Shown here piece after piece: positions 1 through 64,000 of a stretch of 64,000 nucleotides of DNA. A program made the position numbers and the translations under genes. Location of the stretch: assembly GCA_947488085.1 (NCBI GenBank), contig CANKYI010000001.1:2241928-2305927 (forward strand), written 5' to 3'. Source of the stretch: an uncultured Erythrobacter sp. (GTDB taxonomy: Bacteria; Pseudomonadota; Alphaproteobacteria; Sphingomonadales; Sphingomonadaceae). The notes below the pieces were generated by a model. The model was given only the letters and a program-made list of their open reading frames with translations, was not told the DNA's origin and searched no databases. The stretch's first letter is position 1. Each line of letters starts with the position of its first letter.

Positions 1-1594
1 CGCTTTCTGTATCGAGGTCGGGATCACCAATTTCGAAGATTTGCGTCGCGATATGCGGGCCATTGGCGAACAGTTCTTCGCCAGCTGGTGCGCGTTCTGA
101 GCGAGACACTGTCGCGCCAAAACGAGTACCACCTTCGGTGACCAAGATCGCTGACAAGGCGCCAGAGAAGAGGTCAAAGTCGCGCTCCAAACCAAGCGGC
201 TCGGATTCGACATCGACACGTTCATATCGGCCAGCGGCCTCGATCTGGATGTCGTCGAAGTCGAATTCCTGCGCGGTGAACACGGCGAATTGGGTTGTTT
301 CGTTAGGGGCAACGAACGCTTCTTCGCCGACCGCTTCAAAATCGCGCGAAGTGAACTGTGCACCAATCACGCCGCCGCTGCTTTGGATCAATTCCGCACG
401 CACTTCGACGGTTTCCGTGTCGAACACCGTGCCAACTTCGGTGCCCTCAAATTCAGTGTGCGTGTAGTCAGAATAGCCACCGCGCAATTTCAGGCGCGAG
501 AAGAACCCGCTGCCAAGCGCAATATCACCGCGTACATCAACGCGCAGTTGCTCAAGTCCGATGGAGACGGTTTCTGGACCCTCTTCCTCTTCTTCCTCGC
601 CGCCTTCACCTTCTTCGCCATGGTGTCCGCCTTCAGGATTGCCGACAATGCCATAATCAGTGTCGTAATACCCAACCGAGGCACCAAAGGACGAATCGCC
701 CAAGATAACGCCGATACCGCCATTCAAGGTCCAGGTTTCGGTCGCGCTATTCGGCAAAAAGTCCCGTTGATTGGCCGCCGCGCGCAGCTCGGCAGCTTCT
801 TCGAATTCGCCTTCTGCCTCTTCCTCTGCGGCATCGCCAAGCAAATCGGCGCGCAGATCATCGGTCAATTGAAAGCCGGGAATGCCCTGATTCTCCGTCT
901 CGCGGAATGACCCGTCGAGATGGATGACGAACATGTCATTCAACGCAGCATCAATCGAGGCACCGCCGCTGCGCAAGCTGCTAGCGGTATCAAAGGCGGT
1001 GATCGCTTCGACATGCACGCCGTTTTCTGGGACAGCGATAGGGATGCGGCGGTCAATAACATTGACGACGCCGCCAATCGCCTGACTGCCGAAGAGCAGG
1101 GCGGCTGGACCGCGCAAGACTTCGATCCGCTCAACTGTAAGAGGGTCAATCGTCGTTGCATGGTCTGCTGATGTGTTGCCAACATCTGCGGTGCCAAGAC
1201 CATCAATGAGGATACGCACCCGCTCGCCGTCTTGCCCGCGCAGGATTGGACGGGACGCACCAGGGGTGAAGCTGGTCGATGAAACACCGGGCACTTTAGA
1301 CAGCACTTCACCGAGCTGTCCGCTCAGGTCGCGCTGAATCTCATCAATTTCGACAATGTCCTGACCAGAGATGAAATCCAGCTCGTCCAGTCCTTCGGCA
1401 GCGACCACGATTTCGCCGCGATAATGCGGGTCCTCCTCGCGCGCAGACTCTCTTGCGGCCCGGCGTTCAGCCTGCTCCTGCTCATCCGCGGTCGCTGTCT
1501 CGCCGTCACTGGTATCGTCAGCAAAGGCAGGAGCGGCGACAAAAGCGAAAGTTAGGGCGGTCGCAACAGCGATACGAGAAGTGATAGGCTTCAT
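1..1594 (-). CDS. TonB-dependent outer-membrane receptor, ZnuD-like (partial; C-terminus off the left edge)
   Basis: An uninterrupted frame runs leftward from an ATG at 1594 to the window edge (about 531 codons). It opens with a signal peptide (about residues 1-24, ending in an AFA-type cleavage site). A plug domain follows, with the typical VPGV, ILRGQDG, RVRILIDG and VLRGPAALLFGSQAIGGVVN motifs (about residues 55-165), then beta-barrel strands. At about residues 320-341 (bases 576-632) there is a His-His pair followed by a run of Glu and Gly. This acidic/His loop, in a DYGIVGNPEGGHH-type context, is what zinc-uptake receptors of the ZnuD group carry, so zinc or another divalent metal is the likely cargo. 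The family imports its ligand across the outer membrane with energy from TonB-ExbBD. The receptor class is certain; metal specificity is inferred from the loop and the operator-like promoter. Confidence 0.88.
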   Translation of the reverse strand, partial: MKPITSRIAVATALTFAFVAAPAFADDTSDGETATADEQEQAERRAARESAREEDPHYRGEIVVAAEGLDELDFISGQDIVEIDEIQRDLSGQLGEVLSKVPGVSSTSFTPGASRPILRGQDGERVRILIDGLGTADVGNTSADHATTIDPLTVERIEVLRGPAALLFGSQAIGGVVNVIDRRIPIAVPENGVHVEAITAFDTASSLRSGGASIDAALNDMFVIHLDGSFRETENQGIPGFQLTDDLRADLLGDAAEEEAEGEFEEAAELRAAANQRDFLPNSATETWTLNGGIGVILGDSSFGASVGYYDTDYGIVGNPEGGHHGEEGEGGEEEEEEGPETVSIGLEQLRVDVRGDIALGSGFFSRLKLRGGYSDYTHTEFEGTEVGTVFDTETVEVRAELIQSSGGVIGAQFTSRDFEAVGEEAFVAPNETTQFAVFTAQEFDFDDIQIEAAGRYERVDVESEPLGLERDFDLFSGALSAILVTEGGTRFGATVSRSERAPAGEELFANGPHIATQIFEIGDPDLDTES

Positions 1595-1619
1595 AGCGAG
1601 CTCTCTTAAGTCAGATTAG

Positions 1620-1651
1620 ATGTGATAACGTCACATTGTGATAATGTATCA
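1620..1651. promoter_or_regulatory. Nested palindromes in the receptor promoter (candidate metalloregulator operator)
   Basis: Upstream of the receptor start lie ATGTGA-N5-TCACAT (1620-1636, perfect 6-bp arms) and TGATA-ATG-TATCA (1639-1651, perfect 5-bp arms). The octamer TGTGATAA occurs twice, 16 bp apart (1621, 1637), and a third symmetric element, ACATT-GTGAT-AATGT, bridges them. Tandem dyads this close to a metal receptor suggest a repressor operator, for example Zur. The match to published Zur boxes is only partial, so the regulator is unassigned. Confidence 0.45.
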
Positions 1652-1652
1652 T

Positions 1653-2048
1653 CCACCTAGAGCGTGGTCCGCAAAGCGCAACCACAAATGCTCAAAGCTC
1701 GACGAAATGCAGTGTTCGACCGACAATCGGCATCCAAGTGCGGCAGTTCGGCCACGGTATCTTGCGATTGGCTGAACTGCTCAATCAGATCGCGCCACCA
1801 ATTGTAGAAGGTTTGGGCATATTGCCGAGTGGTTGAAAGGATCGGTTTGTCGCCGATCAGAACGATCAGTTCTTCGGCAGGTACACAGCGATTTTTTGTG
1901 CCCGTGCCCTGACCTAAATTCGAGATAACGCGATTCTTGTCCCGTCGGCTCTACCAAGGTGTTTGGTACACAAATTCCTCGCGAGCCTAGGCAAAGCTCC
2001 GCCCAAGGGCGAACAAGCCCCTGTGACATAACAGGTGTTTGGGAAATC
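1653..2048. other. Gene-poor stretch between the receptor and the island, with a decayed coding remnant
   Basis: No complete gene is supported. On the minus strand a frame from about 1949 to a TAG at 1658-1660 stays open for about 97 codons with protein-like composition (Trp pair, charged helices), but it has no credible start codon or ribosome binding site. It may be the tail of a broken gene; I do not recognise it. A small inverted repeat, TACCAA-N5-TTGGTA, lies at 1952-1968. This DNA would have been the natural downstream neighbour of tRNA-Gly before the island arrived. Confidence 0.4.
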
Positions 2049-2100
2049 AATGGAGCGGGCGAGGCGATTCGAACGCCCGACCCCAACCTTGGCAAGGTTG
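2049..2100 (-). repeat. Distal attachment site (att) copy: 52-bp tRNA-Gly 3' duplicate
   Basis: Identical over 52 bp to 20848-20899. It contains the tRNA 3' end with CCA, the T-arm and most of the anticodon arm. The sequence beyond 2100 cannot complete a D-arm or acceptor stem, so this copy is not a functional tRNA gene. Confidence 0.93.
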
Positions 2101-2181
2101 GGCAATTGAGCAATCACGGCTTTACGTGAACAACTTCTACTAACAAAAACAATCTTAGCTGTTCAATACTGTTCGCCGATG

Positions 2182-2200
2182 TTTTTCATGTTTTTTTCAT
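2182..2200 (+). repeat. Left 19-bp island-end repeat (possible integrase arm site)
   Basis: The sequence tttttcatgtttttttcat occurs here, about 80 bp inside the left att core, and again at 20794-20812, about 36 bp inside the right att core, in the same orientation. Short repeats flanking both cores on the element side fit arm-type integrase binding sites. The sequence is low-complexity, so chance or promoter-like DNA cannot be excluded. Confidence 0.45.
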
Positions 2201-2221
2201 GGATTTTGAGCCGCGAGACGA

Positions 2222-3391
2222 ATGCCCGGTCTAAGCAGAATCAAAGAGCGCGACAAATTGAAGCCTAGAAATGGCGATGAGCCGCATTGGCAACGATTAC
2301 GACAAGGTTGCTATCTTGGGTTTCGTCCTTCCAAGAAAGGAAAGCGCGGCACTTGGTTTGCACGAGCCTATAATCCCGACAATGGCCGCAATTCACGAAA
2401 AGCACCGGGGGACTACGGACCACTTCAAGGCCATGAGGTATTCAATCAAGCCAAAGCCAAGGCAGAAGCTTGGGCAGATACCGTAGAAAGCGGCGGCGAA
2501 CGTTCGCGCGATATGCAAATGGTTCGCGACGCTTGCGAAGCTTATCGGTAACAAAACCCGTGCCCCATTCAAGATGGCATTCTTAGGCGACACGTGCTTT
2601 CTGACCCAATTGCGAAGGTCAAGCTCGACAAGCTTAGGCGGCATCACTTACGCGCCTGGCGCAAGCGGTTGGAACAGGCACCGGCATTGCTTACGCGAAG
2701 CAAACAAGGCGAGAAGCGCTGGAAAGAGCGCGCCAAGTCCACCGTAAACCGTGACATGGTGCCGTTACGCGCTGCATTGGGGTAGGTTTTGAAGCCAGGC
2801 GCGCCTAATACCGATGCAGACTGGCAAGAAGCCCTGAAGCCCTTCAAAGGGGCAGACAAGCGGCGAGAACTATATCTGGATCGCACGGAACGAAAGAAGC
2901 TGATCGAAGCAACGAATGAAGCTGCGTAACCATTTGTGAAAGGGCTATGCCTTTTGCCGCTTCGCCCTGGTGCTCTCGCAAATCTGACCGTTCGCGATTT
3001 CGACAAGAGAACTCGCACAGTTACCATTGGCCAAGACAAAAACGGAAACCCTCGCCAGATTTCTTTGCTGCAAGTAATTGCCGACTTCTTCGCAGAGCAA
3101 GTGAGAGGCAAGCTACCAGCCGCATCTATCTTCGCACGTTCGAGAGGCGAAGCTTGGAACAAGGATGCTTGGAAAAATCCAATCAAAGAGGCGGTCAATA
3201 AGACTGGTCTGCCCAGTGCTGCGTCTGCCTACACTTTACGTCATAGCGTCATTACCGACTTGATCCGAGCGCGGTTGCCGATCCTAACGGTTGCTCAGCT
3301 ATCGGGAACAAGCGTTGCCATGATCGAAAAGCACTACGGACATCTCGTCCGTGACGATGCTGAAGAGGCACTTTCAAAGTTGGCTTTCTAG
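2222..3391 (+). pseudogene. Tyrosine site-specific integrase, inactivated by three in-frame stops
   Basis: One reading frame of 390 codons runs from ATG 2222 to the TAG at 3389-3391. It is interrupted only by TAA at 2549-2551, TAG at 2783-2785 and TAA at 2926-2928; there is no frameshift. The N-terminal arm-binding region ends near the first stop and a SAM-like core-binding region lies between the first and third. The catalytic domain after the third stop keeps the Arg of LPLRPGAL, the Lys of QDKNGNP, LRHS (with Tyr where the first His of H-x-x-R often sits) and the Tyr of EKHYGH. All three stops are explained by C-to-T changes of Gln codons (or AAA-to-TAA at the third). The position next to the att copy identifies it as the island's own integrase, now presumably dead. 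Confidence 0.88.
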
Positions 3392-3625
3392 TTCGCGCAA
3401 CATGAATGAGAACCTCGGCACTCACTACGGCATGGCCCTAAAAGCAGCCAGTCCGCTAACGCCGCAATTCTAGCAGCCACTCAAATGTCTTAATTTAGGG
3501 GTGGAAGCGGACGTAGGAAAATGTTGGTCTGCGAGTTACTCTCTGATGCTAGACGCTAGCATCGATTTGGCCTTTTAGGCATTATCCATTGCGCGCTTAG
3601 TCAAGGCAATTTTGGGGGGAAAGCG
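3392..3625. other. Intergenic region with a perfect 8-bp hairpin
   Basis: GATGCTAG-ACG-CTAGCATC lies at 3545-3563, 63 bp upstream of the hydrolase start. No T-run follows, so an operator or stable RNA hairpin is more likely than a terminator. A 15-mer, GGGGTGGAAGCGGAC, at 3498-3512 recurs in inverted orientation near the other island end (20593-20607). Confidence 0.5.
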
Positions 3626-4696
3626 TTGCTAAAAAGAGCTGTAATAGGATTTGGCGGAATTACCGTGCTGATAGTCGCAGCGCTTTTCGTTTTTCAGACC
3701 GAAATCGGAACGGCTCTCTTCAAGCGTGCGGTGGATCAAAATCTCGACAATGACCCGATTGCGGACCTTCCAGACGGGCTCCATGTTGGATTGTGCGGGA
3801 CAGGGTCTCCGATGCCAAATCCTGATCGCGCCGGGCCATGCAATATCGTGATCGCAGGCGATCAAATTTTCATCGTCGACGTCGGTGAGGGCGGAGCCCG
3901 CAATATAGCACTGATGGGCGTCAACGTTTCTGAAGCAAGCGGGCTGTTGCTGACCCATTTTCATTCCGACCATGTTGACGGTTTGGGTCCGTTGATGCTC
4001 AATCACTGGGTTCGAGGTGCCAGCACTTCCCCGCTGCCGGTTTATGGTCCGGAAGGCGTCGCCGCCATCGTCGACGGGTTCAATGCAGCCTATGCCACAG
4101 ATGATACCTATCGTACGGCTCATCATGGAGAAGCCATCGCACCCTCCAGCGGAGGTGGAGCAGAAGCTAGGCCCTTTGAGTTTAACGAAACGGACACAAT
4201 TGTCCTAAACCGAAAGGACCTTACGATCACAGCATTTGCGGTCGATCACGACCCTGTTGCGCCCGCAGTTGGCTATCGCTTCGACTATAAGGGGAGATCG
4301 GCTTGCATTAGCGGCGACACAGCGAAGTCTTCCAATCTCGAACGCGCTTGTAAGGGCGTTGATCTGCTTGTGCATGAAGCACTCCAGCCTGCGCTTGTCG
4401 GAGAAATGGAAAAGGCCCTGAAACGGCGCGGTCAGAACAATACCGCGAAGATCATGTTCGACATTGTCGATTATCACGCCTCGCCAGAAGAAGCCGCTGA
4501 GAGTGCAGACACTTTAGGAGCACAGATGCTGGTGCTGTCACACCTGGTTCCTCCATTGCCTCTATCCTACCTCTACCCAGCATTCTTGGGAGATGCCGAA
4601 GAGCGTTTTAGTGGGCCGATCATTGTCGGCGAGGATGGGATGCTGTTCTCAATGCCTGAAGATAGCGATGCGATCGAGCAAGTCAGTTTGTTCTAA
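3626..4696 (+). CDS. Membrane-anchored metallo-beta-lactamase-fold hydrolase
   Basis: 356 residues from a TTG start; a G-rich ribosome binding site (GGGGGGA, 3614-3620) supports it, and no ATG lies in frame close by. One N-terminal transmembrane helix (about residues 5-24) anchors the protein, placing the catalytic domain in the periplasm. The metal-binding signature THFHSDHVDG is at about residues 110-119. Further ligands are suggested by VDHDP (about 208), SGDTAKS (about 230) and LSHLVPP near the C-terminus. This layout matches the ribonuclease Z/arylsulfatase-like branch of the superfamily, which contains phosphodiesterases, sulfatases and lactonases. Substrate is not predictable. It is the first intact cargo gene after the integrase and stands alone. 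Confidence 0.85.
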   Translation: MLKRAVIGFGGITVLIVAALFVFQTEIGTALFKRAVDQNLDNDPIADLPDGLHVGLCGTGSPMPNPDRAGPCNIVIAGDQIFIVDVGEGGARNIALMGVNVSEASGLLLTHFHSDHVDGLGPLMLNHWVRGASTSPLPVYGPEGVAAIVDGFNAAYATDDTYRTAHHGEAIAPSSGGGAEARPFEFNETDTIVLNRKDLTITAFAVDHDPVAPAVGYRFDYKGRSACISGDTAKSSNLERACKGVDLLVHEALQPALVGEMEKALKRRGQNNTAKIMFDIVDYHASPEEAAESADTLGAQMLVLSHLVPPLPLSYLYPAFLGDAEERFSGPIIVGEDGMLFSMPEDSDAIEQVSLF

Positions 4697-4865
4697 CGTC
4701 CGCCAATGGGGCGTGAGCCGAACAACTGCTTTCCAGCGTGACTTGCCAAATCTCGACTGTCAGCAATCGGCCCAATTCAAGCCCTGTAACCTTCGCCGAT
4801 ACGTGGGGATCAAAACAGGTTTGTAAATCTACGTTCAGATGCAGCTAGCCTATGACCGCCGCGTT

Positions 4866-6386
4866 CTACATCTGCGTCAATGCGTCTCGCACGCTCGCCA
4901 TATTGCGCCGGCTTACAGGCACGGTGCTGCCGTCGGACATTTCCAGATTTCCCGTGCCGGCGCTCTCGCGGGTCAGCGATTTGACGCAAGCCGCGTTGAC
5001 TATGTGCGAGCGGTGCACACGGATAAAGCCGTCCGACAGCTCTCGCTCCAACGCGGCTAGGCTTGCATTGTACAAGGCACTGCGCCCGTTGCCCAAAAGC
5101 ACTTCGACATAATCACCTGCCCCGCTGAAGCGCACGATGTCGCTGGCATCGACAAATTCGACCTTGCCATTGCTGGTGAGCTCAATCCGCTTTGGCGCGC
5201 TGTCTTCGGCAACCGGGGTATGGGCCAAATCTCCGCCGCGCGCTTGCTTGAAGAACAGCCACAGCAGACCCGCCGCGACCACCAGATAGAGCACGGTGTC
5301 GAGAAAGAACCCGCCAAGCCAATAGATCGCCGCCGCCAGTGCCGCGCTGGCCAGCGCGAGCCACGCTCCACTGCGATTGCCTTGCGCGAAATATGCGGTG
5401 GTGCCGGCTATGCCAGCCGCAAGCAAAGCGGTGATGAAGACAAAGCCAGTCTTTAGGTCAAAGCCGGGCTGAAGCGCGCTGATCGCGAGCATCACAGCAA
5501 GCACCGCCGTCAAAGCCATCAGACGCCGCCGCGGATATGGTCGGAACAGCCGGAGCAGCACATAGGCGGTGAAGCTAAGCCCCAGACCAATCGCAAAAGT
5601 CAGGATCAGCGACAGCCGCAAGTCATGCAGGGGATAAGGATAGGGCATGACATCGCGCGCCGCCTCAGCCGCGAGCTGCAAGGCAGCGGCCAGCGAGAGA
5701 GCCGCGATCAGCGCGGAACCCTCCCGATCATCGCCGCGCAGGGATCGCACACCGAAAAACACACAGCCAGCGACAAACAGACCTAATGTGATCAGCGCAA
5801 ACCATGTCGCGGGCCCAGGCTTGCGCGGATCGCGATAGGGCGCGAGGGCAATATTGTGGATCGGCGAATTAAGCGTGATGCCGCCGTTCATGGAGGACAG
5901 CCGCAAGACCAGACGGTTCTTGCCAGGCTTCAGCGTGCCTTCCCGCACAAAGAACACCGCGTCCATATCACCGGGCTCTTCGCTGCTTTGCGAAGCTCCT
6001 GGCCTGCCGTTCGTGCCAATCGGCACGCCATTGAGGCTCGCCTCGCTAGAGGCCTTTGCGCTCACAAACAGGCCGAGCGGCCTGCCGCCTTCCAGCAGAG
6101 CTGGCTCTGCCTCAAACACGATTTGTGCCCACAGCATCCGGTCCTGCGGATCGGCCTGATAAAACAGCACGGATCGGCAAGTCGCACCCGCAAAATTCGG
6201 GGCCGCATCAGAGGCCAGATCCGCATCACATATGCGCGCGGGGGAATCGATAAAGCTCTGATAATCCTGCGCCTGCGCGTGCAACGGTGCGGGGGCAGAA
6301 AACGTCAGGAATGACAGTAAGAAGATGGCAAAACGCAGCACTGCAATTCCTATAGCTTCCGATAAACGGGAAGTCCCCCCGCTCAC
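4866..6386 (-). CDS. Membrane-bound LytTR-family transcriptional regulator
   Basis: About 506 residues from GTG 6386. An export signal (about residues 12-37) is followed by a beta-rich extracytoplasmic domain (about 40-185). Then come seven or eight hydrophobic helices (about 190-375) and a C-terminal LytTR DNA-binding domain (about 400-506; note FVDASDIVRFSGAGDYVEV, FIRVHRSHIVN and PVSRRN). The plan, a periplasmic sensor resembling the 7TMR-DISM type joined directly to a DNA-binding output, is a one-component sensor needing no kinase. It is divergent from the S33-type peptidase at 6486 with 99 bp between starts, so that gene is the obvious candidate target. Base composition is richer in GC than the island genes to its right. 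Confidence 0.85.
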   Translation of the reverse strand: MSGGTSRLSEAIGIAVLRFAIFLLSFLTFSAPAPLHAQAQDYQSFIDSPARICDADLASDAAPNFAGATCRSVLFYQADPQDRMLWAQIVFEAEPALLEGGRPLGLFVSAKASSEASLNGVPIGTNGRPGASQSSEEPGDMDAVFFVREGTLKPGKNRLVLRLSSMNGGITLNSPIHNIALAPYRDPRKPGPATWFALITLGLFVAGCVFFGVRSLRGDDREGSALIAALSLAAALQLAAEAARDVMPYPYPLHDLRLSLILTFAIGLGLSFTAYVLLRLFRPYPRRRLMALTAVLAVMLAISALQPGFDLKTGFVFITALLAAGIAGTTAYFAQGNRSGAWLALASAALAAAIYWLGGFFLDTVLYLVVAAGLLWLFFKQARGGDLAHTPVAEDSAPKRIELTSNGKVEFVDASDIVRFSGAGDYVEVLLGNGRSALYNASLAALERELSDGFIRVHRSHIVNAACVKSLTRESAGTGNLEMSDGSTVPVSRRNMASVRDALTQM

Positions 6387-6485
6387 CGATTAGAACCCCC
6401 CGTTAACAGAACGGCCCCTATTCAAAGCGCCGATTTCCGCCAGTTTCAGGCTCAATCCACGATCAACCAATCGGAAAGAGCCGCA

Positions 6486-7961
6486 ATGAAAAAAACACAC
6501 CTGATCAGCGCCCTTGCCCTCATGCTGGCCGCCCCCGCCCTCGCCCTTACGCCCAGCGCGTCGCACGCTGCTCCTAATGAAGAAGCCATCACCTTTGAGG
6601 CGCGCAGCGGCGAGGCAGTGGAGGCCTTTCAAGGGACGCTGACCGTGCCGATGAACCGCAGCGATCCGGCCAGCGGCACGACAGAGCTCGCCTATGTGCG
6701 CTTCCCGGCAACGACAGACACGCCCGGTAATCCGATCGTCTATCTCTCAGGCGGTCCCGGCGGCTCTGGAATTGGCACTGCGACAGGGCCGCGTTTCCCG
6801 CTGTTCATGGCGATGCGCCAGCACGGTGATGTGATCGCATTTGACCAGCGCGGCACCGGCCAGTCTCAGAAGCCAGAGCGCTGCACCTCCAGCGTCACGA
6901 TCGGCGAAATGGAGCGGATCAGCGATGCCGAGCATGCCATGCGTTACCGGCTGGCGGTGCGCGAATGCGCGGCGAAGTGGCAGCAGAACGGAGTGGACCT
7001 GCGCGGTTTCACAACCGCCGAGAGTGCGCAGGACCTCTCCGACCTCCGCCAGCACCTTGGGGCGGATCAAATCTCGCTGTGGTCGATTTCCTATGGCAGC
7101 CATTTGGCGCTGGCCGCACTCGCCGCAATTCCGGACGAGCTCGACCGGGTGATCATGGCGGCGACCGAGGGCCTAGATCAGACAGTGAAACTGCCATCGC
7201 GCACGCTCAGCTATTTTGAGCGCTTGCAAGCCGCCATCGATCAGCAACCAGAAGCAGCGCAGCTCTATCCCGACATATTGGGCCTGATCAGCCGTGTTCA
7301 CGCAAAGCTCGATGCCGAACCGATGACGGTCACCGTGCCGAAGCGCGATGGAACCACATACGACCTGCTGCTGCAAAAGCGGCATTTGCAGCAATTTGCA
7401 GGCGGGCTGATTTCCGATCCGCAATACGCGGCGGTCATGCTGATGATGTACCGTCAGATCGACGAGGGCGATCCGACCTTGATCACCTTTGTTCTGCAGC
7501 GTTTCTGGACCCCGGATGAGCCGATCACATTGTCGGCCATGTCAATGGCCATGGACCGCGCATCGGGCATCACGCCCGCCCGGCTCAAGGCATTTGAACA
7601 GCAAACCGCGGCCTCTCCCGTCGGTGCTTTTCTGAACTTTCCCATGCCGCAGATCCTCGCCGAACTGCCAGAGATCGACGCCGGTCCCGATTTTCGCGAT
7701 GGCCCATTCGGCGACACGCCGGTGCTGATGCTTACCGGTACTTTGGATGGCAGAACCTATCCCGAGGGGCATGCGGAGGCGACTGCAGGCTTGAGCAATG
7801 TCGAACAAATCACAGTCGAGAATGCAGGCCACAATCTGTTCATGACATCCCCGCAGGTTGGCGAGGCGATGCACAATTTCATGCGCGGCGAAGCGGCCGA
7901 GTCGGCGCGCATTGTCGTCGAAGCCCCAGATTTTTCAAAGCTGCCGGAGTTTGGAGAGTGA
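6486..7961 (+). CDS. Secreted alpha/beta hydrolase, S33 (TAP-like) peptidase family
   Basis: 491 residues with a Sec signal peptide (about 1-28, cleaved near SHA). The oxyanion-hole motif LSGGPGGSG is at about 88-95 and the nucleophile elbow SISYGSH has its Ser near residue 202. The acidic residue is in LTGTLDGRTYP (about 424) and the His in NAGHNLF (about 452). This is the tripeptidyl/proline aminopeptidase-like group with a C-terminal TAP-like domain, acting in the periplasm or outside on short peptides or esters. The first residue of the usual G-x-S-x-G elbow is Ser here, which the family tolerates. It shares a divergent promoter region with the LytTR regulator. Confidence 0.88.
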   Translation: MKKTHLISALALMLAAPALALTPSASHAAPNEEAITFEARSGEAVEAFQGTLTVPMNRSDPASGTTELAYVRFPATTDTPGNPIVYLSGGPGGSGIGTATGPRFPLFMAMRQHGDVIAFDQRGTGQSQKPERCTSSVTIGEMERISDAEHAMRYRLAVRECAAKWQQNGVDLRGFTTAESAQDLSDLRQHLGADQISLWSISYGSHLALAALAAIPDELDRVIMAATEGLDQTVKLPSRTLSYFERLQAAIDQQPEAAQLYPDILGLISRVHAKLDAEPMTVTVPKRDGTTYDLLLQKRHLQQFAGGLISDPQYAAVMLMMYRQIDEGDPTLITFVLQRFWTPDEPITLSAMSMAMDRASGITPARLKAFEQQTAASPVGAFLNFPMPQILAELPEIDAGPDFRDGPFGDTPVLMLTGTLDGRTYPEGHAEATAGLSNVEQITVENAGHNLFMTSPQVGEAMHNFMRGEAAESARIVVEAPDFSKLPEFGE

Positions 7962-8142
7962 CCGCCCTTCGATTAGCAACAGCCAAATAGATAAGTCACA
8001 GTTAGCGAGTGCGTACGCAGATGCGTTGATAGGAAAATGACCACTTTTGTCATTGGCAAACCAAGAGCGGACATTCCGCAAACGGCCCAAATTCAGACGT
8101 GGCGCGATTGGCCAAGCGCCACAAGCAAAGCAAGTACGAACA
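7962..8142. other. Intergenic spacer between convergent genes
   Basis: About 180 bp between the hydrolase and the DUF4136 gene. A short minus-strand frame crosses it but has poor composition and no ribosome binding site. No gene is supported. Confidence 0.5.
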
Positions 8143-8748
8143 CTAGTTTTTCTCTGGCGCAAGATTCTGGATCAATCTTTCGACATCGGCCGCGATCGTC
8201 GTTTCCTGCCCAGACAGTTCGCGATTGGTCAGAACTCTCGCTCCCACTGCTCGCCACACGGGGCGACGCTCTTCGACATCAAAAACGACTACAGCCAGTT
8301 CGCCAGTGGTCTCAGCTTTGTATTGCACTCTCGTAGCAGTCTGGCCGACTTCGCCGTGCTCGAAGTATTCGCGGCCCCATTGCCAGCTGCTTTCGCTGTC
8401 GGCGAAGAAGCCGGAGACGATATGAGGTTCTACAGCGGTCGTTGCGCCGACGGTGAAAGACACTGCAAAATCTGCGTCTGAAAGGCTTGGGGATTGCAAA
8501 TATCCCTTGGCAATCAACTCGCTGTTGATGGCGCTTTTGATTTCCTCCAGCACCTGATTGGATACGGGTAAATCTCCAGCTACTTGGCTTGCCTCGTCGC
8601 CTGCCCATGCAAAAGACGAATAGGCCGAAAAGTCGACGTCTTTATCGTAGTCAACCGTGACCTTAGGCGCTTCGGTGCATCCTACCATGGTCGTCGATGC
8701 TGCTAGCAAGAGCGCTGAAACTGCCCCCTGAGCCTTGAGAAGCTTCAT
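8143..8748 (-). CDS. DUF4136-family lipoprotein (first of two in the island)
   Basis: 201 residues. A lipoprotein signal ends at a cysteine (MVGCTE, Cys about 24). The DUF4136 hallmarks follow: VDYDKDVDFSAYSSFAWAG near the N-terminus, ADFAVSFTVG at mid-length, then GELAVVVFDVEERRPVWRAVG and a C-terminal helix ending LIQNLAP. The family forms small envelope lipoproteins of unknown function. A second, divergent member sits at 17722, so two copies bracket the K+ channel, RND and GltS genes. It lies 10 bp downstream of the DUF4403 gene and is probably co-transcribed with it. Confidence 0.88.
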   Translation of the reverse strand: MKLLKAQGAVSALLLAASTTMVGCTEAPKVTVDYDKDVDFSAYSSFAWAGDEASQVAGDLPVSNQVLEEIKSAINSELIAKGYLQSPSLSDADFAVSFTVGATTAVEPHIVSGFFADSESSWQWGREYFEHGEVGQTATRVQYKAETTGELAVVVFDVEERRPVWRAVGARVLTNRELSGQETTIAADVERLIQNLAPEKN

Positions 8749-8758
8749 TTGCTCACCT

Positions 8759-10270
8759 CTAATTCCTTATCTGCGTCGTTACGCTGCCGCTCGCTGTAAC
8801 CGGCATGAATAGCCCTTGCCCCGTAGCAGAGATCGCCCCGTGATCGATGGAGGACACATCAAATGAGAGATTGAGGTCACCGACTCTGACTGACCTAATT
8901 CCAGCGCGAGCCTTGCCGATTACATCGTCATAGTCCGACCGAAAATCTTCGATGAGCGCCTTTTCAATTTCCATACGGACATCATCACTGGCGAGCACTC
9001 GAAGGAGCAAATCTCCCACATCGGAATCCATGTCACCGAAAACCTCAAGGTCTTTCACTTGGACAACTTCGCTATTGGGTTCGGTCATGGGTGTTCCGGT
9101 GAGCCAGACCACACCGCTCGAACTGCCCCATATCCGCCCAGTGATATTACCAATCGGTTCAACTTCCGCCTCGATGCCGACAGCAATCCGGCCACCGTGA
9201 GTTGCATAAACCGTGACTGCGTTGAAGGTTACGTCAAGCTCACCCAGTTCCTCTTTAGCGATACCTCTCTCTGCCAACCGATTTAAAGCGCGCAAGATAA
9301 CAGGTTCGATCTCCGAATAGTCGGCCAGAACAGGGACGGTTATGTCGAAACCTCTCCCTCGCTGAACCCCGATGTTGGAACCGAGCGCGGTCGCGTCCGG
9401 CCTTGCTGGTTCGTGGCCAACAAACACCTCCAGGTCTGCGCGAAGCATCAAATCTGTTGTGATGTTTCCGCCGATGACACGGACGCCGCTTGTGCCTGCT
9501 TGTTCCGGTGTGAGGCGGAGCCAGACGGGAGGATTGTCACGGTTGACCGAGATTGTATCAAATCCGCTTCTCCATGCTCCGGCGACCTCTTTGCGAAAGT
9601 CGACCTGCCGGATTTGTGCTTCCAGTTTCGTTTCAACGGACCGCAAAATACGCCTAATTTCGGGGTCCGCTTGCTTTGTGAACGTGATGCGCTGACCTGC
9701 CACAACAATGCCAGGTTCCTCGAACCACTCATAGGAAATGCTGACGTCGGGGCGCAAACTCCAATCGCCATTGATGCCTAGCGTTGCGCGCATAGTCATG
9801 ATTGCTGTCGCTGAGGCGGTTTCGCGCTTGATGACGTCACCTATGTCGCGGATTTCGATCTCTGCATTGATAGGAAAACTTGCGATAAGAGTTCGTCCGC
9901 TGCCACTCATCGAGATCGTGCCGCGCCGGATTTCGCCAAAAAGGTTGCAGCCAATCCGGGGCGTGCGGAACAGGTTCTGTTTGAAGAGCCGCACCGTCTC
10001 ACGAGGCACGCATTCCTCCACTCTTTGGTCGATTTGAACCAGAGTGCGAGGCAGATCACGTTCTAGACCGCGCCGAACTTGATCTATCGGAATAGCAAGG
10101 CTCGTTACCACCACAGACTGCTCGGTTTCGTACTCGGGCGGAGTATCAATTCTGTCGGGGACAGGGAAATCTAAGATACGGACATGGAACCAGACGAAGT
10201 AAACGAGCACGGCTGAAATCACCGCGACAAGCGCAATGATCCCTAGCGGCAATTTTCGCACAAGCCCCAT
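8759..10270 (-). CDS. DUF4403-family membrane-anchored protein
   Basis: 503 residues. One N-terminal transmembrane helix (about 8-28) leaves a large periplasmic part made of two similar beta-rich halves. Each half has a long amphipathic strand/helix pattern (for example SSLAIPIDQVRRGLERDLP and the ALNRLAERGIAKEE region). This matches the DUF4403 family, whose fold I expect to resemble lipid-binding SMP/BPI-type tubes. The biochemical role is unknown. The gene is followed after 10 bp by the DUF4136 lipoprotein; both may act on the envelope. Confidence 0.72.
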   Translation of the reverse strand: MGLVRKLPLGIIALVAVISAVLVYFVWFHVRILDFPVPDRIDTPPEYETEQSVVVTSLAIPIDQVRRGLERDLPRTLVQIDQRVEECVPRETVRLFKQNLFRTPRIGCNLFGEIRRGTISMSGSGRTLIASFPINAEIEIRDIGDVIKRETASATAIMTMRATLGINGDWSLRPDVSISYEWFEEPGIVVAGQRITFTKQADPEIRRILRSVETKLEAQIRQVDFRKEVAGAWRSGFDTISVNRDNPPVWLRLTPEQAGTSGVRVIGGNITTDLMLRADLEVFVGHEPARPDATALGSNIGVQRGRGFDITVPVLADYSEIEPVILRALNRLAERGIAKEELGELDVTFNAVTVYATHGGRIAVGIEAEVEPIGNITGRIWGSSSGVVWLTGTPMTEPNSEVVQVKDLEVFGDMDSDVGDLLLRVLASDDVRMEIEKALIEDFRSDYDDVIGKARAGIRSVRVGDLNLSFDVSSIDHGAISATGQGLFMPVTASGSVTTQIRN

Positions 10271-10326
10271 GCGTTCACCCCCAATTAAAAGCAGCGCCCT
10301 TGCAAACGATTGAACTCAGAGGCCAT

Positions 10327-10758
10327 TCAAGCCTGGCCTCTATGTGAACGGCGAAGTTGCGTCATAAATTCGATGAAGAATGCGGTCGCAAGGCTAAACA
10401 AGATTAGACCATTTGCTGCGATCAAACCAGATAGAAGCCTCCACTCCTCTTCAAGCACCAAGTCACCGTATCCCAGCGTTGTCATAGACACCGCAGAGAA
10501 ATACAATGCCTCTTCCAAAGTCTGAAACTGATCCAGAACGATGAATGCTGCCGCCCAAATCCAAACGCTAATACTGATCGCAGCGAGCATCCAAAGCACG
10601 ACGGCTAAGAGGCTAATCACGAAGCGAATTGTGTGATTTCCATCGGTGAGGTGGTGGCCACCGCGCGACAACAAAGTGGACGCCATGCCAATAAATGCGA
10701 CCTCCACAATCAACGTCATGCAGATAAGTAGGGAGCCGAGAAGCAATTGTGCTAACAT
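10327..10758 (-). CDS. Two-transmembrane potassium channel (ion_trans_2 type)
   Basis: 143 residues. Hydrophobic helices at about 1-30, 45-75 and 103-128; the last two flank a pore helix and the K+ selectivity filter TTLGYGD at about residues 93-99. The protein has no cytoplasmic RCK/TrkA domain, so it is a minimal pore. It should conduct K+ or possibly other monovalent cations. It is transcribed away from the RND operon with about 110 bp between starts, the likely shared promoter region. Confidence 0.88.
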   Translation of the reverse strand: MLAQLLLGSLLICMTLIVEVAFIGMASTLLSRGGHHLTDGNHTIRFVISLLAVVLWMLAAISISVWIWAAAFIVLDQFQTLEEALYFSAVSMTTLGYGDLVLEEEWRLLSGLIAANGLILFSLATAFFIEFMTQLRRSHRGQA

Positions 10759-10871
10759 TTGTCGTAGACCTCTCGGACATGGCTTCGGTTCGGTTCCGGG
10801 TATGAGCGATGATTAGCTTCACAGGCTGCTCAATAACAGCCCGAAGGCGCAGAATTGAGGACTATCAAGGA

Positions 10872-11942
10872 ATGGCTGGATCACTGCTTGGCAAGGGTTG
10901 GCGCAGTATCGCGGTAGCGATCTGCATGCTTCTGGCAGCATGTGGCGGGGGCGAAATCGAAGAACCAGAGATCGTCCGTCCGGCCAAAATCTTCACTGTT
11001 GAAGCGGCTGGTGACCGGATTGATGTGAGTTTTCCTGCGATTATCGAGGCCAGAAATTCGTCTACGCTTACTTTCCAAGTGAGCGGCTTGCTCCAAGACT
11101 TCAGCGTCTCAGAAGGTCAGCCAGTTCGCAAAGGGCAAGTGATCGCTCGCATTGATCCACGGCGCTATCAAAATGCCGTTGATTCCGCGAAGGCGCAGTT
11201 CGACAACGCCCAGAGCGAATATGAAAGCGCGGCGGCGCTGTTCGAACAAAACGCCATCGCCGGAATCACAGTCCGACAACGCGAGGCGCAGCGCGATGTC
11301 GCAGCAGCTACGCTGGATAGCGCCCGAAAAGACCTAGCAGATACTGTTCTACGCGCACCATTTAGCGGTGTTGTGGCAGAAAAGCTCGCTGTGCGTTTTG
11401 AAAACGTCAGTGCGCAGCAAGACATCGTGAAGCTGCAATCAACTGGCGCTGCGGAAGCCGTGGTCAGCGTGCCGGCCAGTGTTGTGGGTCGCTTTGCAGA
11501 GCGCGATGCCACAACCGAGTTTGTTGTGCTTTCATCCGCACCTGAACAGCAGATTCCCGGCAGGTTCCTCTCCGCCCGAACGCAAGCGGATTCGCAATCA
11601 CAGACGTTTCGGGTGAAGTTTGCCTTCACCCCCCCACCAGGCGTCATAGTCCTCCCTGGTATGACGGGCACGGTCTATGTCGGGCGTGACTTGCTCGAGG
11701 ACGAGATGGAAGGTTCAGGTATCAGCGTCCCGGTTGGCGCAGTGTTATCAGATGGACGAACGCGGTATGTCTGGAAAGTGGACCGCGAAAGCATGACTGT
11801 CTCCAAACAAATAGTGACGATAGGCGAAGGTGTCGGTGAAGAGGTGCGCGTTACAGATGGACTGACCCCAGGCGATACAATTGTAAGCGCAGGCGCGGCG
11901 TACCTCCATGATGGGATGAAAATTCGTCCCTACGACAACTGA
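10872..11942 (+). CDS. RND efflux adaptor (membrane fusion protein, HlyD/MexA family)
   Basis: About 356 residues from ATG 10872. An upstream in-frame ATG at 10809 would add 21 residues before the lipoprotein signal, so the later start is preferred. The lipobox MLLAACGGG ends the signal, giving an inner-membrane-anchored periplasmic lipoprotein. A lipoyl/barrel-sandwich motif follows (LTFQVSGLLQDFSVSEGQPVRKGQVIARID), then an alpha-helical hairpin (about 105-165), the second lipoyl half (LRAPFSGVVAEKLAVRFENV) and a beta-barrel domain. It bridges the inner-membrane pump (11954) and the outer-membrane factor (15037), which are immediately downstream in one operon. Confidence 0.93.
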   Translation: MAGSLLGKGWRSIAVAICMLLAACGGGEIEEPEIVRPAKIFTVEAAGDRIDVSFPAIIEARNSSTLTFQVSGLLQDFSVSEGQPVRKGQVIARIDPRRYQNAVDSAKAQFDNAQSEYESAAALFEQNAIAGITVRQREAQRDVAAATLDSARKDLADTVLRAPFSGVVAEKLAVRFENVSAQQDIVKLQSTGAAEAVVSVPASVVGRFAERDATTEFVVLSSAPEQQIPGRFLSARTQADSQSQTFRVKFAFTPPPGVIVLPGMTGTVYVGRDLLEDEMEGSGISVPVGAVLSDGRTRYVWKVDRESMTVSKQIVTIGEGVGEEVRVTDGLTPGDTIVSAGAAYLHDGMKIRPYDN

Positions 11943-11953
11943 GGTCTAGTCAA

Positions 11954-14900
11954 GTGGACGTTGCTGAATTCTCGATCAAGAACAGGCTGATTATGTTCAT
12001 CATCATCGCGTTGGTGATGATGGGAGGTTGGTTCAGCTATCAGAACATCGCGCGCTTTGAGGACCCGGAATTTACGATCCGCACTGCGCAGATAATAACG
12101 TCTTATCCAGGTGCGACGCCGGAAGAAGTAGCGAACGAAGTCACGGAGACGCTTGAAAGCGCGATCCAGCAATTGGGTGAAGTGGACGAGGTGCGGTCGG
12201 TATCATCGGCAGGCCGATCAGAGATCAGCGTCGATATTCTCTACAGCGCTTCCCCAACCAAAGAGAGCTTACAATCTATTTGGTCGAAGCTGCGCAACAA
12301 GGTCAACGACGCCACCGGACAACTACCGCCGGGCGCGGGAACGCCGTATGTGGCGGATGATTTTGGCGATGTTTACGGCCTATCCTATCTTGTAACAGGC
12401 GATGGTTATTCGCCAGCCGAAGTGCACGAATATGTTCGCGGGTTGCGTACGGAATTGCTGGAAGTCGATGACGTCGCAAAAGTCCAACTGTTCGGAGCGC
12501 GCCAAGAGGCAATTTACGTTGAGGTTTCGCGGGAACGCGCCAATGCGCTCGGCCTATCGGTGGAACAGATTTACTCTGACCTCGCACAGCAAAATTCAGT
12601 CGCGTCGGCTGGCGATTTGCAATTTGGTGATCGCCGGACTCGTCTTCAGATTACAGGAGAAATTGGCTCAGTTGATGCGATCCGCAGTCTAGTGATCTCA
12701 ACTGCGACCTCTGGGCAAATCGTGACCTTGCGAGATGTAGCAACGGTGACCCGCGACTATATTGATCCGCCCTCCAACCTCGTTCGATGGAACGGCCAAC
12801 CGGCTATCGCATTTGGTGTGTCAAACGTCTCCGGCGCTAATGTGTCAAAAATGGGTGAGGCAATCGATGCCAAGCTTGAAGAGAGCAAAGCTCTGCGGCC
12901 TCTGGGCATGGAGGTTCATAGCTTCTACCATCAAGGTACAGTTACGACCGAGGCCGTGTCGAACTTTGCAGTCAATGTTGTCGCGGCGCTTGTCATCGTT
13001 TTGGTGACTCTGTTTTTCTTCATGGGGCTGCGGTCTGCGATCATCATCGGGGCGACGCTGGTTATCACAATCGCAGCGACGCTTGCCGTAATGTATGTCT
13101 GGGGCATCCCTATGCACCGTATTTCGCTCGGTGCATTGATCATCGCGCTGGGTATGTTGGTCGACAATGCAATTGTGGTCACAGAGGGTATTCTAGTCGG
13201 CACGCAGCAGGGTCGAAAAAAGCTCGATATTGCCAAGGAAATTGTTCAGCGGACCAAGTGGCCCCTCCTTGGCGGCACGCTTGTTGGGATTATCGCTTTT
13301 GCTCCAATTGGGTTTGCCCCCGGTTCAACCGCTGAGTTCACCGGTGATCTATTTTGGGTTGTGATGATCTCGCTTCTGTTCAGCTGGATCTTTGCAATCA
13401 CACTGGTTCCGCTGCTTGGAGATCTGCTGTTCGTTGAAAGCGAAGGTGAAGTTGAAGAAAAGCCAGAGCATCCGTTTTTTGCGCGCTACCGTGCGTTGAT
13501 GCGGCAAGTCTTGGCTCGATCAAACCTTGCCATCATTGCCGTGGTAGCAATGTTTATCCTTGCCATCTTTGGCTTCGGTTTTGTCAAATCAGGGTTCTTC
13601 CCACCGTCCACCAGCCCACAAATTGTGGTCGATTTCTCGATGCCGGAAGGCACTGACATTTCGGTCACTGATGGCAATATGCGTCAGCTCGAAGGGTTCC
13701 TCGATGGGTTGGAAGGGATTGAAGGCGTCCAGACGCTCGTTGGACAAGGGACACTGCGATACATGCTCGTATACGCGCCTGAATCGCCCAGTTCGGCCTA
13801 TGGGCAATTCTTGATCCGAACGGAGAGTTATGATGCAATTGCGGACCTGCTTCCGCAAATTCAACAGCATATCGACGCCAACTTTCCGGATGCTCAGGCG
13901 AAAGTCTGGCAATTCCAATTGGGCCCCGGTGGAGGCTCAAAGATTGAAGCGGAATTCTCTGGCCCAGACATCACCATTTTGCGCGAACTTGCTGACCAAG
14001 CGAAAGCAATCATGGCCGCTGATGGTCGTGCAATCTCGATCAAGGACGATTGGCGTCAGCCGGTCAGCGTGGTCGAAGTCAAATATGACGCCGATAGTGG
14101 CAGACGCCTTGGCATATCGCGTGAAGATCTCGCAAATGCACTGCGAACCAACTTTTCTGGCCGCGATGTCGGTGTGTACCGCGAAGATGATCAGCTGATC
14201 CGCATTATATCCCGCGCGCCTGCGAGAGAGCGTTTGGATGAAACCGCGCTGCAAGGAGTCCAGATACTCAGCCAGTCCACTGGAGAGGCCGTGCCAATCT
14301 TGGAAGTGGTCGATGGCTTTGAAACCGTTTGGCAAAACGCAAAACTGCGCCGGGTTGACCGAGTTTGGACTATCAACGCGCAGGCTGACCCGCTTCCCGG
14401 TGAGCTGGCATCGGCATTGTTCGAACGGCTCCAGCCTCAGATCGAAGAAATGCCGCTGCCCGATGGCTATCAACTGAAATGGAACGGCGAATTTGGCGAT
14501 AGCGCTGAGGCCAATGACAGCCTCGCCAGCACCTTACCTCTTGGCTTCCTTGCGATGGTTCTGGTTGTGGTTGTTCTATTCAATGCGCTTAAGCAGCCGC
14601 TTGTGATCTGGCTCATCGTGCCACTGGCCCTCATCGGCGTGGTGATCGGATTGCTAGTCACCGACACCGCGATGGAGTTCATGGCGATCCTTGGGCTGCT
14701 CTCTCTATCTGGTTTGCTGATTAAGAACGCGATTGTTTTGGTCGATCAAATGGATCTGGAGATCAACGAGGGCAAACCGCGTTTTGATGCAGTGCTTGAC
14801 TCCGCCGCCAGCCGTGTGCGGCCCGTGATGATGGGATCATTGACGACAGTACTTGGCGTGATCCCGCTGTTCCTTGATGCATTTTTCAAATCGATGGCGG

Positions 14901-15040
14901 TTGTGCTGGTCTTTGGGCTGACATTCGCAACGCTGCTCACACTGATCATCCTACCAGTATTCTATGCCAAATTCTTTGGCATCACGGCTGATGAGACAGC
15001 AAAGAACGAACCGACACCAAGCGAAGGAGCCGTCACATGA
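11954..15040 (+). CDS. RND efflux pump, inner-membrane permease subunit
   Basis: 1028 residues from GTG 11954 with GAGG 9 bp upstream. It has the full AcrB/MexF-type plan: TM1, a first porter/docking loop (about 35-335), TM2-6, a second periplasmic loop (about 560-860) and TM8-12. The proton-relay segment reads LGMLVDNAIVVTEG, so the usual Asp-Asp pair of TM4 is Asp-Asn here. The second proton-relay Lys region is not clear by eye. This single-Asp variant is common in the MexF/TriC-like and ion-coupled branches. Substrates may be drugs, detergents or metabolites. The stop overlaps the ATG of the outer-membrane factor by 4 bp, indicating translational coupling. Confidence 0.95.
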   Translation: MDVAEFSIKNRLIMFIIIALVMMGGWFSYQNIARFEDPEFTIRTAQIITSYPGATPEEVANEVTETLESAIQQLGEVDEVRSVSSAGRSEISVDILYSASPTKESLQSIWSKLRNKVNDATGQLPPGAGTPYVADDFGDVYGLSYLVTGDGYSPAEVHEYVRGLRTELLEVDDVAKVQLFGARQEAIYVEVSRERANALGLSVEQIYSDLAQQNSVASAGDLQFGDRRTRLQITGEIGSVDAIRSLVISTATSGQIVTLRDVATVTRDYIDPPSNLVRWNGQPAIAFGVSNVSGANVSKMGEAIDAKLEESKALRPLGMEVHSFYHQGTVTTEAVSNFAVNVVAALVIVLVTLFFFMGLRSAIIIGATLVITIAATLAVMYVWGIPMHRISLGALIIALGMLVDNAIVVTEGILVGTQQGRKKLDIAKEIVQRTKWPLLGGTLVGIIAFAPIGFAPGSTAEFTGDLFWVVMISLLFSWIFAITLVPLLGDLLFVESEGEVEEKPEHPFFARYRALMRQVLARSNLAIIAVVAMFILAIFGFGFVKSGFFPPSTSPQIVVDFSMPEGTDISVTDGNMRQLEGFLDGLEGIEGVQTLVGQGTLRYMLVYAPESPSSAYGQFLIRTESYDAIADLLPQIQQHIDANFPDAQAKVWQFQLGPGGGSKIEAEFSGPDITILRELADQAKAIMAADGRAISIKDDWRQPVSVVEVKYDADSGRRLGISREDLANALRTNFSGRDVGVYREDDQLIRIISRAPARERLDETALQGVQILSQSTGEAVPILEVVDGFETVWQNAKLRRVDRVWTINAQADPLPGELASALFERLQPQIEEMPLPDGYQLKWNGEFGDSAEANDSLASTLPLGFLAMVLVVVVLFNALKQPLVIWLIVPLALIGVVIGLLVTDTAMEFMAILGLLSLSGLLIKNAIVLVDQMDLEINEGKPRFDAVLDSAASRVRPVMMGSLTTVLGVIPLFLDAFFKSMAVVLVFGLTFATLLTLIILPVFYAKFFGITADETAKNEPTPSEGAVT

Positions 15041-16476
15041 GCTCTCGCGTTGATACCCGCACCTTCGCTCTGATTGCCACTGTGGCCGCCGGAGCAGTGC
15101 TTTCGTCATGCGCATCGGTCCGACCGGCCAATGATGCGCTAGCTGGTGAATTGTCTGCTCAAAGTGTTCCAGCTACTCTCGACCATTGGACTTCGGTTCG
15201 AGAACGGGTTGGGGAGGTTCAAGTTGGATGGATCGATGCGTTCGAAGACCCAGTTCTTACCGAACTGGTCGCCGAGGCTCAGGAAAACAATCGCAGCCTA
15301 AGAGCCGCCGCAGCAAGTGTGCGCAGAGCCAATGCGGTTGCACGCCAAGCAGGTGCACCTCTGCTCCCAAGCGTTGACGGAAGCGGCGGCGCATCGCGCA
15401 CCGAGATTGTCGATGGTCCGGGCAGCAATTCGAACTTTAACGTCGGGCTCCAAGTATCCTACGAAATCGACCTTTGGAACCGGATTGAGGCGGGTGAGGC
15501 CGCAGCCATTGCTAGCGCGCAAGCCGCAGAGGCTGACTATGTATTTGCCCAATATTCAATCGCTGCCTCTGTGGCGCGAACATACTTTTTGGTTATCGAG
15601 TCGCGCCAGCAAGTCAGCGTCGCTGCAGGCATTGTTGATGCGCTGACTGAGATCGTTCGGATTGTTGAGCTGCGCTATGAGTATGGCTTCGCATCCGAAT
15701 ATGACGTCTCGTTAGCGGTGGCTGACCTGTCATCGGCGCGCGATAGCCTTGCAGCAGCACAGAACGGTGAGATTGAGGCCCTACGAGCGTTAGAGGCGCT
15801 TGTAGGGCGCTATCCCGCTGGATTGTTGGATACAGCGGATGTCTTGCCGAAATTGCCGAGTGCCCCCGGTGCGGGCTTGCCTTCCGAGTTGTTGGAGAGA
15901 CGCCCCGATGTCATCGCTTCTGAACGTGATGTTGCAGCGGCATTGAATTCGCTGACGGTAGCAAAGGCCGCTCGACTGCCGAGCATTTCGCTATCGACTT
16001 CAGTCGGCGGCTCTTCGGGTGCGCTGGAGAATGTTCTCGATCCCGCGAATATTGCTTGGACGTTGGCAGGCAATCTGCTCGCGCCGATTTTCCGCGGCGG
16101 CGCACTTGATGCTGCTGTCGACGCAGCGGATGCCGATGTCGATGCAGCCGTTGCGGTTTATGCCGATACGGCCATCAATGCCTTCACAGAGGTCGAGACG
16201 GCCCTGGATCGCGGCGTTTTTCTAAGAGCACGGCGCGATGCGTTGGAAGTCTCTGCAGATCGTTCGCGCAATGCTTTACGGCTTTCAAACTTGCAGTTTA
16301 GCCAAGGCGAGATTGACCTTTTCGACGTGCTGGGCATTCAACAGCGCGTCTTTGGCGCAGAAAGCAACTTGCTGTCTCTGCGGCGCGCACAACTCAACCA
16401 GTATATCGAGCTTAGCCTTGCGCTGGGGGGTGACTGGCAATCTTCTCAGGCGCAGTCCGAAAGCATCGGGGAATAG
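15037..16476 (+). CDS. RND outer-membrane factor lipoprotein (OprM/NodT family)
   Basis: 479 residues starting in an ATGA overlap with the pump gene. Lipoprotein signal with Cys at about residue 24 (AVLSSCAS). Two structural repeats of the TolC fold are visible, with long helices around 70-240 and 290-470, and the family motifs RPDVIASERDVAAALN and PIFRGG. It forms the outer-membrane channel of the tripartite exporter made with the adaptor and pump upstream. Confidence 0.93.
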   Translation: MSSRVDTRTFALIATVAAGAVLSSCASVRPANDALAGELSAQSVPATLDHWTSVRERVGEVQVGWIDAFEDPVLTELVAEAQENNRSLRAAAASVRRANAVARQAGAPLLPSVDGSGGASRTEIVDGPGSNSNFNVGLQVSYEIDLWNRIEAGEAAAIASAQAAEADYVFAQYSIAASVARTYFLVIESRQQVSVAAGIVDALTEIVRIVELRYEYGFASEYDVSLAVADLSSARDSLAAAQNGEIEALRALEALVGRYPAGLLDTADVLPKLPSAPGAGLPSELLERRPDVIASERDVAAALNSLTVAKAARLPSISLSTSVGGSSGALENVLDPANIAWTLAGNLLAPIFRGGALDAAVDAADADVDAAVAVYADTAINAFTEVETALDRGVFLRARRDALEVSADRSRNALRLSNLQFSQGEIDLFDVLGIQQRVFGAESNLLSLRRAQLNQYIELSLALGGDWQSSQAQSESIGE

Positions 16477-16482
16477 TGCGAG

Positions 16483-17700
16483 ATGGAAATCGTCGACGGT
16501 AACATTCTGCAGCTCGACGATTTCGTGACGCTGACGCTGGGAATCATTGTCCTGTTCGTCGGTATCAAGATCACGGGCCAGGTCACATTTCTACAGAAAT
16601 ACAATATTCCAGAGCCTGTGACGGGCGGGATCGTTGCCTCCACGCTAGGTTTGATCGCCTATTTAGTGTTCGGCTTTGAGGTCGAGTTTAGCCTCTATGC
16701 GCGCGACATTTTCCTGATTTATTTCTTCACGACAATCGGCATCAACGCTCGTTTTGCGCAGCTTTTGGCGGGCGGCAAACCGCTCGTTATCTTTCTCGGG
16801 CTTACGCTAACCTACCTGGCACTACAGGACACAGTTGGCTTCATGGCAGCAACCGCAATGGGCCAGCCGGGCGGCGTCGGTGTGCTGGTTGGGTCGGCTT
16901 CGCTAGCAGGCGGTCATGGAACTGCGATTGCATGGGCTCCCACTATTGCAGAGCAGCAAGGCGTCGCCAACGCACTAGAGATTGGAGTGGCTGCCGCGAC
17001 GATAGGCCTCGTTATTGCCAGCCTTTTAGGCGGGCCGATCGCGCAGTTTTTGCTGTCTCGCTACAAACTCGAATCTGAGAACAAAGGCGATCTTTTAGTC
17101 GGAATTGAGCGTGACAAGCAGGACGGTACGTCGATCACGCATCTGAACTTGATGGGCGCTATTCTAGTCATTCACATCGCCATGATCCTCGGCTTTGTGC
17201 TCAATGAAATTATCGCTGGGTTTGGTTTGAAACTGCCACTGTTCGTCTCCTGCATGATGGTTGCCATCCTCATGACGAACACCATCCCTGCGCTTTTCAA
17301 GGGCACGGCATGGCCGACCGGATCAAAGGCGCTCGCACTAATCTCTGATTTCTCACTAGGCCTATTTATCGCCATGTCATTGATGGGAATGCAGCTTTGG
17401 GAGGTCGCAGGGCTGGCCGGGCCTCTGTTCGGTATTTTGGCCGCGCAGGTTTTTGTTGCGGTCCTGTTTATCCTTTTCGTCGTCTTCCCACTGATGGGAA
17501 AGAACTACTTTGCAGCAGTCCTTTCTGCGGGTTTTGCCGGGTTTGGTCTTGGCGCAACGCCGACAGCGATTGCCAATATGTCAGCGGTTACAAAGACGCA
17601 TGGGGCAGCGCCCACCGCCTTTATCATCGTCCCATTGGTCGGAGCGTTTTTCGTCGATGTGGCGAACGCGTTTCTGATCCAGTTTTTCCTATCGCTTTAG
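16483..17700 (+). CDS. gltS: Sodium/glutamate symporter GltS
   Basis: 405 residues, at least ten transmembrane segments, with the GltS family features: KYNIPEPVTGGI near the N-terminus, the glycine-rich re-entrant loop SASLAGGHGTAIAWAP (about 138-153) and the second re-entrant motif GFGLGATPTAIANMSAVT near the C-terminus. It imports glutamate with Na+. It follows the outer-membrane factor by 6 bp and so is probably in the same transcript, an unusual coupling of a multidrug-type exporter to glutamate uptake. Confidence 0.93.
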   Translation: MEIVDGNILQLDDFVTLTLGIIVLFVGIKITGQVTFLQKYNIPEPVTGGIVASTLGLIAYLVFGFEVEFSLYARDIFLIYFFTTIGINARFAQLLAGGKPLVIFLGLTLTYLALQDTVGFMAATAMGQPGGVGVLVGSASLAGGHGTAIAWAPTIAEQQGVANALEIGVAAATIGLVIASLLGGPIAQFLLSRYKLESENKGDLLVGIERDKQDGTSITHLNLMGAILVIHIAMILGFVLNEIIAGFGLKLPLFVSCMMVAILMTNTIPALFKGTAWPTGSKALALISDFSLGLFIAMSLMGMQLWEVAGLAGPLFGILAAQVFVAVLFILFVVFPLMGKNYFAAVLSAGFAGFGLGATPTAIANMSAVTKTHGAAPTAFIIVPLVGAFFVDVANAFLIQFFLSL

Positions 17701-17721
17701 CTACTTAACGGGAGAGAGAAT

Positions 17722-18300
17722 ATGAAGTTTGTCACAGCATTGGTTGCCGCAAGTGCATTGGCGCTGTCGGCGTGCGCGACGCCTGGACGCATCACCACTG
17801 ATTTCGATCAATCCCAAAGCTTTGGTGAGTATCAGACCTTTGCATGGGCCGGGGATAGACCGATGTCGGTCTTGGGCGCTCGCCTAGTACCTCCGGCAGT
17901 TCAAGCCGAAGTTGCAAATGCGATCAGAGCTGACCTTGAAAGCAAGGGCTACCGGTACACCGAAAACGTGGCCGAAGCGGACTTCGCTGTTTCATTCACT
18001 ATCGGGACACGCGACGGCGTTGACGTGATCGAAATGCCGGATTTCTTCTGGCAAGATCGCGTGAACTGGCGCTGGGGAGGAAGGTATTTCCCACCTATCC
18101 CGACCGGGCCCGTCACACGATCTTCTGTTCGTGAATACACCGAAGGGACATTGGCAATCGACATATATGATGTGTCGCGTCGGTCACCTGTTTGGCACGG
18201 TGCGGGTCAGCGCAATTTGACACGATCAGAGCTTCGCGGAGAAACCAACACCGCTGCAGCGGACACTCAAGCGATCCTGTCCGGTTTTCCGCCGAATTAA
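17722..18300 (+). CDS. DUF4136-family lipoprotein (second copy)
   Basis: 192 residues, with a lipoprotein signal ending at Cys about 15 (LALSACAT). It shares with the 8143-8748 protein the blocks TDFDQSQSFGEYQTFAWAG, AEADFAVSFTIG, a WRWG-type aromatic motif and LAIDIYDVSRRSPVWHGAG. The two are clearly homologous but divergent, so they are an old duplication or separate acquisitions. It sits 21 bp after gltS behind a good GGGAGAG ribosome binding site. Confidence 0.88.
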   Translation: MKFVTALVAASALALSACATPGRITTDFDQSQSFGEYQTFAWAGDRPMSVLGARLVPPAVQAEVANAIRADLESKGYRYTENVAEADFAVSFTIGTRDGVDVIEMPDFFWQDRVNWRWGGRYFPPIPTGPVTRSSVREYTEGTLAIDIYDVSRRSPVWHGAGQRNLTRSELRGETNTAAADTQAILSGFPPN

Positions 18301-18309
18301 GCTAGAAAG

Positions 18310-18816
18310 GTGAGTTCGAGAAACGAAACATTCGCACTGCTCAAGGATAGCCTCGATGAGGCGCAAGTTTCTGTGCGGGCTTATGACACCAAAGCGCAGA
18401 TTGTCGGTGTCGGCTACATCTTCGCGCTCAGCATAATTGGTGACATCGGGCGGCTAGCAAATGATCAAGGGGGTGGCGGCATCGTTGCGGTCGTCATCGC
18501 CTGGGTGCTTGTGGTCCTACCAATCGTCTTGTTTGGGTATGTGCTCTATCCAAAACGTAAGTCGACGGAGGTCGAGACAAGCGATGGACGAACCCACATC
18601 TTCTATTTGCATCCTGATCGTTATGGCTCTGCCAAGCACCTGATCGAGGCAGCTGAGAAGTGCGATCCGGTCGATGAGATTGCTAACGAACTGATGGAAA
18701 TTTCGTTACTCCGAGAGAGCAAGCGCAAGCGTTTCGTCATCGCTCTTGCAAGTGCGGGGGTAACGTTTGCCGCCTTGTTCGCCAGCCAAATATTGATCGG
18801 CGCTGGACTACTCTAG
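18310..18816 (+). CDS. Three-helix membrane protein resembling Pycsar effectors (PycTM)
   Basis: 168 residues from GTG 18310 (the start is uncertain, since the AAAGG element abuts it). A first amphipathic segment holds YDTKAQIVGVGYIFALSII (about 24-42), then a second transmembrane pair ends in LYPKRK (about 80). The soluble stretch HIFYLHPDRYGSAKHLIEAAEKC and the charged helix LRESKRKRF lead into a last transmembrane helix. The D-x-KA motif entering TM1, the YP ending of TM2 and the long helical region before TM3 follow the pattern of PycTM/DUF5706 membrane effectors. In Pycsar defence these act downstream of a pyrimidine cyclase. No cyclase gene is nearby, so the function remains open; similarity is by eye only. 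Confidence 0.45.
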   Translation: MSSRNETFALLKDSLDEAQVSVRAYDTKAQIVGVGYIFALSIIGDIGRLANDQGGGGIVAVVIAWVLVVLPIVLFGYVLYPKRKSTEVETSDGRTHIFYLHPDRYGSAKHLIEAAEKCDPVDEIANELMEISLLRESKRKRFVIALASAGVTFAALFASQILIGAGLL

Positions 18817-19160
18817 CCGTGCATATGCGTTTCTAGAATGTCGAGAACGAGCGCGTCTGGTTTGTCGACGCATTCCTGCATAGTGTTGACTACGGCGACT
18901 TGAACCTCACGCGCCGACACAGTCGATTTCGACGCTTTGCCGCTAGCATAGCCATACAACAAAACCAGTGCGAAGCCGCGATCATCCTCGTTTAGTGTGA
19001 CCATGTCCCAGCAACGCATTTCGGCCAAATCGAACATCTCTTCAGAAGCTAGACCAAGCGGGTCTACCTCAGTCTGCGAAGGCTGCTCTTGCGCGACGGT
19101 TTGGGTTGGAGAAATGGCAAGGCCAGCGAGTGCCAATCCGGCAATAAGTGTTTTCTTCAT
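18813..19160 (-). CDS. HdeA/HdeB-like periplasmic protein
   Basis: 115 residues. Signal peptide (about 1-23, VAQ cleavage). The mature part is small and helical, with one Cys in AEMRCWDM and a second in MQECVDKPD, separated by LLYGYASGKA. This matches the HdeA/HdeB plan: C-x(2-3)-hydrophobic, GY-x-GK, C-x-x-(N/K)P, with a single disulfide. HdeA family members are acid-activated periplasmic chaperones in enterobacteria; in alphaproteobacteria many relatives are uncharacterised. Its stop codon overlaps the stop of the convergent 18310 gene. Confidence 0.65.
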   Translation of the reverse strand: MKKTLIAGLALAGLAISPTQTVAQEQPSQTEVDPLGLASEEMFDLAEMRCWDMVTLNEDDRGFALVLLYGYASGKASKSTVSAREVQVAVVNTMQECVDKPDALVLDILETHMHG

Positions 19161-19171
19161 AATTCTACTCC

Positions 19172-19591
19172 TTATCGGCCGCCACGCATGCAGGCATCCA
19201 TTTCAAGCTGATAAACTCTGGCGCGGCGTCGTTCTTCCTGACGTTGCTCACCTTGCCTGATGGCCCCGATGATGCCGCCGATGATTGCTCCGCGTCGCTC
19301 CGCGCGTCGCCTCTCCTCGCGATTTTCCCCTCTCAAAAGCGAGCCAAGTGCAGCAGCCCCTGAGCCTCTTGCAGCACCTTCCAATGCTCCGCCTCTGCGA
19401 TACCTTCGCGGGGTGCGGCCATTGTAACCCGAAAAAGCGAGCGCGCGTTCATGGCAATAATCAAATCGAGATTCGAGATACTGATGTTCGCCACGCTGAG
19501 CCGAAGCCGGAGTTGCAATCAAAACTGCGGCGCATATGGCAGGAACAAGTCCAAATATCAGTGATCGGGAGCTCATACTCAATTTGGGCAT
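19172..19591 (-). CDS. Secreted glycine-zipper protein
   Basis: 139 residues (an in-frame ATG 15 bp later is an equally possible start). Signal peptide about 1-32 (ASAQ). The mature chain holds two Gly/Ala-rich segments (GALEGAARGSGAAALGSLL and GAIIGGIIGAI) separated by an Arg/Glu-rich helix, and two cysteines at the ends. Glycine zippers mediate helix packing in membranes. It is 11 bp upstream of, and likely co-transcribed with, the HdeA-like gene. Function unknown. Confidence 0.7.
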   Translation of the reverse strand: MPKLSMSSRSLIFGLVPAICAAVLIATPASAQRGEHQYLESRFDYCHERALAFSGYNGRTPRRYRRGGALEGAARGSGAAALGSLLRGENREERRRAERRGAIIGGIIGAIRQGEQRQEERRRARVYQLEMDACMRGGR

Positions 19592-19739
19592 TCCATGTCT
19601 CCCGCTAGCCGAAATCTATAGGCGCATAGCTATTCAGAGGGGTGTCAAAACATGCCCCGCTGATCTATCTAGAAGGACTAACAGAAAAAGTCGGAATCTT
19701 TTGTCCTATAACCTTCCGACATAAAAGCAGATTTCGTGG

Positions 19740-20510
19740 ATGAAGCAATCGGTGGTCGGGAAGAGCGCAAATCACGCAATATCCAGCGCCGAGGAAATCG
19801 CGCTCTTTCGGCAGAGGGTGAGCCTATGCGACAGGGTTTCCAGTCTGAATTTCCTGTGCTTGCGGTCCGCCTCACGGATCGGCGTAACCTCTCTTGCCTA
19901 TCATCATCTGCCTGCGATTGGTTCTGCGGAGCCTATCGGTCTCAATGCAATATGCGTCGGCTTCCCCTCCGATTTGGTCAGCCACTTCGAGGATAACCGG
20001 ATCATCCAGATTGATCCGACAATCCACGCGATCTTGTCAGGCGGAACGGCGAAATGGTGGGGGGAATTGGACGATACGAGCAAGTTGAGCAAGAAAGAAC
20101 GCGCCTATCTCGAATTTGCAGCGAGCAAAGTTGGAGTCGGCCTGCACCTACCCACATACGGCCCCAACGGTCGCCAAGGTTATGTCTCCATGGGTTTTGG
20201 CGCTCACAAGCCCGACTTCGGTGGCGCGGAATTGGCCAGTCTCCAACTCTGTTGCCAGATCGCCCACCAACATTACTGTCAGCTGTTGCACAAACCTCTG
20301 CCACGCAATGTCCGTCTATCTCCGCGCGAACGGGAGATTCTGTCGTGGGTCGCGGAAGGGAAAAGCAATGGCGTTATCGCTGAAATTCTGCAGATCACGG
20401 AAAGCAGCGTGATCACCTATCTGGAACGTGCCTTCCGAAAACTCGAAGTCGACAACAGGGTCACAGCCTCTCTGCGCGCATCGACTTTGGGACAGCTGAG
20501 GCACTTGTAA
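19740..20510 (+). CDS. LuxR-family transcriptional regulator (autoinducer-domain type, no partner synthase)
   Basis: 256 residues. The N-terminal part (about 15-175) resembles an autoinducer-binding domain, with aromatic residues near the pocket (AYHHLPAIG, KWWGEL). The C-terminal GerE/LuxR helix-turn-helix is clear: LSPREREILSWVAEGKSNGVIAEILQ followed by SSVITYLERAFRKLEVDNR (about 192-240). No luxI-type synthase is in the window, so it is a solo regulator that may sense endogenous, exogenous or no acyl-homoserine lactone. As the last gene of the island and one of only two regulators in it, it may control the cargo. Confidence 0.85.
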   Translation: MKQSVVGKSANHAISSAEEIALFRQRVSLCDRVSSLNFLCLRSASRIGVTSLAYHHLPAIGSAEPIGLNAICVGFPSDLVSHFEDNRIIQIDPTIHAILSGGTAKWWGELDDTSKLSKKERAYLEFAASKVGVGLHLPTYGPNGRQGYVSMGFGAHKPDFGGAELASLQLCCQIAHQHYCQLLHKPLPRNVRLSPREREILSWVAEGKSNGVIAEILQITESSVITYLERAFRKLEVDNRVTASLRASTLGQLRHL

Positions 20511-20849
20511 GACCCAGGCGATTGTTTTCGGCTTAGTAACTGCCCTGATTTGCACATTGTCGTCGTTACAATGTTCACGTTGACTTCTTGCTGTCCGCTT
20601 CCACCCCCAATTCGCGACATCCATTTCGATTCTAACCGAAGCTGCGACCGGTCATTCAAGGGAGGTAAACACCCGCCTTCTGTTGCGAAGCATTTCTAGA
20701 CTCACGCGGTAAACTGCCGCTCCACAGCAGATCGCACTCAGGATAATTTTGAGCACATTTCCACCCTACTCGCGCAAATTCGCAAACTGCCTCTTTTTCA
20801 TGTTTTTTTCATAGAAGTCCCAACGACCGACCATAAGTCGTTGAATTAA
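20511..20849. other. Non-coding right end of the island
   Basis: No gene is supported. It holds the inverted copy of the 15-mer seen near the left end (20593-20607) and the 19-bp end repeat (20794-20812) just before the att core. Short frames here have poor composition. Confidence 0.55.
20794..20812 (+). repeat. Right 19-bp island-end repeat
   Basis: Identical and co-oriented with 2182-2200, lying inside the island next to the right att core; possible integrase arm site. See the left copy for limits. Confidence 0.45.
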
Positions 20850-20899
20850 TGGAGCGGGCGAGGCGATTCGAACGCCCGACCCCAACCTTGGCAAGGTTG
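20848..20899 (-). repeat. tRNA-proximal attachment site (52-bp direct repeat)
   Basis: Same 52 bp as 2049-2100, here as part of the intact tRNA-Gly gene. Identity stops within the 5' side of the anticodon stem. Confidence 0.93.
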
Positions 20900-20924
20900 T
20901 GCTCTACCCCTGAGCTACGCCCGC
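20850..20924 (-). tRNA. tRNA-Gly (anticodon GCC)
   Basis: The minus strand folds into a full cloverleaf. Acceptor arms are GCGGGCG/CGCCCGC; the D-arm is GCTC/GAGC; the anticodon arm is CAACC-TTGCCAA-GGTTG with anticodon GCC. The T-arm has the TTCGAAT loop and CCA is encoded at the 3' end. The 3' half is the island's integration target, and the duplication keeps the gene intact. Confidence 0.97.
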
Positions 20925-21146
20925 TCACTGACGTCTCGCACAGATTGCTGAAAACAGCGCCTCTGTGCCGGAGAGGCGGCGCAAGTAACAGGGGGTGTTG
21001 AACCCTGCAAGCGTAAAATTGGATCAAATTTGCTCTGAACCGCTTGTGGCGACTAGCCAGCGGCCACGCCAAGGTTCAAAAGGCCGCGAAACGCCCCACA
21101 TAGGGCCTCACACAAATTAGCGAAGATCAGAAATAGGAGCGCGACT

Positions 21147-22088
21147 TTGGCCAGCATGGGTCTTAACATCGAAGAGCAAAAAGCGGTTGAGAAATTCCGC
21201 GCCGAAGTGGTCGATCCGTCTCAAACAAAGCTCGTCATCCTCGACTTCTGGGCGGAATGGTGCGGGCCCTGCAAAGCTTTGACGCCGACGCTGGAGAAGA
21301 TTGCTGCGGAATATGCCGACAAAGGCGTGATCCTCGCCAAAATCAACGTTGATGAAGACAAATTCATCGCTGGTCAGTTTCAGGTTCAATCGATTCCCAC
21401 CGTCTATGCAATGTTTCAGGGACAGCCCGTTGCCGATCTGACTAATGCGCGCAGTGAGACGCAGCTTCGCCAGGTAATCGACCAATTGTTGACACAGCTG
21501 CCGATAACGGCCGGAGCGGATGGTGCCGGCGATGGACAGCAAGGCCCTTCGGCTGAGGAGATCGATCAGTTCATCACTATGGGCGAGCAGGCTTTGACAG
21601 AGGGCGATGCAGCGCGCGCCGCCGGCATCTTTGCGCAGGTCACTGAATTTGCAGCCGACAACGCTGCTGCCCATGCAGGTCTCGTTCGCTCTCTGGTCAC
21701 GCTTGGCCAAGTGGACGAGGCACGCCAAGTGCTCAGCGCCGTTGATGCTGATCCAAAGCTCGCAGCCGATCCTGCTATCGCCGCAGCGAAGAGCGCGCTG
21801 GAATTGGTGGGCACTCAGGTCGATGATGGGGAACTTGCCGGGCTTCGAGAGGCGGCGGAGGCCAATCGCGAGGATATGGACGCACAACTGACCTATGCAG
21901 AGGCAGCTTTTGCCGCCGGTTCACGCGATGATGCCGTGGACACGTTGCTCGCAATGGTCGCAGCGGATCGCGAATGGAATGAGGGCGCAGCGCGCGCAAA
22001 GCTGTTGCAAATCTTTGAGGCAACCGGGCTTGAAGATGAATGGGTGGTGGCCACCCGTCGCCGCCTTTCCAAGATCCTGTTCGGGTAA
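21147..22088 (+). CDS. Thioredoxin-fold chaperedoxin, YbbN/CnoX family
   Basis: About 313 residues. TTG 21147 is preferred because AGGAG (21135-21139) is 7 bp upstream; the next ATG (21156) would be 16 bp away. The thioredoxin domain occupies about residues 10-118 with an intact WCGPC redox motif (about 37-41) and the cis-Pro region SIPTVYAMF. The C-terminal half (about 130-313) is a set of Ala-rich TPR-like helices. CnoX/YbbN proteins combine holdase activity with protection of substrate thiols and pass clients to GroEL. It is followed 10 bp later by a LON-domain protein. Confidence 0.92.
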   Translation: MASMGLNIEEQKAVEKFRAEVVDPSQTKLVILDFWAEWCGPCKALTPTLEKIAAEYADKGVILAKINVDEDKFIAGQFQVQSIPTVYAMFQGQPVADLTNARSETQLRQVIDQLLTQLPITAGADGAGDGQQGPSAEEIDQFITMGEQALTEGDAARAAGIFAQVTEFAADNAAAHAGLVRSLVTLGQVDEARQVLSAVDADPKLAADPAIAAAKSALELVGTQVDDGELAGLREAAEANREDMDAQLTYAEAAFAAGSRDDAVDTLLAMVAADREWNEGAARAKLLQIFEATGLEDEWVVATRRRLSKILFG

Positions 22089-22098
22089 GCAGCACACA

Positions 22099-22710
22099 AT
22101 GCCCACACGTCTATCGATCTTTCCACTTCCCGGCGCAGTCCTGTTTCCGGGCCTGCAATTGCCGTTGCACATTTTCGAGCCGCGCTATCGCGCTCTGGTT
22201 GGCGATGCACTTGTCCGGGATCGCAAGATCGCCTTAATCCAACCGCAACGTCCGGTTGAAGGATCACCGCTTTATACAATCGGATGTGTCGGGCGGATCG
22301 GTGAGATCGAGGCCATGGATGATGGCCGCTACAACCTCATCCTCGAAGGCGAATCACGTTTCAAGCTGCTGCATGAACTCGATGCGAACACTGCCTTTAG
22401 ACAAGTTGAAGGTGAGCTAATTGACGACGATGCCGACGAAGTTTTGAGCCACGCACAACGCGGTGGGTTTGAACGCGAAGCGCGCGAATTTGCTGATGTA
22501 CAAGGGTACAGCGTTGATTGGGATTCGGTGGAGCGGTTGGACGATCAATCGCTGATCAATGGCGTATCCCAGATCGCGCCATTTGATGGAGCCTCGAAGC
22601 AGGCATTGCTTGAGGCATCCTCGCTATCGGCACGGTGTGAGCTGTTGGTGCAATTGATGCAGTTCTTTGGCCGCGATGATAGCGGTGAGGAAATCACGAC
22701 GTTTCAATAA
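22099..22710 (+). CDS. LON substrate-binding-domain protein (stand-alone Lon N-domain)
   Basis: 203 residues from ATG 22099. It consists of the Lon N-terminal PUA-like domain (LSIFPLPGAVLFPGLQLPLHIFEPRYRALV, then GCVGRIGEI and YNLILEGESRFKLL) and a helical tail. There is no ATPase or protease domain. Such proteins are common in alphaproteobacteria, probably binding unfolded segments. The 10-bp gap to the cnoX-like gene points to one operon devoted to protein quality control. Confidence 0.9.
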   Translation: MPTRLSIFPLPGAVLFPGLQLPLHIFEPRYRALVGDALVRDRKIALIQPQRPVEGSPLYTIGCVGRIGEIEAMDDGRYNLILEGESRFKLLHELDANTAFRQVEGELIDDDADEVLSHAQRGGFEREAREFADVQGYSVDWDSVERLDDQSLINGVSQIAPFDGASKQALLEASSLSARCELLVQLMQFFGRDDSGEEITTFQ

Positions 22711-22719
22711 TCGTGCGAT

Positions 22720-23769
22720 TTATTCCGCAGGGATTGGCAAACTTCTGAGCATTGTTGTGAGCACAATGAAGCTGTTCCGCTCTGCTTGGCGTCGATTGTA
22801 GTTCTCCGACTGCACCACGAGCACAGCGTCGAGACTGGGGACAATCGCGACAATATTGCCCCCATTACCCTTCATCATAACGGCAGCCTCGTAGCCGCGC
22901 GAAGAACGGATCGGCGTTGCCCACCACAGATAGCCATAATGCACATGATCACTCATCGAATGGGTTGGGGTCAGAACAGTTCGCAGCCACTCTTCGGGCA
23001 AAACCCGCTGGCCTTCCCAAACACCTCGATTCAGGACCATGCGCCCCAGCCGCAACAGCGCTTCATCAGAAATCGTCAGCTGGCCTCCCGATTGAATCTC
23101 CCCGCTGCGTGATCTGCGCCAATCCGCTCCGTCAATCCCAAGCGGATCGAACAATCGGCGCTGGACATAGCGGTCGAAGCGCTCGCCCGTTGCCTTTTCA
23201 ACGACCTGACCGAGAAGGAAGACGCCGGCGGTGCAGTAGGAAAATGGGCCAATCCCGCGCTCATCTCGTTCAAAATCTCGCGCAGGGAGGGCCAGCGCAA
23301 AGTCTCGCCATTCGCGGCGGCGATACATTCGCTCTTCTTGTCCCGGTGAGCGCCGGTCCCAGTCGTTGCAATCGAGAGCAGAGGACATGGTGAGCAGGTC
23401 TCGGATCGTAATCTCATTGAAGGGAGCACCGCGCGGCGAACTCAAATACGGCCAGACCTTCACATCAGTGCCGGGTAACATGCCATCTGCAATCGCCGCC
23501 CCGACAGCAAGCGCGGTGATGGATTTGCCAGCTGACCTGATGTCCACCCGATCGCCCAGATCACCTTTGCCAAAGCGTTCGCGGTAAACGATCTCACCAC
23601 CTTGTTCGGCGGCTACAGCACGAATTTTGCCGTAATCGCCAGCCAGCAACTGCTGCTCCAGCTGATCGAGGCTGAGATCTGGTATCGGCTGAGCGGTTGC
23701 GGGGAAGCAAAAACCCATTGCGAGAAAGGTGACGACCAATCCCGCACTTTTCCAATATCCGCCAAGCAT
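22720..23769 (-). CDS. Secreted serine hydrolase, class C beta-lactamase/PBP fold
   Basis: 349 residues with a signal peptide (about 1-26). The nucleophile motif S-x-x-K is SAGKS (about 80-84) and the second motif position is occupied by YCT (FSYCTAG, about 178). The strand motif normally KTG is probably represented by MKGNGG (about 298). The domain otherwise follows the family (ITIRDLLTMSS, YGYLWW). Members are esterases, peptidases or beta-lactamases; non-canonical second and third motifs argue against true beta-lactamase activity. Confidence 0.85.
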   Translation of the reverse strand: MLGGYWKSAGLVVTFLAMGFCFPATAQPIPDLSLDQLEQQLLAGDYGKIRAVAAEQGGEIVYRERFGKGDLGDRVDIRSAGKSITALAVGAAIADGMLPGTDVKVWPYLSSPRGAPFNEITIRDLLTMSSALDCNDWDRRSPGQEERMYRRREWRDFALALPARDFERDERGIGPFSYCTAGVFLLGQVVEKATGERFDRYVQRRLFDPLGIDGADWRRSRSGEIQSGGQLTISDEALLRLGRMVLNRGVWEGQRVLPEEWLRTVLTPTHSMSDHVHYGYLWWATPIRSSRGYEAAVMMKGNGGNIVAIVPSLDAVLVVQSENYNRRQAERNSFIVLTTMLRSLPIPAE

Positions 23770-23897
23770 CGCAGCCCTCCTCGCTGTTCAGACGAGAGGC
23801 TTGATACACGCCATATGAACCTGACTAGAATTCTTCAGCGAAGACTACACCGCTGATCCGCTGAATCACATGTCGTGCAGCCAATGCCGCAAGTCGA

Positions 23898-23934
23898 ACT
23901 CCTCCTATGCGACTTTCTGTCGCATAGGAGGAGT
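23898..23934 (+). promoter_or_regulatory. 16-bp perfect hairpin that contains the tetR Shine-Dalgarno
   Basis: Left arm 23898-23913, loop TTTCT 23914-23918, right arm 23919-23934; all 16 pairs match. The right arm contains AGGAGGAG (23926-23933), 9 bp before GTG 23943, and the left arm contains its exact complement CTCCTCCT. In RNA the ribosome binding site would be fully paired. The same DNA is a strong dyad that a TetR dimer could bind, so it may work as an operator, an RNA switch or both. Confidence 0.7.
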
Positions 23935-23942
23935 AGGTCACG

Positions 23943-24614
23943 GTGCAAAAAGCAACTACACGGTTACTTATGAAGCTCACAGTCCCTGCCACCAAGGGTG
24001 AACGTACCCGCGCGCACATCATCGCCACGGCCGCTGGCCTGTTCTGGCGGCGCAGTTTTCACGGTGTGTCAGTCGATCAGATCGCCAATGCTGCCAACGT
24101 CAACAAAGCGACCGTCTACCGCTACTTTGCCGACAAGCATGACCTCGCCTTCGCCGTCATGCGCTATAATGGTGCGGCGTCGATTGAGATGGTCTTTGAC
24201 TCGAGCTTTGTTGATCACACTGCGCCGGAAGAGCGCCTCGCCGCGATTTACCGCAAGGCCCATTGCGTCCATTTCGAAACCAGCCAGCGCGAAGGCGACG
24301 TTTACGGGTGTCCGATCGTCGGCCTGTCGCTTGAGCTAGGGCAGGAGTTCCCTGCATTGCGGGCTGAAGCGCAGCGAATTTTCAGCCAGATCGAAGCGAA
24401 AATGATCGAGATCGTGCGTGATGCCAATGCAGTTCGCGGCATCAGTGCCAATCCTGCGCCGCTTGGTCGAACACTCACTCAATTGTTGCATGGTGCTTTT
24501 GCCTCAGCGCGCATTTCTGCTGATCCCCAGCGCATGCTGGATGCTGGCGAAGCTTCGCTTGCGCTTATCGGATTCCCTCAAACCCCCATTCTCTCAACGG
24601 AGCAAGCCGCATGA
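23943..24614 (+). CDS. TetR/AcrR-family transcriptional repressor
   Basis: About 223 residues from GTG 23943, supported by AGGAGGAG 9 bp upstream; ATG 23970 is an alternative that would give MKLTVPATKGERTR. The helix-turn-helix is at about 20-65 (ATAAGLFWRRSFHGVSVDQIANAANVNKATVYRYF). The C-terminal ligand domain has a Cys in GDVYGCPIVGLSLELG, a pattern resembling NemR/AcuR-type sensors of electrophiles. It is translationally coupled (ATGA overlap) to a MAPEG-family gene, consistent with control of electrophile or thiol stress. The upstream 16-bp dyad is the probable autoregulatory site. Confidence 0.88.
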   Translation: MQKATTRLLMKLTVPATKGERTRAHIIATAAGLFWRRSFHGVSVDQIANAANVNKATVYRYFADKHDLAFAVMRYNGAASIEMVFDSSFVDHTAPEERLAAIYRKAHCVHFETSQREGDVYGCPIVGLSLELGQEFPALRAEAQRIFSQIEAKMIEIVRDANAVRGISANPAPLGRTLTQLLHGAFASARISADPQRMLDAGEASLALIGFPQTPILSTEQAA

Positions 24615-25036
24615 TCAATCTACCCCTCTACTCGGCCGGACTAGGCGCATTTCTGATTGTTTTGCAGGTCGCGTTGATGCTGACAGTCGGCTTGCATCGT
24701 TCAAAGGGTCAATTCATCGGCAATGGCGATGATCGCGATTTGGAGCGCAAAGTGCGCCGCCACGGCAATCTGGCGGAGAATGCCGGGCTTTTTCTTGTGG
24801 TCATAGCTCTGTTTGAGATGATTGTCGGGCAGACAACCTATGTAGCCGCAGTCTGCATCATCTTTGCAGTGGCCCGCATCCTTCATGCCGCGGGCTTTTC
24901 CTCGCTCGCAGGATCGCATGGCGAAGACCTCACCGGAGCACGCAAAGCCTTTGCTGGCATGCGAGCGATGGGGGCGTTCGGCACTTTGGGCGTTGCCGCA
25001 GCCCTTGCTTACGGGATCGGCTCCAACCTTACCTAG
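24611..25036 (+). CDS. MAPEG-family membrane protein
   Basis: 141 residues, four transmembrane helices (about 8-26, 58-78, 82-100, 118-138). It has the family's charged loop after TM1 (NGDDRDLERKVRRHGNLAEN). The R-x-H-x-N motif is the glutathione-binding signature of MAPEG proteins such as microsomal glutathione transferase. It overlaps the tetR stop by 4 bp, so the pair forms a small detoxification operon. Confidence 0.92.
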   Translation: MINLPLYSAGLGAFLIVLQVALMLTVGLHRSKGQFIGNGDDRDLERKVRRHGNLAENAGLFLVVIALFEMIVGQTTYVAAVCIIFAVARILHAAGFSSLAGSHGEDLTGARKAFAGMRAMGAFGTLGVAAALAYGIGSNLT

Positions 25037-25039
25037 TGG

Positions 25040-25693
25040 TTAGGCGACGTTTCCGCTGGGCATAGTTGCCACCGCAAAGGCACCGCGCAGGCCGTCTATT
25101 ACGTACTGCGCAGCCAATGCGGCCAGCAACACGCCGAGCAGCCGCGTGATAACCGCTTCGACCTTGTCTCCAAGCAGCCGGATGAGCGGACCTGCCGCGA
25201 CCAGCGCAGCAGCGGTGATGGCCAGTACCAGACCCAAGGCGGCAAACACTTCAATCGTCTCAGCCGTAGTGTCCGCCTCATTCATCAACAGCATGATCGC
25301 TGCAATCGCGCCCGGCCCCGCCAACATCGGCATGGCCATCGGAAAGACCGACACGTCTTCAATCTCAGGGTCTGCGCTGACTTTGTCTGCGCGTTCTTCG
25401 CGGCGTTTCGTGCGCTTTTCGAACACCATCTCAAACGCGATGTAAAACAGCATCAAACCGCCTGCGATGCGGAAACTATCAAGCTCAATATGCAGCGCGC
25501 CCAGCAGGTCTTCGCCAAAGAAGGCAAAGATCATCAAGATCACCGCCGCAATCCCGGTTGCGCGCAAAGCCATATTGCGCGCCTGCGCTGCGGATGCGCC
25601 TTTCGTCAGTCCTGCATAGATGGGCGCACAGCCCGGCGGATCGATCACCACGAACAGTGTGATAAAAGCGGAGATGAAAAGTTCAGGCAGCAT
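25040..25693 (-). CDS. MarC/NAAT family inner-membrane protein
   Basis: 217 residues with six predicted transmembrane helices. The MarC family signature VVIDPPGCAPIYAGLT lies near the N-terminus, then FRIAGGLMLFYIAFEMVF and PMAMPMLAGPGAIAAIM. A basic/acidic cytoplasmic loop (KRTKRREERADK) lies between TM3 and TM4. Function in this family is poorly defined (possible amino acid transport). Single gene. Confidence 0.9.
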   Translation of the reverse strand: MLPELFISAFITLFVVIDPPGCAPIYAGLTKGASAAQARNMALRATGIAAVILMIFAFFGEDLLGALHIELDSFRIAGGLMLFYIAFEMVFEKRTKRREERADKVSADPEIEDVSVFPMAMPMLAGPGAIAAIMLLMNEADTTAETIEVFAALGLVLAITAAALVAAGPLIRLLGDKVEAVITRLLGVLLAALAAQYVIDGLRGAFAVATMPSGNVA

Positions 25694-25747
25694 AGGGGCT
25701 CAAATTATCAAAGGTTGCGCGCATATTCGCTATCGGCGCGCCCCTGA

Positions 25748-26515
25748 TCACCCTTCTGGCGGCGATGCAAGACTTTCTTCGATCGCAGTGACCCAGCCGC
25801 CCTGATAATAGTAGTCCGCCGTGACATATTTGACGCCATCAGCGCGGTGTTCCCAGCGCCAGCGCAAAGTGCCATCGCGCGACAATTGCGCGTCTGCCGC
25901 GCCGTCTTCACCAATGGGGATCGCAGGCGGCGCAGGGATGCTCTCACCCGCGCGCGGACACGTTGCCACCAACCCTTCGATTGAATCGATGGAGGTCACA
26001 ACGATATCGCCGTCTTCGATTGGTGCACGAGGTGGCGGCTGAGGGTCATCGAGACCCGCGACATCATAGGTCCATTTGTAGCTGTTATCGCTTTGGCGGA
26101 CCCATGTGGTGACGTAATTTCCAACCTTGCCGTCTTGGTCCACGAACCGACCCTGACTGAGCGCAAGCGCGCCATCACAGCTCATCACAACTGCACGCGG
26201 TTCCCATTCGCTGGAGATATCGCTGGCTTGCAGGGCGCTGGCGATGGTTGCGAAAACGACTGGACCATCGCTCCCATGGATAAGAGCACCCGGTGCGGCA
26301 AAGTCTGCACCCGCTACGAACTGCCCGCGCGCGCTTGCATCGCGGGCATAGGCAACCTCGACCGCGACAATAGTGCTGGGCTGAGCGGCGCCAGGGGCCG
26401 TTGCAAGGACGCGATTGATCACAGCGGTGCTGGGACCACGTGGTCTGCCGCTGGAGCAAGCAGCGAGCGTCGCAGAGAGCGCTATAATGGCGACAGCGGA
26501 GCGCGCCCGGATCAT
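25748..26515 (-). CDS. Hypothetical lipoprotein downstream of folD
   Basis: 255 residues, lipoprotein signal with Cys at about residue 20 (TLAACSS). The mature part is beta-rich with Trp-containing segments ([41 protein letters not shown]) and two further cysteines. The composition suggests a small envelope domain of one fold. The ATG overlaps the folD stop (ATGA), so it is in the folD operon. I do not recognise a named family. Confidence 0.78.
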
Positions 26516-27405
26516 AGCGCCTCTGGCACCGTAAGGCCGGCATTGCGATAGGCCGCAACCAGTGTGTTGCGCAGCAGCACTGCGATAGTCATCGGACCAA
26601 CACCGCCGGGCACAGGCGTAATTGCGCCAGCGACCTCTGCCGCCTCATCATAAGCAACATCACCGACCAGTTTGCCCTTTTCCTTACCCGGTTCAGGCGG
26701 AAGGCGGTTGATACCCACATCGATCACAGTTGCACCATCTTTCAGCCAGTCCTTGCCAATCATCTCAGGACGACCGACTGCCGCAACCACGATGTCCGCG
26801 CGCTTAACAACCGCAGCGAGGTCTCGCGTGCGGCTGTGCGCGATGGTGACGGTAGCGTTTGCATCGACCAGCAATTGCGCCATCGGCTTGCCGACAATAT
26901 TGGACCGGCCAATGACCACTGCTTCCAGCCCCGAAAGGTCGCCCAGCCGGTCTGTCAGCAGCATCATACAACCAAGCGGCGTGCAGGGGACAAAGCCGGC
27001 TTGTCCGACACTCAACCGGCCCGCATTGATGACGTGAAAGCCATCAACATCCTTATCAGGGCTGATCGCCGCAATAATCGATTGTTCGTCGAGATGTTCG
27101 GGCAGCGGCAATTGCACCAGAATCCCGTCGACTGCATCATCGGCATTCAGCTGCTCAACCACTGCGAGCAAATCTGCCGCGCTTGTGTCGTCAGGCAGAC
27201 GGTGCTCATAGGAGTTCATATTGGCGGCCAAAGTCGCTTTGCCTTTGGAGCCAACATAGACCTGACTGGCCGGGTCATCGCCCACGAGCACAACCGCCAG
27301 CCCCGGCTTTCGCCCAGCGGCCTTGGCAAACTCAGCCGCACTGGCACCAACACGTTCACGCAAACTGGCAGCGAATGCCTTCCCATCTATCCGTGTTGCG
27401 GCCAT
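26512..27405 (-). CDS. folD: Methylenetetrahydrofolate dehydrogenase/cyclohydrolase FolD
   Basis: 297 residues, the full bifunctional enzyme. It oxidises 5,10-methylene-THF to methenyl-THF with NADP and then hydrolyses it to 10-formyl-THF. The catalytic Lys is in [11 protein letters not shown] (about 55); [18 protein letters not shown] and PCTPLGC are present. The nucleotide-binding motif is [16 protein letters not shown]. It overlaps yggT upstream (TGATG) and the lipoprotein downstream. Confidence 0.96.
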
Positions 27406-27695
27406 CAGGCGAAGATGATGCTGCGAAGGACGATCAGGATAATCTGAGCACCAAGGATCAACACCAAAGGCGACAGATCAATCGCGCCTGTATTTGGCAA
27501 GATCCGCCGCACCGGCCGCAGGATTGGGTCGAGGAAGCTGTTGATCCCGTTGTAAAACGACATCAGGAACTGGTTGCTTTGGCTCACCACATTGAAGGCA
27601 AACAGCAGACCGATCACAAATTGGATGATGATCAGCATCACGAATGCTCGAGTGAGCAATTCGACGATTTCGTAAACGGCGACTAAGCCTGTCAT
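27405..27695 (-). CDS. YggT-family membrane protein
   Basis: 96 residues with two hydrophobic regions (about 12-40 and 68-95) flanking the family motif [21 protein letters not shown]. YggT proteins are small inner-membrane proteins linked to osmotic tolerance and cell-division regions in other bacteria. It lies 82 bp after argB and overlaps folD, so argB-yggT-folD is probably one transcription unit. Confidence 0.93.
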
Positions 27696-27777
27696 GTGAT
27701 TTTCATTCCTCTAATCGTGTCTTGCGCGTGTTACTGATGTAATACGCCAATATCCAGTATCAACCGTAACAGCGCCG

Positions 27778-28686
27778 CTATGCCCGCACCAGAGTGCCCG
27801 CCCCGCGCGTGGTGAAGAACTCCAACAGCATCGCATGCGGGACCCGCCCATCGAGGACCACCGCTGCCTCACAGCCGCTTTCGACCGCCGAAACGCAAGT
27901 CTCTAACTTGGGCACCATGCCGCCTTTGATAACGCCATCATCACGCAATTTCGCAATGTCAGACGGGTTCAGATCGGTCAGCAATTCGCCGTCACCATTC
28001 AACACGCCCGCCACGTCGGTCAGCAGGAACAATCGTGCTGCGCCCAAAGCCGCAGCAACCGCGCCTGCCATCGTGTCAGCGTTGATATTGTAGGTTTCCC
28101 CATCCGCCCCGCCCGCGATTGGCGCGATTACAGGGATCATGCCTGCAGCGACCGCGGTGTCGATGACGCTGGTGTCGACCACATCAGGCTCCCCGACAAA
28201 GCCAAGGTCCACGACGCTCTCGATCAGGCTCTCGGGATCCCGTGTTGTGCGCGTGACCTTGCGCGCCGTGACCAGCCCGCCATCCTTGCCCGACAGGCCC
28301 AGCGCTTTACCTCCAGCATTGGACAGCCATCCGACTAGCTCCTTGTTGATCCCGCCGGACAGAACCATCTCAGCGACCTTCGCCGTCGCTTCATCCGTAA
28401 CGCGCAAGCCATCGACAAAGGTGCTCTCCACACCCAACCGGGTGAGCATCTCGCCAATCTGCGGCCCGCCGCCATGGACAACCACCGGGTTGATACCAAC
28501 CGCTTTGAGCAACACGATATCTTCGGCGAAATCGCGCGCTGCCTGTTTGTTGCCCATCGCATGCCCGCCATACTTCACCACAAAGGTGCGCCCCGCATAG
28601 CGCTGAAAATAGGGTAGGGCCTCGATCAGCACCTCGGCCTTTGTCAGATCAAGAACTGTGTCGTTTGTATCAGTGCTGGAGTTCAT
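27778..28686 (-). CDS. argB: Acetylglutamate kinase ArgB
   Basis: 302 residues. It phosphorylates N-acetylglutamate in the second step of arginine biosynthesis. Seen: [12 protein letters not shown] (phosphate-binding Lys-Gly-Gly), [14 protein letters not shown], the substrate-binding [17 protein letters not shown] and the C-terminal [10 protein letters not shown]. Length and motifs are complete. The N-terminal helix ([19 protein letters not shown]) is the element associated with arginine-inhibited hexameric enzymes. Confidence 0.96.
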
Positions 28687-28800
28687 AAAGCATGGGTCTC
28701 AATTGGCATTTGAGGCCGCTTAGCCGCTATGTGCGCAGTAGGAAAGAGACGCGCTTATCTGTCGCATCATCGCATTTTTGCGTATTTTGCACTTGGCAGT

Positions 28801-28826
28801 GTAACCAAACCCTGTTTGTCTGCGAA
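28801..28826 (+). promoter_or_regulatory. Predicted SigF-type ECF promoter of the bufferin-like gene
   Basis: GTAACC (28801-28806), then exactly 16 bp, then CGAA (28823-28826). This reproduces the -35/-10 pattern described for the Caulobacter ECF sigma factor SigF, whose known targets include bufferin operons. Transcription would start near 28833, about 60 bp before the ATG. Confidence 0.6.
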
Positions 28827-28891
28827 TCGATCACAGAAGGTGCCTTGGGATCACCAGCACCGCACAGATCATCGGAATTGGAGGAAAGACC

Positions 28892-29236
28892 ATGAACACC
28901 AATCGTATTAACGGCTCAATCGCACTCGCGGCTGCTGCCGGCCTGGCCGCTGCATGCTCTGGCGGTGCCGATGCACCAACCGAAGCTGCAGAAGCGGGTG
29001 CCGAAGGCGCAGAGACCACGGAAGTCGCTGCAAGCGGCGAGAAGGAGAAGTGCTTCGGTGTTTCCCTCGCTGGCGCGAATGACTGCGCTGCCGGACCTGG
29101 CACAAGCTGCGCTGGCACCAGCGTAATCGACTATCAAGGCAATGCTTGGACCTATGTCGATGCGGGCAGCTGCGAGACAACTGAACGTCCAGACGGCAGC
29201 TTTGGCTCGCTCGAAGAGACCGAAAACGTCTCTTAA
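28892..29236 (+). CDS. Bufferin-like (BufA1/DUF2282) copper-buffering precursor peptide
   Basis: 114 residues. The N-terminal export signal ends in an AAACSGG stretch, which could also be a lipobox (Cys about 21). An Ala/Glu-rich linker (about 25-50) follows. The core has four cysteines in the DUF2282 arrangement: [22 protein letters not shown], an aromatic NAWTYV and SCETT. Proteins of this family were recently named bufferins. In the described systems Cys residues are converted to copper-binding heterocycles by a DUF692 (MNIO) enzyme with a partner protein. No DUF692 gene is nearby, and a terminator follows at once. It sits behind a SigF-type promoter. Confidence 0.75.
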
Positions 29237-29260
29237 GAGTCGATAGACCACTATTGCTGA

Positions 29261-29294
29261 GGGGCCGCCGGGCGATGTCCGGGCGGCCCCTTTT
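29261..29294 (+). terminator. Rho-independent terminator after the bufferin-like gene
   Basis: A GC-rich stem with arms GGGGCCGCC (29261-29269) and GGCGGCCCC (29282-29290), extended by further pairing around a short loop, is followed by TTTT at 29291-29294. It ends the plus-strand transcript directly after the gene. Confidence 0.85.
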
Positions 29295-29362
29295 GCATTT
29301 GTGCGCAGATGTTTGAGCAGAGCATGTGGAGCGGTGTGATCCGCCCTGCTATCCTCACTTCA

Positions 29363-29920
29363 ATGGCTCGTTTCCGCTCCCCCGTGCGCCGACAACGCCC
29401 GCGCTCTGGCTTAGCCAGCTGGTGGCCGATGTGGCGGATGCCAGTACTCTTGATCATCGTGATGACCGTTTGGTGGTTCGGTTTTCGCCCTGTCGCATCG
29501 GATGAAGGCTGGGTCCGAGTGACAGAGACCTTCGCGATTTGCGGCCAAGGCAGCGCGCGCCAGCCGGGCTGTGTCGTCGATGGCGACACCGTTATCATCG
29601 GATACGGCCCCCAGCGCCGCCGCATCCGCCTAACGGGCTTTGATGCGCCTGAGCTGGAGGGCGCATGCGAGGCTGAGAGCGCGTTGGCCCGGCGTTCGCA
29701 GCAGCGTTTGCACCAATGGTTGAGTGAAGGGCTGTTTGAATGGGATGGCGACATCTCCCCTCCCCGTGACCAATATGGCAGAGAGCTGCGCGCGGTTCGT
29801 CGCATCACCGCCAACGGCGCTAACGGCGCCTCAACCCAATACCTCGCAGACGTCATGATCGCTGAAGACCTTGGCGCACAGACCGGCTGGGGCACCTTCG
29901 AACGCGATTGGTGCGACTGA
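29363..29920 (+). CDS. Membrane-anchored nuclease-like protein (staphylococcal nuclease homologue)
   Basis: About 185 residues from ATG 29363 (an upstream in-frame start at 29309 is possible but overlaps poor sequence). One transmembrane helix near the N-terminus (MPVLLIIVMTVWWFGF). The SNase/TNase core motifs CVVDGDTVIIG and RRIRLTGFDAPELEGAC follow, then a helix with ESALARRSQQRL and the DQYGRELRAVRR strand. The family hydrolyses phosphodiester bonds with Ca2+; Asp of DGDT, Arg of RIRL, Asp-Ala-Pro-Glu and Arg of GREL are all present. Probably acts outside the cytoplasmic membrane. Confidence 0.82.
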   Translation: MARFRSPVRRQRPRSGLASWWPMWRMPVLLIIVMTVWWFGFRPVASDEGWVRVTETFAICGQGSARQPGCVVDGDTVIIGYGPQRRRIRLTGFDAPELEGACEAESALARRSQQRLHQWLSEGLFEWDGDISPPRDQYGRELRAVRRITANGANGASTQYLADVMIAEDLGAQTGWGTFERDWCD

Positions 29921-30021
29921 CGCTTTCCCCGCGCATCCCCCACACAGCACGAGGAAAGGCTTGCCCCTGACGCTGTGGTGCTTAGACTGCACACTTTGTC
30001 AGGCCAATTAGGGGATCCGCC

Positions 30022-30384
30022 ATGACCGAACCTACTCCTACCAACAACAATGCCGGTTTCGATTTCAACCAACCAACCATCATCTCGCTGTGCTTTCTCG
30101 GCAGCTTTGTAACCGGGTTCTCCGGCCTTGTTGGCATTGTCCTTGCCCATGTGTGGCAGGGTGACAATCAGGAGGAGTGGGCCGCATCGCACTTCACCTA
30201 TCTCATCCGCACCTTCTGGATCGGCTTTATCGGCGTCATCATCTCCAGCATCCTGCTGTTCGTCCTCATCGGCTTCCTCCTGTTGCCGCTCATCACCATT
30301 TGGGTCGGCGTGCGCAGCGTCATGAGCCTGGTGAAGGCGCAGAAGCGTGAGCCGATGCCTGAGCCTGAGACCTTCTTGTTCTAA
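30022..30384 (+). CDS. DUF4870/Tic20-like small membrane protein
   Basis: 120 residues with three or four transmembrane helices (about 22-48, 65-92, 92-105) and the family feature of an acidic Trp-containing loop (GDNQEEWAASHFTYLIRTFW), ending in a charged tail. Widespread in proteobacteria; molecular role unknown. Single gene. Confidence 0.75.
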   Translation: MTEPTPTNNNAGFDFNQPTIISLCFLGSFVTGFSGLVGIVLAHVWQGDNQEEWAASHFTYLIRTFWIGFIGVIISSILLFVLIGFLLLPLITIWVGVRSVMSLVKAQKREPMPEPETFLF

Positions 30385-30641
30385 GCCAATTGTTGCTGAA
30401 CCGAGCGGCTGGGGCGGCAAACCCCGGCACTCGGTTCATCGCAGCTGACAGGCGCTTGGACCGCCTGTTACACGCTCTTGAGCGAAAAATCGCTTCGATC
30501 ACAGAACGCGTATTGATCGAACCACTCGATTAATCGGCAAAGATGATCTGCGCATTTCCATTGTGCCGATATACCCTTTCGCGCCGCATGTAGGAAAGCC
30601 GAGAGGCGACAGGCTGCGCGAGTGCCGCTAAGGGTTTGCGC

Positions 30642-31367
30642 ATGATCACATCGCACAACACCGCTCGCCCAATCCTCGCCCTCGCCTTCACGGCTCCGCT
30701 TGCGCTGCTGAGCGCCTGTGGTCAGCCCGCTGATGAAGACCCAGCCGAGGGCGCCGCCACCAGCGAGCAGGACGCATTCTTCTCCGCGCTCTCCACCCAT
30801 TGCGGCAAAGCGTATGCCGGACGTTTGGTCAGCGAGGATGCGGTGGACGCCGATTTTGCCGATGCTGCGATGGTTATGCATGTGGCGGATTGCTCGGACG
30901 AGCGCATCGCCATCCCGTTTCACGTGCAACTCGCCAATGAAGACGGTGAGCTTAAATGGGACCGTTCGCGCACATGGCTCATCACCCGTGTGGCTGTCCC
31001 GCATATGTCAGGCGAAGGGGAAACCCCGATTGGCCTGCGCCTCAAACATGATCACCGCCACGAAGATGGCGAGAGCGACGCAGTCACCATGTATGGCGGC
31101 GACACGGCAAGCGAAGGCACACAAGACGCGCAAGACTTCCCCGTTGATGATTTCAGCATCGAAATGTTTGAACGCGAGGGCCTATCCGCATCTGTCACCA
31201 ATATCTGGACGGTCGAAGTCGACCAAGCGCAAACCCCAGACCCGGTCTTCGCCTATCAACTCAAACGCACCGTCGAAGGCGGCGCGCCAGAGGACCGACT
31301 GTTCCGAGTGGAATTTGACCTAAGCGAAGAGGTCGAAGTCCCACCAGCGGCGTGGGGTTGGGAATAA
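30642..31367 (+). CDS. Hypothetical lipoprotein
   Basis: About 241 residues from ATG 30642, favoured over the TTG at 30636 because TAAGGG lies 7 bp upstream. Lipobox LLSACGQ (Cys about 23). Mature sequence: one Cys in THCGKAYAGRLV and another in VADCSDERIAIPFHVQ. Then a His-rich stretch (LKHDHRHEDG) and an aromatic C-terminus (PPAAWGWE). The family is conserved in sphingomonads as far as I can judge, but I cannot name it. Confidence 0.75.
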   Translation: MITSHNTARPILALAFTAPLALLSACGQPADEDPAEGAATSEQDAFFSALSTHCGKAYAGRLVSEDAVDADFADAAMVMHVADCSDERIAIPFHVQLANEDGELKWDRSRTWLITRVAVPHMSGEGETPIGLRLKHDHRHEDGESDAVTMYGGDTASEGTQDAQDFPVDDFSIEMFEREGLSASVTNIWTVEVDQAQTPDPVFAYQLKRTVEGGAPEDRLFRVEFDLSEEVEVPPAAWGWE

Positions 31368-31390
31368 AAACGCCCTCGTAAAGATCGGTC

Positions 31391-31819
31391 CTAAACGTCG
31401 ATTTCGCTCAGGCCTTTCTCCAAATCGAGGAAACCCTGCTTCGCCAGATCGTGAAGCTCGGCCTGTTCGAGATATTTGCGAAGCTCGAAAACCATTCTCC
31501 GGGCGCTGACAGCCTTGGCAAAGGCTTTGGAGAAGTTGCCCATATCGGTGTCGCCTTTGCCTCGATGCCGCTTCACTGCCTTATAGGCTTCGCTTGAGGC
31601 TTTCAGTGATTCCCGCTCGATATTCTCCATCGCCTTTTGAATGGCTTCATCGTCTTCATCATCCAAGGCTTGCGCCAAAGCCTCAGCGTGATCGGACAGC
31701 GGCCGGTTGCTAAGTTTGGCGATAGACAGCGCCTGATCCTTGGCCCGCGCCCGAAACTCAAACACCAGCGCTTCGAATGTGACGACCATCTCATGCGCGT
31801 TGTCAGCCTGTATTCCCAT
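31391..31819 (-). CDS. Hypothetical helical cytoplasmic protein
   Basis: 142 residues, no signal or membrane segment. The chain is almost entirely charged helix (EALVFEFRARAKDQALS, DEDDEAIQKAMENIERES, SARRMVFELRKYLEQAELHDLAKQ), possibly coiled coil. It is a single gene, and no family was recognised. Confidence 0.65.
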   Translation of the reverse strand: MGIQADNAHEMVVTFEALVFEFRARAKDQALSIAKLSNRPLSDHAEALAQALDDEDDEAIQKAMENIERESLKASSEAYKAVKRHRGKGDTDMGNFSKAFAKAVSARRMVFELRKYLEQAELHDLAKQGFLDLEKGLSEIDV

Positions 31820-31960
31820 TGCTCTTTCCCCATTGTTTGCACTTTCCGTTAGGGAAGGTGACAGAATGCGGCGGCAGCGGCAAATTTGGTCAGAGACGTT
31901 TGGGCTGCGCGCACCATGAAAGAATGTACACCATACTCCATTCTATGATATATCTTCGAT

Positions 31961-32551
31961 ATGGCTACGATATATGCGATTCCCGTCCCCGATGGCAGCC
32001 TGCTGGCCGAGTTTGGTCCGCCGCCCGGAGTACAGAGCGAACCCTATCGCGACTGCTTTATGCGGCGCGAAAGCGGCGCGGTGAGCTTGGAGCAATTGAT
32101 CGAGCGGTTCTATTGCAGCTGGGCGTTTAGGCCCGAGCGGATAGCGCTAGGCCTGATCGGACGCGGAGCATCATCGGAGGATGCGCGGAAACTGGCGCGC
32201 GGCGAGGTGGAGAGCTTTGCGGCGTGGACCGTAATCGAAAGGCGACACGCCAATGTCTTGGTGGCGGAGCACGGACCCGCAGGGTCCGCAAGGGCGACCG
32301 CCCGCCCGCAGGCCCGTGAGGGCCGAGGAGATCGCGCGCCGGATGGCGTGCGCAAAACAAACACTCATAACGAGATATTGCTCCAAGACTTCCAAGGAGC
32401 CACCGCAAGCTGGCTGTCAGTCAGGCCGAGCGCGAATGGTGGAACCGAGCTGCTATTTGGAAGCTGGGTCGGCAAGCCGGATCGCGGAGTGGTGAAGGCA
32501 TTGATGCCATTTCACCGATGGTACTCGCGGGTTTTATTGGGTGGGGTTTGA
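31961..32551 (+). CDS. Hypothetical protein with a palindromic in-frame insert
   Basis: 196 residues. The N-terminal part (MATIYAIPVPDGSLLAEFG, YRDCFMRRESGAVSLEQLIERFYCSWAF) and the C-terminal part (ILLQDFQGATASWLSVRP, TELLFGSWVGK) look like one small alpha/beta domain, possibly related to DUF2867. Between residues about 104 and 138 lies a low-complexity Gly/Ala/Arg stretch (GPAGSARATARPQAREGRG) encoded by the hairpin-rich segment 32272-32370. That segment appears to have been inserted without breaking the frame. Function unknown. Confidence 0.65.
   Translation: MATIYAIPVPDGSLLAEFGPPPGVQSEPYRDCFMRRESGAVSLEQLIERFYCSWAFRPERIALGLIGRGASSEDARKLARGEVESFAAWTVIERRHANVLVAEHGPAGSARATARPQAREGRGDRAPDGVRKTNTHNEILLQDFQGATASWLSVRPSANGGTELLFGSWVGKPDRGVVKALMPFHRWYSRVLLGGV
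32272..32370. repeat. Palindromic insertion inside a coding region (RPE/REP-like)
   Basis: The segment begins with CGGACCC-GCA-GGGTCCG (32272-32288) and contains GGCCC-GTGA-GGGCC (32311-32324) plus further GC-rich pairings. It encodes a low-complexity peptide between two well-formed protein segments. Mobile palindromes that insert in frame are known from Rickettsia. The boundaries given are estimates. Confidence 0.45.
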
Positions 32552-32589
32552 GTCTTAGTTCGCGCTTACATGACTGAAAATCGAGTGAG

Positions 32590-33384
32590 TTAGCGTTTAC
32601 TGCCGGCATCATCTCGTTTCTGGATAGCATTAACCGCCCCTTGAGGCAGCTTCGAGAACATCTTGCCGACTTCTTTTGGTTGTGAGATCATGATTTCAAC
32701 AATTAGATTTACCAAGCCAAAGAGACTTTCGGCTGTTTCAAGGTCATCTTTTATGTCCAATTCGCCGGGGTGCACAGCATTGTTCCCAACAACACGAACG
32801 ATGTCGAGTGCCTGCTGAACACGCACGTCGAGGCCTTTCGAAACGAGCTCGGCGATGTCATTATTTAGGTTCTTCCCATCGCAACCAAGAGCGATGCATA
32901 TCTTTGAAATTGCCAAACGCAGTAATGCCGCCGCTCCTCTCGGAGACGCTCCGACGATTAGGCTGGCCTCTTCATAATCAGTCATCGCGCCCTCGGGCAT
33001 GTCCGGATTCGGCGAAGTTGCTTTGCCTCGTTGCGGCCAAGCAAGGGTTTTGCCGAACCAAATGCTGATCTCAGAACAATTGTAGCATTTTGAAATGTAG
33101 AGGTTTTGAATAATTAGGCCGAAACGGCTCTTTCCAGAACCGTTTACCTCAAATGGCTTTAGGCTAGCGACTCGATCGATATGGTTGCGAAATCTATCAG
33201 TGGCAGCATTGTCTAAGTCAGCAGTGAGCTCTTGAAACTCTTCTTCGTCCATCCACGTTGGGTGCTGATTGTCCGACAGCTCTTTCGCAAAAACAGTCCG
33301 CCAATATTGCTTTGCTAACGCATTGCAATGAGGGCAGTTAAATGAAGTTTCATTGACGGAAGCTGTTCGGACAATCGAATTCAA
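32590..33384 (-). CDS. DUF4145-domain protein
   Basis: 264 residues. An N-terminal zinc-ribbon-like pair (FNCPHCNALAKQYW) and a second CxxC pair (SKCYNCSEISIW) precede the DUF4145 helical region (ASPRGAAALLRLAISKICIALGCDGKNLNNDIAELVSKG, then NNAVHPGELD). DUF4145 occurs in restriction-modification and other defence-associated or accessory proteins, but often alone. The gene is visibly richer in A+T than its neighbours and sits against nrdB, so it was probably acquired horizontally. Confidence 0.78.
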   Translation of the reverse strand: MNSIVRTASVNETSFNCPHCNALAKQYWRTVFAKELSDNQHPTWMDEEEFQELTADLDNAATDRFRNHIDRVASLKPFEVNGSGKSRFGLIIQNLYISKCYNCSEISIWFGKTLAWPQRGKATSPNPDMPEGAMTDYEEASLIVGASPRGAAALLRLAISKICIALGCDGKNLNNDIAELVSKGLDVRVQQALDIVRVVGNNAVHPGELDIKDDLETAESLFGLVNLIVEIMISQPKEVGKMFSKLPQGAVNAIQKRDDAGSKR

Positions 33385-33388
33385 TTAG

Positions 33389-34438
33389 TCACTCCGCCGC
33401 TTCAACAGCCCCAAACATATCCGGGCCGTCGCTTACGACTTCGTCTTCGTTGACCGCTTTGGCTTTTTGGCGGTTGTCGAAGCTGGACCAGACTGTGTTC
33501 CAGTCGCCCTTGGTCGCGCCTTTTGAATATTCGGTTGCGCGCGCTTCGAAGAAGTTGGCGTGCTCGACGCCGTTCAGCAGTGGGCTGAGCCATGGCAGTG
33601 GGTGTTCATCGATCATGTAGATCGGCTGAAGCTTCAACTGACCCAGACGCCAGTCAGCGATGTAGCGGATATATTTCTTGATATCCTTGGCCGTCATCCC
33701 TTCGACCGGGCCCATTTCGAACGCGAGGTCGATAAAGGCATCTTCGAGGCGGACGGTTTTCTGGCAGATGTCGATAATGTCTTCTTTGACAGCCTTGGTC
33801 AGGCAGTCGCGCTCTTCGCAGAAGGTGTGGAACATCTTGATGATGCCTTCGCAATGCAAAGTCTCATCGCGCACAGACCAGCTGACGATCTGGCCCATGC
33901 CCTTCATCTTGTTGAAGCGCGGGAAGTTCATCAGCATGGCAAAGGATGCGAACAGCTGTAGCCCTTCGGTAAAGCCGCCGAACATGGCGAGCGTGCGGGC
34001 GATGTCTTCGTCGGTGTCGACGCTGAACTGGTGCATGTAATTGTGCTTGTCGGCCATTTCCTCGTAATCGAGGAACGCGCTGTATTCGCTTTCGGGCATG
34101 CCGATTGTGTCGAGCAAGTGCGAATATGCGGCGATGTGCACTGTCTCCATATTGGAGAAAGCGGCGAGCATCATCTTGATCTCGGTCGGCTTGAACACGC
34201 GGCCATACTTGTCGTGATAGCAATCCTGCACTTCGACATCGGCCTGCGTGAAGAAGCGGAAGATTTGGGTGAGCAGATTGCGCTCATGCTCGGTGATGTT
34301 TTGCGCCCAGTCGCGGCAATCTTCGCCCAGCGGCACTTCCTCTGGCATCCAGTGGATCTGCTGTTGACGTTTCCAGAACTCGTAAGCCCAAGGGTATTCG
34401 AACGGCTTGTAGGTATTGCGGGCTTCGAGCAACGACAT
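33389..34438 (-). CDS. nrdB: Ribonucleotide reductase small subunit (class I) NrdB
   Basis: 349 residues. It provides the tyrosyl radical for dNTP synthesis with NrdA. The di-iron ligands and radical Tyr appear in the E-x-x-H-x-x-x-Y motif METVHIAAYSH (about 114-124). Further ligands are in DADVE-type helix TQADVEVQDCYH and in DETLHCEGIIKMFH (about 205-215). The C-terminal tail (GAVEAAE) is the type that docks on NrdA. It is 3.8 kb from nrdA, separated by unrelated genes. Confidence 0.95.
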   Translation of the reverse strand: MSLLEARNTYKPFEYPWAYEFWKRQQQIHWMPEEVPLGEDCRDWAQNITEHERNLLTQIFRFFTQADVEVQDCYHDKYGRVFKPTEIKMMLAAFSNMETVHIAAYSHLLDTIGMPESEYSAFLDYEEMADKHNYMHQFSVDTDEDIARTLAMFGGFTEGLQLFASFAMLMNFPRFNKMKGMGQIVSWSVRDETLHCEGIIKMFHTFCEERDCLTKAVKEDIIDICQKTVRLEDAFIDLAFEMGPVEGMTAKDIKKYIRYIADWRLGQLKLQPIYMIDEHPLPWLSPLLNGVEHANFFEARATEYSKGATKGDWNTVWSSFDNRQKAKAVNEDEVVSDGPDMFGAVEAAE

Positions 34439-34575
34439 GTTGTGTCCTTCGTTTCGTGTTCAGCTGATCTGTATACGTGAACGAGCTACGAAACCGAAGG
34501 CAAGATAGTATGATTCGGCGGGGATAAACCGTGCAAAATCTGAGTCGAATGGTGATCGGCTCAATATACGCCCGA
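34439..34575. other. nrdB promoter region
   Basis: 137 bp upstream of nrdB and downstream of the radical SAM gene. No unambiguous NrdR box pair was found. A GTTTATCCCC-like element on the minus strand resembles a DnaA box only weakly. Confidence 0.3.
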
Positions 34576-35712
34576 TTATCGCACCATTTCGCGGCGGACT
34601 TCGCGCAGACCTTCAAGCAATTCACGCGCCATGGATGGGGCCGGCATGCGGCCATATGTGTCTATGTGAGATAGGCGTTTTTCGCGCCCTTTCAACGTGC
34701 TGCTTTCGCGGCGGACCGAATGGCTGATCCCGCAAAAGGCGTTGCAGCGGCGCATCTTGGCGCGGATATCGTGGGCACTGTTCCAGAAGCGGGTGAAGTC
34801 CCCCGGCTCCTCCAACAATTCGCCGCGAAATTGCTGGCCGAAGCATAGGCGCGCCATGCCGTAATGGTTGATCATGACGTTGCGCTCATAGGTGTCGCAG
34901 ATGTGATCCTTGGTCTGGTTGTTCGAATTCCAGCCAAGTTCGGGCGTGCCAACCTCGCGCAAAGATCGGAAATACATACCGACCTGTTCGATCCATTCCG
35001 GGTTGAGGCCGAGCGCATATTTGGTGTCGCACCGCGCGATCAGTTCCATCAGTTCATCACCATTAACGCCGCTTTCCGCCGCAAAGAATGGGTCAACCTC
35101 CCCTTTTCCGCCAAAGGTGGGTTGGAGGAAATTGAGCTTGAGCTGGTCTGCGCCGATATCGTTGAGCACAAAGTCGTAGAAGCCATCGATCAACTTGTAA
35201 TTGCTCGCGAAAACGAGGCCCATCACATAGATGCGCGTGTCAGTCGCGCCCAGTTCGCGCTTTGCCTCCACCAACAAACGCAGCGCCCGTACTGCCTTTT
35301 CAAACGCACCATCAACGCCCCGCGTCGCATCATGGATGCTCTTCACATGGCTGTTGAGCGAAATGGATATCTCGTTTGGCCCCTCTTGGATCATCCGCCG
35401 CGCCATTTCCGGACGGCGAATGCGGGTGCCATTGACCACCGACAGGACCCGAATGCCCCGCTCTCGCGCTCCACCGGCAAGGTCGAAATAGTCATCCGCG
35501 TCCAGCATCGGCTCCCCGCCGCAAATGACGAGGCTCGCATCAGGGTTCATCGCGGCCAGCTCATCGAGCACGCCGAGCTTCTGATCGGTTTGAAAATACT
35601 GGTCACGATCCGCATCATTGCGCTGCCAAAAATCGCAGTGAGTGCAGCGCAGATTGCAGCGCTTGTTTATCTCCATAAACACAAAGCGTGGCGGCGGGAT
35701 CGTTGCAGGCAT
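34576..35712 (-). CDS. Radical SAM protein with SPASM-like C-terminus
   Basis: 378 residues. The [4Fe-4S]/SAM motif CNLRCTHC is at about 18-25 (C-x3-C-x2-C), with the GGEP motif at about 65 (VICGGEPMLD). A C-terminal cluster of cysteines (CDTY, ARLCFGQ, RRCNAFCGIS) is arranged like an auxiliary SPASM-type cluster. Such enzymes modify peptides or other proteins, or carry out other radical reactions. No precursor peptide or maturase gene adjoins it. It is co-oriented with nrdB 137 bp downstream, but a functional tie to ribonucleotide reductase is unproven. Confidence 0.85.
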   Translation of the reverse strand: MPATIPPPRFVFMEINKRCNLRCTHCDFWQRNDADRDQYFQTDQKLGVLDELAAMNPDASLVICGGEPMLDADDYFDLAGGARERGIRVLSVVNGTRIRRPEMARRMIQEGPNEISISLNSHVKSIHDATRGVDGAFEKAVRALRLLVEAKRELGATDTRIYVMGLVFASNYKLIDGFYDFVLNDIGADQLKLNFLQPTFGGKGEVDPFFAAESGVNGDELMELIARCDTKYALGLNPEWIEQVGMYFRSLREVGTPELGWNSNNQTKDHICDTYERNVMINHYGMARLCFGQQFRGELLEEPGDFTRFWNSAHDIRAKMRRCNAFCGISHSVRRESSTLKGREKRLSHIDTYGRMPAPSMARELLEGLREVRREMVR

Positions 35713-35859
35713 CGAGAACTCCGAAAATTAGAGCTGTGACCCTCGGCTACACTCGCCCTTTAGGGCCTGGCTTGCGTGAGGTCCACTGCTCGTAAATTTC
35801 GGGTAAGTTTCGCTGCAACCCTAACGCCAAATTAAGGCAATGCCCTTAGGCCGCGATGC

Positions 35860-37167
35860 ATGGGCGTTATGCAGACTTTGACTGCGTCCGGCACTGCTGA
35901 ATTTTCCGAGCCAGTTCGCGAGGAAGAAGTGAGCGTTCCGGCCGGGATTGATGCGGCGATGGTTGATGCCATCGATCGCGTCCGCGCACCCTTGCGCCAT
36001 TGGCCCAAAGCCATTGCCAACCTCTATCATAAAGAGGTCGTTCGCAGGCTCTATCGCGAACAGCATTTCCTGTTTCTGCTGGGCCTGCTGATCTGCCTCG
36101 GCTCAATTATTGTCGACATTCTGGTCAATCCACAAATGGCCGGGATCGGCGCCGTCTTGCGCGTGCTCGCCGTGGCGCCTCTGGTCATGATCGGAATGAT
36201 TGCGGGCGCGCGCGGCTGGACCAGTCTGGTCGCTTTCTTTGTCGGTGCATCGCCAATCGCCTTTATCGCGGTGTTGCTGCATTTATCAGCGCAAATGCCG
36301 CCTGATCTTGCCCCGCGCTATGTCACTGCGACATTTTTGGTTGTGGGACTTGCCAATATCATCCTGCCCTACTCTTTGCGTGGATTGATCGTTTTTGACT
36401 GCGCTGCCTTGTTGGTGACCACCGCGATGTTTGCGACGCGGGGGCTTGATGTTCTGGCCTATAATTTCGATTCTCTCCTGGTTTTTGCGTTGGTTGCAGG
36501 GGCCACTCTGCCGGTTGCAGGACGGTTTGAGAAATTGCGTCAGGAGAATTTCCTGCTCACTTTGCGCGCCCGAATTGCTGGCCGCGAATTGCTAAAAGCC
36601 AATCGCGCATTGCACACTTTGTCAGAAACTGACCCGCTCACCGGAATTGCCAATCGGCGCTGTTTTGAGCGGCAATTTGACACCGCCATCCTTGCGCCCG
36701 GCAAAGATGGAAGAGGAGCAGACCGGATCGCTTTGATGATGATCGACCTTGATCACTTTAAAGCGTTCAACGATTCGCACGGGCACCAGGCAGGCGATTA
36801 TTGCCTCTCGCTGGTCGCAGAGGCGCTGGACGCTTTGTTCAAAGATACAAGCGGGATCGTCGCGCGCTATGGCGGCGAAGAATTTGTTGGTGCCGTACGG
36901 GCACGTGACGCGACAATCGTGAACAATCTGGCCGAAGAGGTCCGCCAGACCATTGCCAGTGTCCTGACCCCCGTCGACGAAACAGACCGCCCCATGGTGA
37001 CCGCCTCTATCGGGGTGGGCATCGCCCCTGCATCGGCGCAATTGCCTCGTGAAGAATTGATCGAGATGGCGGATGCGGCGCTTTATGCGGCCAAGGAACA
37101 GGGCCGCAACCGAGTGGATATGGTCGAGGCGGAGCCTGCCTTTGGCAATGCAGCGACCGGCCGCTAA
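35860..37167 (+). CDS. Diguanylate cyclase with membrane sensor (GGDEF)
   Basis: 435 residues. A cytoplasmic N-terminus is followed by six hydrophobic helices (about 65-225), a short coiled coil (about 225-255) and a GGDEF domain. The active site reads RYGGEEFVG (about 345), with TDPLTGIANRRCFE and MMIDLDHFKAFND upstream. It makes c-di-GMP from two GTP. The inhibitory I-site normally RxxD five residues before GGEEF is DTSG here, so product inhibition at that site is unlikely. A PilZ protein, the usual c-di-GMP receiver, is encoded 0.8 kb away. Confidence 0.92.
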   Translation: MGVMQTLTASGTAEFSEPVREEEVSVPAGIDAAMVDAIDRVRAPLRHWPKAIANLYHKEVVRRLYREQHFLFLLGLLICLGSIIVDILVNPQMAGIGAVLRVLAVAPLVMIGMIAGARGWTSLVAFFVGASPIAFIAVLLHLSAQMPPDLAPRYVTATFLVVGLANIILPYSLRGLIVFDCAALLVTTAMFATRGLDVLAYNFDSLLVFALVAGATLPVAGRFEKLRQENFLLTLRARIAGRELLKANRALHTLSETDPLTGIANRRCFERQFDTAILAPGKDGRGADRIALMMIDLDHFKAFNDSHGHQAGDYCLSLVAEALDALFKDTSGIVARYGGEEFVGAVRARDATIVNNLAEEVRQTIASVLTPVDETDRPMVTASIGVGIAPASAQLPREELIEMADAALYAAKEQGRNRVDMVEAEPAFGNAATGR

Positions 37168-37451
37168 TTGCGGCTTTTCTTCGATCCGAAGAAGCTGCCG
37201 CCGCCCAGCACGGTGATCCCCAAAAAGAAGCCGAAATCGTACCAACCGCCACTGTTCGGCACGGAATAGACCGCGATATCAGGCGAAAAGAGCGATCCGA
37301 TAAAGCTCCACGGAAAGATAAAGCCGTGCCACAACCCCGATAGGAAACCGGGTGTTTGCACGGAATCGCTAACGCCTGCGTCGATCTGGCTTGCACAAGC
37401 AGAAACCAGCAGGGCTAGCGCGGCCAGAGTAAGGATCCGGGCAGGCTTCAC
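37164..37451 (-). CDS. Small hypothetical lipoprotein
   Basis: 95 residues from GTG 37451, which overlaps the upstream stop (GTGA). A longer frame to 37478 would prepend non-signal residues. Lipobox ALLVSACAS (Cys about 19). The rest is aromatic and Gly-rich (GLWHGFIFPWSFIGSLF, FFLGITVLGGGSFFGSKK) with one or two membrane-embedded segments. It is conserved in style with sphingomonad envelope proteins. Function unknown. Confidence 0.7.
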   Translation of the reverse strand: MKPARILTLAALALLVSACASQIDAGVSDSVQTPGFLSGLWHGFIFPWSFIGSLFSPDIAVYSVPNSGGWYDFGFFLGITVLGGGSFFGSKKSRN

Positions 37452-37630
37452 ATCACCGCCATGAATACGACGAGCCACAGGATTGGCAGAAACAGCGTCG
37501 CCATAAACACATGCAACCGTCCCGCATTGGCCGCATGACCCGCTGGCCCCATGACCAACCGCACGCCATTACCGATAAAGCTGAGTGCCAGCACAGTGCC
37601 AGCAATTCCGATCCAGATGGGCACCGCCAT
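37448..37630 (-). CDS. Small membrane protein, 60 residues
   Basis: 60 residues from ATG 37630; the same frame runs further upstream but that extension has poor composition. Two transmembrane helices (about 6-27 and 38-58) are joined by a basic, His-containing loop (MGPAGHAANAGRLH). Overlaps the next lipoprotein gene by 4 bp, so the two are translationally coupled. Confidence 0.6.
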   Translation of the reverse strand: MAVPIWIGIAGTVLALSFIGNGVRLVMGPAGHAANAGRLHVFMATLFLPILWLVVFMAVM

Positions 37631-37722
37631 CGCCTGTCTCCTGTCCAACGCGCCTGACGGCGCTTTGTGGCGTGAAGACTGACATATTTTTTGGTGAAGT
37701 GCGAGAGTGCAGGCGCGTTGGC

Positions 37723-37926
37723 CTAGAATATCTCGATCGCGCCGATGTCGGGTAACACGAATGTCAGTACAACATAGATGATCACAGGCAGCAAAATGGT
37801 CGCCGACATCATGACCATCATGGCCTGTTGGCTGATCATTCCTTGCGCGTGCCAATGCTTGAACAGCATGACCTCAACCAAAGCGACAAAGACAAATGCC
37901 AGTGGGAGAAATATTGCGAGTGTCAT
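37723..37926 (-). CDS. Small membrane protein, 67 residues
   Basis: 67 residues with two transmembrane helices (about 3-22 and 38-60) separated by a short His- and Met-rich loop (FKHWHAQGMISQQAMM). It has no recognised family. Likely part of the small-gene cluster with 37448 and 37164. Confidence 0.55.
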   Translation of the reverse strand: MTLAIFLPLAFVFVALVEVMLFKHWHAQGMISQQAMMVMMSATILLPVIIYVVLTFVLPDIGAIEIF

Positions 37927-37944
37927 GTATGGTCGCGCGCGCGA

Positions 37945-38304
37945 TCAGCAGAAGCGCTGCGGGGCTGTGTCGCCCATTTCCTCAAAGCCATCTGCAACGT
38001 TCTTGGCTGCCGGGTCAGGAATATGGCTTGTTTGAAAAGACTCGAAATGCGTCTCAGACAAAGGTGTGGTGAAGGTGACGCCGACTTCCTCTCCCTTGAC
38101 CCATTTGATGACTGCCCGGTGCGGGCCTGATGCGCCCACGTAAATCTGCAATGGTGCGCCCAGCATAACCTTGCGATCACCCACGTTAAACCGACAACCG
38201 CCGACCGAAAGGTCAGCCAGCATGACCTCTTCGGGCGTGCCAAGACCAGTGAAGTACCGCCCTTGCAGCGTGATGGATTTGCGCGTGGATTTCCGTGTTC
38301 GCAT
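37945..38304 (-). CDS. PilZ-domain c-di-GMP-binding protein
   Basis: 119 residues, single domain. The c-di-GMP signature is present: an Arg-rich RKSTRKS near the N-terminus (R-x3-R) and DLSVGGCRF (D-x-S-x-x-G), followed by the beta-barrel strands GAPLQIYVG and VGVTFTTPL. The C-terminal 30 residues are an extra tail. It is a likely receiver for c-di-GMP made by the cyclase at 35860. Confidence 0.85.
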   Translation of the reverse strand: MRTRKSTRKSITLQGRYFTGLGTPEEVMLADLSVGGCRFNVGDRKVMLGAPLQIYVGASGPHRAVIKWVKGEEVGVTFTTPLSETHFESFQTSHIPDPAAKNVADGFEEMGDTAPQRFC

Positions 38305-38372
38305 AACAATCCCGACAATAGATCAGCGATACTTAAACTAGCGTAAACCAGAATATTGGAGACCAAAAAGAA

Positions 38373-38406
38373 AACCCCGCGCGATGCCGAAACATCGCGC
38401 GGGGTT
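38373..38406 (-). terminator. Rho-independent terminator of nrdA
   Basis: A 14-bp perfect stem (38373-38386 with 38393-38406, loop of 6) precedes, on the minus strand, a T-rich run (TTTTCTTTTT). It lies 23 bp beyond the nrdA stop. Confidence 0.9.
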
Positions 38407-38428
38407 CTTCAAATTCGCAGTATTGCCG

Positions 38429-40462
38429 TTACTGACAGCTGAGACATTCCTCATAATCGGTCTGTTGCTCGCCCAATTCCGCTTTTAGTTCAATCTCGGG
38501 AGCATTCGCGGTGTTGTCCGCTTCGACCCCGCCGGCAAAGCCAGCGCGCTGAACCGATTTGGACCGGAGGTAATAGAGCGACTTGATGCCCTTCTCCCAC
38601 GCCTGGAAGTGCAGCATCATCAGATCCCATTTATCGACATCGGCCGGGATGAAGAGGTTCAGCGATTGCGCCTGATCGATATACGGCGAACGGTCGGCGG
38701 CAAATTCCAGCAACCAGCGCTGATCAATTTCAAAGCTGGTTTTGAAGCTCGCTTTTTCCTCATCGGTGAGGAAATCGAGATGCTGGACTGAACCACCATT
38801 TTCGAGGATCGAGTTCCACACATTGTTGGAGTTCTTCGACTTCTTATCGAGGATTTTCTCCAAATATGGGTTCTTCACAATGAAGCTGCCGGACAGCGTC
38901 TTGTGCGTGTAAATGTTGGCCGGAATTGGCTCGATACATGCCGAAGTGCCCCCGCAAATGATCGAAATCGAGGCGGTTGGCGCGATAGCCATCTTACAGC
39001 TGAAGCGCTCCATAGCGCCCATATCAGCCGCATCGGGGCACGGCCCGCGCTCTTGTGCCAGAAGCATGGAGGCCTCGGACGCTTTTGCCTGAATATGCTT
39101 GAACATTTTCAGGTTCATAGCTTTTGCCATCGCGCTTTCGAAACCCAGCCCCTTTTGTTGGAGGAAGGAGTGGAAGCCCATCACGCCCAGACCAACCGAA
39201 CGCTCCCGCTCAGCGGAATATTTCGCACGCGCCATCTCGTCCGGTGCGCGGTCGATATAGTCCTGCAGAACATTGTCGAGGAAGCGCATCACATCTTCGA
39301 TGAACTGCTTGTCGGTTGACCACTCATCCCACTTTTCAAGGTTGAGCGAGGACAGGCAGCACACCGCCGTACGGTCATTGCCAAGGTGATCGATCCCAGT
39401 TGGCAGAGTGATCTCGCTGCACAGGTTCGACGTCGACACTTTCAGACCGAGATCGCGGTGATGCTTTGGCATCATGCGGTTCACGGTGTCGTTGAACACG
39501 ATGTAGGGCTCACCTGTTGCAAGCCGTGTTTCGACCAGTTTCTGGAACAGCGAACGGGCATCGACTGTGCCGCGCACTTCACCGGTCTTAGGCGATTTCA
39601 GCTCAAATTCCGCGCCATCGCGAACCGCTTCCATAAAGTCATCGGTTAGCAGGACGCCGTGATGCAGGTTCAACGCTTTGCGGTTGAAGTCGCCTGACGG
39701 TTTGCGGATTTCGAGGAATTCCTCGATCTCAGGGTGCGACACATCCAGATAGCACGCAGCCGAACCGCGTCGCAGCGACCCTTGTGAAATCGCCAAAGTG
39801 AGCGAGTCCATCACCCGTACAAACGGAATGATGCCGCTCGTCTTGCCATTCAAGCCAACTGGCTCTCCGATGCCGCGAACATTGCCCCAATAAGTGCCAA
39901 TCCCGCCGCCTTTTGAGGCAAGCCAAACATTCTCATTCCAGGTGTCAACAATCCCGCCAAGGCTGTCCGATACGCTGTTGAGATAACAGCTGATCGGTAG
40001 GCCGCGGCTGGTCCCGCCATTCGATAGAACCGGCGTTGCAGGCATGAACCACAGGTTCGAGATGTAATCATAGACGCGCTGCGCATGATCTTGATCATCG
40101 CAATAAGCATCGGCCACACGAGCGAACAGATCCTGATACGTTTCGCCAGGGAGCAGATAGCGGTCAGTCAGCGTTTCCTTGCCAAATTCGGTCAGGTTCG
40201 CATCGCGGCTCTCATCAATGGTGATGTCAAAGCGGCGGTCATTGACCTTCTTGCTGTCTGGTTCAGCCGCCTCTGCCCCAGCGGCAGCCATAGCGCCCGC
40301 GAGCGCCTCAGCGCCTTTGGCTGCGATCAGCTCTTCGCTGCCATTGTCGGGCTTTTCCATTGTCACGGCCTTCTTACTGGTTGCCTCTTCGCCGGAGGCA
40401 AGTCCGGTCTCAGGGGTGGTGTCCGCATCATTCAGCACGTCATCGCTCGCCTTGAATTCCAT
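38429..40462 (-). CDS. nrdA: Ribonucleotide reductase large subunit (class I) NrdA
   Basis: About 677 residues from ATG 40462; a GTG 45 bp upstream is in frame, but the ATG with a GAGGTGAGAA-type ribosome binding site is better. It reduces NDPs to dNDPs. Active-site cysteines and radical residues are visible: GLPISCYLNS, the N-x-C-x-E motif SNLCSEITLP, CCLSSLNL, PTASISIICGGTSACIEP and the C-terminal Tyr pair region SLYYLR. The tail ends in CLSC, the thioredoxin/glutaredoxin-accessible pair. The first 80 residues are low-complexity (Ala/Glu/Lys) and no ATP-cone is evident there. Confidence 0.95.
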   Translation of the reverse strand: MEFKASDDVLNDADTTPETGLASGEEATSKKAVTMEKPDNGSEELIAAKGAEALAGAMAAAGAEAAEPDSKKVNDRRFDITIDESRDANLTEFGKETLTDRYLLPGETYQDLFARVADAYCDDQDHAQRVYDYISNLWFMPATPVLSNGGTSRGLPISCYLNSVSDSLGGIVDTWNENVWLASKGGGIGTYWGNVRGIGEPVGLNGKTSGIIPFVRVMDSLTLAISQGSLRRGSAACYLDVSHPEIEEFLEIRKPSGDFNRKALNLHHGVLLTDDFMEAVRDGAEFELKSPKTGEVRGTVDARSLFQKLVETRLATGEPYIVFNDTVNRMMPKHHRDLGLKVSTSNLCSEITLPTGIDHLGNDRTAVCCLSSLNLEKWDEWSTDKQFIEDVMRFLDNVLQDYIDRAPDEMARAKYSAERERSVGLGVMGFHSFLQQKGLGFESAMAKAMNLKMFKHIQAKASEASMLLAQERGPCPDAADMGAMERFSCKMAIAPTASISIICGGTSACIEPIPANIYTHKTLSGSFIVKNPYLEKILDKKSKNSNNVWNSILENGGSVQHLDFLTDEEKASFKTSFEIDQRWLLEFAADRSPYIDQAQSLNLFIPADVDKWDLMMLHFQAWEKGIKSLYYLRSKSVQRAGFAGGVEADNTANAPEIELKAELGEQQTDYEECLSCQ

Positions 40463-41014
40463 TGTAGCCCCGTTCTCACCTCGTTCGAATCGGTCAGCTG
40501 GCCGCACAATAGCGGAAAAGCCGTTATGTTCCGATTCTGTTCTTCATCCATCTATCGACAGGCTATCCCCTGATCGCCCCCCTCCGGCTCACAGGTTTGT
40601 CCGCCAAATTGTTCACATTCGCTCCGTTGAGACCCTGCAAGACAGCGAATCCTCCCCTTGTAGCGCCCTCACATTTGCGTTTGGGGCTAGGGAAAATCAC
40701 TAGTCTTTGGGGGTCCATTGCGAACCGAACCCCTAGATGATGAATCAGCAGAGGATTCTCGTCAACCATGGGTTAACCACGTTTTACAATTTTTATTGGG
40801 TCAAAGTTTATGTTGCAGTGCAGCGACGCGCGGGCAGAGCTTGAGTCGTCACTTGCGCAAGCCCCAAACTGAATCTGTGAAGAAAAATTTGGTGATTGAA
40901 TCATGTGAATCAATCTGTGAATCTTTTGCTCAGATCACGGAAATTTTGTTGCGCGCGGGGCTTGACGGGAAGCCGGTCGACGAACCGAGCTCCCCAAAAA
41001 ACCAAACTGTAACG
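40463..41014. promoter_or_regulatory. nrdA upstream region rich in GANTC (CcrM) sites
   Basis: No gene is supported in these 550 bp. It holds nine GANTC motifs between 40487 and 40923, including four within 53 bp (40871, 40898, 40907, 40919). At 40773-40787 a TTAA-N7-TTAC element is one base from the CtrA consensus. In alphaproteobacteria CcrM methylation and CtrA time transcription to the cell cycle, and nrdA is a plausible target. Three repeats of an ATC-N-TGTGAA-like unit lie at 40872-40921. Confidence 0.5.
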
Positions 41015-41923
41015 TTACGTCACCGCTGGCGTCGCAGCGCTCGCATCTCTTGCGTGCAGCGCGATCTCATCCGCCAGACGATCGACCAGCTCAAGCGGCA
41101 GATCGTGACCCCACCCCGGGATCGTGACCAACTTCGCCCCGGGTATGTGTTTTGCCGTATCCTTGCCAGCGGCCAATTTGACCAGCGGATCATCCTCACC
41201 ATGCAAGACCAAAGTGGGCGTCGTGATCTGAGACAAGCGCGTGCGGCGATCCCCATCATCGACAATCGCGGCCAATTGGCGCGGCAGGCCGGGTGGATAG
41301 ACGCTGCGCCGCACGCTCTTCAAAACCCGCTCACGCTGACGCTCGGGATCTGGGCGAAAGCCAGGGCTGCCAATATTGTTTGAAATGTTGATGCCGTGTT
41401 TCACCACGACATCTTCTTCCAAGGATGGGAGCGGCGCGGTTAGCGCCTCGATTGCGTGCTTTTCCGCCTGAGGCAATCCGGGATGGCCGGTGGTCGACAT
41501 GATCGAGGTCAGCGACAACAAGGCGTCAGGATGGTTCACCGCCATCAATTGCGCGATCATTCCGCCCATCGACGCCCCAACGACATGCGCGCGGCCAATC
41601 TCAAGTGATTTCAGCAAGGCCGCCGCATCATCGGCCATATCCGCCAAAGTGTACGGCACCTTTGCCGGCCAACCGATCCGTTTACGCAGAACCTGCCAGA
41701 CAAGCTTGGGTGCGCGGGCCCCTTCCATTTTGTCAGAAAGGCCAATGTCGCGATTGTCGAACCGAATGACCCGGTATTTTCGGGCGACCAACGCCTCGAC
41801 AAATTCGTCGGGCCACAATGTCATCTGTGCGCCCAACCCCATCACAAGCAAGATCGCTTCATGATCCGGGTTGCCATAGTCTTCATAGAACAGCGACAGG
41901 CCATTCGCACCGATATGCGGCAT
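41015..41923 (-). CDS. Alpha/beta hydrolase
   Basis: About 302 residues from ATG 41923 (AAGGA 9 bp upstream); the frame is open further upstream but lacks homology-like sequence. Nucleophile elbow GASMGG (about 112-117), oxyanion motif MGLGAQM near the N-terminus, acid in LHGEDDPLV and catalytic His in PGWGHDLP. The layout is that of esterase/epoxide-hydrolase-like enzymes acting on small molecules. Single gene. Confidence 0.88.
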   Translation of the reverse strand: MPHIGANGLSLFYEDYGNPDHEAILLVMGLGAQMTLWPDEFVEALVARKYRVIRFDNRDIGLSDKMEGARAPKLVWQVLRKRIGWPAKVPYTLADMADDAAALLKSLEIGRAHVVGASMGGMIAQLMAVNHPDALLSLTSIMSTTGHPGLPQAEKHAIEALTAPLPSLEEDVVVKHGINISNNIGSPGFRPDPERQRERVLKSVRRSVYPPGLPRQLAAIVDDGDRRTRLSQITTPTLVLHGEDDPLVKLAAGKDTAKHIPGAKLVTIPGWGHDLPLELVDRLADEIALHARDASAATPAVT

Positions 41924-42327
41924 AGATTTTATCCTTGAGCGCCCTCTTTCGGGGCTTTGTGCATTTGACCCGAAGTCACCAAAGCGCGTTTGGTTGGTCA
42001 GATCAACCGCTTGCGTAACGTAAAGGTGCTTCTTCGCGCCCCAAGCGTGATACATTTGCAGCACATAACCTTGGAAAAACTCGACACTTTTCCGAAAGCG
42101 CAATTAAATCAATATTTTGGTCCTTTCCCTTTTTTGAAATCCAAACCGGCACACTTAGCAACAGCAATTGAGGCGTGAATGTTAGAGGACGCCTTTGTGG
42201 CATGCGCCGCGCTCATTTTGGGACCAGCAATGACGCTGCCGCAGGCGGTGCACACCTGCGGCCATAGGGCGACGTCATACAATTGAGAAACGGGGCAGAT
42301 GCGGAACACCTGCCCCCGAAACCAAGT
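41924..42327. other. Intergenic stretch without a supported gene
   Basis: A 66-codon minus-strand frame (42109-42309) has a CxxC pair (VCTACGS) but no ribosome binding site or family resemblance, so it is not called. An 8-bp inverted repeat, GCCGCAGG-N9-CCTGCGGC, lies at 42238-42262. The part around 42080-42150 is A+T-rich. Confidence 0.45.
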
Positions 42328-42834
42328 TCATCCCCCAAGAACGATATAGGCCTGAGGCGCACCGCCAGAAGCAATCCGAGCGCGCTCTGACTGCGCCAGG
42401 CGCTCCGCCAGTTCACGACGTTCCGCGCGGTCGTTTGCAAAGATCACATTAGCCAGGAACCGCACCTCATCAGGGTTCGTCACTGGCACATCGCTGAGGT
42501 CCCCCATCCGGCGGACAGCCAATTTCGCCGATCTCGCGGCAACGCGGTCAGAACTGTTGCCGAGCAACTCGACATTGGCCGGACGACCATCGGCATCAAG
42601 TGTAAATGCCACTTGGACAATTCCCGGTGAAGGGGTTGCGCTCCGTGCCGTCGGATCGCGATCCAATGCACGGTTTAGCCTGCGGGTCGCATTGCTTTGC
42701 CAGCGCTCCATCTCACTGGCTGAGGTGACAACAATCGTGCCCGCATGCTCTCCTGCTTGGGCTGCATGCGCCATCGGTATTGTGGCCGCAAAAGTTACTA
42801 TTGGAATGGCGGCAAGTTTCAAAAATCGGTTCAT
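42328..42834 (-). CDS. Small periplasmic protein with TonB-C-like domain
   Basis: About 168 residues from ATG 42834 (the frame also allows a start 21 bp upstream). Signal peptide about 1-25 (AHAA). The central part (GIVQVAFTLDADGRPANVELLGNSSD) matches the strand pattern of TonB C-terminal domains. A Glu/Arg-rich C-terminal helix follows. With no N-terminal anchor or proline linker it cannot act as a classical TonB, so a stand-alone periplasmic role is likely. Confidence 0.68.
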   Translation of the reverse strand: MNRFLKLAAIPIVTFAATIPMAHAAQAGEHAGTIVVTSASEMERWQSNATRRLNRALDRDPTARSATPSPGIVQVAFTLDADGRPANVELLGNSSDRVAARSAKLAVRRMGDLSDVPVTNPDEVRFLANVIFANDRAERRELAERLAQSERARIASGGAPQAYIVLGG

Positions 42835-43095
42835 CGGATCATCCTTTTCTCTCATTCGGGATGATCGGCCGGAAGACTTCGAGCGGCGCAGGCATTACCC
42901 TTACCAGCTGGCATCGGCATCAATGGTCGATCAGGCGCAGCGGTTTATTGAAGGGGTCCGATGCGTCCGATTGCTAAGATGACAGGTGGCGCGATTGGAA
43001 CAATCACTGCTCGGCAAAGGGCGCTTGCGATCGCTTCAAGAACTGGATTTAGCGACGAACGCACAACTCACGTCGACAAGTGTAATCGTAAGCGT

Positions 43096-44034
43096 TCAGC
43101 CGCGCCAGTCCGGCCCACCAATGTCGAACCCTTGGCGTTCAAGCTCGTCGAGCACACCATCCGGCTCTGCCAAAACGCGCAAGGGGACCACTGCCAATGT
43201 CACGCCTTCGTCGGTCGCCGCAGCGGCGATCATGCTGGTCCAACTGTCGCGAATTTCCTCGCCCAGCTCAGCATCTGCCCATGGCCAGCACGTGCCCAAC
43301 GCCACCTCAAGCGGGTTCGCCATTACGGCAGGAATATCGAATGTGCGCCAATCACGCCCGCGCGCGTCAATAATGGTCTGCCCCTGCTCAGTCGCGCTCA
43401 TCGCCGCCTCTAGGCACGGGATATGGCTGGCGGGCGGCGCTTCGGCGAGATTATCAAGCAGATCTTCGCCGCGAAACCGCTCTGGCCGGGTGATCGGCAC
43501 ATCGGCCCGGTCCGCCGCTTTGCGCACCACGTCGGTCGCATCGTCTGTCGTGTCATCATCGAAATCGAGCCGCCTTGCGAGCAGGTCGAACCCGGTCATC
43601 AGGAAAGAGCGGCGATCATAGTCGACATCGTATTCCACCTCGAGCGCCGCCAGCCGTGCGCGTTGCTGAGCATCGAGATAGTCGCCCGCAACCTGATCAT
43701 CGGGCAGCTTTGTAAAGCGCCCCCCGCGAAAGATCAGGCGAAACACATCGCCGGGCGAGAATTTGGGCCGCGCGCGGATAATAACGCGACTAGCTTCTGC
43801 GGTGGCCTCTTTCAGGCGATCCGGCTGCCATGGCGTAGTTTTGGGAACTGCGCGGATTTCTCCGACAAGAATGATGGTGCCCGTCGGCGTATCGATGGTC
43901 CACATCGGCGCACCGGACCGCTGAGCGGTGACAACGATTTGGTTTTGGGTGGGGGCGGGGCCGTCAGTCGTCTGCGCCGCTGCGCCTGTCGAAAGCGCGG
44001 CAAACAGCACAATAGGGGTCAGCAATCGGTTCAT
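43096..44034 (-). CDS. TraB/GumN-family protein
   Basis: 312 residues, signal peptide about 1-20. The family start MWTIDTPTGTIILVGEIRAVP (a degenerate form of the usual LxGTxHxxP motif, with Glu-Ile-Arg in place of the His segment), then the long helical central part, and a second conserved block with a Cys pair (IPCLEAAM, LGTCWPW). The GumN/TraB family is related to Tiki metalloproteases. The loss of the motif's His suggests the metal site is altered. Single gene. Confidence 0.78.
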   Translation of the reverse strand: MNRLLTPIVLFAALSTGAAAQTTDGPAPTQNQIVVTAQRSGAPMWTIDTPTGTIILVGEIRAVPKTTPWQPDRLKEATAEASRVIIRARPKFSPGDVFRLIFRGGRFTKLPDDQVAGDYLDAQQRARLAALEVEYDVDYDRRSFLMTGFDLLARRLDFDDDTTDDATDVVRKAADRADVPITRPERFRGEDLLDNLAEAPPASHIPCLEAAMSATEQGQTIIDARGRDWRTFDIPAVMANPLEVALGTCWPWADAELGEEIRDSWTSMIAAAATDEGVTLAVVPLRVLAEPDGVLDELERQGFDIGGPDWRG

Positions 44035-44087
44035 AGACTCTTACGTGGACCCGGCAGTCTGAATTTCAACTTTACCGGTACTCGCAG

Positions 44088-44615
44088 TCACTCGCCCGCA
44101 TCGGCGCGGCTGCGACCGCCCGGAACGGCGAATTCAATGCGATTGCCGCTCGGTTCGCGCACAATCATGTGAATGGTCGGTCCATCGCCATTGGGTTCCG
44201 GGGCAAACTCAACCTCCACGCCCGGCCATTCAAGCAGCTTGGCGTGCAATTCATCCAGCGTCTCAATATCAGGCACGGTCAGCGCGAGGTGGTGCAGTCC
44301 GACATTGTTCTTGCGATCAAATGCAATGGCCGTTTCGGGATCAGTCGTGCGCCAAAGGGTCACGAAGAGCGCGCCATCAGTCACAAAAACGGATGGATAG
44401 TCGGGAAACCCGCCCACTCGCTTCCAGCCGAGCGCATCGACAAAGAACGCGACGCTGGCGTCAAGGTCACGAACCGTCAGACCGATATGATTGATCCCGC
44501 GAGTGACGGGCTGCGCCTGTTGCGTGGCTTCATCCTGAGCATAAGCGGGCGCAAGCGGGATTGCGCACAATATTACCAATGAGAAGCCCTGCAAAAGTGC
44601 TTTGGTAAGTTTCAT
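44088..44615 (-). CDS. Secreted VOC (glyoxalase/dioxygenase-fold) protein
   Basis: About 175 residues from ATG 44615 with GGAG 8 bp upstream. Signal peptide about 1-26. A single VOC module follows (INHIGLTVRDLDASVAFFVDALGWKRV ... LHHLALTVPDIETLDELHAKL ... REPSGNRIEF). Metal ligands would be His of NHIG, His of LHHLAL and Glu of RIEF. Export of a VOC protein to the periplasm is uncommon. It lies 44 bp from nadB, co-oriented, and may be co-transcribed. Confidence 0.83.
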   Translation of the reverse strand: MKLTKALLQGFSLVILCAIPLAPAYAQDEATQQAQPVTRGINHIGLTVRDLDASVAFFVDALGWKRVGGFPDYPSVFVTDGALFVTLWRTTDPETAIAFDRKNNVGLHHLALTVPDIETLDELHAKLLEWPGVEVEFAPEPNGDGPTIHMIVREPSGNRIEFAVPGGRSRADAGE

Positions 44616-44659
44616 GCTTTTGGCTCCGTTGATCCGCTTTTTGAGGCTCGCCGATACCT

Positions 44660-46282
44660 TCAAGGCACCAACACCGTATCGCGCACAGCCTCGTCCATTT
44701 CGAGGTAATCCATCGTGTAGTGCAGCCCCCGGCTCTCTTTGCGTTCCAGCGCGGATCGCACGATCAGCTCGGCGGATTGCAGCAGGTTGCGCAGTTCGAT
44801 GAGGTCGGTGGTTACGACAAAGCTGCCATAATATTCCTCCACCTCACGCTTGAGCAGTTCAATCCTGCGGGCGGCGCGCTCTAATCGCTTGGTGGTGCGC
44901 ACAATGCCCACATAGTTCCACATGAAGCGGCGGATTTCTGTCCAGTTCTGCTTGATCACAACTTGCTCATCGGAATCCGAGACACGGCTTTCATCCCATG
45001 GCAGGATCGCAGGCGGTTCCTCCAATTCGTCCCAGCGCGCCAGGATGTCTTCCGCTGCCGCTTCGCCAAAGACAAAGCATTCGAGCAGGCTGTTGGACGC
45101 CAGCCGGTTTGCGCCGTGCAGGCCGCTTTCGGTGCATTCACCCGCCGCCCAAAGGCCCGGCAGGTCGGTGCGCGCATGCAAATCCACCACCACACCGCCG
45201 CACGTATAATGCTGTGCTGGCACGACGGGGATCGGGCCGGTCGTCATATCAATGCCAAGACCGCTCAGCTTCTCATGGATCGTGGGGAAGTGCTCACGCA
45301 CAAATTCAGGCGGCTGATGGCTGATGTCGAGATGCACATAGTCCAGGCCAAACCGCTTGATCTGGTCATCAATCGCGCGCGCCACGACATCGCGCGGGGC
45401 CAGCTCCATCCGCTCTGCATCGTAATCGGCCATGAAGCGGTGCCCGGTTTCGGGATGGAACAGCCGCCCGCCTTCGCCGCGCACAGCCTCTGTGATGAGG
45501 AAGTTTTTGACCTCCAGATTGTAGAGGCAGGTCGGGTGGAACTGCATCATCTCCATGTTGGAGACGCGCGCGCCTGCCCTCCAACCCATCGCGATCCCAT
45601 CGCCGGTCGCGCCGCGTGGGGCGGTGGAGAACTGATAGACCCGCCCCGCGCCGCCCGCTGCCAGAATCGTGGCGCGCGCGACATGGCGTTCGACGCGTCC
45701 GGTTTCCTCATTCAAAGCATAGACACCCCAGACCCGGCCCGCGGCAGAGAAGTGTTCGCGGTTGCGATCAGTGATGAGATCAATCGCGGTGCGCCCACCC
45801 AGCATTGTGATATTGGGGCTGGCTTCGGCCGCTTTGAGCAATGCGGATTGCACCGCCCATCCGGTCGCGTCATCAACATGCACGATCCGGCGGTGGGAAT
45901 GGCCGCCTTCGCGGGTAAGGTGCAGCGCGTCCTCATCGCGGTTAAACGGCACGCCCAGCTCGCAAAGGCGATCAATGCTCGCAGGTGCACGTTCGATCAC
46001 GAATTCAACGGAAGCTCTGTCGTTTAAGCCCGCGCCTGCGACCATCGTATCGCGCACATGATTGTCAAAAGTGTCGCCTGCATCGAGCACCGCAGCGATC
46101 CCACCTTGCGCCCAAGCGGTCGATCCTCCGGTAAGCGACCCCTTGGCCAGAACCAAAACGCGCTTTGACGTCGCTAACTCAAGGGCGGCGGTCAATCCGG
46201 CGGCACCCGATCCAATGATGATCACATCGAATGTGTTGGCAGTGTCCGGCGCGACGTCTGTGGCTGGGTTCGTGTCTTCCAT
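44660..46282 (-). CDS. nadB: L-aspartate oxidase NadB
   Basis: About 540 residues from ATG 46282 (MEDTNPATD); the longer frame would add 46 residues with no family resemblance. It oxidises L-aspartate to iminoaspartate, the first step of de novo NAD synthesis. FAD-binding motif VIIIGSGAAGLTAALEL, active-site segment STAWAQGGIAA, EGGHSHRRI, HPTCLYN and the C-terminal FAD motif LWAAGECTESGLHGANRLASNSLLE are intact. nadA and nadC are not in the window. Confidence 0.95.
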   Translation of the reverse strand: MEDTNPATDVAPDTANTFDVIIIGSGAAGLTAALELATSKRVLVLAKGSLTGGSTAWAQGGIAAVLDAGDTFDNHVRDTMVAGAGLNDRASVEFVIERAPASIDRLCELGVPFNRDEDALHLTREGGHSHRRIVHVDDATGWAVQSALLKAAEASPNITMLGGRTAIDLITDRNREHFSAAGRVWGVYALNEETGRVERHVARATILAAGGAGRVYQFSTAPRGATGDGIAMGWRAGARVSNMEMMQFHPTCLYNLEVKNFLITEAVRGEGGRLFHPETGHRFMADYDAERMELAPRDVVARAIDDQIKRFGLDYVHLDISHQPPEFVREHFPTIHEKLSGLGIDMTTGPIPVVPAQHYTCGGVVVDLHARTDLPGLWAAGECTESGLHGANRLASNSLLECFVFGEAAAEDILARWDELEEPPAILPWDESRVSDSDEQVVIKQNWTEIRRFMWNYVGIVRTTKRLERAARRIELLKREVEEYYGSFVVTTDLIELRNLLQSAELIVRSALERKESRGLHYTMDYLEMDEAVRDTVLVP

Positions 46283-46501
46283 GAGGCACGCAATGACGCG
46301 CCTCGCACCGCTTAGCAAGAGTGTCGCGCACTGGGCAAAGCGGGTCGCAGCACCAATTTCGGCTGATCGGAAAAGCAGGGCGGAGCGGCGAAAATGGCGG
46401 CTCGCGCCATACTTATGCAAAATCCCTTGAGCTATGTGGAAGTGGGGGTTTGGCGCTGCTCACGGCGCATTGTGCAGATCTTTGATCAAGGAGAACCTCT
46501 C

Positions 46502-46669
46502 GTGTCCCTTATCTCTCCGATAGCCTGCCTGCTGGGTCGCCATGATCCATCGCGGCGAAAGGTGGAATGGAACGGCAGACAGTTTTTCGGCGAATGCCGC
46601 CATTGCGGCCAGCCAATAAAGCGCGTTGCGCACCGCACCTGGCGCAGACGTTTGCCGCAAAAATCCTGA
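46502..46669 (+). CDS. Small zinc-ribbon protein
   Basis: 55 residues from GTG 46502, chosen because AAGGAGA (46488-46494) is 7 bp upstream. A longer open frame begins at 46394, but its first 36 codons lie before this site. The short chain has a Cys in the N-terminal ACLLGRHDPSRRK segment and the CRHCGQPIKR knuckle, ending in a basic tail. It resembles small prophage-type zinc proteins (DUF1660-like). Confidence 0.65.
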   Translation: MSLISPIACLLGRHDPSRRKVEWNGRQFFGECRHCGQPIKRVAHRTWRRRLPQKS

Positions 46670-46696
46670 ATCGAAACTTGGCGAAGGCCGGGCTCG

Positions 46697-47689
46697 TTAA
46701 AGCGCGTAACAATCCAGATCGCTAGCTACGCTGACCGGGCCAGAGTAACCAAGCGCGATTGCAGCCAGCCCGTCCTCGATCCGGCTAAGGCTGCGCTGCA
46801 TATTGTGGGTCAGCACCAGCCGCTCTGGCGCAATGGCACCCGCAAGCTCACCAATCTGCTCAGGCGTGCGATGAAGTCCGCGTGGTTGGCCATCCTCACT
46901 ATTGATCACGTGATGCGCGAAGAGGATTGTGGGGTTGCTGCCCGCAAGGTCGCTGGCAAAGCGCTCGCTTAGAAAGCTCTGATCACCGGTGATGACAAAG
47001 CTCGCCTCCCCCACTTCGACAACATAGCCGAGCGCAGGGACCGGGCCGTGATGGACTGGGTGCGCCACGACGGAAAAATCGTTGGAGATATCAAGGCCAA
47101 TTGGCGCGCCCGCGCCTTCGGCCGTTTCAACCTCGCGCACTATCAGCTCAGGCTTATTCTCCGTCCCATCCTGATAGCCGCCATTATAGGCAAAGGCTCC
47201 ATCGGCCTTCCCGATGAGGCGCTGCATAAAACTCGCCATGCCGGGAAAGCGCGGCGCCGCATTTGGGCCTACTATCGCGAGCGGCTGCGTTCGCCCTTCA
47301 AAACCACCGGTGTTGAGCACATCAACAAGATCGCCCGCATGGTCAGCGTGGAGATGGGTGACAAGGATCGCATCAAGCGTCTCCAGCCTCCCGCCTGCCT
47401 CCGCGAACCGCAGGAAACTGCCAGAGCCTGCGTCGATCAGCAGGCGCGGTGTGCCATCAATCCAAAGGAGGTAAGATGTTGCCGCGCGGTCAGCCTCCGC
47501 AATCGGCCCACCACTGCCGAGCACTTGCAGAGCAGCACCCGTCATTGGGCAATCAGCAGGCTGTTCAGCGCGCGGGAGGGGCGATGTGTCAGTCCCTGCA
47601 TCCTCTGGCGCATTGGCGAGCAGACATCCTGACAGCATCAAAGCCGCAACACTGGTCAACGCTGACTTGGTCATATTGCCTGCCTTCAT
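46697..47689 (-). CDS. Periplasmic metallo-beta-lactamase-fold lipoprotein
   Basis: About 330 residues from ATG 47689 (ATG 47674, MTKSALTSV, is an equally good start). Lipobox LMLSGCLL. The zinc motif THLHADHAGDL is at about 118-128, with a further His in AHPVHHG, an Asp in FVITGDQSF and a His in LTHNMQ. It belongs to the RNase Z/AHL-lactonase-like branch, exported and lipid-anchored. It overlaps the end of the ABC ATPase gene region by a few bases depending on the start. Confidence 0.83.
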   Translation of the reverse strand: MKAGNMTKSALTSVAALMLSGCLLANAPEDAGTDTSPLPRAEQPADCPMTGAALQVLGSGGPIAEADRAATSYLLWIDGTPRLLIDAGSGSFLRFAEAGGRLETLDAILVTHLHADHAGDLVDVLNTGGFEGRTQPLAIVGPNAAPRFPGMASFMQRLIGKADGAFAYNGGYQDGTENKPELIVREVETAEGAGAPIGLDISNDFSVVAHPVHHGPVPALGYVVEVGEASFVITGDQSFLSERFASDLAGSNPTILFAHHVINSEDGQPRGLHRTPEQIGELAGAIAPERLVLTHNMQRSLSRIEDGLAAIALGYSGPVSVASDLDCYAL

Positions 47690-47703
47690 TCTTGCCACGC
47701 GCG

Positions 47704-48651
47704 TCACCCCGCGCTGGTCAGTTGCACGAATACGTCTTCCAAATCCGCCTCGCGAGTGGTGACATCCTCAATGGTCAGGCCCTGTTCTTGCAGAATGCCA
47801 AGCACCTGACCCGCGTTCATCTGGTCCTTGTCATACGTAACTTCGACCCCGCGCGGACCCGTTTGCTCGACCTTACTGAATTCCTGATGCGATGGCGCTG
47901 TGGTCAGATCATTTGCAAGTGTCACCGCGACGATTTTCTCACGCGCCATCTCGACCAGCTCGCGCGTTGGTTTGTTGGCGATCAATTCTCCGTGATTGAT
48001 GATAGCGATCCGGTCGCACAACTCCTCTGCCTCTTCGAGATAGTGCGTGGTCAAAACCACCGTCACTCCTTCGCGGTTGAGATCACTGACAAGTTCCCAC
48101 AATTGCCGACGCAGTTCGACATCAACGCCGGCGGTTGGCTCATCCAGCACAAGGATCGGCGGAGAGTGCACCATCGCCTTTGCGACCAGCAAACGCCGCT
48201 TCATCCCGCCAGACAGCGTGCGGGCATAGGCGTTGCGTTTGTCGGCAAGCCGCACCGCTTCGAGCAACTCCTCACTGCGCCGGTCCTTGCCCGCGATCCC
48301 GTAAAAGCCACCCTGGTTTTCAAGCACTTCATACGGCGTAAAGAACGGATCAAACACGATCTCTTGCGGCACGATCCCGATTGCGCGGCTGGCATTGCGG
48401 CGGTCGGCATCAATGTCGAAACCCCAAATCTCCGCCGAGCCACTGGTCTTGTTCACCAATCCAGCGAGGATATTGATCAGCGTTGACTTGCCAGCTCCGT
48501 TGGGTCCGAGCAGGCCAAAGATCGAACCTTCGGGAACATCAAAGCTAACCCCGTTCAGCGCCAATTTGCCTTCCGCATCGGCTCCTTTGCCACCTTTTGG
48601 TGCGGCATAGCGTTTGACGAGATTATCGATCCGGATTGCAGGAGGCGTCAT
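47704..48651 (-). CDS. ABC transporter ATPase (CcmA/YadG type)
   Basis: About 315 residues from ATG 48651 (MTPPAIRIDNL). Walker A GPNGAGKST (about 47-55), Q-loop VPQEIVFD, signature LSGGMKRRL, Walker B ILVLDEPTAGVD and the His switch TTHYLEE are all present. A C-terminal domain of about 90 residues follows. This matches the ABC-2 exporter subfamily. No permease gene is adjacent in the window, unlike the usual pairing. Confidence 0.93.
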   Translation of the reverse strand: MTPPAIRIDNLVKRYAAPKGGKGADAEGKLALNGVSFDVPEGSIFGLLGPNGAGKSTLINILAGLVNKTSGSAEIWGFDIDADRRNASRAIGIVPQEIVFDPFFTPYEVLENQGGFYGIAGKDRRSEELLEAVRLADKRNAYARTLSGGMKRRLLVAKAMVHSPPILVLDEPTAGVDVELRRQLWELVSDLNREGVTVVLTTHYLEEAEELCDRIAIINHGELIANKPTRELVEMAREKIVAVTLANDLTTAPSHQEFSKVEQTGPRGVEVTYDKDQMNAGQVLGILQEQGLTIEDVTTREADLEDVFVQLTSAG

Positions 48652-48795
48652 GCCGACAGGCCATAAAGATGGTGCGCAGCCATGCAAGCCCGCCTTTCAC
48701 AGGCGCCCTACAAATGCCCTTCGTCAGCACAACCTCAACAGCTGCGATAAAGCACGCAGTTGAAATCACTGATGGGCACGACTAATCGAGATTTC

Positions 48796-49005
48796 ATGAG
48801 CACCACAGCGCCCGAAACAATCCGCGTCGACACCAACCGCGTTAGCTGCGATGGCGCCAGCGATATTCGCGGCGGCAACGCCTATCGCCCGGCGGCCTTA
48901 GGCCATCCCCGCATCTATCTTGAAATTGATGAGACCGGCTTTGTCGATTGCGGCTATTGCGACCGGCGCTTTATCCTGATTGACGGCCCAGCCGACAACA
49001 CATGA
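48796..49005 (+). CDS. Zinc-finger protein of the NDUFS6 type (zf-CHCC)
   Basis: About 69 residues from ATG 48796. The family signature C-x(n)-HPRIYLEID-x(6)-C-x2-C is present: VSCDG, then GHPRIYLEIDETGFVDCGYCDRRF. Alphaproteobacterial members are homologues of the mitochondrial complex I subunit NDUFS6 or related small zinc proteins. The stop overlaps the next gene by 4 bp. Confidence 0.85.
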   Translation: MSTTAPETIRVDTNRVSCDGASDIRGGNAYRPAALGHPRIYLEIDETGFVDCGYCDRRFILIDGPADNT

Positions 49006-49544
49006 ACACTGCGAACCAGCACCGGCTTACTTCCCTTTGGGTGGTGGGCTTCGTGTCTGTTGTGGCCATCACAAGCTCTCACCAATCAGCCTTGGCTCAA
49101 AGCGATGCGTCTTGTCCCGTTGTTAAGGCCATTTCCATCGGCGATCCAGCGGCGTTGACAGGGATCGCAGCCACCATCAATGAACACGGTTCGCTCGATC
49201 TGACCTTGCAGGGCGTGCGCGGCATTTTGACCGATGCCGCAGAATGCGACCTTTATTCACCGCAAGACGGATGGGACATAGGCTGCTCCTGGCGATACTC
49301 GCAAGATGAGGCTCAGCAAGCTGACGCGCAGCTTGAGCGGCTTCGCCAGCAACTGGATCAATGCTGGCCTGAGCCACTCAAAGAACAAGAGCCAAGGCAG
49401 TACATTCCTGAGTTAGAGAATCTGCGCGATTATCGGTCAGTGATCGAGATCGACGCTGAGTCTCAGGTCTTTGCGAGGCTGAAGATGCACCGCTACGTAC
49501 AAGGTGGCCGATTGGTGGTCAGAGTGAGTTTCTCTCAAGATTGA
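49002..49544 (+). CDS. Hypothetical secreted protein
   Basis: 180 residues, translationally coupled to the zinc-finger gene. A signal peptide (about 10-32, ALAQ) precedes a chain with four cysteines (SCPVV, AECDLY, GCSWRY, QCWPE). The middle part has alternating helix (QQADAQLERLRQQLDQCW) and the end is a beta strand pair. No family recognised. Confidence 0.7.
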   Translation: MNTANQHRLTSLWVVGFVSVVAITSSHQSALAQSDASCPVVKAISIGDPAALTGIAATINEHGSLDLTLQGVRGILTDAAECDLYSPQDGWDIGCSWRYSQDEAQQADAQLERLRQQLDQCWPEPLKEQEPRQYIPELENLRDYRSVIEIDAESQVFARLKMHRYVQGGRLVVRVSFSQD

Positions 49545-49619
49545 ACCCAATCCGCTCATCGCGCGTTCAGTGTCTAGATGTATCCTCTGGCTCAGAGGGT
49601 TGAACATGAGGAGTGTGCC

Positions 49620-50081
49620 ATGACCAATTTCCTATCCACCCCGCTCGCCCGGCTGGCTTCTACTGGCGGCATTGCGGCTCTTGCGCTTGTCGCTGCATCA
49701 CCTGCATTGGCCGATGAAAACAGCGAAGCTGGCGAAGACGCGGTCGAGCTCACCGAAGGCGAAGAGCGTCTTGCTCGGTTGCTGGAAGGGCGCGTTGCGG
49801 GTGAACCGCAAACCTGCATCCGTCAGCGTCTGAATGATCGAGTGACTGTGATTGATGGCACCGCTTATGTTTATGGCCGCGGCCGAACAATCTATGTTCA
49901 GCGCACACGGGACCCGGAAGATATTGATCGCTTCGACACGCTGGTCTCGCGCCGGTTCAATGGCAGCCAGATCTGCAAAATGGATATCGTAACCACGATT
50001 GATCCGGTGGTCGGCGTCTTTACTGGAGTCGTCTTCTTTGACGATTTCATCCCGTATACGCGGGCCGAAGCCGACAGCTAA
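49620..50081 (+). CDS. Hypothetical periplasmic protein
   Basis: 153 residues from ATG 49620 with AGGAG 6-7 bp upstream. Signal peptide about 1-31 (ALADE). Two cysteines (QTCIRQR, QICKMD) probably form a disulfide. Motifs RLNDRVTVIDGTAYVYGRGRTIYVQRT repeat a pattern common in sphingomonad proteins of unknown role. A short acidic region follows the signal. Confidence 0.72.
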   Translation: MTNFLSTPLARLASTGGIAALALVAASPALADENSEAGEDAVELTEGEERLARLLEGRVAGEPQTCIRQRLNDRVTVIDGTAYVYGRGRTIYVQRTRDPEDIDRFDTLVSRRFNGSQICKMDIVTTIDPVVGVFTGVVFFDDFIPYTRAEADS

Positions 50082-50120
50082 AAGTTAGGGTGCGTCGCGC
50101 AAGGTTGGTCGCGATTTCGA

Positions 50121-50801
50121 TCAGTGCTGACCAAGCGCAATGTGAACAGAGCGCGGCTGGGTATCCTGGCCGCGCTCTTCCTTTTGGCACGCCAATTCCG
50201 ACAGTGATCGCGTCGGGCTGACCGGTGCGACGTCAGACAGTCGCGGTGGCATCGCCTCATCCGAACCAATCGGTCGGTATGGGTCGCGCGAAACATTGGC
50301 GCGTTGAAGCTCTTCGATTGAGCTGCGGTAATGGTTGAGCAGGCCCAGTGAACCGTGATCGGCCGTGCGCATAGATTCGGTCAAACGCTCTCCGATATCG
50401 GGTTCGGCCCAGACATTATGAGTTTGCAAAATATGGCGAGCCTGATCGCGCAATTGGTCAACAGGCGGCATATCGGCAAAGGTGTCATGTCGAGACGATG
50501 GCACGCCATCTTTGAGCGGAGGTTTTGACGCCGTAACAGCGCTGGCTACGCGCGCTTCGGCCGAAAGTTGATCGGTCAAATTTCCCATGTCGGGGCGCGG
50601 TGTCGCGCGCGGCAAGCCAGCAGTTTTCGGCGGGATAGTCAGCGAGAAAAGCGAATCCGTCTTTCCCGCTTGAACCTCGTCCACTGATTCCTGCGCGAAA
50701 AGACGCCGCGCGGCCCCATGCAGATCGCCAAAAAACCAACCGCAAATTCCCGCAGCCACGACCGCAACAGCCCAGACCTCAGGGGCCAAAAGGAGCTTCA
50801 T
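50121..50801 (-). CDS. Hypothetical single-pass membrane protein
   Basis: 226 residues. One N-terminal transmembrane helix (about 5-25), then a long hydrophilic, disorder-prone chain rich in Pro, Ser, Asp and Arg, with helices around QLRDQARHILQTHNVW and LLNHYRSSIEELQRANV. No recognised domain. Single gene. Confidence 0.62.
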   Translation of the reverse strand: MKLLLAPEVWAVAVVAAGICGWFFGDLHGAARRLFAQESVDEVQAGKTDSLFSLTIPPKTAGLPRATPRPDMGNLTDQLSAEARVASAVTASKPPLKDGVPSSRHDTFADMPPVDQLRDQARHILQTHNVWAEPDIGERLTESMRTADHGSLGLLNHYRSSIEELQRANVSRDPYRPIGSDEAMPPRLSDVAPVSPTRSLSELACQKEERGQDTQPRSVHIALGQH

Positions 50802-51014
50802 AACACTTGCCTCCGAATATGGATCGCCCCCTCAGGCGGTCCACACGTCCAAATTCGATCCCGTGTCCACAGACCAATCGGGAAACACAATCCCAATTGG
50901 CCAGCAGACATGCGTAAGTTACCGGGGTCGCACGTTTAAGTGTATTCGGATGGCTACGTATGGCTGTGTTAATACAAGCGAAGCGATGAGCGGGTAGCTC
51001 GTATGAGCTCCGAC

Positions 51015-51989
51015 TTATGAACGGGACATCGCGTTCATGCGCTCGAGGATCGCATCAGCTTGCGACATGATGCCATCGATCAATTCCTTGCAGGTCGGCA
51101 CATCGTGGATGAGGCCCGCGACCATGCCGCAGCTCCACGCGCCTTCATCCATCGCACCTTCCATCATGATTTTGGGATAGACACCGGCGACCTCTGGCAA
51201 GATATCCTGAATGGTGATCGCATCGCCCAGCTCTTTTTCCTTTTCAAGCAAGCGCTCAACAGCATCATTGGCAAGCACACGCTCGGTGTTGCGCAGTGGC
51301 CGCATGACCAGCCGGGTATCCAGCTCAGACGCTGCAACAATCGCTTGCTTCACGTTTTCGTGCACGGGTGCTTCTTGGGTAGCGATAAAGCGCGTACCCA
51401 TATTCATGCCCTGTGCACCCATAGCGAGGCTGGCAACAAGCGAGCGCCCATCGGCCATGCCACCGCTGGAAACGAAGGGAATTTCCAACTCATCGGCAGC
51501 ACGCGGCAGCAGGATGAAGTTTGGAATATCGTCTTCGCCCGGGTGACCGCCACATTCAAAGCCATCGACACTGACCGCATCACAGCCAATATCTTGCGCT
51601 TTCAAGCTGTGGCGTACGCTGGTGCATTTGTGGATCACCTTGATCCCTGCATCCTTTAGCGGGCCGAGCAGTTCGACCGGATTGCGACCGGCGGTTTCGA
51701 CGACTTTGACGCCGCCATCGATGACCGCTTTCACCAGACCGGGATAATCCGGCGGGGTGAGCGTCGGGAGGATCGTCAAGTTCACACCAAATGGCTTGTC
51801 CGTCATATCGTGGCACCGTGCGATTTCATTCGCGAGCTTTTCTGGCGTGCCTTGAGTCAGGCCCGTGATGATCCCCAGACCGCCCGCATTGGAGACAGCT
51901 GCCGCCATTTCAGCAAAGCCGACATAATGCATGCCGCCTTGAATAATCGGGTGCTCAATGCCGAACATTTCGGTGATGGCGGTTTTCAT
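51015..51989 (-). CDS. Nitronate monooxygenase-like FMN enzyme
   Basis: About 324 residues from ATG 51989 (AGGGAGA 8 bp upstream); the longer frame adds 43 unrelated residues. TIM-barrel flavoprotein of the NMO/2-nitropropane dioxygenase group: IEHPIIQGGMHYVG, GGLGIITGLTQ, GVNLTIL, SVDGFECGGHPGED and the FMN-phosphate loop PFVSSGGMADGRSLVASLAMGAQG-type segment. It oxidises nitronates or acts as an enoyl-reductase-like enzyme. It is divergent from the SDR gene at 52085 with 95 bp between starts. Confidence 0.88.
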   Translation of the reverse strand: MKTAITEMFGIEHPIIQGGMHYVGFAEMAAAVSNAGGLGIITGLTQGTPEKLANEIARCHDMTDKPFGVNLTILPTLTPPDYPGLVKAVIDGGVKVVETAGRNPVELLGPLKDAGIKVIHKCTSVRHSLKAQDIGCDAVSVDGFECGGHPGEDDIPNFILLPRAADELEIPFVSSGGMADGRSLVASLAMGAQGMNMGTRFIATQEAPVHENVKQAIVAASELDTRLVMRPLRNTERVLANDAVERLLEKEKELGDAITIQDILPEVAGVYPKIMMEGAMDEGAWSCGMVAGLIHDVPTCKELIDGIMSQADAILERMNAMSRS

Positions 51990-52084
51990 GGTCGTGTTCT
52001 CCCTAGTTTCTCGATGCAACTGAATGCATCGCTTGACGCCATCCATAATGCTAAGCAGCCGGGTGACAAGACGGAGAACGCCAA

Positions 52085-53050
52085 ATGACCACTCAGCAAG
52101 CCCCCATTTCATCGCCATTCGGCTATCGCTCTACTGCCAAGGAAGTGGTCGAGGGGATCGATCTATCGGGTAAAAATGTGCTGGTAACCGGCGGCTATTC
52201 TGGCCTTGGAACGGAAACTGTCCGCGCTCTTGCTGGGGCGGGTGCGAATGTGATCGTCGGTGCGCGGCGGCCCGATGCGGCGCATGAGGTGCTGGATGAA
52301 ATGCCGGGCGACATAGAGGTGCTAGGGCTCGATCTGTCGGACCCTGCCTCGATTGACGCGTTCGCCGCCGCGGTCAGCGAAAAGTGGGGCAGGCTGGATA
52401 TCCTGATCAACAACGCTGCGATCATGGCGAGCCCGCTCGCCCGCGATGCTCGTGGGTATGAGATGCAATTTGCGACCAATCATCTGGGCCACTTTCAGCT
52501 CACCGCGCGACTCTGGCCTTTGTTGAAAGCTGCCGAAGGCGCTCGCGTGGTTGCTCTATCATCAATTGGGCACCGCATTGTCGGCGTCGATATTGATGAT
52601 CCCAATTACAACAACCGCGAATATTCGAAATGGCCTGCATACGGCCAAGCGAAGAGCGCCAATGCGCTGTTCGCGCTTCACCTCGACACGCTCGGTGAGC
52701 CGCATGGCGTGCGCGCTTTCTCCGTCCACCCGGGCGGGATCGTCACGCCGCTTCAACGGCACCTGACCATGGAAGAGCAAACTGCAATGGGTTGGTTCGA
52801 TGCCGAGGGCAACGTCAATGAAGCCTTCAAATCGACCGAGGAAGGCGCATCGACCAGCGTGTGGTGTGCGGTCTCACCACTGCTTGAAGGCGAAGGCGGC
52901 GTCTACTGCGAGGATTGCAACATCGCCGCACCTGCGGACCCGAACAAGCCCGGCCCCGGCGGCGTGCACCCGCATGTCCTGGACGCAGGGATCGCGGCAA
53001 AGCTGTGGGCGAAAAGCGAGGAGCTAACCGGCGTGGAATTCCGTCCCTAG
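52085..53050 (+). CDS. Short-chain dehydrogenase/reductase
   Basis: 321 residues. NAD(P) motif TGGYSGLG (about 35-42), NNAAI (about 109), Ser of ALSSIGHRI and the catalytic Y-x-x-x-K as YGQAK (about 186-190), followed by VHPGGIVTPL. It resembles the retinol-dehydrogenase/WW-domain-oxidoreductase-like group. Single gene, divergent from the nitronate monooxygenase-like gene. Confidence 0.92.
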   Translation: MTTQQAPISSPFGYRSTAKEVVEGIDLSGKNVLVTGGYSGLGTETVRALAGAGANVIVGARRPDAAHEVLDEMPGDIEVLGLDLSDPASIDAFAAAVSEKWGRLDILINNAAIMASPLARDARGYEMQFATNHLGHFQLTARLWPLLKAAEGARVVALSSIGHRIVGVDIDDPNYNNREYSKWPAYGQAKSANALFALHLDTLGEPHGVRAFSVHPGGIVTPLQRHLTMEEQTAMGWFDAEGNVNEAFKSTEEGASTSVWCAVSPLLEGEGGVYCEDCNIAAPADPNKPGPGGVHPHVLDAGIAAKLWAKSEELTGVEFRP

Positions 53051-53059
53051 AAGCTGCGC

Positions 53060-53482
53060 TCAATCCTGAGATGTGGACAATATCGGCCGGGTCGATAGGC
53101 CAGTCACGCCTTCATACTGCGCCAGCGCATCGCGCAGGTCGCACAATTGCTCGCTCGTGTCGCATTCGCAATAAACCAGCGCATCAATATCGCCTGACAG
53201 GCAATAAACGCCTTCAACATGATCGAGCCGCTTTATCTGATGCACCAGCGCCGATTGCGCCGCACTCGTTTCAAATTGGACAGAGAAAAACGCGCGCACA
53301 TCGGGGAGTGCCTCACGTGCGAGCGTGATCGTATACCCGGTGATCACGCCTTGCTCTTCCAGCTTGGTGATCCGATCATGCGTGGCGCTGCGCGATAGGC
53401 CGATATCGCGCGCCAAAGAAACCAAGCTGGCCCGCGCATTGCCTCTCAGCGTCTGCAACAGCAAGCGATCCTTCTGATCCAT
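53060..53482 (-). CDS. Lrp/AsnC-family transcriptional regulator
   Basis: About 140 residues from ATG 53482 (MDQKDRLLL); an upstream ATG at 53521 is less likely, and the best GGAGG is 14 bp away, so the start is uncertain. Winged helix ARASLVSLARDIGLSRSATHDRITKLEEQGVITGYTITL, then the RAM ligand domain with VEGVYCLSGDIDALVYCE. It is divergent from a LysE-type exporter gene, the classical arrangement in which an Lrp regulator senses the exported amino acid. Confidence 0.93.
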   Translation of the reverse strand: MDQKDRLLLQTLRGNARASLVSLARDIGLSRSATHDRITKLEEQGVITGYTITLAREALPDVRAFFSVQFETSAAQSALVHQIKRLDHVEGVYCLSGDIDALVYCECDTSEQLCDLRDALAQYEGVTGLSTRPILSTSQD

Positions 53483-53610
53483 ATCGGGAATATGCGCCTC
53501 CGCCCTATTGTATGGTCGCACCGGACAGTTTCCGGTTTGGCCGACATCATGCTGGTAGAATAGGCCAACCCGCGACGCATATCATCTTCTACGTAACTTG
53601 GGAGATGAAC

Positions 53611-54228
53611 ATGGAACTGAGCGCATTTTTGCTGTTCGCCATCACCACTTTTGTTGTGGTCTTTACGCCGGGACCAGCGGCCATCGCGATTGCTGCGCAA
53701 GGGTCCGGCAATGGTTTGCTGCGCGCGCAATTCGGCATTGGCGGAGTGGCGAGCGCAAATGTGATCTTCTTCATTCTGTCTGCCACCGGCATATCGGCCA
53801 CGATCATCGCGTCAGACACTTTGTTCATGGTGATTAAATGGTTTGGCGTCGGCTATCTGACCTATCTTGGCCTGTCGGCGATCTTGAGCAAATCGGGGGG
53901 CCTGGTGGTCACACGCGGTGAACCCAGTGCGCCGCGTGCGCTGTTCCTCAAAGGCTTTGTGGTCGAGTTCGCCAACCCCAAGGCCATGCTCTATTTCGCG
54001 GCGATCTTGCCGCAATTTCTTGATCTGACCGCACCGATTGCGCCGCAGATCGCGATTATGGGCCTAACGACGCTGGTGTTCGATGTGGTCATTTACACCG
54101 CCTACGCCGCACTGGGCATGCAGATCACCCGCAGCGGTTTGAAACCTTGGATAGTGCGCACGCTTAACCGGGTGGCAGGCGGAGCTCTGTTGTTCTCAGC
54201 CTTTCGCATTGCCAAAGTCTCGAATTAG
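53611..54228 (+). CDS. LysE-family amino acid exporter
   Basis: About 205 residues from ATG 53611 (GGGAG about 6 bp upstream; the ATG at 53605 is too close to it). Six transmembrane helices with the family motif FTPGPAAIAIAAQGSGNGL and the later FVVEFANPKAMLYFAAILPQFL. It exports basic or neutral amino acids or homoserine lactones. Its stop overlaps the stop of the convergent EamA gene. Regulation by the divergent Lrp-type gene is probable. Confidence 0.92.
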   Translation: MELSAFLLFAITTFVVVFTPGPAAIAIAAQGSGNGLLRAQFGIGGVASANVIFFILSATGISATIIASDTLFMVIKWFGVGYLTYLGLSAILSKSGGLVVTRGEPSAPRALFLKGFVVEFANPKAMLYFAAILPQFLDLTAPIAPQIAIMGLTTLVFDVVIYTAYAALGMQITRSGLKPWIVRTLNRVAGGALLFSAFRIAKVSN

Positions 54229-55121
54229 TCGGCACGGGCCTGAGCGGAGCGCGCTGCATTCAACGTCAGGACGATCCCGCCTAGGATCAAAGCCCCGCCG
54301 ACTAACACGCTGGTGGTGAGCCGCTCGGTCAGGAACAGCACCCCGCCGATCGCGGCCACAACCGGAGTTGCCAATTGCACGCTGGCCACGGTTGCAAGGC
54401 CCAGCCGCGGGGCAACTTTGTACCACACGACATAACCCATTGCCGACGTCACCACACCAGAAGTCACCGCCAACGCCACGCCGCGCCAACTCGGCAAACC
54501 GCTATCAAGCAGGAGCATCGGGGCAACGATCAGGCTGGCGATAAGAAAGTATCTTGCGGTGCTGCCCGTGGCTCCGCCTGCTGCACTGGCCGAACTGCGC
54601 CCGATCAAGGTGTACATGCCCCACGCCAACCCTGCGCCCGCCATCAATATGCCCGGGATCAATGTCGCGCCACCGACACTCGCCGCCTTCCACGGGGCGA
54701 GGACATAAATCAGCCCCGCTATCGCCAGCATCAGCCCAAGCCAACCGCGCGAAGTCAGACGCTCGCCGCGGGCCAGACCAACGGTGATGATAGTAGCTTG
54801 CACAAAGCCAAACAGGATCAGCGCCCCAATCCCTGCGCCAAGTTGGAGATAGGCCAGCGAGAAGCCCGCCACATAAGCCGCGAGCGCAAACGCGCCGGGT
54901 AGGTCTGCTCGCGATGGCCTAGCGCCCAATACTGGCAACAAGACCAGCGCGCCCGATGCGAGGCGGATGACCGAATAGGCGCCCGCCTCTATCGCGCCAT
55001 CGGCCAATGCGGCCCGCGCGATCAGCGAATTGCCCGCGAACGCCGCAATCGCAAGAATCGCGAGGAGAATGGTCACAAGCGCGGAACTCTTGGCCTCCGC
55101 CATGGGAGCAGGGTCGCTCAC
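54225..55121 (-). CDS. EamA/DMT-family transporter
   Basis: 298 residues from GTG 55121, overlapping the upstream gene's stop (ATG 55103 is possible). Ten transmembrane helices in two EamA repeats (about 15-140 and 155-290; FAGNSLIARAAL, SVQLATPVVAAIGGVLFLTERL). The family exports metabolites and amino acids. Confidence 0.92.
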   Translation of the reverse strand: MSDPAPMAEAKSSALVTILLAILAIAAFAGNSLIARAALADGAIEAGAYSVIRLASGALVLLPVLGARPSRADLPGAFALAAYVAGFSLAYLQLGAGIGALILFGFVQATIITVGLARGERLTSRGWLGLMLAIAGLIYVLAPWKAASVGGATLIPGILMAGAGLAWGMYTLIGRSSASAAGGATGSTARYFLIASLIVAPMLLLDSGLPSWRGVALAVTSGVVTSAMGYVVWYKVAPRLGLATVASVQLATPVVAAIGGVLFLTERLTTSVLVGGALILGGIVLTLNAARSAQARAD

Positions 55122-55906
55122 CCCTTGGGTTTGAGCAGCTTATTCGGCCTGATCCGGCGCGCCTCGCCGAACATCGAATAGGTCTTGTTCACATAGTTGG
55201 AGACATCGACAATGCTGTCCAAATACTTCTCAAGATCCTCTGTCATCTCTTGTTCGACGAGCCGCACATGCGCGCCGGGATTCTCTGTCTCAAAGCGCAC
55301 ATAGAACCACGGATCACCGCGCTTCAGCACGAGCGGCTGATTGATGTCATGCCACTCAAAGCCCCAGCTTAACGGACGCGGCCAGATATGGACTGGAAAG
55401 CGTCCACCCATCTGCACACCGGGGCGCGGCGTGGGGAAATAATCGAGATAGGGCGCGGTCTGCACTACATAGCACGGCTCATCTGCGACAAAGACGTAGG
55501 GCGCAGTGATCTGAATGATCGGGCGCTCTGGGTGGCGCCATTCGCTTGGCGGATGCATCACCAGCATATTGGCGCGGCCTTGTGGGCGCATGGCGGATTT
55601 CTCGCCATCGGCGTCTAGTAACTGGAGCTGTCCATCGGGCTTTCGACCAAAGGACAGTTTCAGATCAATCGGACATGGAATAACGAAATGCCGCCGGTCA
55701 AAATCAATCGCAGCAGGGCACACCTGTACCGATTTGGCAGAGGCCGGTTTGGGATCGCTGCGGGTGAACGGCTTTGGCGGTGACCAAATCGCATCGCCTC
55801 CTTGGGGGAAACGGACCGTCCAACCCACGGTCACGCTGCGCGACTTGCCTTGCGCGTCGCTTTCGCGGCGTTCGGCGTCTTCGGCAAATTGGTCTTCCCA
55901 GCTCAT
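55118..55906 (-). CDS. Conserved hypothetical protein
   Basis: About 262 residues from ATG 55906 (MSWEDQFAED). No signal or membrane segment. Beta-rich with many aromatic and Pro residues (FRFPQGG-type start, DFDRRHFVIPCPIDLKLSFGR, YLDYFPTPRPGVQMGGRFPVHIWPRPLSWGFEW) and an acidic helix at the end (MTEDLEKYLDSIVDVSNYVNK). Followed by EamA with a 4-bp overlap and preceded by the glycosylase gene 32 bp away. No family recognised. Confidence 0.72.
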   Translation of the reverse strand: MSWEDQFAEDAERRESDAQGKSRSVTVGWTVRFPQGGDAIWSPPKPFTRSDPKPASAKSVQVCPAAIDFDRRHFVIPCPIDLKLSFGRKPDGQLQLLDADGEKSAMRPQGRANMLVMHPPSEWRHPERPIIQITAPYVFVADEPCYVVQTAPYLDYFPTPRPGVQMGGRFPVHIWPRPLSWGFEWHDINQPLVLKRGDPWFYVRFETENPGAHVRLVEQEMTEDLEKYLDSIVDVSNYVNKTYSMFGEARRIRPNKLLKPKG

Positions 55907-55937
55907 CGCAAATCCTGTGTCTGTGTGGTGCGAGGGG

Positions 55938-56642
55938 TCATGCCCCTTCGCGTCCCGTTTCGCAATCTTGGAGCACTGGACATTCACCGCACTGAGCCTT
56001 TCGCGGGCGGCAAAATGTCTGACCCAACTTTTTGAGCAGCAAGTGATGTTCGTCCATATCGGCGGCGGACCATTCCTGCGGCACAATCGGCATCAGAGCA
56101 TTATAAGTGCGCGCAGTATCGGCCCTTTGCGGCACGATTCCCATACGCTGCATGATGCGTCGATGGTGCCCGTCAATAACCATAGCGCGCCGGGCAAAGG
56201 TGCTCGCATTCATAACGCCCGCGCTGTTTTTGCGCGCCACACCGGGCAGTGTTTGGAGCCACTTCATAGCTTCATCCGTGGGCAGGTTGGACAGATGGCG
56301 CAGATCCACACTGCCGCGTTCCTCAATGATGGCGTTAAGACACGCTTTGAGCCTTTGCGCAGAAACACTGGGAAATGTCTGGCGCTGCAGTCGTTCCTCA
56401 AGCGCCGCTCGCGAAGCCTGCGCCACATGCTCCCATGATCCATATTCGCTCAACAACTCATCGGTTGATGCGTTAGAAGCCGCCGTCTTGGTCTGGGCGC
56501 CGATCACACCATGCACCAAAACCCAAACGGGTTCGCGGCGCTTTTCCGGCGGGCGAATGATACGTCCAAACCGCTCAATCAAGGCCGCTTGCACCCTTCG
56601 CAATATTTCCGTCCGCGGGTCAGGGCCGAGATCAAGCTCCAC
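55938..56642 (-). CDS. Endonuclease III-like DNA glycosylase
   Basis: About 234 residues from GTG 56642 (a start at 56663 is also possible; both overlap the upstream gene). The HhH-GPD fold carries the helix-hairpin-helix LQTLPGVARKNSAG with catalytic Lys and the Asp of MVIDGHHRR. The iron-sulfur loop C-x6-C-x2-C-x5-C is in FCRPRKAQCGECPVLQDC near the end. It removes damaged pyrimidines or mismatched bases in base-excision repair. The sequence is more divergent than standard Nth, so specificity may differ. Confidence 0.88.
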   Translation of the reverse strand: MELDLGPDPRTEILRRVQAALIERFGRIIRPPEKRREPVWVLVHGVIGAQTKTAASNASTDELLSEYGSWEHVAQASRAALEERLQRQTFPSVSAQRLKACLNAIIEERGSVDLRHLSNLPTDEAMKWLQTLPGVARKNSAGVMNASTFARRAMVIDGHHRRIMQRMGIVPQRADTARTYNALMPIVPQEWSAADMDEHHLLLKKLGQTFCRPRKAQCGECPVLQDCETGREGA

Positions 56643-57159
56643 GCCCTGTCCCTTTACGCACACCGATCACCAGCAGCGCTAAAGCAATGCTCGGCGCCCA
56701 TACCCACCGCATCTCCGACAGCACTGTCTCAAGCCCGCGGGCGGAGAAGAAATCCGCACCGATGGGCGAGACGCGCACGGGAGTGTACGGCGCGAAGATG
56801 CGAGAATTGTCGAATGGCCACCATAATGCAGCACCCAGTCCGCCACTCGTCAGCGTGTCGAGCAACCCATGGCTCGCCATCGCAAATGTGAGGAAAGCGA
56901 AAGCGGTGAGGCTGCGCGCCTCTTTCCACAACAGCGCCAATGCACCTGCACACAGGGCCGCGAATACAATCGAATGGGTCGCTCCGCGGTGGCCCCACTC
57001 ATCGGCATATTCGACACCCAATCCAAAACCCACCACATCCACATCAGGGAGGATGGCAAAGGCAGCGCCTGTGATTGCAAGCTTGGGAGATATGCACCCT
57101 CGCCCAGCCGCCACCGCGATCGCAAGTGGGACTATCGCGTGAGTGAAGATTGTGGGCAT
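56632..57159 (-). CDS. YdjM/DUF457-family inner-membrane metal-dependent hydrolase
   Basis: 175 residues, four or five transmembrane helices. The family motif THAIVPLAIAVAAG at the N-terminus, LPDVDVVGF and the H-R-G-x-T-H-S motif HRGATHSIVF, with a later MASHGLLDTLTSGG. These His/Asp residues form the presumed metal site. Members act on phospholipids or are linked to SOS responses in enterobacteria. Overlaps the glycosylase gene downstream. Confidence 0.88.
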   Translation of the reverse strand: MPTIFTHAIVPLAIAVAAGRGCISPKLAITGAAFAILPDVDVVGFGLGVEYADEWGHRGATHSIVFAALCAGALALLWKEARSLTAFAFLTFAMASHGLLDTLTSGGLGAALWWPFDNSRIFAPYTPVRVSPIGADFFSARGLETVLSEMRWVWAPSIALALLVIGVRKGTGRGA

Positions 57160-57178
57160 TCGCGGCGGTGCGTCGGCG

Positions 57179-57793
57179 CTATCGCTCGAAAGTGAGCGCG
57201 AATGTCACTGGCACCACTGGCGTGATCGAAGGCAGCCCTGCAAGTTCCTGCAATTGAGCCAACCCTTCGATCAATTCGAACCGGCCTGCTTCGACAATCA
57301 CCGGAGCATCAGACACCGCCAGCACTCGGTCTGCGCCCGCGCGCGTTACAGTAACCTCTGCTTGAAATGGCGCTTCAACGCCTTTGAGTGAGAGCATCCC
57401 ATCCAGCGTTGTCGAAGTGCTTTCGCCCACGCCCAACGCTTCAAATGCCGCCGGATCGATGGTCGCGGTCACATTCGCGGTTGGGTTATCGGCCACCACA
57501 AAGAACACCTCGCGCATCCGCTCATCGCGAATATCAACCCCGGTGCTGACAGAAGAAAGATCGATTTCAATCGCGGCTGCGCCATCGGCGGAAACGGTGC
57601 CAGTGACCGTCTCAAACCTATTCACCTCGGCGATTTCACCCGCTTTGATAGAGACATAGGAAAGCTCAGACGCAGCGCTATCGACGGTCCAAGCTCCCGC
57701 TGTCAGCGCTTCAGGTTCAGCAGGTGCCTGCGAGCAAGCAGCAAGCCCAAGGCCGATCGTGGCAATAAAGGTGAATTTGAAAGTCTTAGTCAC
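57179..57793 (-). CDS. YceI-family lipoprotein
   Basis: About 204 residues from GTG 57793. Lipobox GLAACSQ (Cys about 20). The mature part is the YceI lipocalin-like beta barrel (AWTVDSAASELSYVSIKAGEIAEVNRF, TGVDIRDERMREVFF, TTLDGMLSLKGVEAPFQAEVTV), which in homologues binds isoprenoids. The lipid-anchored form places it in the periplasm. It lies 76 bp after guaA, in the same direction. Confidence 0.87.
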   Translation of the reverse strand: MTKTFKFTFIATIGLGLAACSQAPAEPEALTAGAWTVDSAASELSYVSIKAGEIAEVNRFETVTGTVSADGAAAIEIDLSSVSTGVDIRDERMREVFFVVADNPTANVTATIDPAAFEALGVGESTSTTLDGMLSLKGVEAPFQAEVTVTRAGADRVLAVSDAPVIVEAGRFELIEGLAQLQELAGLPSITPVVPVTFALTFER

Positions 57794-57869
57794 GGTATAT
57801 TGGCCCCACTTTAGTTGGCTCGGCAATCTTATAGATACGAGCAGGCATCGGCAAAGGTTGCTTAGCCTA

Positions 57870-59459
57870 TCACTCCCACTCAATCGTACCGGGCGGCTTA
57901 GACGTGTAGTCATAGACCACCCGATTGATACCTTGCACCTCGTTCACGATGCGAGTCGCCACTTGTGTGAGGAAGCTTGCATCGAACGGATAGACATCGG
58001 CTGTCATGCCATCCGTGCTGGTCACGGCGCGCAATCCGCACACGCTGTCATAGGTGCGGCTGTCGCCCATCACTCCGACTGTTTTGACGGGCAATAGCAC
58101 AGCAAAGGCCTGCCAAATCGCATCATAGAGCCCGGCATTGCGGATTTCTTCGAGGTATATCGCATCAGCCTTGCGCAGAATATCGCAGCGTTCTTTGGTG
58201 ACTTCTCCGGGGATGCGGATGGCTAGGCCAGGTCCGGGGAAGGGGTGGCGGCCAACGAAGGCTTCAGGCAGGCCAAGCTCACGACCCAATTCGCGCACTT
58301 CGTCTTTAAAGAGTTCGCGCAAAGGCTCGACCAGTTCCATATTCATGCGTTCGGGGAGGCCGCCGACATTGTGGTGGCTCTTGATCGTGACTGATGGCCC
58401 GCCGGTAAAGCTGACGCTTTCGATTACGTCGGGATAGAGCGTCCCTTGAGCAAGGAAGTCCGCGCCGCCGACCTTTTTGGCTTCGGCTTCGAACAAATCG
58501 ATAAATGCGCCGCCGATGAATTTCCGCTTTTTCTCAGGATCAGTGACCCCGGAAAGACCGGCGAGAAACGTCTCCTCTGCGTCCACTGCGACAAGCGGAA
58601 TGTTGTAATGGTCGCGAAACAGCGAGACGACTTGCTCTGTCTCATTCAATCGCATGAGGCCGTGATCGACATAGACGCAGGTAAGCTGATCGCCGACAGC
58701 TTCGTGGATCAGGACCGCCGCGACCGCGCTGTCCACGCCGCCTGATAGACCACAGATGACCCGGCCCGATCCGACCTGAGCGCGGATTTCCTCGATCTTG
58801 GTTTTGCGAAATTCGGCCATGGTCCAATCGCCTTTGAGGCCGCAGACATGGCGTACAAAATTGGCGAGCAGCTTGCCGCCATCGGGCGTGTGGACGACCT
58901 CCGGGTGGAACTGCGTGCCATAGAATTTGCGTTTCTCATCCGCGATTACCGCGAAAGGTGCGCCGTCGCTGGTGGCGACAATCTCAAATCCGGGAGCGAA
59001 TTCGGTGACTTTGTCCCCGTGGCTCATCCAGACCTGATGGCGTTCACCCTCGGCCCACATGCCATCGAACAAAGCGCATGGTTTGATCACAGTCAGATAG
59101 GCGCGGCCAAATTCGCCGCCTTCTCCCGTTTCATGGCCGGGCCGCACCTCGCCGCCCAATTGGTGGCTCATCACCTGTTGGCCATAACAAATGCCAAGGA
59201 TCGGCACGCCTGCCTCGAACAGGCTTTGCGGCGCGCGCGGGCTTCCATCATCGGGCACGCTTGCGGGGGAACCCGACAGAATGACGCCTTTAGGCTTCAT
59301 CCGGCGAAACGCGTCCTCTGCCATCGTGAACGGGGCGATCTCGGAGTAAACGCCCGCTTCGCGCACACGGCGCGCGATCAGCTGTGTCACTTGGCTGCCG
59401 AAATCGACGATCAGCATGGAGTCGGGCAGGTGCGAGTCGGAATCTTGATTGGCTGTCAT
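57870..59459 (-). CDS. guaA: GMP synthase (glutamine-hydrolysing) GuaA
   Basis: 529 residues. It aminates XMP to GMP. Class I amidotransferase domain (about 12-205) with nucleophile GICYGQQ and the HPEV pair. ATP-pyrophosphatase P-loop [11 protein letters not shown] (about 232-242) and the C-terminal dimerisation domain ending PPGTIEWE. Length and motifs are complete. Confidence 0.97.
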
Positions 59460-59718
59460 GGCTGACGCGATAAGCGCGCGCGCGCCGCGCTGTCTAGCAT
59501 GCCGTAACGGCGTTCCCCCAACCTATCGACACTTGTCGCAGTGCAACATGTGAAACCCGTCAGAAAATCAAAAGTTTTTCGCATCTCAACGGGAACCAAA
59601 GGCGTATATCTCGCATTCGCACATTAAATGTTTGCAGTGCAGCATTTCAATTCACAACTGAAGGCCGGTCCGCGGTCCCAACAATTTCTGACACCCTCTC
59701 TTTGATCTGGAGCCAATT

Positions 59719-60042
59719 ATGCGCCTTACACTTTCCGCCATCGCCCTTGCCGCAGCAGTCCTAAGCCCGATTGCCGCTGCGAATGCTGCACAAACCGTGA
59801 CTGTGCGCATCAGCTATGCTGACATCGACCTCAACACCGCCGAAGGCCGGGCCGCTCTCGAAGCGCGCGTTGCTGCCGAAGCGCGCACCGCTTGCACAAT
59901 CGAAAAGAGCGTGCGCTACGACTATGGCCGCGATATTGTTGATCAGAAATGCGTCAATGACGCCCGTGAAGCAGCAATTGCCGAAGCGCAGCGCATTGCC
60001 GCCAACGAAACACGCTCGGGCCGCGCTGCTGCTGCCAACTAA
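59719..60042 (+). CDS. UrcA-family secreted protein
   Basis: 107 residues. Signal peptide about 1-23 (ANAAQ). Family motif VRISYADIDLNTAEGRAALEARVAAEARTAC, then a second Cys (DQKCVNDAREAAI) forming the probable disulfide. UrcA proteins are small periplasmic proteins abundant in sphingomonads, function unknown. The 259 bp upstream (59460-59718) hold no other gene. Confidence 0.88.
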   Translation: MRLTLSAIALAAAVLSPIAAANAAQTVTVRISYADIDLNTAEGRAALEARVAAEARTACTIEKSVRYDYGRDIVDQKCVNDAREAAIAEAQRIAANETRSGRAAAAN

Positions 60043-60078
60043 GTCTGACTTTCCGGCGTTGATCGCCGCGTCTGACAA

Positions 60079-60122
60079 ATTTTGGGCGTCCGCTGGAGAT
60101 ATCCAACGGACGCCCAAATTGT
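60079..60122. terminator. Bidirectional terminator hairpin
   Basis: Arms TTTGGGCGTCCG (60081-60092) and CGGACGCCCAAA (60107-60118) with an inner TGG/CCA pairing sit between the convergent urcA-type gene and the small membrane gene. T-rich sequence flanks both sides, suiting termination in both directions. Confidence 0.8.
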
Positions 60123-60161
60123 TTGCCAAAGTACAGCGTCCACGCGCCAAATCTTCGCGTG

Positions 60162-60533
60162 TTACGCCATAGCGGCGCTGGGTTCTTCTTCGGTCTGGCT
60201 AGTCAAAACCACCAGAACCACAGCCGCGCCCATCACCAGATAGAATGCCTGAGGAATGCCCGTCAGGCCAAGCAGGAATGGCAGAACGAGAAACGCTGCG
60301 CCCGCTGCGAAATCGATGGCGAGGTGAAGTTTAAAGGGGATCACCCGGCGCGCGCTCACCGAATAATCGGTGACCAGGCTATAAATAATCAATGCCATGC
60401 CGGCGAGTATGGGAATGGCAGTTACCAGCGATGAAGTTTCAGCTGGAAACAAAACCAATGGGCCAACGATAAGTCCGATAGCGGCGAGATAGTCGATTAC
60501 GCCGTGTAATTTGAGAGTAAGAAATTTCATCAC
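60162..60533 (-). CDS. Small four-helix membrane protein (SPW-repeat-like)
   Basis: 123 residues, four transmembrane helices (about 12-30, 36-55, 68-88, 92-110). The short loops contain Lys/His near the membrane (MKFLTLKLHGVIDYL, VIPFKLHLAIDFAAG), suggesting an internal two-fold repeat. Resembles SPW-repeat or DoxX-size membrane proteins; exact family uncertain. A SigF-like promoter lies 34 bp upstream. Confidence 0.68.
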   Translation of the reverse strand: MMKFLTLKLHGVIDYLAAIGLIVGPLVLFPAETSSLVTAIPILAGMALIIYSLVTDYSVSARRVIPFKLHLAIDFAAGAAFLVLPFLLGLTGIPQAFYLVMGAAVVLVVLTSQTEEEPSAAMA

Positions 60534-60892
60534 GAGGTCCTAATTTAGCAAAGTTCTCGTGCGAGCTTCGTTGGATCGGGGTGAAAAGTTACAAAAAACG
60601 CATCAGTCGAGCGCAACATCTCGATATATGTTGCGCATTTTTCAACAAACTTACGAATTTTCTCATTTGAGTTTCATGCAATCAAACGCCATTTGCACTC
60701 TTGCGACACGCGGTCAGACACCTCTCTCCCTCTCTGACGCGTCGCATTGGTAAGGGCGGCACCCAAATGCACCCTTCCAGTCTGCTGACTCTGTTCAGCA
60801 GCGAGCGAGACGCGGCCACCACTCTTCCCCCCCAACAGGTGGCCGCGTCTCCACACTCTTGCTGATGAAAAGCTGGGTTGCTTGCCGATCAA
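60534..60892. other. Intergenic region with a SigF-like promoter and two hairpins
   Basis: On the minus strand GTAACT (60592-60587), 16 bp, then CGAA (60570-60567) lies before the small membrane gene: one base different from the SigF-type pattern at 28801. Further right, CTGCTGA-N6-TCAGCAG (60782-60801) and a 13-bp inverted repeat (60808-60820 with 60838-60850) follow each other without T-runs. No gene is supported in these 359 bp, but an RNA could be encoded. Confidence 0.5.
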
Positions 60893-62452
60893 TCAACCTT
60901 GAGCGAGCTTCTCAGCCTGGTCGCGCAATTCGGTTTTGAGCAGTTTGCCGATATGGCTGCGCGGCATCTCGTCGATTGCATAAAGCGCAGACAGGCGCTG
61001 TGTCTTACCCAGCCGCGAATTCACCGCCGCCAGAACCGCTTCGCTGTTGGTTGACGCATCTTTTAACACTACAAAGCCCACCGGTGTTTCGCCCCATTGG
61101 CGTGATGCAATGCCGACCACTGCGGCTTCTGCAACGCCATCCTCAGCCGAAAGCTCCGCCTCCAAATCGCTGGGATAAATGTTGAAACCGCCGGAGATGA
61201 TCATGTCCTTTGCTCGGCCTACGAGTTCAACGAAGCCTTCTTCATCCACCCGGCCAATATCGCCCATGCGCATCCAAGCGCCGCCATCAGGGTCGATCCA
61301 TTGCGCCTCTTGGGTTTTGTCTGGGCGGTTCTTGTATCCCGACATCATGGTTTGAGAGCGCCCAATCAGATTGCCGGGCGTACCCGGTGCCACCTCATTG
61401 TCGTCATCATCCAGAACCCGCATCTCACTACCCGGAGCAGGCCGTCCGACTGTGTGCAGCTTATCGGGAAACTCGTGAGCTGCGAGCAGACAGACAACCC
61501 CACCCTCGGTCATCGAATAAATCTCAACCAACCCGCCCGGCATCCGCGCCAGAACCTCGCGCTTCAACTCGGCGGAGAACGGTGCAGAGGTGCAATATTT
61601 CATCGCCAATGAACGCAGGTCATGATCATCAAAGCCGGGATAATCCATCAGCCGTTGATACTGAACCGGCACCAACATAGTCACAGTCGTCCGATCCGCC
61701 TCCGCATGGCTCAGCCAGCGCCCGCAATCGAATTTACCCATAATCCGCACGGTTCCCCCCGCCAACAAAGGAGCGAGAAAGGCGACCATCGTGGTGTTTG
61801 AATACAGCGGCGTCGAAGCGAGCGAACGGATTTCCAGCCCCGCCTCCAGATAGGACACCGCGGTCGCGCCAAATTGCCGCCAACGCATCTGATGGGAATG
61901 GACGATCCCTTTGGGAATGCCTGTCGTGCCGGAGGAATAGATAATGTTGAACGGGTCGCTGGGTTCTGGGTTAAAGTCGGGCGCAAGGCTGCCCGGAGGG
62001 GCCATCCATTGCTCAATCTCCTCCAGCGGCACGCGGATGAGATCAGACATAAAATCCGGGCCGAGCTCCGCCGATTTGCCTGCATCGATAAACAGATGTC
62101 GCGCGCCCGAATCCTGCGCCATTCCGGTCAATTGCTCCGCCGATGCGCTGGTGGTGAGCGGTGCTGCCACGCCGCCTGCGCGCATGGCGGCAAGGAAAAC
62201 CAGGGCATAGTTGATCGAACTTGTGCCCAAAATCGCGACCGACTGCCCGCGCTCCAGCCCCGTTTCGACCATCCGCGCAGCGAGCCGCTCCACCAAGCCA
62301 ATCAGTTCCGCCCAAGCGCAATCGCCCGTCTCATCCGCCAATGCAATCGCGTCGGGTTGAGCCTGAGCCCAATCGCGCAGGATTTGCGAATATGATCCAA
62401 ACGGCTCGGCAAGCTTGGCGCGCATGATCTCGGAAATGCTGGGTGTTGTCAT
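60893..62452 (-). CDS. AMP-forming acyl-CoA synthetase/ligase
   Basis: 519 residues, class I adenylate-forming family. Phosphate loop YSSGTTGIPKG (about 169-179), aromatic/acyl pocket helix MRWRQF, A5 motif YSMTEGG, A7/A8 GDIGRVDEEGFVELVGRAKDMI and the catalytic Lys in SHIGKLLK near the end. It activates a carboxylic acid as acyl-AMP and acyl-CoA; chain length or aromatic preference cannot be read from the sequence. Confidence 0.93.
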   Translation of the reverse strand: MTTPSISEIMRAKLAEPFGSYSQILRDWAQAQPDAIALADETGDCAWAELIGLVERLAARMVETGLERGQSVAILGTSSINYALVFLAAMRAGGVAAPLTTSASAEQLTGMAQDSGARHLFIDAGKSAELGPDFMSDLIRVPLEEIEQWMAPPGSLAPDFNPEPSDPFNIIYSSGTTGIPKGIVHSHQMRWRQFGATAVSYLEAGLEIRSLASTPLYSNTTMVAFLAPLLAGGTVRIMGKFDCGRWLSHAEADRTTVTMLVPVQYQRLMDYPGFDDHDLRSLAMKYCTSAPFSAELKREVLARMPGGLVEIYSMTEGGVVCLLAAHEFPDKLHTVGRPAPGSEMRVLDDDDNEVAPGTPGNLIGRSQTMMSGYKNRPDKTQEAQWIDPDGGAWMRMGDIGRVDEEGFVELVGRAKDMIISGGFNIYPSDLEAELSAEDGVAEAAVVGIASRQWGETPVGFVVLKDASTNSEAVLAAVNSRLGKTQRLSALYAIDEMPRSHIGKLLKTELRDQAEKLAQG

Positions 62453-62548
62453 ACGCCAAGCCTACCCACACGAATGCACGGCACAAGCCCGATGGGCGAT
62501 TTGTTTACGCTTGGCCCGCATTATGATCCGCGAAATGAGCATAGACAG

Positions 62549-63382
62549 ATGATGATAAAGCGCTTTGACATACGGATCGGTGCGGTGACCGCCGCGTTGC
62601 TCGCCATGGTCGCTGCGCCCGCCACGGCCAGCCAAGAGGCCCCACCTGAAGAGGATGCCTTGGTCCAGCAGATTGGTCCCGGGATTGTCCCTATGCCGGG
62701 GTCGAATGAGCCGCCCTCTCAACCTGATGACGGCGAACCCGATGCTCCGGCAACCACACAGCGCAATGCGCCATCGGTACTGGCCATTCTTGCTCAGCCC
62801 GATGACGAACTCATGATCGCGCCTGTACTCTCTCGATTTGCCCGTAACGGCGGCGAAGTCACCGTGATCTTCGTCACCAGCGCCGATGCAGAGCTCGAAG
62901 ATGAAGCGCGCTGTGCCGCCTTTGCGCTTGGACTGACTGAACCGGAATTCTGGCAACTCGAAGATGGCACCGCCATGAGCGAGCGAATCGCATCGCTGAT
63001 CACTTTGCATGAACCACGCGCAATTATGACATGGAGCCCTGACGGCGGATATGGCCACGCCGACCATCGCATGGTGGGCAAGGTGACGACCCAAGCTGTG
63101 CAATCGATCAGCACCGTACGCCCCGACCTGCTTTATGGCGTTTTCCCGACACTAGAGAGCGAGGGTTCACCCTGGGTTGAACGTCAGGCTGTCATTGACC
63201 CCTCTCTCATCACTGATCGCATCGAATATGAACCCCGCGATCTGGAGGCCGTGCGGGTGGCAACCAATTGCTATCAGAGCCGGTTTGACGATGCTGCCCG
63301 CACCGCTTTGCCAACAATGCTGCACCGCGATGTTTGGGCCGGCACAGTCGATTTCCAGCTTGCATTTCCCAGCCAGTTTTAG
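62549..63382 (+). CDS. PIG-L deacetylase-fold protein, secreted, with altered metal motif
   Basis: About 277 residues from ATG 62549 (a second ATG follows directly). Signal peptide about 1-27. The PIG-L/LmbE core is present: AILAQPDDELMIAPVL in place of the usual A-H-P-D-D-E, then FVTSADAE and GGYGHADHRMVG (second metal motif). The first zinc ligand His is Gln here, so classical metal-dependent deacetylation is doubtful unless a different ligand is used. Substrates of active relatives are N-acetylglucosamine conjugates. Confidence 0.82.
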   Translation: MMIKRFDIRIGAVTAALLAMVAAPATASQEAPPEEDALVQQIGPGIVPMPGSNEPPSQPDDGEPDAPATTQRNAPSVLAILAQPDDELMIAPVLSRFARNGGEVTVIFVTSADAELEDEARCAAFALGLTEPEFWQLEDGTAMSERIASLITLHEPRAIMTWSPDGGYGHADHRMVGKVTTQAVQSISTVRPDLLYGVFPTLESEGSPWVERQAVIDPSLITDRIEYEPRDLEAVRVATNCYQSRFDDAARTALPTMLHRDVWAGTVDFQLAFPSQF

Positions 63383-63488
63383 GCCCGCGACCCGCCACAA
63401 ATTTGCGTGCGTTTGAGGCGGGGGAAAAGCTACCCCAAATCGGCTCCGAAAATTTGGGTTTGGGCCGTCCAGCGCCTATATATCGGTG

Positions 63489-64000
63489 ATGGACGACAAC
63501 AATTCAGACAACACCGCCACTCCGCCAGAAAATGCGAAAGCGCAGGGCGAATATGGCGCAGATTCCATCAAAGTTCTCAAAGGCTTGGATGCGGTGCGCA
63601 AACGCCCAGGCATGTATATTGGCGATACTGACGATGGCTCAGGCCTGCACCACATGGTGTTCGAAGTTTCCGATAATGCGATTGATGAAGCGTTGGCGGG
63701 GCATTGCGACCTCGTTTTGATCGAATTGAACCCGGATGGCTCCGTTTCGGTCGAAGATAATGGCCGAGGTATTCCGGTTGGCATGCACAAAGAAGAGGGT
63801 GTCTCTGCGGCCGAAGTCATCATGACCCAGCTGCACGCTGGCGGAAAGTTTGAAAACACGTCTGACGACAACGCCTACAAAGTGTCGGGCGGCCTGCACG
63901 GCGTGGGTGTTTCAGTGGTCAACGCACTTTCTGAATGGCTAGAGCTCACAATCTGGCGTGACGGCAAAGAGCATTGGATGCGCTTTGAGGGCGGCGATGC
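63489..64000 (+). CDS. gyrB: DNA gyrase subunit B (partial; N-terminus)
   Basis: The frame opens at ATG 63489 and runs off the right edge (170 codons). After a short acidic leader it shows the GyrB ATPase start: [47 protein letters not shown] and [15 protein letters not shown]. ParE is the alternative, but the N-terminal pattern fits GyrB better. It supplies the ATPase and toprim part of gyrase. Confidence 0.92.

Follow-up and report, generated by a model that had tools for sequence, protein, structure and literature searches.

A solitary argB-linked DUF2282 gene of Erythrobacter encodes a candidate membrane-anchored bufferin

Buf1 bufferins are exported copper-binding peptides whose central cysteines are converted to thiooxazoles; the DUF2282 proteins CC3254 and CC2907 of Caulobacter are among those so named. 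Modification in Buf1 falls on the central cysteines, and the outer two are joined by a disulfide (PMC12452194). Stand-alone precursor genes are already in print and were counted as bufferins, with modification at a distance and no modification both left as options; 21 of 4072 genomes with DUF2282 had no MNIO (PMC12452194, Table 3). The main text of the same paper mentions lipoproteins only once, for the lipoprotein signals in about 16% of Buf2. DybA and NedA, which were mined from MNIO neighborhoods, are RiPP-lipoprotein hybrids, and a subset of bufferins has been named as predicted lipoproteins (PMC12636315). In E. coli, NedA, a precursor of the EGKCG type, was triacylated as well as modified by MNIO (PMC12636315), indicating that lipidation and MNIO modification together are chemically possible. 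The class name captophorins has been proposed (PMC12668002). In Caulobacter crescentus, the SigF binding sequence is GTAACC-N16-CGAA (PMC3511200). Solitary Buf1 genes with lipidated products were the subject of no paper in our search of the open-licence PMC literature.

We analyzed a DUF2282 gene in a 64,000-nt stretch of DNA from an uncultured Erythrobacter sp. (hereafter, the window). The open reading frame at 28892–29236 (+ strand) encodes a protein of 114 residues, designated a DUF2282/BufA1 precursor ("lipo-bufferin") on the basis of its Pfam match and of the occurrence of 46 intact argB-linked genes of this kind across the genus. PF10048 (DUF2282) was the one Pfam family found in this frame (E = 6.9e-22; 77.6 bits versus a cut-off of 22.4), and the match covers a core at residues 51–99 (29042–29188, +) that contains C54, C65, C73, and C94. 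The cysteine core had been likened to DUF2282/BufA1 in the initial annotation, and the family search, which could have placed the protein outside DUF2282, placed it inside. An NCBIfam profile search of the protein returned no family, and a search of solved structures returned only three matches (E = 0.49), to its N-terminal part. An AlphaFold2 model built from 14 sequences was uninformative (mean pLDDT 45) and was not used. A Shine-Dalgarno sequence, GGAGG, is read directly at 28880–28884 (+). The upstream neighbor is argB, in divergent orientation, and the next downstream gene begins at 29309 on the same strand, beyond a terminator-like hairpin. The window gene is a single-gene unit away from MNIO genes, like the stand-alone precursors described previously (PMC12452194). 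The downstream gene (29309–29920) resembles a staphylococcal nuclease by eye; Pfam gave no family for it.

The protein starts with a predicted Sec signal peptide of the lipoprotein type, read with a lipobox rule like that of PROSITE PS51257. Residues 1–21 (28892–28954, +) consist of a start with R5 and a hydrophobic Ala/Leu stretch running into the lipobox A19-A20-A21-C22 (28946–28957, +), a configuration that points to signal peptidase II. C22 is the predicted lipidated first residue, and is invariant in 14 of 14 aligned relatives. It is followed by an Ala/Glu-rich linker, residues 23–53 (28958–29050, +), which varies in sequence and length among the aligned relatives. In its family, its four cysteines, and its apparently exported precursor, the window gene resembles the Buf1 bufferins, and its promoter motif is that of SigF in Caulobacter (PMC3511200). 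Unlike them, it has no MNIO/DUF692, DUF2063, or DoxX gene adjoining it, and it carries a lipobox and a linker. Solitary Buf1 genes are not tied to lipidation or to SigF in the relevant parts of the earlier account (PMC12452194). With DybA and NedA the window gene has in common a lipobox plus cysteines of the type targeted by MNIO, whereas it lies outside any MNIO neighborhood (PMC12636315). That stand-alone bufferin genes are already known was a point missed in the initial annotation.

The genome (3.42 Mb) contains two DUF2282 genes, one MNIO/DUF692 gene, and one NrsF gene. The second DUF2282 gene, which had also gone unnoticed, lies in a classical bufferin locus, where NrsF, an ECF sigma factor (SigF), DoxX, and BufA1 are encoded on one strand, and MNIO and DUF2063 are encoded divergently on the opposite strand. 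The core of this paralog is 75% identical to that of the window gene, and the same 15-residue stretch surrounds both central cysteines. Thus, the searches suggested at the outset, for DUF692 and for a SigF/anti-sigma pair, were both positive: the single MNIO gene was found at this other locus with its DUF2063 partner, and the ECF sigma factor was found with NrsF at the same locus. The precursor had been described as solitary. This description holds for its surroundings, where no DUF692 gene adjoins it, and fails for the genome; because a complete bufferin locus exists elsewhere, the window gene is an orphan only in its place.

We infer, with a probability of roughly 55%, that the window gene encodes a SigF-controlled, membrane-anchored Buf1 bufferin that is modified in trans. 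Under metal or thiol stress, SigF would be released from NrsF and would switch on both the main bufferin locus and the window gene, the latter through a promoter of its own. MNIO, acting in the cytoplasm with its DUF2063 partner, would then modify the two central cysteines as it does those of the soluble bufferin, but in trans, because both proteins are encoded only at the main locus. After export by Sec, C22 would be lipidated and signal peptidase II would remove the signal peptide. The bufferin domain, which would bind copper, would then be held by the flexible linker on the periplasmic side of a membrane. The residue that follows the lipobox cysteine directs the sorting of lipoproteins between membranes. 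As this residue is Ser in 43 and Gly in 3 of the 46 intact copies, the membrane is probably the outer one. Copper would then be buffered in two places, one served by the soluble form and the other by the anchored form. More tentatively, and with odds that we set a little below even, the bufferin system of Sphingomonadaceae may be split between a soluble precursor beside MNIO and a lipid-anchored second precursor, which would have its own transcription unit and be modified in trans. The product would be a copper-chelating lipo-RiPP at the membrane, possibly shed in vesicles, and its gene could not be found by searching around the enzyme. Our analysis suggests that searches confined to the surroundings of the enzyme count too few RiPP-lipoproteins.

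We surveyed the class in the genus ("genus" and "family" denote groups as drawn by the genome search used, not formal names). Of the 114 genomes sampled from the genus, 74 contained DUF2282 (131 matches in total) and 69 contained MNIO. Seventy-seven of the matches lay within 4 kb of MNIO and 54 did not. Forty-eight of these 54 genes were no more than 2.5 kb from argB, including 42 at no more than 1 kb, and the other six were not; 46 of the argB-linked genes were intact and two were broken. All 46 intact copies kept the four core cysteines, including both central ones. A lipobox-type cysteine was present in all 46 (44 by script; two that failed the script's choice of start, namely the window copy and a copy containing an unread stretch, by eye), as compared with 5 of the 77 MNIO-adjacent genes. 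No lipobox was found in the six other intact solitary genes of the genus, giving 46 of 52 intact solitary genes versus 5 of 77 MNIO-adjacent genes (Fisher 1e-22, with relatedness ignored). In the 72 MNIO-adjacent genes without a lipobox, the first core cysteine follows the start by 33–37 residues, leaving no room for a linker, whereas this distance is 47–70 residues in the 44 intact argB-linked genes scored by script. Lipobox and linker set the solitary argB-linked class apart; both had been overlooked in the initial annotation. In a tree of the domain, 38 of the 46 argB-linked domains, together with the non-argB gene L201, formed one split with a support of 0.91, and eight fell outside it. 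As the class is marked by lipobox and linker, has a promoter motif in common with the main locus, and is broken or without its central cysteines in some enzyme-less lineages described below, the question of modification in trans becomes directly testable.

Among the best 80 of 284 related loci, the closest named relative of the window gene was that of an uncultured Erythrobacter (L016; 94% over the full length). Thirteen of these 80 loci, all from Erythrobacter or Qipengyuania, have the gene between argB and the nuclease-like gene with no MNIO match; these loci overlap with the 114-genome set, and the counts were not added. In the remaining 67, an MNIO match was present in the fetched flank of all but one (66; the exception is L039). 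These 67 alphaproteobacterial loci contained 69 DUF2282 open reading frames, among which a single match to the lipobox pattern (L085) was judged false, being part of a signal peptide of the ordinary kind. Of 23 solitary DUF2282 genes from outside the genus, 18 had a lipobox (in two of the 18, one gene of L302 and that of L308, it was read by eye), and three of the five without one (L289, L293, and L295) had SigF or DoxX matches nearby.

The initial annotation had offered two possibilities, modification in trans or activity in copper binding without modification. According to the second, the lipoprotein stays unmodified, its four reduced cysteines bind Cu(I) or another soft metal on a membrane tether, and MNIO serves only the soluble paralog. 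We regard this as rather unlikely. The lack of an adjoining MNIO gene speaks for it, whereas the retention of both central cysteines in every intact copy speaks against it, as do lipobox precursors that lie in tandem beside MNIO genes. The five MNIO-adjacent lipobox genes of the genus (L227, L240, L246, L247, and L255) are all second precursors next to a soluble one, and the same soluble-plus-lipobox pairs were found in L309, L311, L313, L314, and L315. Nine of these ten pairs are beside MNIO, and in the tenth, L313, an MNIO fragment is cut off by the contig end; both kinds of precursor are thereby placed next to one enzyme. Tandem pairs without any lipobox were found in L310 and L312, outside the genus, where 20 MNIO-adjacent loci were fetched, seven of them chosen for holding tandem genes (one locus, L316, gave no DUF2282 entry).

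The distribution of MNIO bears on the same alternative from both sides. MNIO accompanied the intact argB-linked copy in 44 of 46 genomes. The two others, G238 and G249, are 80% and 88% complete, respectively, and their intact copies favor a function without the enzyme. By contrast, in the MNIO-less genomes G216 and G217 the gene is broken (L216 and L215), with the lipobox cysteine replaced and a stop in the core. In a family sample of 199 genomes (four of them of the genus), DUF2282 was present in 66, and only two of these, G051 and G128 from one other genus, had no MNIO. Their DUF2282 proteins (L307 and L308) are of the lipoprotein type and keep the outer cysteines, but both central cysteines are absent. 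Thus, in some enzyme-less lineages the solitary class is broken or is without just the modifiable cysteines. A counterexample to enzyme dependence is G291 (L164), a 100% complete genome with an intact soluble BufA1, DoxX, SigF, and NrsF, in which no MNIO was found. Taken together, the comparative evidence leans toward modification in trans without proving it.

These counts are strongly tied by descent. In a tree of 98 ArgB sequences (L166 and L168 were dropped because their matches were short; neither L167 nor any genome that yielded no usable ArgB match is included), the argB-linked trait changed 6 times and MNIO 12 times, versus 32 and 31 times, respectively, for shuffled labels. A single split with a support of 0.88 encloses 50 genomes, namely those of all 43 intact copies in this tree, the two with broken copies, and five that have MNIO and not the gene. 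Four genomes in this clade have no MNIO, namely the two with intact copies (G238 and G249) and the two with broken copies (G216 and G217). Since G216 and G217 are neighbors in the tree, their gene loss counts as a single event. Because the class is one clade, its association with MNIO is weak, and we did not rely on a P value for co-occurrence in the 114 genomes. Twenty-five genomes have MNIO and no argB-linked copy; in 7 of them, argB was also not found. We queried the argB locus in 42 genomes (40 without DUF2282, plus G216 and G217) and examined the 30 loci that were returned. In the 30 genomes without DUF2282, the argB locus showed no remnant of the gene, and in 12 of them the fetched flank included the nuclease-like gene.

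We then considered the processing of the signal peptide. If C22 were not lipidated, a nearby signal peptidase I site could free a soluble bufferin with a longer N terminus, which would amount to a second dose of the same product. The signal is Ala-rich and has possible A-x-A sites, and among the 44 scripted copies the residue at -3 of the lipobox is most often Ala (38), followed by Thr (3), Leu (2), and Val (1). As this residue is mostly Ala, the lipobox is of the broad rather than the classical kind; the window copy, with Ala at -3, likewise fits the broad pattern and departs from the classical Leu/Val/Ile. We nevertheless consider this alternative improbable, given that the cysteine is invariant in the aligned relatives, is present in all intact argB-linked copies, and is missing from 72 of the 77 MNIO-adjacent precursors. 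Moreover, LAAC occurs at this site in two relatives from within the genus and in several solitary genes from elsewhere, and the linker is distinct.

Upstream of the gene lies an exact match to the SigF-type promoter, with GTAACC as the -35 element (28801–28806), a 16-base spacer, and CGAA as the -10 element (28823–28826, all on the + strand), 91 nt upstream of the gene start. The motif had been proposed as SigF-type in the initial annotation, and its placement and its conservation in relatives bear this out. Neither promoter nor hairpin was counted for the one copy with an unread stretch; among the 45 rather than 46 intact copies that could thus be scored, the exact motif was found 81–110 nt ahead of the start codon in 39 of them, including the window copy, and was absent from six. 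The motif was not found, even with a relaxed pattern, in 30 argB regions of 700 nt from genomes that do not have the gene, all of which lie outside the clade that carries it. The same motif precedes the BufA1 gene of the main locus, and a copy with one mismatch, GTAACG-N16-CGAA, precedes its MNIO gene. Together with the ECF sigma factor and NrsF encoded in the genome, this is what would be expected of a member of a SigF regulon. The five lipobox genes found in tandem within the genus are all without a motif of their own, and outside the genus the exact motif precedes 3 of the 18 solitary lipobox genes (L291, L292, and L306).

Downstream of the gene, a terminator-like hairpin followed by TTTT is located at 29259–29292 (+), as judged by folding and conservation. 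The 64 nt after the stop codon folded with a z-score of -4.7 relative to shuffled sequences. The hairpin is followed only by TTTT, and a scanner for consensus terminators did not list it. A hairpin of this type was found behind 35 of the 45 intact copies, versus 11 of 225 mononucleotide shuffles, and the next gene lies beyond it, in agreement with the proposal that the gene has its own terminator. A drifting paralog without present function, to which the broken copies in G216 and G217 and the 25 MNIO genomes without an argB-linked copy might point, is very improbable in view of the conserved cysteines, lipobox, promoter motif, and hairpin, and of the retention of the gene in 43 of the 50 clade genomes.

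Finally, we examined the motif over longer stretches of DNA. With up to two mismatches, the main bufferin locus had 11 matches versus 5.2 expected. With up to one mismatch, the window had 4 matches versus 2.3 expected, a number reached by 25 of 100 shuffles. The genome as a whole contains 10 sites versus 13 for the reversed pattern, and motif frequency was therefore rejected as evidence for a promoter. Placement gave a different result. An ATG with a Shine-Dalgarno sequence and an open reading frame of at least 90 residues was found 36–120 nt downstream of 7 of the 10 motif sites and of none of the 13 reversed-pattern sites (Fisher 5e-4). Furthermore, 12 of the 13 control sites, versus 2 of the 10 motif sites, lie in or opposite an open reading frame of at least 200 codons. 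Thus, the number of motifs is chance-like, and their placement is not. Other motif sites in the genome (L005, L006, L007, and L011) precede genes for a fusion of VTT with a pyridine nucleotide-disulfide oxidoreductase, a thioredoxin, a glutathione S-transferase, and a methyltransferase. The methyltransferase gene has no recognized Shine-Dalgarno sequence, and its product resembles cyclopropane-fatty-acid synthase by eye. The genes behind these sites possibly constitute a thiol and metal stress regulon wider than that of Caulobacter.
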